Source of the DNA: a virus
Length of the DNA stretch: 23,924 nucleotides
IMG/VR virus record: IMGVR_UViG_3300037156_000024
Coordinates: 1-23,924 of that record
Strand: one strand, 5' to 3'
The translations under genes and the position numbers were made by a program. The notes beneath the pieces are model-generated. The model was not told the DNA's origin, did not search any database, and saw only the letters and a list, made by a program, of their open reading frames with translations. Of the stretch, positions 1 to 23,924 are shown one piece after another. The stretch's first letter is position 1. Each line of letters starts with the position of its first letter.

Positions 1-1
1 G

Positions 2-40
2 AAGATTGTGATAGGAGCCTACATGAGCGAGGACGCATGA
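2..40 (+). CDS. 3' end of an upstream phage gene (partial)
   Basis: An open frame enters from the left edge and reads KIVIGAYMSEDA before a TGA at 38-40. The stop overlaps the ATG of the next gene (ATGA), the same tight coupling seen elsewhere in the window, which supports it being the tail of a real coding sequence. Twelve residues are too few to assign a product. By position, just upstream of virion and ejection proteins, a structural role is likely but not shown. Confidence 0.5.
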   Translation, partial: KIVIGAYMSEDA

Positions 41-171
41 TAAGTCAACCACCGATAACGGCATCACTAGAGATAGACCCCAAAAAGGGTACTATCAACT
101 CTCAGATTTGGATTCTATGGATGAGAAGCATCGTAGATGCCCTAAACGCCATAGACAAAACGACTCCCTAG
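37..171 (+). CDS. Small virion-associated-type protein, 44 aa
   Basis: The frame begins at ATG 37, overlapping the previous stop, and ends at TAG 169-171, just ahead of the ribosome binding site of the radical SAM gene. The protein opens MISQPPITASLEIDPKKG and continues with a Trp-rich core (QIWILWMRSIVDALNAID). That layout of Pro/Ile lead, a D-x-x-x-G turn, then W-x-x-W and a short helix resembles small proteins found between connector/tail genes and internal-protein genes in podoviruses. The function of those is unknown to me. A ribosome site (AGGAG at 13-17) lies well upstream, so initiation probably depends on coupling to the preceding gene. Confidence 0.6.
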   Translation: MISQPPITASLEIDPKKGTINSQIWILWMRSIVDALNAIDKTTP

Positions 172-180
172 GAGGAGCAA

Positions 181-1206
181 ATGCAGACATTATCCATATG
201 CCCCACTTGTTACAAGAAGATACCAGCTAAGATTGTATTTTCCGAGGGAAAGGTATTGATGCAGAAGTCCTGCCTTGAACACGGATCTTTTGAGTCTGTT
301 ATGGAGACAGACATTCAGCACTTCAGTAACTTCTACCGTGTAGGCACTAAGGGGCTGAATAATAATATTATTATCCATGTAGAAGATAAGTGTAATATGA
401 CATGCTCGTGGTGCTACTACGGCGGGAAGGAAGAAAAACACGACTTCGATTACTACGATACTCTGCTTAGATCTTATAAGGCTCAGGAGTTTAGACTTCT
501 GCTGAGTGGTGGAGAGCCGACAGTACGACCCGATTATTTCAAGTTCCTAGAGGACGCTAAGGCTCGGGGATGGCATTGTACAACAATTACCAATATGCTG
601 AATTTAGCAGATGAAGGCTTTTTCCAAGAGGCTCTAAGACACAATTTCAGTCTCGGTTTATTTGACTATGCCCTTAGTTTTCAGCACCCTAAGAACTACA
701 GTGAAGCGGAACTCGCTAAAAAATTACAAGTTGCGGATAGGCTGAAGTCTACAGGTATTAGGGCGCAATGCGTAGCATTTTCCGTATCTTCGTTAAAAGA
801 ACTTGACTTTATTCGAGAATTCTACGATAATTACAAGGACATAGCTTTCATGTGGAGGATTCGCACCATATTCCGTAACTGGGAGAACAAGGACACTAAA
901 GAGAACCCTATCTATCTTTCGCAACTCAAGAGCGAAGTTACGGATAAGTTCTCAGACCTCATGCCTATTGTATGTGACGATATTGAGACCTCTAATGCTC
1001 ATTGTATTTACATGAAGATGGACGGAGGCAGGTACATATCTCTCAGTTCCGCGCCTACAGTAGAGAATATAGACTATCATTTGTGCTCTAGGCCCGTGTA
1101 TATGCTCGCAAGAGATCTTAATTGTTATAGCGTACCTGTAGCACAAATCGTTAATGAAGGACTTTCCAAAGGGTACAAAGACGGATTTAAGTTAGACCGG
1201 AGGTAA
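181..1206 (+). CDS. Radical SAM enzyme with N-terminal CPxC...CxxHG zinc motif
   Basis: A 341-residue protein with a strong ribosome site (GGAGGAG) before ATG 181. The radical SAM CxxxCxxC motif is at Cys71, Cys75 and Cys78 (KCNMTCSWC) and would bind the [4Fe-4S] cluster that cleaves S-adenosylmethionine. The SAM-binding LSGGEPT motif is at 108-114. An N-terminal CPTC (7-10) and a CLEHG (31-35) form a probable metal knuckle like that in the MJ0619/Tes group of radical SAM proteins, whose characterised members make C-C bonds or methylate unactivated carbons. The C-terminal part has a MDGGRY segment and further cysteines (HC, LC, NC). It sits between a virion-type mini-gene and DNA-ejection proteins in one reading direction, so it would be a late gene. 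The substrate is unknown. Radical SAM membership is firm; the Tes-like subgroup is a judgement from the N-terminal motif. Confidence 0.88.
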   Translation: MQTLSICPTCYKKIPAKIVFSEGKVLMQKSCLEHGSFESVMETDIQHFSNFYRVGTKGLNNNIIIHVEDKCNMTCSWCYYGGKEEKHDFDYYDTLLRSYKAQEFRLLLSGGEPTVRPDYFKFLEDAKARGWHCTTITNMLNLADEGFFQEALRHNFSLGLFDYALSFQHPKNYSEAELAKKLQVADRLKSTGIRAQCVAFSVSSLKELDFIREFYDNYKDIAFMWRIRTIFRNWENKDTKENPIYLSQLKSEVTDKFSDLMPIVCDDIETSNAHCIYMKMDGGRYISLSSAPTVENIDYHLCSRPVYMLARDLNCYSVPVAQIVNEGLSKGYKDGFKLDRR

Positions 1207-1209
1207 TAC

Positions 1210-1995
1210 ATGGTAGGATTTACAGCAGCGGTAGTAGTTGGAGGAGGGGCTATAGCCGCGGCGGAAATATCTTCTAACGCTTCAAAAAGTGCGGCAAACA
1301 CTCAGGCACAGTCAGCAGCTAACGCTTCTCAACTCCAACAGAATATGTTCAACACGACCCAAGCTAACTTAGCTCCATATCTACAGCAGGGGCAGCAGTA
1401 CGCCAATCAGCTTCAACAGCAGATGCCTAATCTTACTCGGCCGTATTCTGAGCAGATGTATCTAAACAGCCCTGAATATCAAAACGCTTTGATTGCAACT
1501 AAACAGAATCAAAATCAGCTTCTTGCAGGAGGAGCGCAGTCAGGTATGCTAGGTAGTGGCAATATGGCGTCGTCTCTACAGGCTAACGCACTTCAGCAGG
1601 CGCAACTTGGCTATGGTCAGGGCCTACAAGACTACAATGGTCAGCAACTCCAGACCTACAACATGCTTGCTAATCAGTCAGCACAGGGTCAGAACGCAGC
1701 GGCGGGGCTTGGGGGACTTAGTGCTAATGTGGGTAGTCAGATAGGAAACAACATGATTCAGGCAGGGCAAGCGCAAGCCCAAGGGCAGATAGGACAGGCA
1801 AACGCTATCTCCGGTGGTATTCAGAATTTGAGTAATCAGGCTCTTGGAGCTTACGGCGCGTACAATCAGAATCAGATGTACCAGAATTACTACAATCAGC
1901 AACAGCCTCAATACCAAGGTATGACGTACGGTGGAGGCCCGCAGGGCGGTTACACCTACAACAATCCACAGTCAGTAGGTCCACAAGCTCAATAA
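1210..1995 (+). CDS. Gln/Ala-rich DNA-ejection (internal virion) protein
   Basis: A 261-residue protein starting three bases after the previous stop, with its ribosome site (GGAGGTAA) running into that stop. The N-terminus is a hydrophobic Gly/Ala segment (VVVGGGAIAAAE, about 8-19). The rest is rich in Gln, Asn, Ala and Gly, with a central SPEYQ and an AGGAQSGMLGSG stretch. This composition and pattern is typical of short DNA-transfer/ejection proteins of podoviruses, which leave the capsid and help form the channel for genome delivery. The Gln content is extreme in the last third (NQMYQNYYNQQQPQYQ). Position ahead of the other internal proteins supports the assignment. There is no catalytic motif. 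Confidence 0.6.
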   Translation: MVGFTAAVVVGGGAIAAAEISSNASKSAANTQAQSAANASQLQQNMFNTTQANLAPYLQQGQQYANQLQQQMPNLTRPYSEQMYLNSPEYQNALIATKQNQNQLLAGGAQSGMLGSGNMASSLQANALQQAQLGYGQGLQDYNGQQLQTYNMLANQSAQGQNAAAGLGGLSANVGSQIGNNMIQAGQAQAQGQIGQANAISGGIQNLSNQALGAYGAYNQNQMYQNYYNQQQPQYQGMTYGGGPQGGYTYNNPQSVGPQAQ

Positions 1996-2004
1996 GGAGG
2001 TATC

Positions 2005-2424
2005 ATGGCAGCAAATATGTTGACTCTTATGGATGTGATGCCTTCGGCAGCGGATCGGATAAATATGGATCAGGCGGCTCGCCAACAGCAGGAGCAGAAT
2101 CAGTATCAAACCGCTGTACTCGCACAGGCTCAACAGCAAGCTATGGGGCAGAACGCTCTTACTCAGGCTCCGCAGGGGCAGGCTCCGCAGGGGCAGCAAC
2201 CTCCTAGCCAGAATGCTCTCATGCAACCCCCTCCCCCTCAAGGGCAGGCTCCCAATCCCCCGCAAGGTGAGAGTCAGATGCCAATACCTCAGAATTACGC
2301 AGAGGCCGTGGCGCAGGCGGAACAAGTACAGAGAGAGCAGGCACAGAAAGCTCAGTGGGGGACCGAAACTAAGCAGGTCCAAGAGTTGTTTATGCCTGCC
2401 GTTAAACAAGCTGAAGAGTATTAA
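2005..2424 (+). CDS. Gln/Pro-rich internal virion protein, N-terminal part
   Basis: A 139-residue frame with a good ribosome site (AAGGAGG) before ATG 2005. The sequence is dominated by Gln, Pro and Ala, with imperfect APQGQ repeats around residues 55-65. No enzymatic motif is visible. The TAA stop (2422-2424) is followed in the same frame by four sense codons and then the ATG of the next long frame (2437). The two could be one 544-residue protein interrupted by a single codon. CAA to TAA would be the simplest change, since the local sequence is Gln-rich. By position it belongs to the ejection/internal-protein block. Confidence 0.6.
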   Translation: MAANMLTLMDVMPSAADRINMDQAARQQQEQNQYQTAVLAQAQQQAMGQNALTQAPQGQAPQGQQPPSQNALMQPPPPQGQAPNPPQGESQMPIPQNYAEAVAQAEQVQREQAQKAQWGTETKQVQELFMPAVKQAEEY

Positions 2425-2436
2425 AATCCCGAATTA

Positions 2437-3639
2437 ATGAACTCCTATGCTGATGCTATGGAGAAGATGTATCCAGCTAATCCCCAGGTTAAACAAGCCG
2501 CAGCGCTCACTAGGAATAATAAGATATCTAAAGGTGTTGTCACAGTTTCTCCGACACAGGTCACAGATCCTGACTTCGCTAAGGCGCAGTTTGAGCTGAA
2601 TAAACCCTATCTACAAAGTATAGGTATAATGAATCCTGAAGAACTTATGGGAAAATCCATATCTTTCGATCAGAGCATAAAAACACGCGCTCAAGTTCCA
2701 GGCTCATTAAAAGTTGTACCTCCCACTAAAGAGGAATTAGCTGATACGAGAGAATTAAAAAAGATTAAAGCGGCAACTGATCTTGAAACACAAAGAGATA
2801 AAGCTCGTTTAGAACTTGAAACACATAAGGAAGAAGCTAGAGCCAGAGAAGACGATAAGAAGCAAAGAGCCGCAGAACTTCGATTTGAAGGACAGCAGAG
2901 GCAGGCAGAAAGACGTCAAGAACATGCAGACTCTAGGTTTGCCCAACAGATGAACCGCAGAGATCAGCAGCTTAATCTCAGAGAGTTCAATTCTTCGGCT
3001 CAACCAGCTAAGACCGCTTTGGGTACAGCGTACAGGACTTCCAATGCTGCATCAGGATTTGAGAACAAGATAAAGACCAACGTGGGCATCCTGAATAATT
3101 GGATGGACTCATATGTTAAGAAGCACCCTGGAGCGGCAAACCGTACCGGGGCAGTGTTCAACGATCTTATCAACGGGAAAATTACCGGGGAAGGGGATCT
3201 CTCCAACATCAAGACCGCAGCAGACTCCGTAGGTTTCGAGTTAGGCAAACTAGAGTCAGGGAGTTACGGTACAGCAGGAGCGACTAGAAACGCCACTGAG
3301 CACTTTAATCAGCTCAAGACAACCAAGGGCTTAGATAACATGAGGACTCAGCTTCGAGGCATCACTACGCTTGCTGAGTCAGCTAAAGCCTCACAGGATG
3401 CGGTTACTAAACAGGCTGAAGAGACACTGAATGACGTTAGGACTCAATACGGACTCCCCCCTACAGGCAAAGCAGGTAAGACTTCGACATCGCCTCCCAC
3501 TAGGCCGTCTACGTACAAAATAGGTGCTCCGTACAAAGCGCCGGGGCAGAATACTAAGCAGATCATAGGTGTTCACCGTGAAGGTGGAAAGGTTACAAAG
3601 CTAATGCTTTCTGATAAGTCCGTTGTGGAGGTTCAGTAA
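2437..3639 (+). CDS. Coiled-coil internal virion protein, C-terminal part
   Basis: A 400-residue frame. Residues about 100-185 are highly charged and Gln/Arg/Glu-rich (repeated E-A-R, Q-R-R, H-A-D-S-R), strongly suggesting a long coiled coil. The C-terminal 50 residues are Pro/Thr/Ser-rich, then end in a small basic tail. There is no ribosome site in the 20 bases before ATG 2437, although almost every other gene here has a strong one. The same frame is open upstream except for the TAA at 2422. It is therefore likely to be the downstream part of the 2005 gene, or translated by re-initiation. The stop shares a base with the next start (TAATG). Product inferred from context and composition. Confidence 0.6.
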   Translation: MNSYADAMEKMYPANPQVKQAAALTRNNKISKGVVTVSPTQVTDPDFAKAQFELNKPYLQSIGIMNPEELMGKSISFDQSIKTRAQVPGSLKVVPPTKEELADTRELKKIKAATDLETQRDKARLELETHKEEARAREDDKKQRAAELRFEGQQRQAERRQEHADSRFAQQMNRRDQQLNLREFNSSAQPAKTALGTAYRTSNAASGFENKIKTNVGILNNWMDSYVKKHPGAANRTGAVFNDLINGKITGEGDLSNIKTAADSVGFELGKLESGSYGTAGATRNATEHFNQLKTTKGLDNMRTQLRGITTLAESAKASQDAVTKQAEETLNDVRTQYGLPPTGKAGKTSTSPPTRPSTYKIGAPYKAPGQNTKQIIGVHREGGKVTKLMLSDKSVVEVQ

Positions 3640-6338
3640 TGGCGGGTGACGGGTGGGAAATGAAGGCGGGTGTAGCCGCACCTCCCGATGGTTGGGAGAT
3701 GAAGCCGGGGGCTAAAGCACCCTACGGAGAGATTCGGGCTAGGAAACCGTACCAAAAGATCAAAGAGTTTGCTTCCAAGATTTACACGCCTATTGCCGAG
3801 ACAGCGGGTATGGCTGTAGGTGGGGCATTGGGCGCAGCAGGTGGAGCATTTGGAGGCCCTGTTACCGCCGCCGCTGGAGGAGTCGCAGGTTCCGGTGCCG
3901 GTAATGTCGCAGGGCAGAGGTTCGCCCAAGGCGTAAATAGGTTGATAGGATATGACGCTCCCCCACCTCCTAGTGCTTTGGAGTCTTTTATTCAAGGTGC
4001 GGGTGCTGAACTGACAGGAGGTATCCTAGGCAAGACGGTTCAACTAGGGTCTAAGATTCATCGACCCAGTGCTCTCTCAGGTCGTGTTGCAGGGGAAGAA
4101 CTCAATATTGCAGCTTCCCCTAAATCTCCTGAAGCGGCCAGAGCTATTGCAGAGAGAACACGTAGAGTCGAAGCAGCTCAGAGACGTACAGGAACTCGGT
4201 TACCTAGAGCCTCTGTTACAGGAAGTGTGCGGCAAGCAGCTCTTGAAAGGCAAAGGATTGGAAAAAGTCCTGATGTTGCAGAGGCACTTCATGCACAACG
4301 CATAGAAGCACTCCGAAAGGCTGAACAGCATGTAGATACGACCTTTCCTCATAATACCAAGGCCGCTGAGACCGTTAGAAGCAATATAGAGGACTTCAAC
4401 GCTAGAGAGACACAGGCAACTGCACTTAAAGAGGAAGAACGTAGAGTCGTGGCAGACAGGGTTATCGGCAAGGTAAATACTCAGGCTGCACAGGAAGCAG
4501 AAGCTAAGAACCTAGCTGGCAGAAGTGCCGCTGAACAAGCTAATGTCGCTGCTGAAGCTGAAAAGACTTCCCGAGTAGCCCAAGCGGAAACCTCTTTTGG
4601 TCAGGCAGTACCAAAGGCTATCACCCCTGTATCTGCTGTAAAGACAGGTACTCAGGAGTTTGGGGCAGAGATACGAGGTAAGGTCCAAGCCGCTGAAAAG
4701 GCTTCTATGGAGCGTTTCAATAGCAAAGAGACTGGATATCCCCAAGAGAAGTTTACAGATTCAGGCGAGGCTCCTGCTGAAAATGCTGTAAGCACCTACG
4801 TTAGAGAGAACAAGCCCCCTTTAGGGTTCAGCCCCACAACTGACGTAGAGAAGAAGCTAGAAAGCCTCCTTGGGGGCGTAGAGCGGGAAGGTACTGATAT
4901 TCCTCCTATGACGTACTCTGACCTCAGAGACGTTTCTCAGGCTTCGGGTAGTGCCGCAGCAAGGGCTAGGAAGTCAGGAGACTACGACACCGCTAGGTAC
5001 TTTGGGGAATTGCGTAAGCATTCCGAGGCTGAGATTGCTTCGCTTCTTGAGGCCAAAAGTCCTGAAGTTCTAGCTGAGTATAAGAACCTTAACGCACTTT
5101 ATAAATCTCAGCAGATCGCAGGTTTCAGAGGCGGGGAAGTTGCTAATCAGCTTGCCCTTGGTAATGAGTCAGGGGGAGTGAAACTTGCTGAAGGTGCCAT
5201 AGCTTCGCACCTGGAGAATCCTGATAATGCTGTAGACCTTATTCGAGCCTTTGGTATCAAAGACATCACAGATAGAGGAAAGAGCCTGTCTCGTGCTGGC
5301 ATCCAGATGAAACAGGTCTCCGAAGAAGCTATCCTTCAGGCAGGTCAGAAAGCCGCTAAAGAAGTAATGAAGCCCTACTTTGATGATAGGATAGCATCTA
5401 TTTATCAAGGTGCCGGTGGAGGTAAGACCGGAGCAAAAGCAGTAGAGCGATATCTCAGAAAGCCCGAGACTCAGAGTATCTTACGCGCCTATGGTATGCC
5501 TGAAGAGTACAGCGAGTTGGCTAGACGTGCTAAGGCTATTGGAGAGGCTAGGGCTGAGAAGGTTCCGCTGTTGAAGCATAAAGAACTGGCTCCTGAAGTG
5601 ATACGGGCTGCAAAGATACAGCTTGCTACTAACACTCTCAAGGTGGACGACCCCACTAAGATTTATAGTTACCTTACCAAGTCAGGAAATCCTAAGAAAG
5701 CCTTTGGCGACTTAATGCGGGTGTCTTCGTCTCCTGCATACCGAGACTCGGTAAAGGAGCTAGTCAAGGATGGTGTTAAGGACGCTATTAAGCAGCGAGG
5801 TATCAACCCTTACTCCAAGACTCCTACTCCCGAGGAGAAGCACCTACAGACTCTAATGACTCAAGTGTTCAATAAGGCAGAGAGGCAGTCTCTCTGGGAC
5901 TTTCATACCATCGTTGAAGCGGCTCCGTCTCCAGGCACTATGGGGGCAAAGACTGACCTAGGCATAGGCAAGGGAGCTAAGGAGTTGGCAGAAGGTGTGG
6001 CGGCTATTCCGATGGGGTATGAAGGATATTGGGCCAAGCACGGCTTCCTGACGCTGATAAATAAACTCGGAAGCAAATACTCCTCAGCGGCAGAGAAAGT
6101 TCTAGACGAAGCACTGATAGATCCCGCAAAGGCAAAAATTGCTCTCCAAGCGTTTAAAACCGGAGAAACGGGTAGGTTCAGGCAGTTAGTACAGAAAGCA
6201 TACGATGCTGACTCCATTCAGGCGAGGATCTTAAAGAGATTGCCAATAGCAGGCGCTGTTGCCGGATACAACGTAGCTACGACCCCTGAACCAGAAGAAC
6301 AGCCTATAGAAAGGCAGAAGACCTACGGAGGTGAGTGA
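3639..6338 (+). CDS. Large internal virion protein (ejection-type), 899 aa
   Basis: The largest protein of the late block. It starts at a TAATG overlap with the preceding gene and has GGAGG upstream. The first 30 residues carry a tandem DGWEMK-x-G motif (about 4-9 and 17-22). Residues about 55-90 are a Gly/Ala-rich, glycine-zipper-like segment ([13 protein letters not shown]), suited to membrane insertion during DNA ejection. About 150-330 is long, charged and helical with many Ala/Glu/Arg/Gln, followed by mixed helical sequence to the end. There is no visible enzyme motif such as a transglycosylase signature. Length and position match the large ejection proteins of podoviruses. An assigned molecular activity would be a guess. 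Confidence 0.6.
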
Positions 6339-6475
6339 TGCCATTGAAAAAGGGCAAGTCCAAGAAGGTAATTAGTCAGAATATTCGTGCTGAGATGCAC
6401 TCAGGTAAACCGCAGAAGCAGGCAATCGCCATAGCAATGAGCAAGGCGGGAAAGTCCCGCAAAAAGAAGTCTTGA
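6338..6475 (+). CDS. Small basic phage protein (DUF6496-like), 45 aa
   Basis: Starts at ATG 6338, overlapping the TGA of the large internal protein, with GGAGGTGAG as ribosome site, and ends at TGA 6473-6475. It begins [20 protein letters not shown] and continues with [18 protein letters not shown]. The Lys-rich start, the N-I-x-x-E-M-x-x-G centre and the PQKQAIAIA helix match a very common small phage family of unknown function (I recall it as DUF6496). At about one third Lys/Arg it may bind nucleic acid. The last codons encode an inverted repeat, and the stop overlaps the -35 of the promoter for the next gene. Confidence 0.75.
6446..6460 (+). other. Perfect RNA hairpin at the end of the small basic gene
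   Basis: GCGGGA at 6446-6451 pairs perfectly with TCCCGC at 6455-6460 around an AAG loop. It is followed by an A-rich, not T-rich, tract, so it does not fit an intrinsic terminator on the plus strand. It lies in the coding sequence for the KAGKSR segment. It could stabilise or mark the 3' end of the upstream mRNA just before the new promoter, but no function is shown. Confidence 0.35.
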
Positions 6476-6500
6476 AATGAGTATTTGTTTGCTGTAAGAT
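6472..6500 (+). promoter_or_regulatory. Sigma70-like promoter ahead of the ATP-grasp gene
   Basis: TTGAAA (6472-6477) matches the -35 consensus at five of six positions. It is followed by a 17-base spacer and TAAGAT (6495-6500), four of six to the -10 consensus. Transcription would start near 6507, leaving a short leader with AAGGAG at 6511-6516 before the GTG start at 6524. The spacer is T-rich. This is the only convincing host-type promoter I found within the plus-strand block. It suggests the enzyme genes downstream can be expressed independently of the late transcript. Confidence 0.5.
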
Positions 6501-6523
6501 ACACGTAACCCAAGGAGTCTATA

Positions 6524-8113
6524 GTGCGTATGGTTCCCGCTTTAAAGATAGATGGAAAGCTCCACAAAGGAGCTGCAAACGACAGCCACAACACTATTGG
6601 TTTATCCATAGGCGTGGAGTCTCCGCCGGAAGCCTCACGAGGTTTCGTGGTTGGGGGGCAGTTTCTTACTCGTAAGCAGGCGCTTGGGTTCCTCAAGACT
6701 AATGATCCCGAGACCTACAGGAAATTACCCAAAGAAGCCTTGCGTATCGGGCTGCATAGTGAGTTCCTTGCTAAAGCTCTTGGTATCAAACAGAAACCTG
6801 TAGCAGTCAAGATTATTGCAGAGGCTAGGGATGAGAGAGAGGAGCGCACGCCTGAAGCTAAGAAGCCTTTGTCTGAAATGACTGCCATAGTCTATGATCG
6901 TGGGGGGCTGTACCTCTACTGCGCTGAGAAACTAGCTGAGAAATACGGTAAGGTGCTGTACTATCTCGCAGACTCGGATGCCTACCCAACTTCACAGAAG
7001 AGCACTATCGGTTCTGGAATACCCAAAGTTAAGCGTATCCACGACCTGTGGAAATTTATAGACTCTGCTGATATCATTTACTTTTTCGATTGCTACGATG
7101 GACAGCTCCAGCATTGGCTAAGAGAGAAAGGTTATAAAGTTTTCGGCTCCGGTCTCGGAGAGAAAATAGAGATCGACAAGATATTCTTTCTTGAAACTCT
7201 AGAAAAGTTAGGGCTTCCCTGCCCCAAAACCTATGTCGCAGAAGGTATGGACGATCTTTGTAAGTATCTGAAAGATCATGACGGAGAAACACTCTTCCTA
7301 AAAAATCTTCACCGTGGTGATTTCGAGAGCCGTAAGTTTACTAGCATGGCACAGTCTAGACCATTTCTAAATGACCTCAAGAAGAGACTCGGTTCCGCTT
7401 CAGATACTATAGAAGTCTTAGTTCAGCATAAGATAGACTCAGTAGTAGAGGTTGGGTACGATGGGTACCTCGTAGATGGGGAGTTTACTACTAACTGCAT
7501 AGTAGGGTATGAAATAAAAGATAGAGGTTTTGTTGCTAAGGTATTCAAAGAAACTCCTGAGATTGTGGGAAGTATTAACACAGCCTTTGGACCTATTCTC
7601 AAGAAACTAGGGGGAAGAGGTAACTACAGCACAGAAATTCGTGTCACTGCTAAGGGGGAACAGTTTTATATAGATCCTACTCAGCGAGTGCCATCTCCTC
7701 CAGGTGAACTACAATGTGAGATATACGAGAATTGGGCAGAAGCCACGTACCAGATCGCTTGTGGCGAGCTACCTGAATTTAAACCTAAAGCTATGTACGG
7801 CGCGGAAGTAACCTTGACCTCTGCTTGGGCAGATGAGCATGAGATCCATGTTAAGTTTCCCCCGAAGTTCAAGCAGCACATTAAGCTAAAGAATCACACC
7901 ATCCGAGATGGTGAATATTACTGTATACCTAATGGTAACGGTGCGTTCTTTGGGGCTGTGGTTGCGTGGTCGGACACTCTTCAGAAGGCAATAGATAAAG
8001 TCTGCGAAGTTTGTGAGGCTGTAGAGGCAGATGAGTACAGTTTTGATAAGTCCGTGTTTGACGAAGCCATGGAATCAGTAGAAAAAGGTAAAAAGTTTGG
8101 TGTACTCTACTAA
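6524..8113 (+). CDS. ATP-grasp ligase with phage-type N-terminal domain
   Basis: A 529-residue protein. GTG 6524 is chosen over ATG 6530 because AAGGAG lies seven bases before it. Residues 1-90 contain RGFVVGGQFLTRKQA and LHSEFL, a GFV-x-x-x-G-x-FL-x-R-x-x-A...L-H-S pattern common at the ends of phage polyvalent or virion proteins. From about 118 there is a Rossmann-like pre-ATP-grasp domain (MTAIVYDRGG, KVLYYLADSD). From about 215 there is an ATP-grasp fold with lysines in the LFLKN region (256-261), a strand EVLVQHKID (297-305), and metal/ATP-site candidates in TEIRVTAKGEQFYIDPTQR (369-387). The C-terminal portion resembles the PurD/carbamoyl-phosphate-synthase type (GAVVAWSDTLQKAIDKV). These enzymes join a carboxylate to an amine or similar through an acyl-phosphate. 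The substrate is not apparent. It is followed closely by a transporter gene. Confidence 0.7.
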   Translation: MRMVPALKIDGKLHKGAANDSHNTIGLSIGVESPPEASRGFVVGGQFLTRKQALGFLKTNDPETYRKLPKEALRIGLHSEFLAKALGIKQKPVAVKIIAEARDEREERTPEAKKPLSEMTAIVYDRGGLYLYCAEKLAEKYGKVLYYLADSDAYPTSQKSTIGSGIPKVKRIHDLWKFIDSADIIYFFDCYDGQLQHWLREKGYKVFGSGLGEKIEIDKIFFLETLEKLGLPCPKTYVAEGMDDLCKYLKDHDGETLFLKNLHRGDFESRKFTSMAQSRPFLNDLKKRLGSASDTIEVLVQHKIDSVVEVGYDGYLVDGEFTTNCIVGYEIKDRGFVAKVFKETPEIVGSINTAFGPILKKLGGRGNYSTEIRVTAKGEQFYIDPTQRVPSPPGELQCEIYENWAEATYQIACGELPEFKPKAMYGAEVTLTSAWADEHEIHVKFPPKFKQHIKLKNHTIRDGEYYCIPNGNGAFFGAVVAWSDTLQKAIDKVCEVCEAVEADEYSFDKSVFDEAMESVEKGKKFGVLY

Positions 8114-8141
8114 GGCCAACTAAATTTAAATTGGAGCCAAA

Positions 8142-8711
8142 ATGAAACTAGGAAAAATGTTGTTACTTGCCAGCTTTTTAGGTACTTTTGCAGAGTGTAT
8201 GCTACTCCCATTATGGTCTACTTTCACAGATAAATGTGGCGGAAGTATTTTAGACGCGGGTATTGGGTATGCCGGATTTTGTATAGCTACAGGTTTGGTA
8301 GTTATGTTTGTGGGCAGTACAAAATTTTATGCGAGAAATGCTAAGTGGATGCTCCTATGGGGATTTGCCATAGCGGGAATAGGAGATCTTCTTTATCTAT
8401 GCGTATCTAATAAGTATGAGCTATTTGCTGTTCAGGCGCTTATCGGTATTGCACTAGGTGTCGCTAACCCTGCTTGGGATTCGCTATTTTGTGACGATGA
8501 GAGTGACGATAAATCGTCAGCGGGGAGATGGTCATTTTGGACGGGAGGAGTGTCATTTGTCAGTGGTCTCTCCGCTTTATTTGGAGCTACAATAGTTAGG
8601 TACTACGGATTTAATACTATGTTTATTTTGATGTTCTGTTTTGACTGTGTATCAGTAGCTTATTGCTACCGTATTGCTACTCGCACGGAGGTGCCAAATG
8701 AAAAAGCCTAA
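8142..8711 (+). CDS. Six-helix half MFS-type transporter
   Basis: A 189-residue integral membrane protein with GGAG upstream of ATG 8142. Six hydrophobic segments can be seen at about 5-22, 39-58, 67-87, 91-108, 129-148 and 155-175, with a polar acidic loop between the fourth and fifth (FCDDESDDKSSAGR, about 124-137). The G-rich helices, the AVQALIGIALGVANPAWDSLF stretch and the overall arrangement match one half of a major facilitator superfamily transporter, which normally has twelve helices. It may act as a dimer. It lies 28 bases after the ATP-grasp gene and probably shares its transcript, so the two may work on the same compound. The end overlaps the next small gene. Transport substrate and direction cannot be inferred. 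Confidence 0.68.
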   Translation: MKLGKMLLLASFLGTFAECMLLPLWSTFTDKCGGSILDAGIGYAGFCIATGLVVMFVGSTKFYARNAKWMLLWGFAIAGIGDLLYLCVSNKYELFAVQALIGIALGVANPAWDSLFCDDESDDKSSAGRWSFWTGGVSFVSGLSALFGATIVRYYGFNTMFILMFCFDCVSVAYCYRIATRTEVPNEKA

Positions 8712-8793
8712 AATTAAGAAGCCTACAACTAAGAAAGCACCACCGAAGCCGCCCGGTAAGAAAGTCATGCCAAGCAGATCATACTACGCATAA
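8698..8793 (+). CDS. Lys/Pro-rich peptide, 31 aa
   Basis: ATG 8698 overlaps the end of the transporter gene and has GGAGG six bases upstream; TAA is at 8791-8793. The peptide begins MKKPKIKKPTTKKAPPKPPG and ends KKVMPSRSYYA. It has 11 Lys and 7 Pro in 31 residues, no Cys and no hydrophobic core, so it is probably unstructured on its own. It could bind nucleic acid or a membrane. Because it follows an ATP-grasp enzyme and a transporter it could also be a peptide substrate, though phages carry many such small basic proteins. The strong ribosome site and coupling support expression. Confidence 0.6.
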   Translation: MKKPKIKKPTTKKAPPKPPGKKVMPSRSYYA

Positions 8794-8802
8794 GGGGACA
8801 CT

Positions 8803-9054
8803 ATGTCTGAAAGAAGTTGTGAGTCCCATAGGGGGCTCATGGTATGGATTAGGGGGATAGTTTTTCTAGCTTCTTGTTCTGGGGGTCTACTAACATATTC
8901 AGTATTCTGGCAGGCTCCCACTATTCGAGCTGAAGTGGCTAAGGAAGTGGCAAGAATAGATATCGCAGGGCAGAAGATGACTGATCGTATTGACTACCAC
9001 GAACAGGGAATTTACGATCTTAAGCGAAGGGTTACTATCCTAGAAGGGAGATAA
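8803..9054 (+). CDS. Membrane-anchored coiled-coil protein, 83 aa
   Basis: ATG 8803 follows AAGGGGA. A single hydrophobic segment (about 13-34, VWIRGIVFLASCSGG onward) is followed by a charged helix with regular hydrophobic spacing (EVAKEVARIDIAG, YDLKRRVTILEGR). This one-helix-plus-coiled-coil design is seen in small phage membrane proteins near lysis or tail-fibre genes, such as XhlA-like hemolysin/holin accessory proteins. It is not close enough to name. The stop at 9052-9054 is followed at once by the tail adaptor gene at 9056. Confidence 0.55.
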   Translation: MSERSCESHRGLMVWIRGIVFLASCSGGLLTYSVFWQAPTIRAEVAKEVARIDIAGQKMTDRIDYHEQGIYDLKRRVTILEGR

Positions 9055-9055
9055 T

Positions 9056-9586
9056 ATGCCAACTGCTGCACTAATGCCGATGCCTAAGGCTCAGTTCTTT
9101 GATAACGTAGGGCATCCGCTTGCCGGGGGGCTTCTATACACTGCACAAGCCGGGACTCTTGCAGGGCCGGGGCAGGCCTTCCCCAAGTCTACCTTTACCG
9201 ATAGTACAGCAGGTACCGTAAATACTGATCCTGTGGTGCTTGACTCCGCAGGGAGGGCTAACATCTGGCTTGACGGCTTTTACTCCATGGCCCTGTATAC
9301 AGATCTAGGTGTACTGATTTACACTGTGGATAATGTGTCTTCGGCTATCACTGCCCCTGTCACTGTGAGCGGTGCAACGTACATAGACGCAACGGCGGGG
9401 CCAACCAACTTCAATCTGCCAACCGTAGGGGAGGTGATTATTATCAAAATCGACGCTACTGCGAATCCTGTCACGATCACAGCAACTGGAGGGCAGACGG
9501 TCTTGCGGCAGGCGTCGATCAGCCTAACACTGCAAGACGAAAGCATCCATCTCGTTTTGAATGGGATCAACTGGTACAAAATCTAA
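9056..9586 (+). CDS. Tail fibre/tailspike adaptor with head-binding domain
   Basis: A 176-residue protein. The N-terminal half carries the head-binding pattern of P22-type tailspikes and related fibres: MPKAQFFDNVGHPLAGGLLY (about 9-28), then FTDSTAGT...NTDPVVLDSAGRANIWL (about 46-73). This domain docks a fibre or spike onto the virion tail. The second half is beta-rich (GEVIIIKIDATANPVTITA). It ends in an LNGINWYKI terminus, typical of short beta-sandwich fibre proteins. It is short for a full spike, so it probably acts as an adaptor on which other receptor-binding proteins assemble. Neighbours on both sides are small membrane and fibre-type genes. Confidence 0.75.
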   Translation: MPTAALMPMPKAQFFDNVGHPLAGGLLYTAQAGTLAGPGQAFPKSTFTDSTAGTVNTDPVVLDSAGRANIWLDGFYSMALYTDLGVLIYTVDNVSSAITAPVTVSGATYIDATAGPTNFNLPTVGEVIIIKIDATANPVTITATGGQTVLRQASISLTLQDESIHLVLNGINWYKI

Positions 9587-9596
9587 AGGAGGTTTC

Positions 9597-9948
9597 GTGA
9601 AAAGAATAATTTATCTATTACTGGCACTCACCATCTTATCCAGCGCCCCGGCGTACTCTGCCATTCTGGTATTTTCACCAAATGGTAGTTATGTCACGAA
9701 GCCAGATCTTGGCACTGCGGCAACTTCGGCAGACACTGCGGGTAATCGGGGGATTGCCATTCTCAGCCGTTAACACACCGTCTGCCAATTTTAGCGGCTC
9801 ACTACTCGGTGGTAGCGGAGTGTTAAACTATCTGGTTGCACCAAACAATCCTGCATTCTATATCGCCAGTGGAGTAGCCGCGCTGTCAACCAATGTATCC
9901 TTGACCGGTGCGGCTCTATTCGGAACAGTTATTTATCAAGCTCAATAA
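9597..9948 (+). pseudogene. Frameshifted mini-fibre with Sec signal peptide
   Basis: GTG 9597 with AAAGGAGG starts a frame with a signal peptide (KRIIYLLLALTILSSAPAYSA) and then ILVFSPNGSYVTK. It is closely similar to the first 45 or so residues of the spike at 9958. It runs out of frame at TAA 9771-9773. A five-G run at 9748-9752 is the likely site. Removing one G continues the reading as NRGLPFSAVNTPSANFSG and on to a TAA at 9946-9948, giving about 116 residues. The restored C-terminus (LPFSAVNT..., then a TGAALFGTVIY end) looks like the C-terminal beta-sandwich of a phage fibre. This looks like the remnant of a larger paralogous fibre that lost its middle, or else a sequencing error in the G run. 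Confidence 0.6.
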
Positions 9949-9957
9949 GGAGAGATT

Positions 9958-11646
9958 ATGAAACTACTGATTTACTTACTGTTGGTGTTCACCATTATGA
10001 CCAGCACAGCGAATGCTGCTGTTTTGGCCTTCTCCGATAACGGGTCTTACGTCGCAAAGACTACTCTGGCAGCGGTAGCGGTAGCGGCTGACTGCGCCGG
10101 GAAAAGGATCGTCTTCACATCCAGTCAAACACTTACCGCGAATCTTGTCTGGCCCGCAGACCGCGAGCTAGTACAAGGCAGCACTACTGCGACAATCGCC
10201 ACAGCAGGATATACACTCACCATCGACCAAGCATTTCATGCTCCGTCACGGGTCGTTTTCACTGGCACTGGCACAGTTATCATTAACGGTGGCGAAATCG
10301 ACGTTGCATGGTTCGACGGCACGGACGCTTCTACCAAGTGGGCTTTCTGCGCTCGCGGTATCCTGAACACCAACGGGCTTGGAAAGATAGTCGTGTTCTC
10401 CGTTCCAAAAGCAACGGACGCATGGGCGACCACTTTTCTAGCGAACGGGACAGACCCGGTATGGGGGCCGAGGTGGAGGGTAGACGCTCCTATCGTCATT
10501 GACTCCCCTCAGCAAGCAACGGTCATCCGCACCCCGGCAGGTTTCGTTGCAACCACGGCAATGCGTTCAATGTGGCAGCTCGGGACGGCAACAGGGGCGC
10601 TCAAAGTGGATTATATCCATTTTCCCGACAAGCTCTCCATCGAAGGCAACTATGGTCTATGCCAGTACGCTGGGATCATGTACGGCTCCAGCCACATGCA
10701 CGTTCCCTATCAGGAGATATACCGCACGGCAGGATGGTTGATGCAACCGACGATGAATAAACAGGTCAGCGACGTTAAATTCGACTTCATGGACTCCGGC
10801 AGTCTGTACGGTCCTATTCTGACGCTCGACGGTTCAGCGGGCGCAAATAACACAATAACAGACCTAGTGGTCGATTTCATCAACTCGACGGGATTCGCTA
10901 CCGGCTACGCGCCAAATGCACTGGTCCAAATGAACAGCAACTACCACGGGATAAAGCTCGGTAAGATTGTACATCGAGGACTTTCAGCCACCGGATCGGT
11001 GGATGCCACCGGATCAGTGGTTTCGCTCACCAACGTCGGGGCTACGGCACCGAGTGGAGTGTATTACCCGCCTCGATATGACATTCACATTGGTCCTGTG
11101 ACGAATGGTAGCGACACTATTACTGCAAGAGCGATCGCCTTTTCAGATAGAAGCGGGGGGGTTGCTGCAAAGTTCAATGGCGTCACGATTGAGGCAGGGA
11201 GTTGTGTTGTAGACGGCCTGACGCTACCGAGCGATATAGCGTTATTCTATGCGACGGGAACTGTTGTCCAGGGGCTTACACCGGGTCGCAATCTGGCTAT
11301 AGCGTCCGACTGTTCGGGTACCATCGTGACCGGCATAAGCAGGGCAAATATCCTTGATGGCGGCAGCAACACGTTCATTAACGGCAGGATCGGCCCTGGC
11401 ACATACGGGATCAACTCCCCTACGGTAACAGCCTCACCAATGACCTTCGTCAACACCTACCTGTACGACATGGACTTCCTGATCCAAGGCGGGACCGTCA
11501 CCAGCGTAGTTTTCACCAGGGCTACCGTCCCTGCAACATTCTATTCCGGGGCGTCACTAGGATACGGAATCTACCGTCTGGCTCCTGGGGATTCTATTAC
11601 CGTTACATACTCGGCAGCACCAACAATGCGATTCATTCCACGGTAA
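9958..11646 (+). CDS. Beta-helical tailspike-like protein with signal peptide
   Basis: A 562-residue protein with AAGGAGAG before ATG 9958. Residues 1-20 form a typical Sec signal peptide: Lys, a hydrophobic core LLIYLLLVFTIM, then TSTANA|A. The body is rich in Gly, Thr, Ser, Asn and Val with short repeating strands (TATIATAGYTLTID, TGTVIINGGEIDVAWFDGTD). This fits a right-handed beta-helix, as in many phage spikes and polysaccharide lyases or hydrolases. A catalytic site is not obvious. A signal peptide is odd for a virion protein, which is normally assembled in the cytoplasm. Base composition is richer in G+C than the flanking internal-protein genes. Alternatively it could be a secreted or periplasmic phage protein. 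Confidence 0.6.
   Translation: MKLLIYLLLVFTIMTSTANAAVLAFSDNGSYVAKTTLAAVAVAADCAGKRIVFTSSQTLTANLVWPADRELVQGSTTATIATAGYTLTIDQAFHAPSRVVFTGTGTVIINGGEIDVAWFDGTDASTKWAFCARGILNTNGLGKIVVFSVPKATDAWATTFLANGTDPVWGPRWRVDAPIVIDSPQQATVIRTPAGFVATTAMRSMWQLGTATGALKVDYIHFPDKLSIEGNYGLCQYAGIMYGSSHMHVPYQEIYRTAGWLMQPTMNKQVSDVKFDFMDSGSLYGPILTLDGSAGANNTITDLVVDFINSTGFATGYAPNALVQMNSNYHGIKLGKIVHRGLSATGSVDATGSVVSLTNVGATAPSGVYYPPRYDIHIGPVTNGSDTITARAIAFSDRSGGVAAKFNGVTIEAGSCVVDGLTLPSDIALFYATGTVVQGLTPGRNLAIASDCSGTIVTGISRANILDGGSNTFINGRIGPGTYGINSPTVTASPMTFVNTYLYDMDFLIQGGTVTSVVFTRATVPATFYSGASLGYGIYRLAPGDSITVTYSAAPTMRFIPR
10987..11020 (+). repeat. 16-base direct repeat inside the spike gene
   Basis: GCCACCGGATCGGTGG (10987-11002) recurs at 11005-11020 with one mismatch and a two-base gap. 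It keeps frame and duplicates an ATGSV peptide unit (SATGSVDATGSV). Each copy is itself partly palindromic (CCACCGGATCGGTGG). It probably reflects small in-frame duplication within a beta-strand repeat. Confidence 0.5.
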
Positions 11647-11658
11647 AAGGAGGGATAG

Positions 11659-12231
11659 ATGGACACGAACGAAACGCTTAACGAAATGTTTGACGGCGTG
11701 ATCTTAAACAACGAACTGAGCGGCATTCTTGCGGCGGCTTACCGGTTCAGCCATGCGAGCGGTGGCACCTCTGGTTGGTCCTTTGGGCGATGTCAGTTCG
11801 ATGTCAAGAACAACGCCAGCGTTCCCACGCTTCTGAGAAAACTCGGATTCACCAATGAGGAAATGAATTCGATCATAACTGAGGCGGTGGACCCCCGGCA
11901 GTGGAATGCACGGCTTGTAGCGGGGTCGGCAATCATTGACGAGGCTGATACGGCGCAGCTCAGCTATTGCCTAAATAAAGCCTTGAATTTCGATACCACT
12001 TATGGTATAGAGGTAGAGAGTCCTTCCGGCATTCTTGCCGGTGCAGATTACTGCAATCAGTATGGTTCCGAGGGTAACGGCGCAGTCATTTACTACAAGG
12101 CCCTGAAGAGGGCAATCACGGCGCAGGACGTGCTAAACTTCAAGTTGACACAGACTAAATATGGCAGAGAGAATCCTGAAGATTGTAAGAGGCGGTTCAA
12201 CGGCGTAATGAAGGTCGTAAACGCAGCGTAA
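11659..12231 (+). CDS. Putative lysozyme-like peptidoglycan hydrolase (endolysin)
   Basis: A 190-residue soluble protein with AAGGAGGG before ATG 11659. No signal peptide or membrane segment is seen. The region YRFSHASGGTSGWSFGRCQFDV (about 27-48) combines a G-T-S-G turn with SFGRCQFD. That resembles the G-x-S-F-G-x-x-Q-x-D signature of lysozyme-superfamily (muramidase/chitosanase-like) hydrolases. An acidic residue just upstream (NNELSG, Glu18) could be the catalytic acid. It is the first gene of a cluster that contains a holin candidate and a peptidase, consistent with an endolysin. No closer family can be named from sequence alone. A tail-associated hydrolase is an alternative. Confidence 0.42.
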   Translation: MDTNETLNEMFDGVILNNELSGILAAAYRFSHASGGTSGWSFGRCQFDVKNNASVPTLLRKLGFTNEEMNSIITEAVDPRQWNARLVAGSAIIDEADTAQLSYCLNKALNFDTTYGIEVESPSGILAGADYCNQYGSEGNGAVIYYKALKRAITAQDVLNFKLTQTKYGRENPEDCKRRFNGVMKVVNAA

Positions 12232-12250
12232 GCTGCTGAAGAGGTATAAC

Positions 12251-12379
12251 ATGACCGACGAAGAACGAGTCAAACTGTTGGAGAGCTATTCTTACTGCCC
12301 CCAAGGGCAGGCCGGTGAGCACGGACAGCATCCGAAGTGTAAGGAGTGTAGATTCTCAAAGGAGGTGTGCCGTGAATGA
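12251..12379 (+). CDS. Cys-rich mini-protein, 42 aa
   Basis: Starts at ATG 12251 and ends at TGA 12377-12379. An acidic N-terminus (MTDEERVKLLESYSYC) is followed by a compact Cys/His region (GEHGQHPKCKECRFSKEVC). Cys16, Cys34 and Cys37 with Cys44-like spacing near the end, plus His24/His27, could form a zinc knuckle. The ribosome site of the next gene lies within its last codons, and its stop overlaps the GTG start of the holin candidate, so the two are coupled. Upstream AAGAGG serves as a modest ribosome site. Function unknown. Confidence 0.5.
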   Translation: MTDEERVKLLESYSYCPQGQAGEHGQHPKCKECRFSKEVCRE

Positions 12380-12623
12380 TTTTCTAGACAGATATGTCTC
12401 CGTGGTGGAGATTGTCTTTGCCATCGGGCTTATTTGTGCTTTGCCTTATTCCATCTCTGAGAAGGACAATGTAACTACTGGGGCAATCATAGGCGGCATC
12501 CTTGGATACCTAAGAGGCTTTCCCTCGGGAAAGGCTGTCACTCCTCCAGTAGATCCTGCTGTACAGGCCCTCACCAATTTCGTCAATGCAGCTCAAAAGG
12601 CTGCTACAACCCTAACCAAGTAA
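12372..12623 (+). CDS. Holin candidate, two membrane segments
   Basis: GTG 12372 is preferred over an upstream in-frame start at 12315 because a near-perfect AAAGGAGGTG sits just ahead of it. The resulting protein has 83 residues. A first hydrophobic helix (about 10-27, VVEIVFAIGLICALPYSI) and a second (about 35-48, TGAIIGGILGYLRGF) are separated by a charged turn (SEKDN). A short soluble tail follows (FVNAAQKAATTLTK). Size, helix count and position between hydrolase genes fit a class II-like holin, which would form membrane lesions that time lysis. No family-specific motif is visible, so this rests on topology and context. Confidence 0.52.
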   Translation: MNDFLDRYVSVVEIVFAIGLICALPYSISEKDNVTTGAIIGGILGYLRGFPSGKAVTPPVDPAVQALTNFVNAAQKAATTLTK

Positions 12624-12635
12624 AAGGAGAATAAC

Positions 12636-12890
12636 ATGGATTTTACCGCATTTGCACAGAAGCTGTTGGAAGGTATCATGGCGGTTAATGAAGAAACTGT
12701 AAAGTTTGGTGCTGCCATCGGCACGTTCCTCGAAGTTGCTGGGCCGTCCGGCCTCACTGTGGCTACTGACATTCTGACTGACGTTGCTACCAAGTCTATT
12801 ACCCCTAGCCAAGCCATTACTCAGATGGGAGACGTAGCAGCGTTCACCAAGGCCGCGCAGTCTGCTGTTGAAACTATCAAGGCCGGGTAA
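12636..12890 (+). CDS. Small helical protein of the lysis cluster, 84 aa
   Basis: AAAGGAG precedes ATG 12636. The protein is mostly helical and mildly hydrophobic (MDFTAFAQKLLEGIMAV; GAAIGTFLEVAGPSG; DVAAFTKAAQSAVETIKAG). It contains one weak membrane-compatible stretch around residues 24-38. It has no Cys and no known motif. The stop overlaps the start of the downstream peptidase gene (TAATG), so it is translated with it. It might be a holin partner or a small virion component. I do not recognise it. Confidence 0.6.
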   Translation: MDFTAFAQKLLEGIMAVNEETVKFGAAIGTFLEVAGPSGLTVATDILTDVATKSITPSQAITQMGDVAAFTKAAQSAVETIKAG

Positions 12891-13396
12891 TGAACCAAGC
12901 CTATGTAGAGCAGATCTCTCAGACTGGAGACGTAATGCTGGTTCACGGAGACTCCGCCATTCAGAAGGCTATTGAAGTGGGCACATCGTCTGCTTTTTGT
13001 CATGTTGCCCTCCTGGTCCGAGTACCGGGAGGGTTGCTTATTTCTGAGATGGTAGAGGGCGTAGGGTATCAGAGTTTGTCTTTGACAGACTGGCTTGCCG
13101 GTAGAGTCGGTGAGAGTATCTTCTTTGGGCAAGCTCCTGGCGCTGTGCGTCAAGGAGGGGATGAGATCCTAGCAGGTCTGTCCAAGTATGATGAGGCTAA
13201 GGCGTGTGAGTATGATTACGCCGCACTCCCCCTGGTATGGCTCTCGCATCTTACGGGCAAGACTTATGGAGTAGGAGGGGAGGTGTGTAGCCTCAAGGTT
13301 CAGCACGATTGGTTTAACGCAGGGTTTACCTTTTCGGGTGACGCTGCCCCTGCCGATTTCCTGTTTCAATGTGAGAGTGTGTCTTTGCTGAAGTAA
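12890..13396 (+). CDS. Permuted papain-like (YiiX/NlpC-type) peptidase
   Basis: A 168-residue protein with the pattern of circularly permuted NlpC/P60 or YiiX-type Cys hydrolases. GDVMLVHG (13-20) and FCHVALLV (36-43) supply the catalytic His38, and ISEMVEGVGYQ (51-61) an acidic residue (Glu53 or Glu56). YDY at 108-110 is a usual core motif. GGEVCSLKVQ (129-138) supplies the nucleophile Cys133. Such enzymes cut amide bonds in peptidoglycan peptides or act on lipids. As the last gene before the terminator and next to a holin candidate, it is likely to cut cell-wall peptides during lysis or entry. There is no signal peptide, so export would need the holin. Confidence 0.65.
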   Translation: MNQAYVEQISQTGDVMLVHGDSAIQKAIEVGTSSAFCHVALLVRVPGGLLISEMVEGVGYQSLSLTDWLAGRVGESIFFGQAPGAVRQGGDEILAGLSKYDEAKACEYDYAALPLVWLSHLTGKTYGVGGEVCSLKVQHDWFNAGFTFSGDAAPADFLFQCESVSLLK

Positions 13397-13403
13397 AAGT
13401 TTA

Positions 13404-13430
13404 GCCCCTGTTATGAGCAGGGGCTTTTTA
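13404..13430 (+). terminator. Intrinsic terminator between convergent blocks
   Basis: GCCCCTG (13404-13410) pairs perfectly with CAGGGGC (13418-13424) across a seven-base loop and is followed by TTTTTA. It lies eight bases after the peptidase stop and closes the plus-strand late operon. Minus-strand transcripts arriving from the right would see the same stem, but with only a weak T tract beyond it. Confidence 0.85.
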
Positions 13431-13446
13431 GTTTAGTAATGGGTCT

Positions 13447-13512
13447 CTAATTCACTTCGTCATAGTTCGCAAGCACTCCACCGCCTAGATTAATGTCTAC
13501 CTCTAGAGACAT
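13447..13512 (-). CDS. 21-residue peptide at the end of the early operon
   Basis: On the minus strand ATG 13512 is preceded by GGAGGGG with a five-base gap. It overlaps the last codons of the diphosphohydrolase gene in another frame. The peptide reads MSLEVDINLGGGVLANYD plus three residues, then TAG. It is the last frame before the convergent terminator. The ribosome site is stronger than expected by chance. At this length it could be a true small protein or the truncated start of a longer gene. No family is recognised. Confidence 0.4.
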   Translation of the reverse strand: MSLEVDINLGGGVLANYDEVN

Positions 13513-14006
13513 GGTGTCCCCTCCACTACCTGTTTCAAATACGCCATAGCGTTGAATATCAAAGCACACAGCGCCTCTTCCAAGGGTTCAACAGCTTCGG
13601 CCTTATATCCTCTATGGTGCAGATGCCAATCCTCAAAATGCCTATACGCAGAGTCCATGAGAGATTCCTTCGGAATCGACTTCTGCCAGTTGTCCGAAGC
13701 CCTTTGTTCTCCGTCACTCTGAGTCTGGTGCTTTTTCATGTACTTGGCGTACCGCTTGAGAACCAAAGGGTTAAGATAGCCTTCGTACTGAAGTTTATCT
13801 CCTATCGGAGATCGTGTAGCTCCGGTCTTGAAAGTTCTTATGTCCTCCTTTGGGTCAACGGGCTTACCACCGTGGTAGGCAGTAGCTTGAAAATACTCTT
13901 TCTCCGTAGATTTAAGTTCTTCTACTGACACTTCCCTAGTCTCAACATTCTCCCCTTCCGCTTGCCAAAAGACTTTTAACGATTCTGCTAGTGTGTCTTT
14001 TTTCAT
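13503..14006 (-). CDS. dATP/dGTP diphosphohydrolase-family protein (DUF5664-like)
   Basis: A 167-residue protein with GAGGAG before ATG 14006. The core TGATRSPIGDKLQYEGYLNP (about 61-80) continues with LVLKRYAKYMKKH, then DNWQKSIP and a RHFEDWHLHHRG helix (about 121-132). It matches the phage family annotated as dATP/dGTP diphosphohydrolase N-terminal domain (DUF5664), within the MazG-like fold. The relevant acidic and His residues are present in those helices. Family members split dNTPs to dNMP and pyrophosphate, and in some phages supply precursors for modified DNA. Here it is the penultimate early gene. The first 55 residues are acidic and variable. Activity on a particular dNTP is not shown by the sequence. 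Confidence 0.75.
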   Translation of the reverse strand: MKKDTLAESLKVFWQAEGENVETREVSVEELKSTEKEYFQATAYHGGKPVDPKEDIRTFKTGATRSPIGDKLQYEGYLNPLVLKRYAKYMKKHQTQSDGEQRASDNWQKSIPKESLMDSAYRHFEDWHLHHRGYKAEAVEPLEEALCALIFNAMAYLKQVVEGTPCL

Positions 14007-14173
14007 ATACGATCTCCTCGTTCGTCTCTATAATCTTCCCAACTTACAGATTTAAAGACTTGTTTAAGGTTAACCCAGCGTGCAAATCTACGTAGTTCTC
14101 GACTTGGCTGTGTACCGTCTTCAGGAATAAATGGTTGAGCAAAAGGATCTACCTCACCTCCTGGGCCTTGCCC
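14003..14173 (-). other. Protein-like frame with no standard start, between primase and diphosphohydrolase
   Basis: On the minus strand a frame is open from 14173 (after a TGA) to TGA 14005-14003. It carries GEVDPFAQPFIPEDG followed by RELRRFARWVNLKQVF and a charged tail ending ERGDRI. Its stop overlaps the ATG of the diphosphohydrolase (ATGA), as coupled genes in this genome do. It would fill the only sizeable gap in the early operon. An AGGAGG lies at 14162-14157, but no ATG, GTG or TTG follows in frame. Possible explanations are a -1 frameshift out of the primase gene, a rare start such as ATT, or a mutated start codon. Confidence 0.4.
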
Positions 14174-16929
14174 TCAAGCCCTGCAACAAGCGCCAACATC
14201 CTATGCCCCAAAGCGGGGTTAGCCAAGTTGAATCTCCAAGACACCTGAGAGATGCCGTTATGGACCGTTCCACGCCCCAATGAAATTCTTGCCCCTGTAT
14301 CCTCAAGCCCCATCTTGCCTAGCACTGCTGCTAATTTCCTTGGGGAGATATGTAGTTTCATAAGCTCTTGCTTAATGGCATCTGAAGATATCCAAAGCTG
14401 CATAGTATCAAGTTCAATACGGGCAACAAGTCGGCCCCTAGGCTCTCTGTATCCCTGCTGAGAAAACTTGTCTGCTGCGTTGTAGGATGCCACACAGAGA
14501 ACCCCGTTTGAGTTCTTATCAAGCAGTGCGCCTAGGAAGCTAACAGCGTCAAAAGACTGAGTGTTCTTGTATTTCCTCATGGAGCGGATAGTACTAACCG
14601 TCCACCCTAGCAGCTTATCAACATTTACATGCGACAGTCCTAGCTTCTTAGCAATCATCCCGCCGTATATGGCTACAGCTCCAGTCATAGTCCAAAAGCG
14701 TTCCTCTGGAGTGGTCTCAGCCTTTCGGTCTAGGATATCTGCGATAGCTTTCAGCTTCTCCTTGTGCTCGTCTTGGTGCTGAACTAGCCACAGAGCGTAT
14801 TCTTTACCCACCTGACCGTAATTTTCAGCAAAGCCTGCGTAGACCTGAGCACCTTCTTCTTTGGTGTAGCCGTCAGTCACTTCGTATTCAAATATGCGGT
14901 TGATCTCTGCTCCAGGATCTCCCTTCAGGATGCCTAGCTTGTCTATGAGGCTGTGATTAGACGAAACCACGGCTAAGGTATTCCACCCGTTCAGGTTGCT
15001 CTTCTCTACTGCATTACGGGACATACGGGCCTTATCCCTGCCCTGGGTGATTTTATAGGCTAGATCTGACAGGCTCTCGGGAGTGATGTTACTCACTTCG
15101 TCTATGTACGCGGGAAGAGTGTTATACACCCCGAGTCTTCCGACTAATACGTTTCGGGTATCGTCCTGATTAAGCGTAAGTTTCTTTGGATCTCCCCATG
15201 CCGAGATGCCCCATTTCCCTGTAAGAGTTTTGCCGAGACCAGATCCTCCAACCACTGATAGCATAGCGCCTTCATAGCCGGTGAACCGAACCAATGGCGC
15301 TCCGAAAGAGGCACAGAGGAACTCAAATGCAAGTCCTTCCATGCCTTCCTGATTAAGTATCTTGGTGTTTTCAATCCACATCTCCTTATCGCCTGTAGGC
15401 TTGATGCCCCTAACGAAGTCAGGAGCTGAGGCGGAGTAGCCAACCTTGTGAGTCGTTCCGTCCTTTCTATAAATCTCAGCGCCGTGGATAAATGCCAGTT
15501 CTCCACCTTCTTCGTGCCATCCCATCTGACCCGAAAGCGTGGCTAGACGCTGATCGTTCCTCAGTTTTGTCATAAATGATTCTGTGTAGAGCATGAATAG
15601 ACCTTTCTCTATTTTACCTGTTATGCCTATATGAGCGTCTATCAGCGCGGAGAAGTAGGACTTTTGCTCACAGGTCTTGTTGGAGGCCATAGTGACTTCT
15701 TTCCAGCCGTCATAGGGAAGACGATGCCTGATAGTAAACGATTCACCAAAGTGGTCACGATTGATACTAATGATGTAGATCGGGAAGGGGTAGACTCTAA
15801 CCTGCTCCCCTCCATCGTTGAAGTACAGCCCTGTTTCTGATACCGTGAATCTGTCAGGAGGTACGAGGTTTGGATCTTCTGTATCCTCTGATTCTCGAAC
15901 AAGTGGTACTTCTTTTTCATATCCAAGAGTGATAGGACTTCTTGTTCGTTCCGCATATCTACATCCGCTACATATTCCAGGATTCGTTGTGTTGAATACG
16001 GCACATGTAGTTGGGCCAGCTCCCGCTTGGACATGCTGCGAAATCTTTTGCTCTGTTGACGCTTCTGTGTAGTCTTCGTGCCCCTGTGACCACTCATGAA
16101 TTATCTCCTTGCCTTCGATAGTGTACCGAAGCATTCCGAGCATACTGTACCATAACGGCTCCGCTACGTTACCCTTGCAAGCGGCGAACGCCGCAACTTG
16201 AGCACACTTACCTTCTATAATCCTCGCGCTACTTGGCCGGTGATCCTGTTCTAGCCCTGCTAAGAACGCAGCATTTTGTGCGATAGTAGCCTTTGGAGTG
16301 GATAACTTAATGCCTGCTCCAAGCGTAGCTGCTTTCAAAGTCCTAATGAACTCTAACGCGTTCAGCGGAGGGGCCTCATAAATTAACTTGACTTCTCTAC
16401 GCCCTCCGTGCTTCTTGTTGAAACTGCCTAGGGGTCGAAGCACGGAGGCCGTGTCAGCAGTACGGCTCTGGTCAACCTTGAAGCTGTGGTGAATAGTTAG
16501 CTGTTTGAGAAGGTCAGCGCCCCCCTTCCAGATCGAGACAGGTACAGACGTTTCGAGTCTCCAGTGGGCGTACAACCCGAAACCGGAGGATATAACGCTT
16601 GGAGCTGGTAATGAGGTAGTCTTGCAAAAGGAGAATAGCGCGGTTAGTGCGTCCCTCTGAGAGAGGAAATCTTTACTCCCCTCTGCTGCTACGTCAATGT
16701 CAAGGAAAAAGTTTCTCGAAGCTAAGGCGTTTACGCCCTTCCTGTTCTCGGTAGTCTTGAAACTGGACTGCGCAACGAATACAGTCTTGTTGCCCTTTTC
16801 AAGTACATCTATAAACCTTTGAGCCATCTCAGCGTTGTCACACCAATGGTGTCTGAAACCCTGTGTAGTCTGCTCGGCAAGGCAGAGGAAGCCTGTGGTC
16901 GGTAAAAGAGACGTTAAAAAGTCAGTCAT
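14149..16929 (-). CDS. Primase-helicase (AEP-like primase plus DUF927-type helicase)
   Basis: A 926-residue replication protein. The N-terminal part resembles an archaeo-eukaryotic-type primase: FFLDIDV (74-80) supplies catalytic Asp residues, SSGFGLYAHW (114-123) carries the His motif, and SRTADTASVLRPLGSFNKK (155-173) a third conserved block. A Cys cluster at about 309-323 (CAVFN...GICSGC) may bind zinc. The C-terminal half is a DUF927-like hexameric helicase with Walker A GGSGLGKT (561-568) and Walker B-type AYIDEVSN (607-614), then a SRN/SSNHS sensor region. It would unwind DNA and lay down primers at the phage fork. ATG 16929 overlaps the upstream stop (ATGA). There is no separate DNA polymerase gene in the window. 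Confidence 0.8.
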   Translation of the reverse strand: MTDFLTSLLPTTGFLCLAEQTTQGFRHHWCDNAEMAQRFIDVLEKGNKTVFVAQSSFKTTENRKGVNALASRNFFLDIDVAAEGSKDFLSQRDALTALFSFCKTTSLPAPSVISSGFGLYAHWRLETSVPVSIWKGGADLLKQLTIHHSFKVDQSRTADTASVLRPLGSFNKKHGGRREVKLIYEAPPLNALEFIRTLKAATLGAGIKLSTPKATIAQNAAFLAGLEQDHRPSSARIIEGKCAQVAAFAACKGNVAEPLWYSMLGMLRYTIEGKEIIHEWSQGHEDYTEASTEQKISQHVQAGAGPTTCAVFNTTNPGICSGCRYAERTRSPITLGYEKEVPLVRESEDTEDPNLVPPDRFTVSETGLYFNDGGEQVRVYPFPIYIISINRDHFGESFTIRHRLPYDGWKEVTMASNKTCEQKSYFSALIDAHIGITGKIEKGLFMLYTESFMTKLRNDQRLATLSGQMGWHEEGGELAFIHGAEIYRKDGTTHKVGYSASAPDFVRGIKPTGDKEMWIENTKILNQEGMEGLAFEFLCASFGAPLVRFTGYEGAMLSVVGGSGLGKTLTGKWGISAWGDPKKLTLNQDDTRNVLVGRLGVYNTLPAYIDEVSNITPESLSDLAYKITQGRDKARMSRNAVEKSNLNGWNTLAVVSSNHSLIDKLGILKGDPGAEINRIFEYEVTDGYTKEEGAQVYAGFAENYGQVGKEYALWLVQHQDEHKEKLKAIADILDRKAETTPEERFWTMTGAVAIYGGMIAKKLGLSHVNVDKLLGWTVSTIRSMRKYKNTQSFDAVSFLGALLDKNSNGVLCVASYNAADKFSQQGYREPRGRLVARIELDTMQLWISSDAIKQELMKLHISPRKLAAVLGKMGLEDTGARISLGRGTVHNGISQVSWRFNLANPALGHRMLALVAGLEGKAQEVR

Positions 16930-17669
16930 TCAACGCCTCCGTAGGGTATCCCCATATCGTATATTTTAGAGTGCGGCAATAACCGTAGACACTTGTGGGT
17001 ATCTATAGAAGACCAAAACGATATCGGTTTTAGCATTGGTCTCTTACCAAACGAGAAACACCCGTTAACTATTATTTTTCGAAGTCTTGCTGAACTCTCT
17101 GTTGCCATAACTCCTGTAATGGCCTTACTACCTGTTAGCTTTTCGTATCTGTTTAGAGGTTCTTTCTTTAGTATATCACAGCATTTGTGACTAACCTTAA
17201 ACGGAGCTTCTATAAGATATTGCCACTTTAGCGGTATGCGCTGTCTCTCCCTTCCTGCTACTCCTGAAGTACGGAGTTTAAGCATAAATTCTGATTTTGT
17301 TGTGCGTACTTCATGTAGTTTTTGTGCTGTCTCTTTTCCTACTACAGGAAATCCGTACTCTTCACAAACTGTTTTAAATGTTTTTTTTGGTGTCATCCAA
17401 GTTACATTAGGTACGGTTTTAACAAAATCTATTATTTCTGGAAATTCAAGTCCTGTGTTTACAAAGACAGCGGGCATTTCAGGATAAATTTGTCTCGCCA
17501 AATGTAGTAAGACAGTTGAATCTGCGCCACCTGAAAAAGATACATACACATTACCGTCCCACATTTCGTACCGTTGCCGAATACGCCGTTTAGTCATTTG
17601 TATCTTAGCGCTAAGTGGTAGTCCTTGCCTTTGCTGTAGAAAAATAGTTTTCAGTTGATCTTCTGTCAT
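16926..17669 (-). CDS. PAPS-reductase-family protein, C-terminally short
   Basis: ATG 17669 (MTEDQLKTIF) is chosen because GGAGG sits eight bases ahead; an upstream in-frame start at 17726 would overlap the previous gene and lacks this. The protein has 247 residues. The PP-loop motif VSFSGGADST lies at 43-52, followed by FVNTGLEFPE, typical of phosphoadenosine-phosphosulfate reductase-like (adenylating) enzymes and also of DndC-type proteins. The usual C-terminal part, with Cys-rich G-C-x-x-C around the metal or active site, is absent. The protein stops at GIPYGGVE, where the family generally continues. The stop overlaps the primase start. It may be truncated or a divergent phage variant. Substrate unknown. 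Confidence 0.7.
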   Translation of the reverse strand: MTEDQLKTIFLQQRQGLPLSAKIQMTKRRIRQRYEMWDGNVYVSFSGGADSTVLLHLARQIYPEMPAVFVNTGLEFPEIIDFVKTVPNVTWMTPKKTFKTVCEEYGFPVVGKETAQKLHEVRTTKSEFMLKLRTSGVAGRERQRIPLKWQYLIEAPFKVSHKCCDILKKEPLNRYEKLTGSKAITGVMATESSARLRKIIVNGCFSFGKRPMLKPISFWSSIDTHKCLRLLPHSKIYDMGIPYGGVE

Positions 17670-17694
17670 ACGGGGTGCCTCCAAGGATGAATTG

Positions 17695-18051
17695 TCAGGA
17701 TAGCCCCTGACTCCCAGAGGTGTCAAGATTTTTAATGCTCGGTGCCGGGGTTAAGGCTGAAAGCCTTGCCGCTTCTCTCGCAAGTGCCGAGACATCTTTA
17801 ACTGTCATACGGACGTATGCTAGTCGAGCCTTACCCTTAACGTCAGTTGACATTGGCAATCTACCCATTTTGACCGCAGCTAGAAGGACTTTGGTAATCT
17901 GAACTGCTACGTCATAGACAACACCTTGTTTCGGGGTTACTCCTGCAAACCATCGGGTTAAAGTCGCTCTTGTGACTCTGAAAATCTCCGCTGCCTCCGT
18001 GGGTCTAATCCCCGCCCTAGCTAGGGCTGTTTCTAGTTCTTCTCCTGTCAT
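17695..18051 (-). CDS. Helix-turn-helix DNA-binding protein
   Basis: A 118-residue protein whose first 50 residues form an Xre/Cro-like HTH: LETALARAGIRPTEAAEIFRV then TRATLTRWFAGVTPK (about 6-41), with the recognition helix around TRATLTRWF. The rest is helical and basic with no enzymatic motif. Its ATG at 18051 overlaps the end of the preceding gene (ATGA). It lies in the early operon upstream of the PAPS-family gene and could be a regulator of early transcription. The inverted repeats at 20262-20279 and 18543-18556 are candidate sites, but nothing links them to it directly. Confidence 0.68.
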   Translation of the reverse strand: MTGEELETALARAGIRPTEAAEIFRVTRATLTRWFAGVTPKQGVVYDVAVQITKVLLAAVKMGRLPMSTDVKGKARLAYVRMTVKDVSALAREAARLSALTPAPSIKNLDTSGSQGLS

Positions 18052-18272
18052 GATCCCGCCCCCAAGTGCTTTAACAGCGACTCCATTCTGTCTGCAAAGG
18101 AGGGTAGCAAGCTTTGATGCTCTCGATCACAAGGTTTTTTGACACTTTCCTTAGCTCCGTACATTTCCATCAACCGGTTTCTGAGGGATAGAACCTCTTT
18201 GGCCAGCCAAGACCTGTCACCGTTTCCGTTGCCGGCCCATTTCTGCAATTGTTCTGCTGTGAATTTTGTCAT
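18048..18272 (-). CDS. Small helical phage protein, 74 aa
   Basis: ATG 18272 (MTKFTAEQLQKW) is chosen because GGAGG lies eight bases upstream; an in-frame TTG at 18287 is within that site. The sequence is charged and helical (WLAKEVLSLRNRLMEMYGAK) with one Cys and a C-terminal amphipathic helix (FADRMESLLKHLG). The stop overlaps the HTH gene start. No family is recognised. It is probably a small early-region protein. Confidence 0.6.
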   Translation of the reverse strand: MTKFTAEQLQKWAGNGNGDRSWLAKEVLSLRNRLMEMYGAKESVKKPCDREHQSLLPSFADRMESLLKHLGAGS

Positions 18273-18302
18273 GTTGTTTACCTCCAAGGAGTAGTTATGC
18301 TG

Positions 18303-18518
18303 TTAGCATTGCCCGACGTTACGTTCATTGACCCCTAATTTTTCCAGTGCTTTGTATAATGCGTGGGCATGCCCTCTACGTCCGGCCATAGGACCGGCTA
18401 CATAGCCAACTACAAGTCTTACCGTCTCGGCCTCTTCCTCACTCAAGTGAAGAACGTACTCAGGCACTTCTACGACTTTGGTAACTTCCTGTTTCAAGAT
18501 CATCTTTTCTACCTTCAT
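18303..18518 (-). CDS. Small early protein, paralogue A (71 aa)
   Basis: AAAAGGAGACAAGA precedes ATG 18518. The protein starts MKVEKMILKQEVTKVVEVPE and contains YVLHLSEEEAETVRLVVGYV (about 21-40), then RRGHAHALYKALEKLGV. It has the L-x-L-S-E-E-E-A-E-T pattern of small phage proteins of unknown function. It is paralogous to the gene at 19543-19794, which starts MKVEK and has the matching LTLTREEAETL block and an RRAH motif. The two copies flank the ssDNA-binding candidate. The shared ribosome-site region and start codons point to duplication. Confidence 0.7.
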   Translation of the reverse strand: MKVEKMILKQEVTKVVEVPEYVLHLSEEEAETVRLVVGYVAGPMAGRRGHAHALYKALEKLGVNERNVGQC

Positions 18519-18542
18519 TCTTGTCTCCTTTTGAAAGTGAGG

Positions 18543-18556
18543 GGTTCAGTTGAACC
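18543..18556. promoter_or_regulatory. 14-base palindrome upstream of paralogue A
   Basis: GGTTCA (18543-18548) and TGAACC (18551-18556) form a perfect inverted repeat around GT. It sits in the gap between the ssDNA-binding candidate and paralogue A, about 25 bases before that start on the minus strand. Such a site could bind a dimeric repressor or form a hairpin in the mRNA. No convincing promoter was seen around it. Confidence 0.3.
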
Positions 18557-18560
18557 TGAG

Positions 18561-18586
18561 TTTAAAGCTAGGCCGCAACCCCTAGC
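18561..18586 (-). terminator. Weak hairpin after the ssDNA-binding candidate
   Basis: Read on the minus strand, GCTAGG (18586-18581) pairs with CCTAGC (18572-18567) over an eight-base loop and is followed by TTTAAA. The short T run makes it at most a partial terminator. It may lower expression of the downstream small genes relative to the abundant ssDNA-binding candidate. Confidence 0.3.
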
Positions 18587-18599
18587 TCCCCCAAATGAT

Positions 18600-19520
18600 T
18601 TAGCCCAAGTCAATTCCTAACTCAGCAGCTAGTGCAGCAAGGTCGGCATCGTCACCCTCTACAGGCTTAACCTCTACGACTTTTTCTTTCTTAGCTTTTA
18701 CTACCTTCAGCTTTTCAGGCTCTACAACCACCGCGTCTACCGAGGCAAACGGGTCAGACACTGCCTGCTTAACCTCCACTACAGCTTCGATGACTTTAAC
18801 CTCCTGCTGTGCAGGAGCGGGGAGGACGAGCTGTCCACCACCGATAATATCTGCCACTGCCTGAGAAGCCTGCATAGCCTCGATCTTGGAAATCTGAGCT
18901 TCTGCCAGGAAGCCGCCGAATCCGAAAGTCAGTACAGGATAGGAGAAGTTTGGGTCGAAGCCAATGATGGTGATCGCTGTGGAAAGGTCCACACCACGCC
19001 GAGACGTTTCTTTTACGTAGTGGCTGAATGCCTTGAGCGAAGCGGGGGGGATACTGAACCCGCAAGCGGTACGTTCAGCGAAGATAGCAAGCATTTTCCT
19101 GTCCGCGCAGGCTTTGCCTTTGCCGGGATTACCCTGAGCATCCTTACCGGAACCAAACTGATTCTGAGCACATCCTGCGCAATTCTCGCACTGCTTAGTT
19201 GTCGCAGCCGCATCGGGCTTAATACCGTCGTGACTAAAGCAGTCAGGGGCCTTAGCTTCCGTCTGGTTCGGATCGTAGGCAGAAGCGTAGTAGCTCTTGT
19301 CAAGGTTCGCCTTTGCAGAGAGAAGAACTACACCGAGTTCGAGGGTGTTAAGAACAGTCTCAGCCCCTTCAGCTTTGAAGATAAACCGAGTGCCCTTGCA
19401 TCCTATGGTGGGAAAGGTTACGCCGACAAACAGACCAGCGAGAAAAGCCTCGTTGTTAGAGGTACGACCGATAAGATGTGCAGGGAGCTGAATGTCCTGG
19501 AGTGCGATAGCGTTTGCCAT
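18600..19520 (-). CDS. Putative ssDNA-binding protein with zinc motif
   Basis: A 306-residue protein, AAAGGACAC upstream of ATG 19520. Residues 1-90 look like a beta-rich barrel. A Cys-rich segment follows: PDCFSHDGIKPD (92-103), QCENCAGCAQNQFGSG (110-125) and GKGKACADRK (133-142). Cys94, Cys111, Cys114 and Cys138 could bind zinc. The C-terminal third has Val/Lys/Glu-rich low complexity (KAKKEKVVEVKPVEG) and ends in an acidic stretch (GDDADLAALAAELGID). An acidic tail after a nucleic-acid-binding fold is a feature of phage SSB-type proteins such as gp2.5 and gp32. Location with replication genes fits. The family is not certain. Confidence 0.45.
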   Translation of the reverse strand: MANAIALQDIQLPAHLIGRTSNNEAFLAGLFVGVTFPTIGCKGTRFIFKAEGAETVLNTLELGVVLLSAKANLDKSYYASAYDPNQTEAKAPDCFSHDGIKPDAAATTKQCENCAGCAQNQFGSGKDAQGNPGKGKACADRKMLAIFAERTACGFSIPPASLKAFSHYVKETSRRGVDLSTAITIIGFDPNFSYPVLTFGFGGFLAEAQISKIEAMQASQAVADIIGGGQLVLPAPAQQEVKVIEAVVEVKQAVSDPFASVDAVVVEPEKLKVVKAKKEKVVEVKPVEGDDADLAALAAELGIDLG

Positions 19521-19542
19521 TTTTTAGTGTCCTTTTTGTGTG

Positions 19543-19794
19543 TTAGAGGAAATAAATTCCGTCACGTTCGGTGTAACTTATGCAAGATTTACCGGGATCT
19601 TTGATACCCGCGTTAAGTAACGCAATTTGCATAGACCTCGTATGTGCCCTCCTAGAAGTGAATTCACTTCCTGAAATCATCTTAGAAATCCTCACAAGTG
19701 TCTCAGCCTCCTCTCGGGTCAAAGTCAGTACAAACTGTTCAACTTCTACGTGGGTCATTACCTCTTTCGAGGTATACGTCTTTTCTACCTTCAT
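19543..19794 (-). CDS. Small early protein, paralogue B (83 aa)
   Basis: AAAAGGAGAATAAA precedes ATG 19794; an in-frame GTG further upstream lies ahead of the ribosome site and is rejected. The protein begins MKVEKTYTSKEVMTHVEVEQ, then FVLTLTREEAETLVRISKMI (about 21-40) and a TSRRAHTRSMQIALLNAGI segment. It aligns along its length with paralogue A (18303-18518) but has a longer, aromatic C-terminus (SYTERDGIYFL). Function unknown. The A-B pair brackets the ssDNA-binding candidate. Confidence 0.7.
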   Translation of the reverse strand: MKVEKTYTSKEVMTHVEVEQFVLTLTREEAETLVRISKMISGSEFTSRRAHTRSMQIALLNAGIKDPGKSCISYTERDGIYFL

Positions 19795-19817
19795 TTTATT
19801 CTCCTTTTGTAGCACCG

Positions 19818-20213
19818 TTAAGACTTCCTGATCTGACAGGTCCGTGTCGCCGTGTACGAAATGCCTGGAGGTGGAGGCTGATCTCTCTTTTCTCCCATTT
19901 TCTCAAGAGCTGCGACCTTCCCCACGGCATGATTAAGATACTCGAAAGAATCATTCTCTTTGACCCAAGTGAGAAAGGCCTCCCAATCGGATACGGTCAC
20001 GCTTTCCTTTAATGCTTGATAAATTGTTCCGACAGAAGTCTTGGCACTCTGCAATCCCTGCTTAGTGAGTTCTGCTTGAAACCATGCTTCGCGTTTTGCT
20101 TGGGTAGTTTTAATCTTGTCAATTTCAGAGTTTAGCTCTGAAATCTTATCTCGGGACGCGATATACGCTGTGGCTACGATGTCGAGAGTAAACTGTTTCG
20201 ATGGATCGGGCAT
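19818..20213 (-). CDS. Conserved phage protein, coiled coil plus PPPG tail, 131 aa
   Basis: ATG 20213 is chosen because AGGAGG lies six bases ahead; a TTG three bases upstream would be too close. The N-terminus (IVATAYIASRDKISELNSEI) forms a coiled coil. The middle has SAKTSVGTIYQALKESVTVS followed by DWEAFLTWVKEND, and the end is PPPPGISYTATRTCQIRKS. The K-T-x-x-G-T...SV-x-V-x-DW-x-x-F-x-x-WV-x-EN pattern and the PPG...-R-R-like tail are shared by a widespread phage family of unknown function found in early or recombination regions. It is the first gene after the promoter at 20255-20283. Confidence 0.7.
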   Translation of the reverse strand: MPDPSKQFTLDIVATAYIASRDKISELNSEIDKIKTTQAKREAWFQAELTKQGLQSAKTSVGTIYQALKESVTVSDWEAFLTWVKENDSFEYLNHAVGKVAALEKMGEKRDQPPPPGISYTATRTCQIRKS

Positions 20214-20254
20214 CAAGTGCCTCCTTTTGGGGTTTAAACCGCGTTTCTAAAGTT

Positions 20255-20283
20255 ACCTTAGCACCTGCTGTGCAGGGTGTCAA
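20255..20283 (-). promoter_or_regulatory. Sigma70 promoter with overlapping inverted-repeat operator
   Basis: On the minus strand TTGACA (20283-20278) is a perfect -35. A 17-base spacer leads to TAAGGT (20260-20255), preceded by TGC that gives an extended -10 (TGn). The spacer and -35 edge hold a near-perfect inverted repeat, CACCTGC/GCAGGGTG on the plus strand (20262-20268 and 20272-20279) around TGT. A repressor bound there would block RNA polymerase. Transcription would start near 20248, reading into the 131-residue protein, paralogue B and the ssDNA-binding candidate. Confidence 0.6.
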
Positions 20284-20303
20284 TACTTATTTCGTATCGT
20301 ATG

Positions 20304-20546
20304 TCACTTCTCTTTTAGTTCCGTAAGCCTCTCTCTTAGCGCTATCATTTCTTCTTGAATGGCGAACTTGAACGCGTTAAACTCAGCTTCTAGCCCTCTA
20401 AACGTGCTCCGTAGCTGCTCAAACCTGTATCCAGGGACTTTACCAGCGTAATCAGCTGCGGCAACATTAGCTCTAATAATCTCAGCTACTGCATCTCTTA
20501 TCGCGTCCTCAAAGTCAGTGTCTTCAACTTCCACGCTCAGTATCAT
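20304..20546 (-). CDS. Small coiled-coil protein, 80 aa
   Basis: ATG 20546 starts one base after the helicase stop, and the ribosome site (AAGGAGAAA) is in the helicase's last codons. The protein is acidic and helical throughout: DTDFEDAIRDAVAEIIRANV, then FRGLEAEFNAFKFAIQEEMI, ending ALRERLTELKEK. It looks like a continuous coiled coil or helix bundle. No family is recognised. It is the last gene before the promoter region. Confidence 0.65.
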   Translation of the reverse strand: MILSVEVEDTDFEDAIRDAVAEIIRANVAAADYAGKVPGYRFEQLRSTFRGLEAEFNAFKFAIQEEMIALRERLTELKEK

Positions 20547-20547
20547 C

Positions 20548-22077
20548 TTATTTCTCCTTTGCCAACGAAAGCACTATGTCCTGAAACGACCCACGATCCT
20601 TCAGCGTCTGGTAAATCTTTCTCTCCACAGGAGATGCGGCCAGCATGAAGATGTTAGTGTGCTGCGTCTGCCCTGGTCGTACCGTCCTTGCGTTAGCCTG
20701 AGTGAACACCTCGTTACTCGCTATCGCGGTGAACCAAATGATTGTTGAGCATTTGTGATGCAAATTCAGGCCATGACTCATGCACTGCGGAGCGGCGATA
20801 ATTACCTGTGGCGTGTCTTTGGTGTTAAAGTCATTGAAAATCTGATTCCGCTTACCTGCTGAGGTGCTACCTTCTACAATCACACAGTCGTAGTTCTTCT
20901 TCAGCTTGTTATACAACGAGTGTATCACCCCTGTCAATGGGGCAAAGATTATGATCTTACCTGTTACTTCTTCCATGCACTCTTCTAATACAGCAAGTCT
21001 AGGCCCAAAGTCTAGTTCTAAAGTTTCTCCGTTGCTGTATAAAATGCCACAGCTTGCTTGGATTAATTTTCCACACAGTACCGCAGCATTAATAGCGGTG
21101 ACTTGAACCCCTTGGATTTCTGTAACACACTCTTTCTTCAGTTTGTCGTAGTGCAGTTTCTGTTCGGGACTCATCTCAGCGTCTCTAGAATGCAGGATTG
21201 TTTCGGGTAAATCAATGCAGTCCTCAAGAGCATACCGTATGCTGGGCTGCATGACTTGATTCACGGTCTCCTCTGCTCCCGCTCTAGCAATCCACTTGAA
21301 TTGATTAATCTGAGTCATTACATCATTCTTGAATCGTGTAAAACTGCCCTTATAATTCTCAGGTGTTAGTAATTGGCACTGCGCGTATGAATCTGTAGGC
21401 GAATTTGGAGTTGGACTTCCGGTTAGTCCCCACCCCCATCTTTGCGGGGTCATTATCTTCTTGGCCTCCCCCCATAGTGTCTTAGCTTGTTTGTTACGTA
21501 GCACAGCCAGCTCATCAAATATTATCAAGTCTACATCTTCTGGTAAACTAGGCCCAACTATCCCAAGGCCGTGATGATTAACTATAGCGAAATCCCAATC
21601 TGTCTTTATAGAGTCAAGCCTCTGCTGTTTAGTGCCGTGAAGAACTACAAACTTTCTCTTTGGAAAATTTTGGTATAGAGAATCCCCCCAAACTCTTTCT
21701 AAACATGACAACGGCGCAACTATCAAACATCTTCGTATTACCTTTTGACTCATGAGATAGTCAGCACCCCACGCTGTAGCCAGAGTCTTCCCAGTTCCGA
21801 GTCCATTCAGACAGTAAGCTCTCATATTCTCTACGAGAAACCTCATAGTCTCCCGCTGATGAGCAAAAGGTGTAAACTTGCCTGGGAAATTGTATTGCTC
21901 AATCGGCGCTGGTGCATCAAGTCCACATCCTCTAGCTGCTTGCATGTGAGCAAAATCGTGTGGCATGGCAATAACCCACTGCCCCTTAAAGTTTGTACAT
22001 TTGGCCCACGGCATAGCTTCCATAAGAGGTTCAGGGTCTTCGACGTAGAAGAGGGCTGTGTTTCCAACTATCCGCAT
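20548..22077 (-). CDS. SNF2-type superfamily 2 helicase
   Basis: A 509-residue protein. FTPFAHQ (68-74) gives the Q motif, NGLGTGKT (91-98) Walker A, LIIFDELAVL (184-193) a DELA-type Walker B, and GLTGSPTPN (217-225) motif III. Near the C-terminus NARTVRPGQ carries the arginine-finger motif VI. This set fits a SNF2/DEAD-like DNA-dependent ATPase, as in phage proteins that remodel DNA during replication or recombination. The first 60 residues are a small beta domain. ATG 22077 overlaps the methyltransferase end by ten bases. It has no visible nuclease domain. Confidence 0.82.
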   Translation of the reverse strand: MRIVGNTALFYVEDPEPLMEAMPWAKCTNFKGQWVIAMPHDFAHMQAARGCGLDAPAPIEQYNFPGKFTPFAHQRETMRFLVENMRAYCLNGLGTGKTLATAWGADYLMSQKVIRRCLIVAPLSCLERVWGDSLYQNFPKRKFVVLHGTKQQRLDSIKTDWDFAIVNHHGLGIVGPSLPEDVDLIIFDELAVLRNKQAKTLWGEAKKIMTPQRWGWGLTGSPTPNSPTDSYAQCQLLTPENYKGSFTRFKNDVMTQINQFKWIARAGAEETVNQVMQPSIRYALEDCIDLPETILHSRDAEMSPEQKLHYDKLKKECVTEIQGVQVTAINAAVLCGKLIQASCGILYSNGETLELDFGPRLAVLEECMEEVTGKIIIFAPLTGVIHSLYNKLKKNYDCVIVEGSTSAGKRNQIFNDFNTKDTPQVIIAAPQCMSHGLNLHHKCSTIIWFTAIASNEVFTQANARTVRPGQTQHTNIFMLAASPVERKIYQTLKDRGSFQDIVLSLAKEK

Positions 22078-22784
22078 GACTCTAACCTCTTAGCTATGAT
22101 CTCACAGTATTTCTCTTCCCGCTCTATACAGATCCACTTTCGGCCTATGTTTTCACACGCAATGGCTGTAGTCCCTGAACCCGCGCAGTTATCTAATACT
22201 GTCATACCCTCATTGGTGTAGGTTCGGATAAGGTACTCAAAGAGAGCCACAGGCTTCTGAGTAGGGTGTACTTTGTCCTTATCTCTAGGAACCTTTTGCA
22301 CTGATAGTGGATACCTGATCCCGGCATTATCTGTCACTATCTGAATTTGATCTCCGTAGTTACTACTTTGTTTACCTGATTTCTGTTTATATGCTTTGCC
22401 GTCGGTAAACTGAGGATTGTATATACATTGCTCTTTGTAGAATACAAGTACATTTTCGTGATTTTTCATAGGCATTTTCTTAGCGTTTAAGTGACCTGTG
22501 CCGTTCTCTTTTTCCCAAATCCACTCATACTTGAGCATATCTAAATTACTGCATCCTAGAACTTTGTCAAATGGAGTCTGAGCACTTAATACAACTGCAC
22601 CCTTAGTAAGTCTTTTATACTGCGCCCACAGCGATGGTAAGTCAATTATCGAGTCCCATTTGTTCTGCGTAGTGCCATAGGGCAGATCACAGAGTATCAT
22701 ATCCACAGGCTTTTTTAGCTTAGGAAGTATCTCTAAGCAGTCACCTTTTAGCAAGATGCCGTTTTTGGTCTGGCGGTAAATCAT
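22068..22784 (-). CDS. DNA methyltransferase (beta-class N6/N4 type)
   Basis: A 238-residue protein. Catalytic motif IV DLPYG (33-37) comes first and the SAM-binding motif I DNCAGSGTTAIA (about 204-215) comes last. This order is typical of beta-class DNA amino-methyltransferases that methylate adenine N6 or cytosine N4. KVHPTQKPVALFEYLIRTY (about 179-197) is the conserved motif X-like block before it. No restriction enzyme gene is next to it, so it is an orphan methylase that may protect phage DNA from host restriction. Its start overlaps the end of the 51-residue gene (ATGA). The DLPY, rather than DPPY, form is common among phage enzymes. Confidence 0.85.
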   Translation of the reverse strand: MIYRQTKNGILLKGDCLEILPKLKKPVDMILCDLPYGTTQNKWDSIIDLPSLWAQYKRLTKGAVVLSAQTPFDKVLGCSNLDMLKYEWIWEKENGTGHLNAKKMPMKNHENVLVFYKEQCIYNPQFTDGKAYKQKSGKQSSNYGDQIQIVTDNAGIRYPLSVQKVPRDKDKVHPTQKPVALFEYLIRTYTNEGMTVLDNCAGSGTTAIACENIGRKWICIEREEKYCEIIAKRLESCG

Positions 22785-22936
22785 CTGTGATTCTCTCTTT
22801 CTACCTGCATCTGTTTGGCAAACTCAACTGCTGCCGTTAACACATCTATGTCCACAATCTGCGCCAAATTCTTAGCTGCCTTATCAAGATTAACTTTAGT
22901 TTTGGCTCTGAGTGCTTTAACTTCTTGCTCTGTCAT
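22781..22936 (-). CDS. Small helical protein, 51 aa
   Basis: ATG 22936, with GAGGGAG nine bases upstream, to TGA overlapping the methyltransferase ATG. It reads MTEQEVKALRAKTKVNLDKA, then NLAQIVDIDVLTAAVEFAKQ and a charged end. It is a predicted two-helix protein without motifs. It shares its first five residues and about 14 bases with the next small gene (22947-23123), which also starts MTEQE. Confidence 0.65.
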   Translation of the reverse strand: MTEQEVKALRAKTKVNLDKAAKNLAQIVDIDVLTAAVEFAKQMQVERENHR

Positions 22937-22946
22937 TTTGACTCCC

Positions 22947-23123
22947 TCACGTATCGGTTCTAGTTATCAACACTTTTCCTTCGTAGACTTCTACATCATA
23001 GGCATCTCCGTAGCAGTCACACCCCTCTATCCTTACAAGCGTACGTCTATCTATTTCTAGCCGATTCAGCTTATCTATAAGCTGTTGTACAGCCAGTTGC
23101 GGTCTAGGCTCTTGCTCTGTCAT
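22947..23123 (-). CDS. Small protein with C-D-C motif, 58 aa
   Basis: AAAGGAGAGATA precedes ATG 23123, which shares a base with the previous stop (TAATG). It reads MTEQEPRPQLAVQQLIDKLN, then RLEIDRRTLVRIEGCDCYGD and a beta-like end. The CDC pair with D and E neighbours might bind a metal. No family is recognised. Its TGA lies ten bases before the next ATG on the minus strand. Confidence 0.65.
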   Translation of the reverse strand: MTEQEPRPQLAVQQLIDKLNRLEIDRRTLVRIEGCDCYGDAYDVEVYEGKVLITRTDT

Positions 23124-23281
23124 TATCTCTCCTTTTGCTGCTTACGCAGTAGCTCTCCAATCCGTAGAGTTAGAATCACCTGTTTCTCTTTTGCGCTAGA
23201 CTTGTTCCACAGTGGCTTCAAGCGGTTCAACTCTTCAGGAGACCATAGGGCGGTTAGGGACTTTTTAGTTGCTCCGCGCAT
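23123..23281 (-). CDS. Small basic protein, 52 aa
   Basis: ATG 23281 with AGGAAAAAG upstream; it overlaps the end of the SAM-methyltransferase gene by 28 bases. It reads MRGATKKSLTALWSPEELNR, then LKPLWNKSSAKEKQVILTLR and a Lys/Gln-rich end. The W-S-P-E-E-L start of a helix and basic character suggest a DNA-binding or structural early protein. No family is recognised. Confidence 0.6.
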   Translation of the reverse strand: MRGATKKSLTALWSPEELNRLKPLWNKSSAKEKQVILTLRIGELLRKQQKER

Positions 23282-23814
23282 ACGCTTTTTCCTCCAATAT
23301 AGATTATATCCCAGCCGTTAAGTGACTCTTGGGCCTCTCCGGTGAAGCCGTTAGCAGCCATTATCTGAGTTAGCGACTTGACCGAAAAGCCGTAGTGATG
23401 CTTAAAGAACGGGTGTCCTGCTCTAAGAATCGCCTCAGATCCGTAAATGATATCAGCGTAGGTTACAACCATTTCCCCTGCCATGTACGCCGTATCAAGA
23501 AGGTCGTGATCTCTGGAGAGCATTATCTGCATTAGCTTCTTTACGTCTGGAACGGTGATAACTACAAGGCCATCATCCTTGAGTACATGCTTGAAGCCCG
23601 CTAGGACCAAAGGCAGCTCTACTGATGTGAAGTGTTCCAATGCGTGACTGACCCACAGGCAGTCAAAATCTTTCGGCGTAAGTCGAAGCATATCTCTTGC
23701 ATCGGCCACTATATCTACACCCTCCCCGTCTACTATGTCAAGGAGTATGTGCTCGTAGCCCTCGGGAAAGGGTAGTTTCGCTTTTCGACAACCTCCAACG
23801 TCCAGGACTTTCAT
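23254..23814 (-). CDS. Class I SAM-dependent methyltransferase
   Basis: ATG 23814 is chosen because AAGGAGAAAGA is just ahead; an in-frame GTG at 23832 precedes that site. The 186-residue protein starts with motif I (KVLDVGGCRKA, 2-12), then motif II-like HILLDIVDGEGVDIVADARD (about 22-41), and an SHALEHF block (about 56-62) typical of Methyltransf_11-type enzymes. VITVPD (about 85-90) follows. It ends with a small unique region (HPFFKHHYGFSVKSL). Such enzymes often act on small molecules, lipids, proteins or sugars. The target is unknown. It does not look like a DNA base methylase. Confidence 0.75.
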   Translation of the reverse strand: MKVLDVGGCRKAKLPFPEGYEHILLDIVDGEGVDIVADARDMLRLTPKDFDCLWVSHALEHFTSVELPLVLAGFKHVLKDDGLVVITVPDVKKLMQIMLSRDHDLLDTAYMAGEMVVTYADIIYGSEAILRAGHPFFKHHYGFSVKSLTQIMAANGFTGEAQESLNGWDIIYIGGKSVCAEQLKSP

Positions 23815-23924
23815 TCTTTCTCCTTTTCCCACAGGAGCGTTTCGAGTTTAGCCAATATCTCCTCATTGCAAAGGTCTGTAATGTCTATGAAGGTATGATC
23901 TATTTCAACCTTCTCAATCTCGAT
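23811..23924 (-). CDS. C-terminal end of an early gene (partial)
   Basis: A frame enters from the right edge on the minus strand and ends at TGA 23813-23811, overlapping the methyltransferase ATG (ATGA). Thirty-seven residues are visible, ending ILAKLETLLWEKEKE, acidic and helical. The last codons hold the ribosome site for the methyltransferase. The product cannot be named from this fragment. Confidence 0.6.
   Translation of the reverse strand: MEIEKVEIDHTFIDITDLCNEEILAKLETLLWEKEKE

Follow-up and report, generated by a model that had tools for sequence, protein, structure and literature searches.

The window analysed here, that is, the whole stretch of 23,924 nucleotides (a 23.9-kb virus fragment, IMG/VR record IMGVR_UViG_3300037156_000024), carries near its left end a gene for a radical SAM (rSAM) enzyme, followed directly by a set of DNA ejection genes. 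The features relevant to this study are as follows:

1..171, + strand: 3' end of the small-protein gene preceding the rSAM gene, in the same position as the short protein upstream of the rSAM in contigs L005 and L012
181..1206, + strand: rSAM enzyme (341 aa, ATG start, TAA stop) composed of a rubredoxin-like ribbon and a radical SAM core
184..303, + strand: ribbon domain (PF23545), residues 2-41, C7-x2-C10-x20-C31-x2-H34, invariant in 30/30
391..414, + strand: CX3CX2C radical SAM cluster motif CNMTCSWC (C71, C75, C78; sequence), invariant in 30/30
505..522, + strand: SGGEPT motif, residues 109-114 (sequence), of which GGEPT is invariant
1199..1203, + strand: GGAGG ribosome-binding site of the ejection gene (sequence), within the last rSAM codons
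1210..1995, + strand: ejection protein of P22 gp7 / T7 gp14 type (phrog_598, composition), the proposed substrate
1213..1269, + strand: N-terminal Gly/Ala-rich hydrophobic segment of the ejection protein, its most hydrophobic stretch and the proposed recognition/modification region
2005..2424, + strand: gp20-like ejection gene, part one, closed by an in-frame TAA
2437..3639, + strand: gp20-like gene, part two, in unchanged frame and with no clear ribosome-binding site
3639..6338, + strand: 899-aa protein, placed by position at the gp16 position of the ejection module

The ORF at 181-1206 is preceded by a strong ribosome-binding site (GGAGGAG), and its product joins two recognisable domains. 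The N-terminus, with its ligands contained in CPTC (C7, C10) and CLEHG (C31, H34), is matched by Pfam PF23545, Zn_ribbon_HMPTM (E 9e-17, 60.8 bits against a cut-off of 27), and carries the C-x2-C-x20-C-x2-H pattern of the HMPTM/Tes ribbon proteins, while the CX3CX2C motif, the PF04055 core (E 1.7e-9, 38.5 bits against 29.5) and the predicted fold assign the protein to the radical SAM superfamily. Thirty viral homologues show no variation at the four ligands of the ribbon, at the three cysteines of the cluster or in GGEPT, the ribbon ligands and cluster cysteines being the only invariant metal-type ligands; the sole near-invariant cysteine beyond both motifs is C197, which is present in 28 of the 30 and missing in clade II of the tree described below. 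Between close rSAM pairs dN/dS is 0.02-0.19, indicative of purifying selection, which together with the invariance in the 30 homologues argues that these motifs are not due to chance. An intact radical SAM protein with CxxxCxxC, SGGEPT and an N-terminal knuckle, as proposed in the preliminary description of this DNA, is therefore confirmed by the Pfam matches and by the homologues.

Only 3 nt separate the rSAM stop codon from the start of the next gene, whose product (261 aa, 20% Gln, without Cys or Trp) matches phrog_598, 'DNA ejection', at an E-value of about 3e-18 (3.3e-18), the family of P22 gp7 itself; the earlier placement of the rSAM directly before a Gln-rich ejection gene was thus correct. 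From position 1210 onwards the gene order mirrors the 7-20-16 layout of the P22 record, the 899-aa protein of 3639-6338 having no family match in Pfam or PHROG. The gp20-like gene (2005-3639) is split by one in-frame TAA (2422-2424), which may represent a natural split, a nonsense change or a sequence error, and its homologue in L005 (5741-7576) is a single ORF.

Further downstream, positions 6524-8113 encode a 529-aa protein which has no Pfam or PHROG match and whose AlphaFold2 model (pLDDT 79) matches the ATP-grasp folds of GAR synthetase and biotin carboxylase (E 1e-18). Copies with 58-77% identity are present in L003, L005, L006 and L042, with a more distant one in L021. A joint pathway of the rSAM and the ATP-grasp protein was considered and rejected, since the latter also occurs in the rSAM-free L006 and was not seen in most of the rSAM contigs read, so that the two genes appear to be independent. 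The adjoining region (8142-8711) specifies a half-length (189 aa) major-facilitator-type membrane protein in a phage late operon. An adenylosuccinate synthetase-like gene, possibly of PurZ type, was observed in a related phage whose ATP-grasp protein is 76% identical (L003 11349-12068 and L004 1-414).

Tes, GDGT-MAS and MJ0619 are one protein, and pterin methyltransferase (HMPTM) is an older reading of MJ0619 that could not be corroborated (PMC9433317). The rubredoxin site of this protein, C9-x2-C12-x20-C33-x2-H36 (PMC9433317), has the spacing of the phage ribbon, and when an AlphaFold2 model of the rSAM (pLDDT 91.6) was compared with PDB structures the best fold match was Tes (1.5e-17, TM 0.72-0.76), followed by the peptide maturases SuiB and SkfB and then by viperin and MoaA. 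The scores against curated NCBIfam models, in contrast, fell far below their cut-offs both for Tes/GDGT-MAS (NF045702, 72.6 bits against 450) and for TrsS (NF045646, 78.2 bits against 490). No intervening domain corresponding to the N-terminal auxiliary [Fe4S4] domain occurs in the 30 viral sequences, and a CPYDCGLC-type segment that is additionally present in cellular relatives such as L002 is absent from the viral rSAMs. Likewise, no C-terminal auxiliary [Fe4S4] domain was found in this protein of 341 aa (526 aa in Tes), C197 being its sole further near-invariant cysteine, and a column census of Cys in the 30 viral homologues revealed no SPASM/twitch auxiliary-cluster cysteines. Based on the two missing [Fe4S4] domains, the low Tes and TrsS scores and the few invariant ligands, the phage rSAM is, as judged from its sequence, a minimal two-domain relative (ribbon plus single-cluster core) and not a Tes. 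Of the proposed Tes/MJ0619 affiliation, the N-terminal ribbon with its Tes spacing is retained while family membership is not, and a direct Tes function was rejected on account of the missing auxiliary domains.

The same absences bear on the suggestion that the enzyme acts on membrane lipids, like Tes, and thereby aids insertion of the ejection pore. Tes is the closest characterised fold, and in two Bacteroidota genomes (L002 9223-11362, L056 841-3022) a full-length Tes-like rSAM gene lies beside an lgt-like (prolipoprotein diacylglyceryl transferase) gene, which may point to a function of these bacterial relatives in lipids or lipoproteins; however, the intermediate of the Tes reaction is attached, through a sulfur atom, to one of the enzyme's [Fe4S4] clusters (PMC9433317), whereas the phage protein lacks the [4Fe-4S]C domain and the N-terminal auxiliary domain alike. 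A lipid target, which had also been raised in the preliminary description, is thus possible but not favoured, and we consider it improbable. Modification of nucleotides or DNA by an enzyme of QueE, viperin or tRNA type is a common role among phage rSAMs, and viperin is indeed found among both the fold and the profile matches, but the score for prokaryotic viperin is only 42.5 bits (NF038283, cut-off 180), the matches to QueE are weak (phrog_2076 at E 0.008, and TM 0.36-0.41 for QueE chains, far below Tes), no partner deazaguanine genes were noticed in the 23.9-kb fragment and the gene is located in a virion module. The QueE/deazaguanine and viperin readings were rejected on these weak profile and fold matches, in agreement with the initial impression that the protein is unlike QueE, and a nucleotide target appears very improbable.

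The first homologue was identified in L005, a contig reached via its ATP-grasp gene. A single-protein pattern scan of viral contigs returned no homologue and alignment-based scans were required, through which the family was traced to 38 distinct IMG/VR contigs including the window, while searches of 50,697 phage records at E 1e-3 and E 1 returned none. In a maximum-likelihood tree the phage rSAMs are split from nine cellular relatives with a support of 100/100; the attachment point of clade II (L005, L014) is unsure owing to long branches flagged in the tree. Among 296 Bacteroidota genomes, a sample picked only because one relative was found there, matches were mainly full-length Tes-like or core-only, those ribbon-bearing ones that were read being full-length Tes-like, and no minimal ribbon-plus-core protein was recognised among the inspected matches. 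As far as these sequence comparisons reach, the phage rSAM clade is an undescribed, new enzyme family in uncultured short-tailed phages. One of these phages (L009 1055-6817) additionally carries glycosyltransferase-like and nucleotide-sugar-enzyme-like ORFs upstream of its tail genes. The replication genes of the window have relatives in phage Rollin and Rhizobium phages, which contained nothing informative on the slot before the ejection gene.

The gene following the rSAM is visible in 32 of the 38 contigs, which do not represent 32 independent events since some are near-duplicates, and in 30 of these a small Gly/Ala-rich hydrophobic ejection-type ORF lies directly after the rSAM gene. This arrangement is found inside the ejection module in 26 cases, while the four members of a single lineage (L023, L024, L025 and L045), which is nested within the same rSAM clade of the tree, exhibit the order TerL-rSAM-122 aa-portal, where the 122-aa protein is small, possesses an N-terminal hydrophobic segment and has no family match. 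In the remaining two contigs, both of clade II, the rSAM is separated from the ejection-type gene by a GNAT, in one of them also by a further gene. In L014 the further gene (4669-5247, phrog_19440) is small, without a Pfam class and, by reading, of short glycosyltransferase type.

For 23 loci, a few of them closely related, the two genes were compared: the gap does not exceed 4 nt, or the genes overlap, in 22. All 253 rSAM pairs are alignable, with a median identity of 51%, while just 39 of the 253 partner pairs are detectable at E 1e-5, most being unalignable. The 'DNA ejection' family phrog_598 matches 15 of the 22 scanned rSAM-linked partners (16/23 when the rSAM-free L006 is counted), the other seven having been typed as ejection proteins by position, composition and N-terminal segment, and no invariant residue is common to all partners, with only Met1 and one Gly approaching this. 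As adjacency to an ejection-type gene holds across otherwise divergent phages, functional coupling of the two proteins is likely, and the virion-protein target suggested at the outset is now the best explanation of the locus; the covalent modification that formed part of that suggestion is something we infer.

Against a virion target, it may be argued that the slot before the ejection gene is an accessory-gene landing site, in which case infection would be the stage at which the rSAM acts, on a metabolite or some target of the host, and late expression together with inherited gene order would account for its location. The occupants of the slot do differ (rSAM, GNAT, a further gene), and the main counter-example comes from the phiKMV group: the gene of its GNAT Rac stands where the structural cluster begins and overlaps the first structural gene, yet the enzyme acts on host RNA polymerase alpha (PMC7552054). 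Location within a virion gene cluster is therefore no proof of a virion target. Accessory genes would, however, be likely to turn up in more than one place across diverse phages, whereas here 30 of 32 directly precede one kind of protein, and the adjacency is kept at a second genome position by genes that usually overlap or touch, which leaves the landing site a credible but rather doubtful alternative. Co-location could also result from block recombination, in which the rSAM gene travels together with the 5' part of the ejection gene.

A transmembrane-like N-terminal segment is present in 23/23 clade I partners and is lacking or weak in those of clade II; a hydrophobic N-terminus also occurs outside rSAM phages, in Cobavirus IVP B and T7 gp14. 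Seven partners bear an extension of roughly 13-31 residues ahead of this segment, and the corresponding rSAMs form one clade (97/100). The L034 and L039 partners are 74% identical over 198 residues, with rSAMs that are 41% identical, and the extension is present in the L039 partner and not in that of L034. This covariation of extension and rSAM clade may be what would be expected of co-adaptation between enzyme and N-terminus, but block recombination predicts the same and would by itself explain it. According to the P22 record, host OpdA cuts the first 20 residues from gp7, which provides N-terminal processing with a precedent in the gp7 class.

Other short-tailed phages place different genes in the same slot. 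In Lentibacter phage ICBM2 (Cobavirus) a phrog_1249 GNAT lies directly before internal virion protein B, and the Cobavirus GNAT has been proposed to correspond to T7 gp13 (PMC6775973); gene 13 of T7 immediately precedes gene 14, and gene 14 of P22 immediately precedes gene 7. SP6-like phages have the order GNAT, small ORF and portal, the small ORF of PP1 belonging to phrog_1320, the family of T7 gp7.3, and L006 has a GNAT alone where L005 has an rSAM and a GNAT. From these gene orders it can be deduced that the two positions taken by the rSAM are also those in which GNATs are found. T7 gp13 bears the Pfam name 'probable scaffold protein' and has a suggested role in virion morphogenesis (PMC6775973), by analogy with which the rSAM protein could assist the ejection protein as its chaperone or scaffold, without catalysis being its main role, but the invariance of the cluster cysteines, GGEPT and ribbon ligands (n=30) renders this quite improbable.

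We therefore favour, with a probability of roughly 0.5, the reading that the rSAM is a maturase which covalently modifies the product of the gene immediately downstream, the membrane-inserting ejection protein, and this suggests a phage that chemically finishes its own injection machinery. Proteins of the gp14 type localise to the outer membrane, whose pore they are believed to build (PMC8954989). We infer that the neighbour is the substrate and that the enzyme acts during virion assembly, when it would bind the gp7/gp14-type protein soon after its synthesis, with the Gly/Ala-rich transmembrane-like N-terminal segment as the most likely point of contact and probably also the site of maturation. 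SAM would be reductively cleaved at the CX3CX2C cluster and the resulting 5'-deoxyadenosyl radical would take a hydrogen off an unactivated carbon of the ejection protein, with the ribbon metal site acting as an electron relay or as a structural/docking element, to yield an altered ejection protein able to make the membrane pore for DNA entry.

Candidate reactions are epimerisation, hydroxylation, dehydrogenation or a C-C, C-N or C-O cross-link. Cysteine is absent from 17/23 partners and from the window's own ejection-module proteins; a thioether-type (Cys) modification is therefore unlikely and was rejected as a general product. The Gln methylation initially put forward found no evidence in its favour, no cobalamin-domain family being matched by the rSAM. 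On a more speculative level, short-tailed phages could maintain a dedicated slot before their small ejected virion proteins for the enzyme that matures them, of GNAT type in many and an rSAM here, the latter altering the N-terminal segment of the pore in its backbone or its side chains, for instance by epimerisation or a cross-link, and creating the first virion part made by radical SAM chemistry. The literature searched contained no example of a radical SAM enzyme that modifies a virion ejection protein. If the maturase reading is true, phages employ radical chemistry in the maturation of the pore that carries DNA across the envelope, the slot that T7 gene 13 and P22 gene 14 occupy acquires a function, and a small, genetically paired enzyme and substrate become available for study.

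Compared with known systems, the phage rSAM is closest to Tes (PDB 7TOL/7TOM), its top match in sequence and fold, with which it shares the ribbon spacing and the radical SAM core, and from which it differs in its shorter length, in the absence of both the [Fe4S4]N (3 Cys + His) and [Fe4S4]C domains and in its phage ejection context. The phage QueE-like rSAMs (phrog_2076) share the superfamily but match weakly in profile and fold and occur in another context. SuiB and SkfB resemble it in core fold and in modifying the product of an adjoining gene, as is proposed here, whereas the phage enzyme is without SPASM/auxiliary-cluster cysteines and its partners are mostly Cys-free. The phage GNATs (phrog_1249), T7 gp13 and P22 gp14 have an enzyme fold unrelated to rSAM in the case of the GNATs and are likened by position alone in the case of gp13 and gp14, but all share with the rSAM the slot directly before a gp7/gp14-type ejection gene, just as the SP6-like GNAT shares with the TerL-portal rSAM its place before a small virion protein and the portal.
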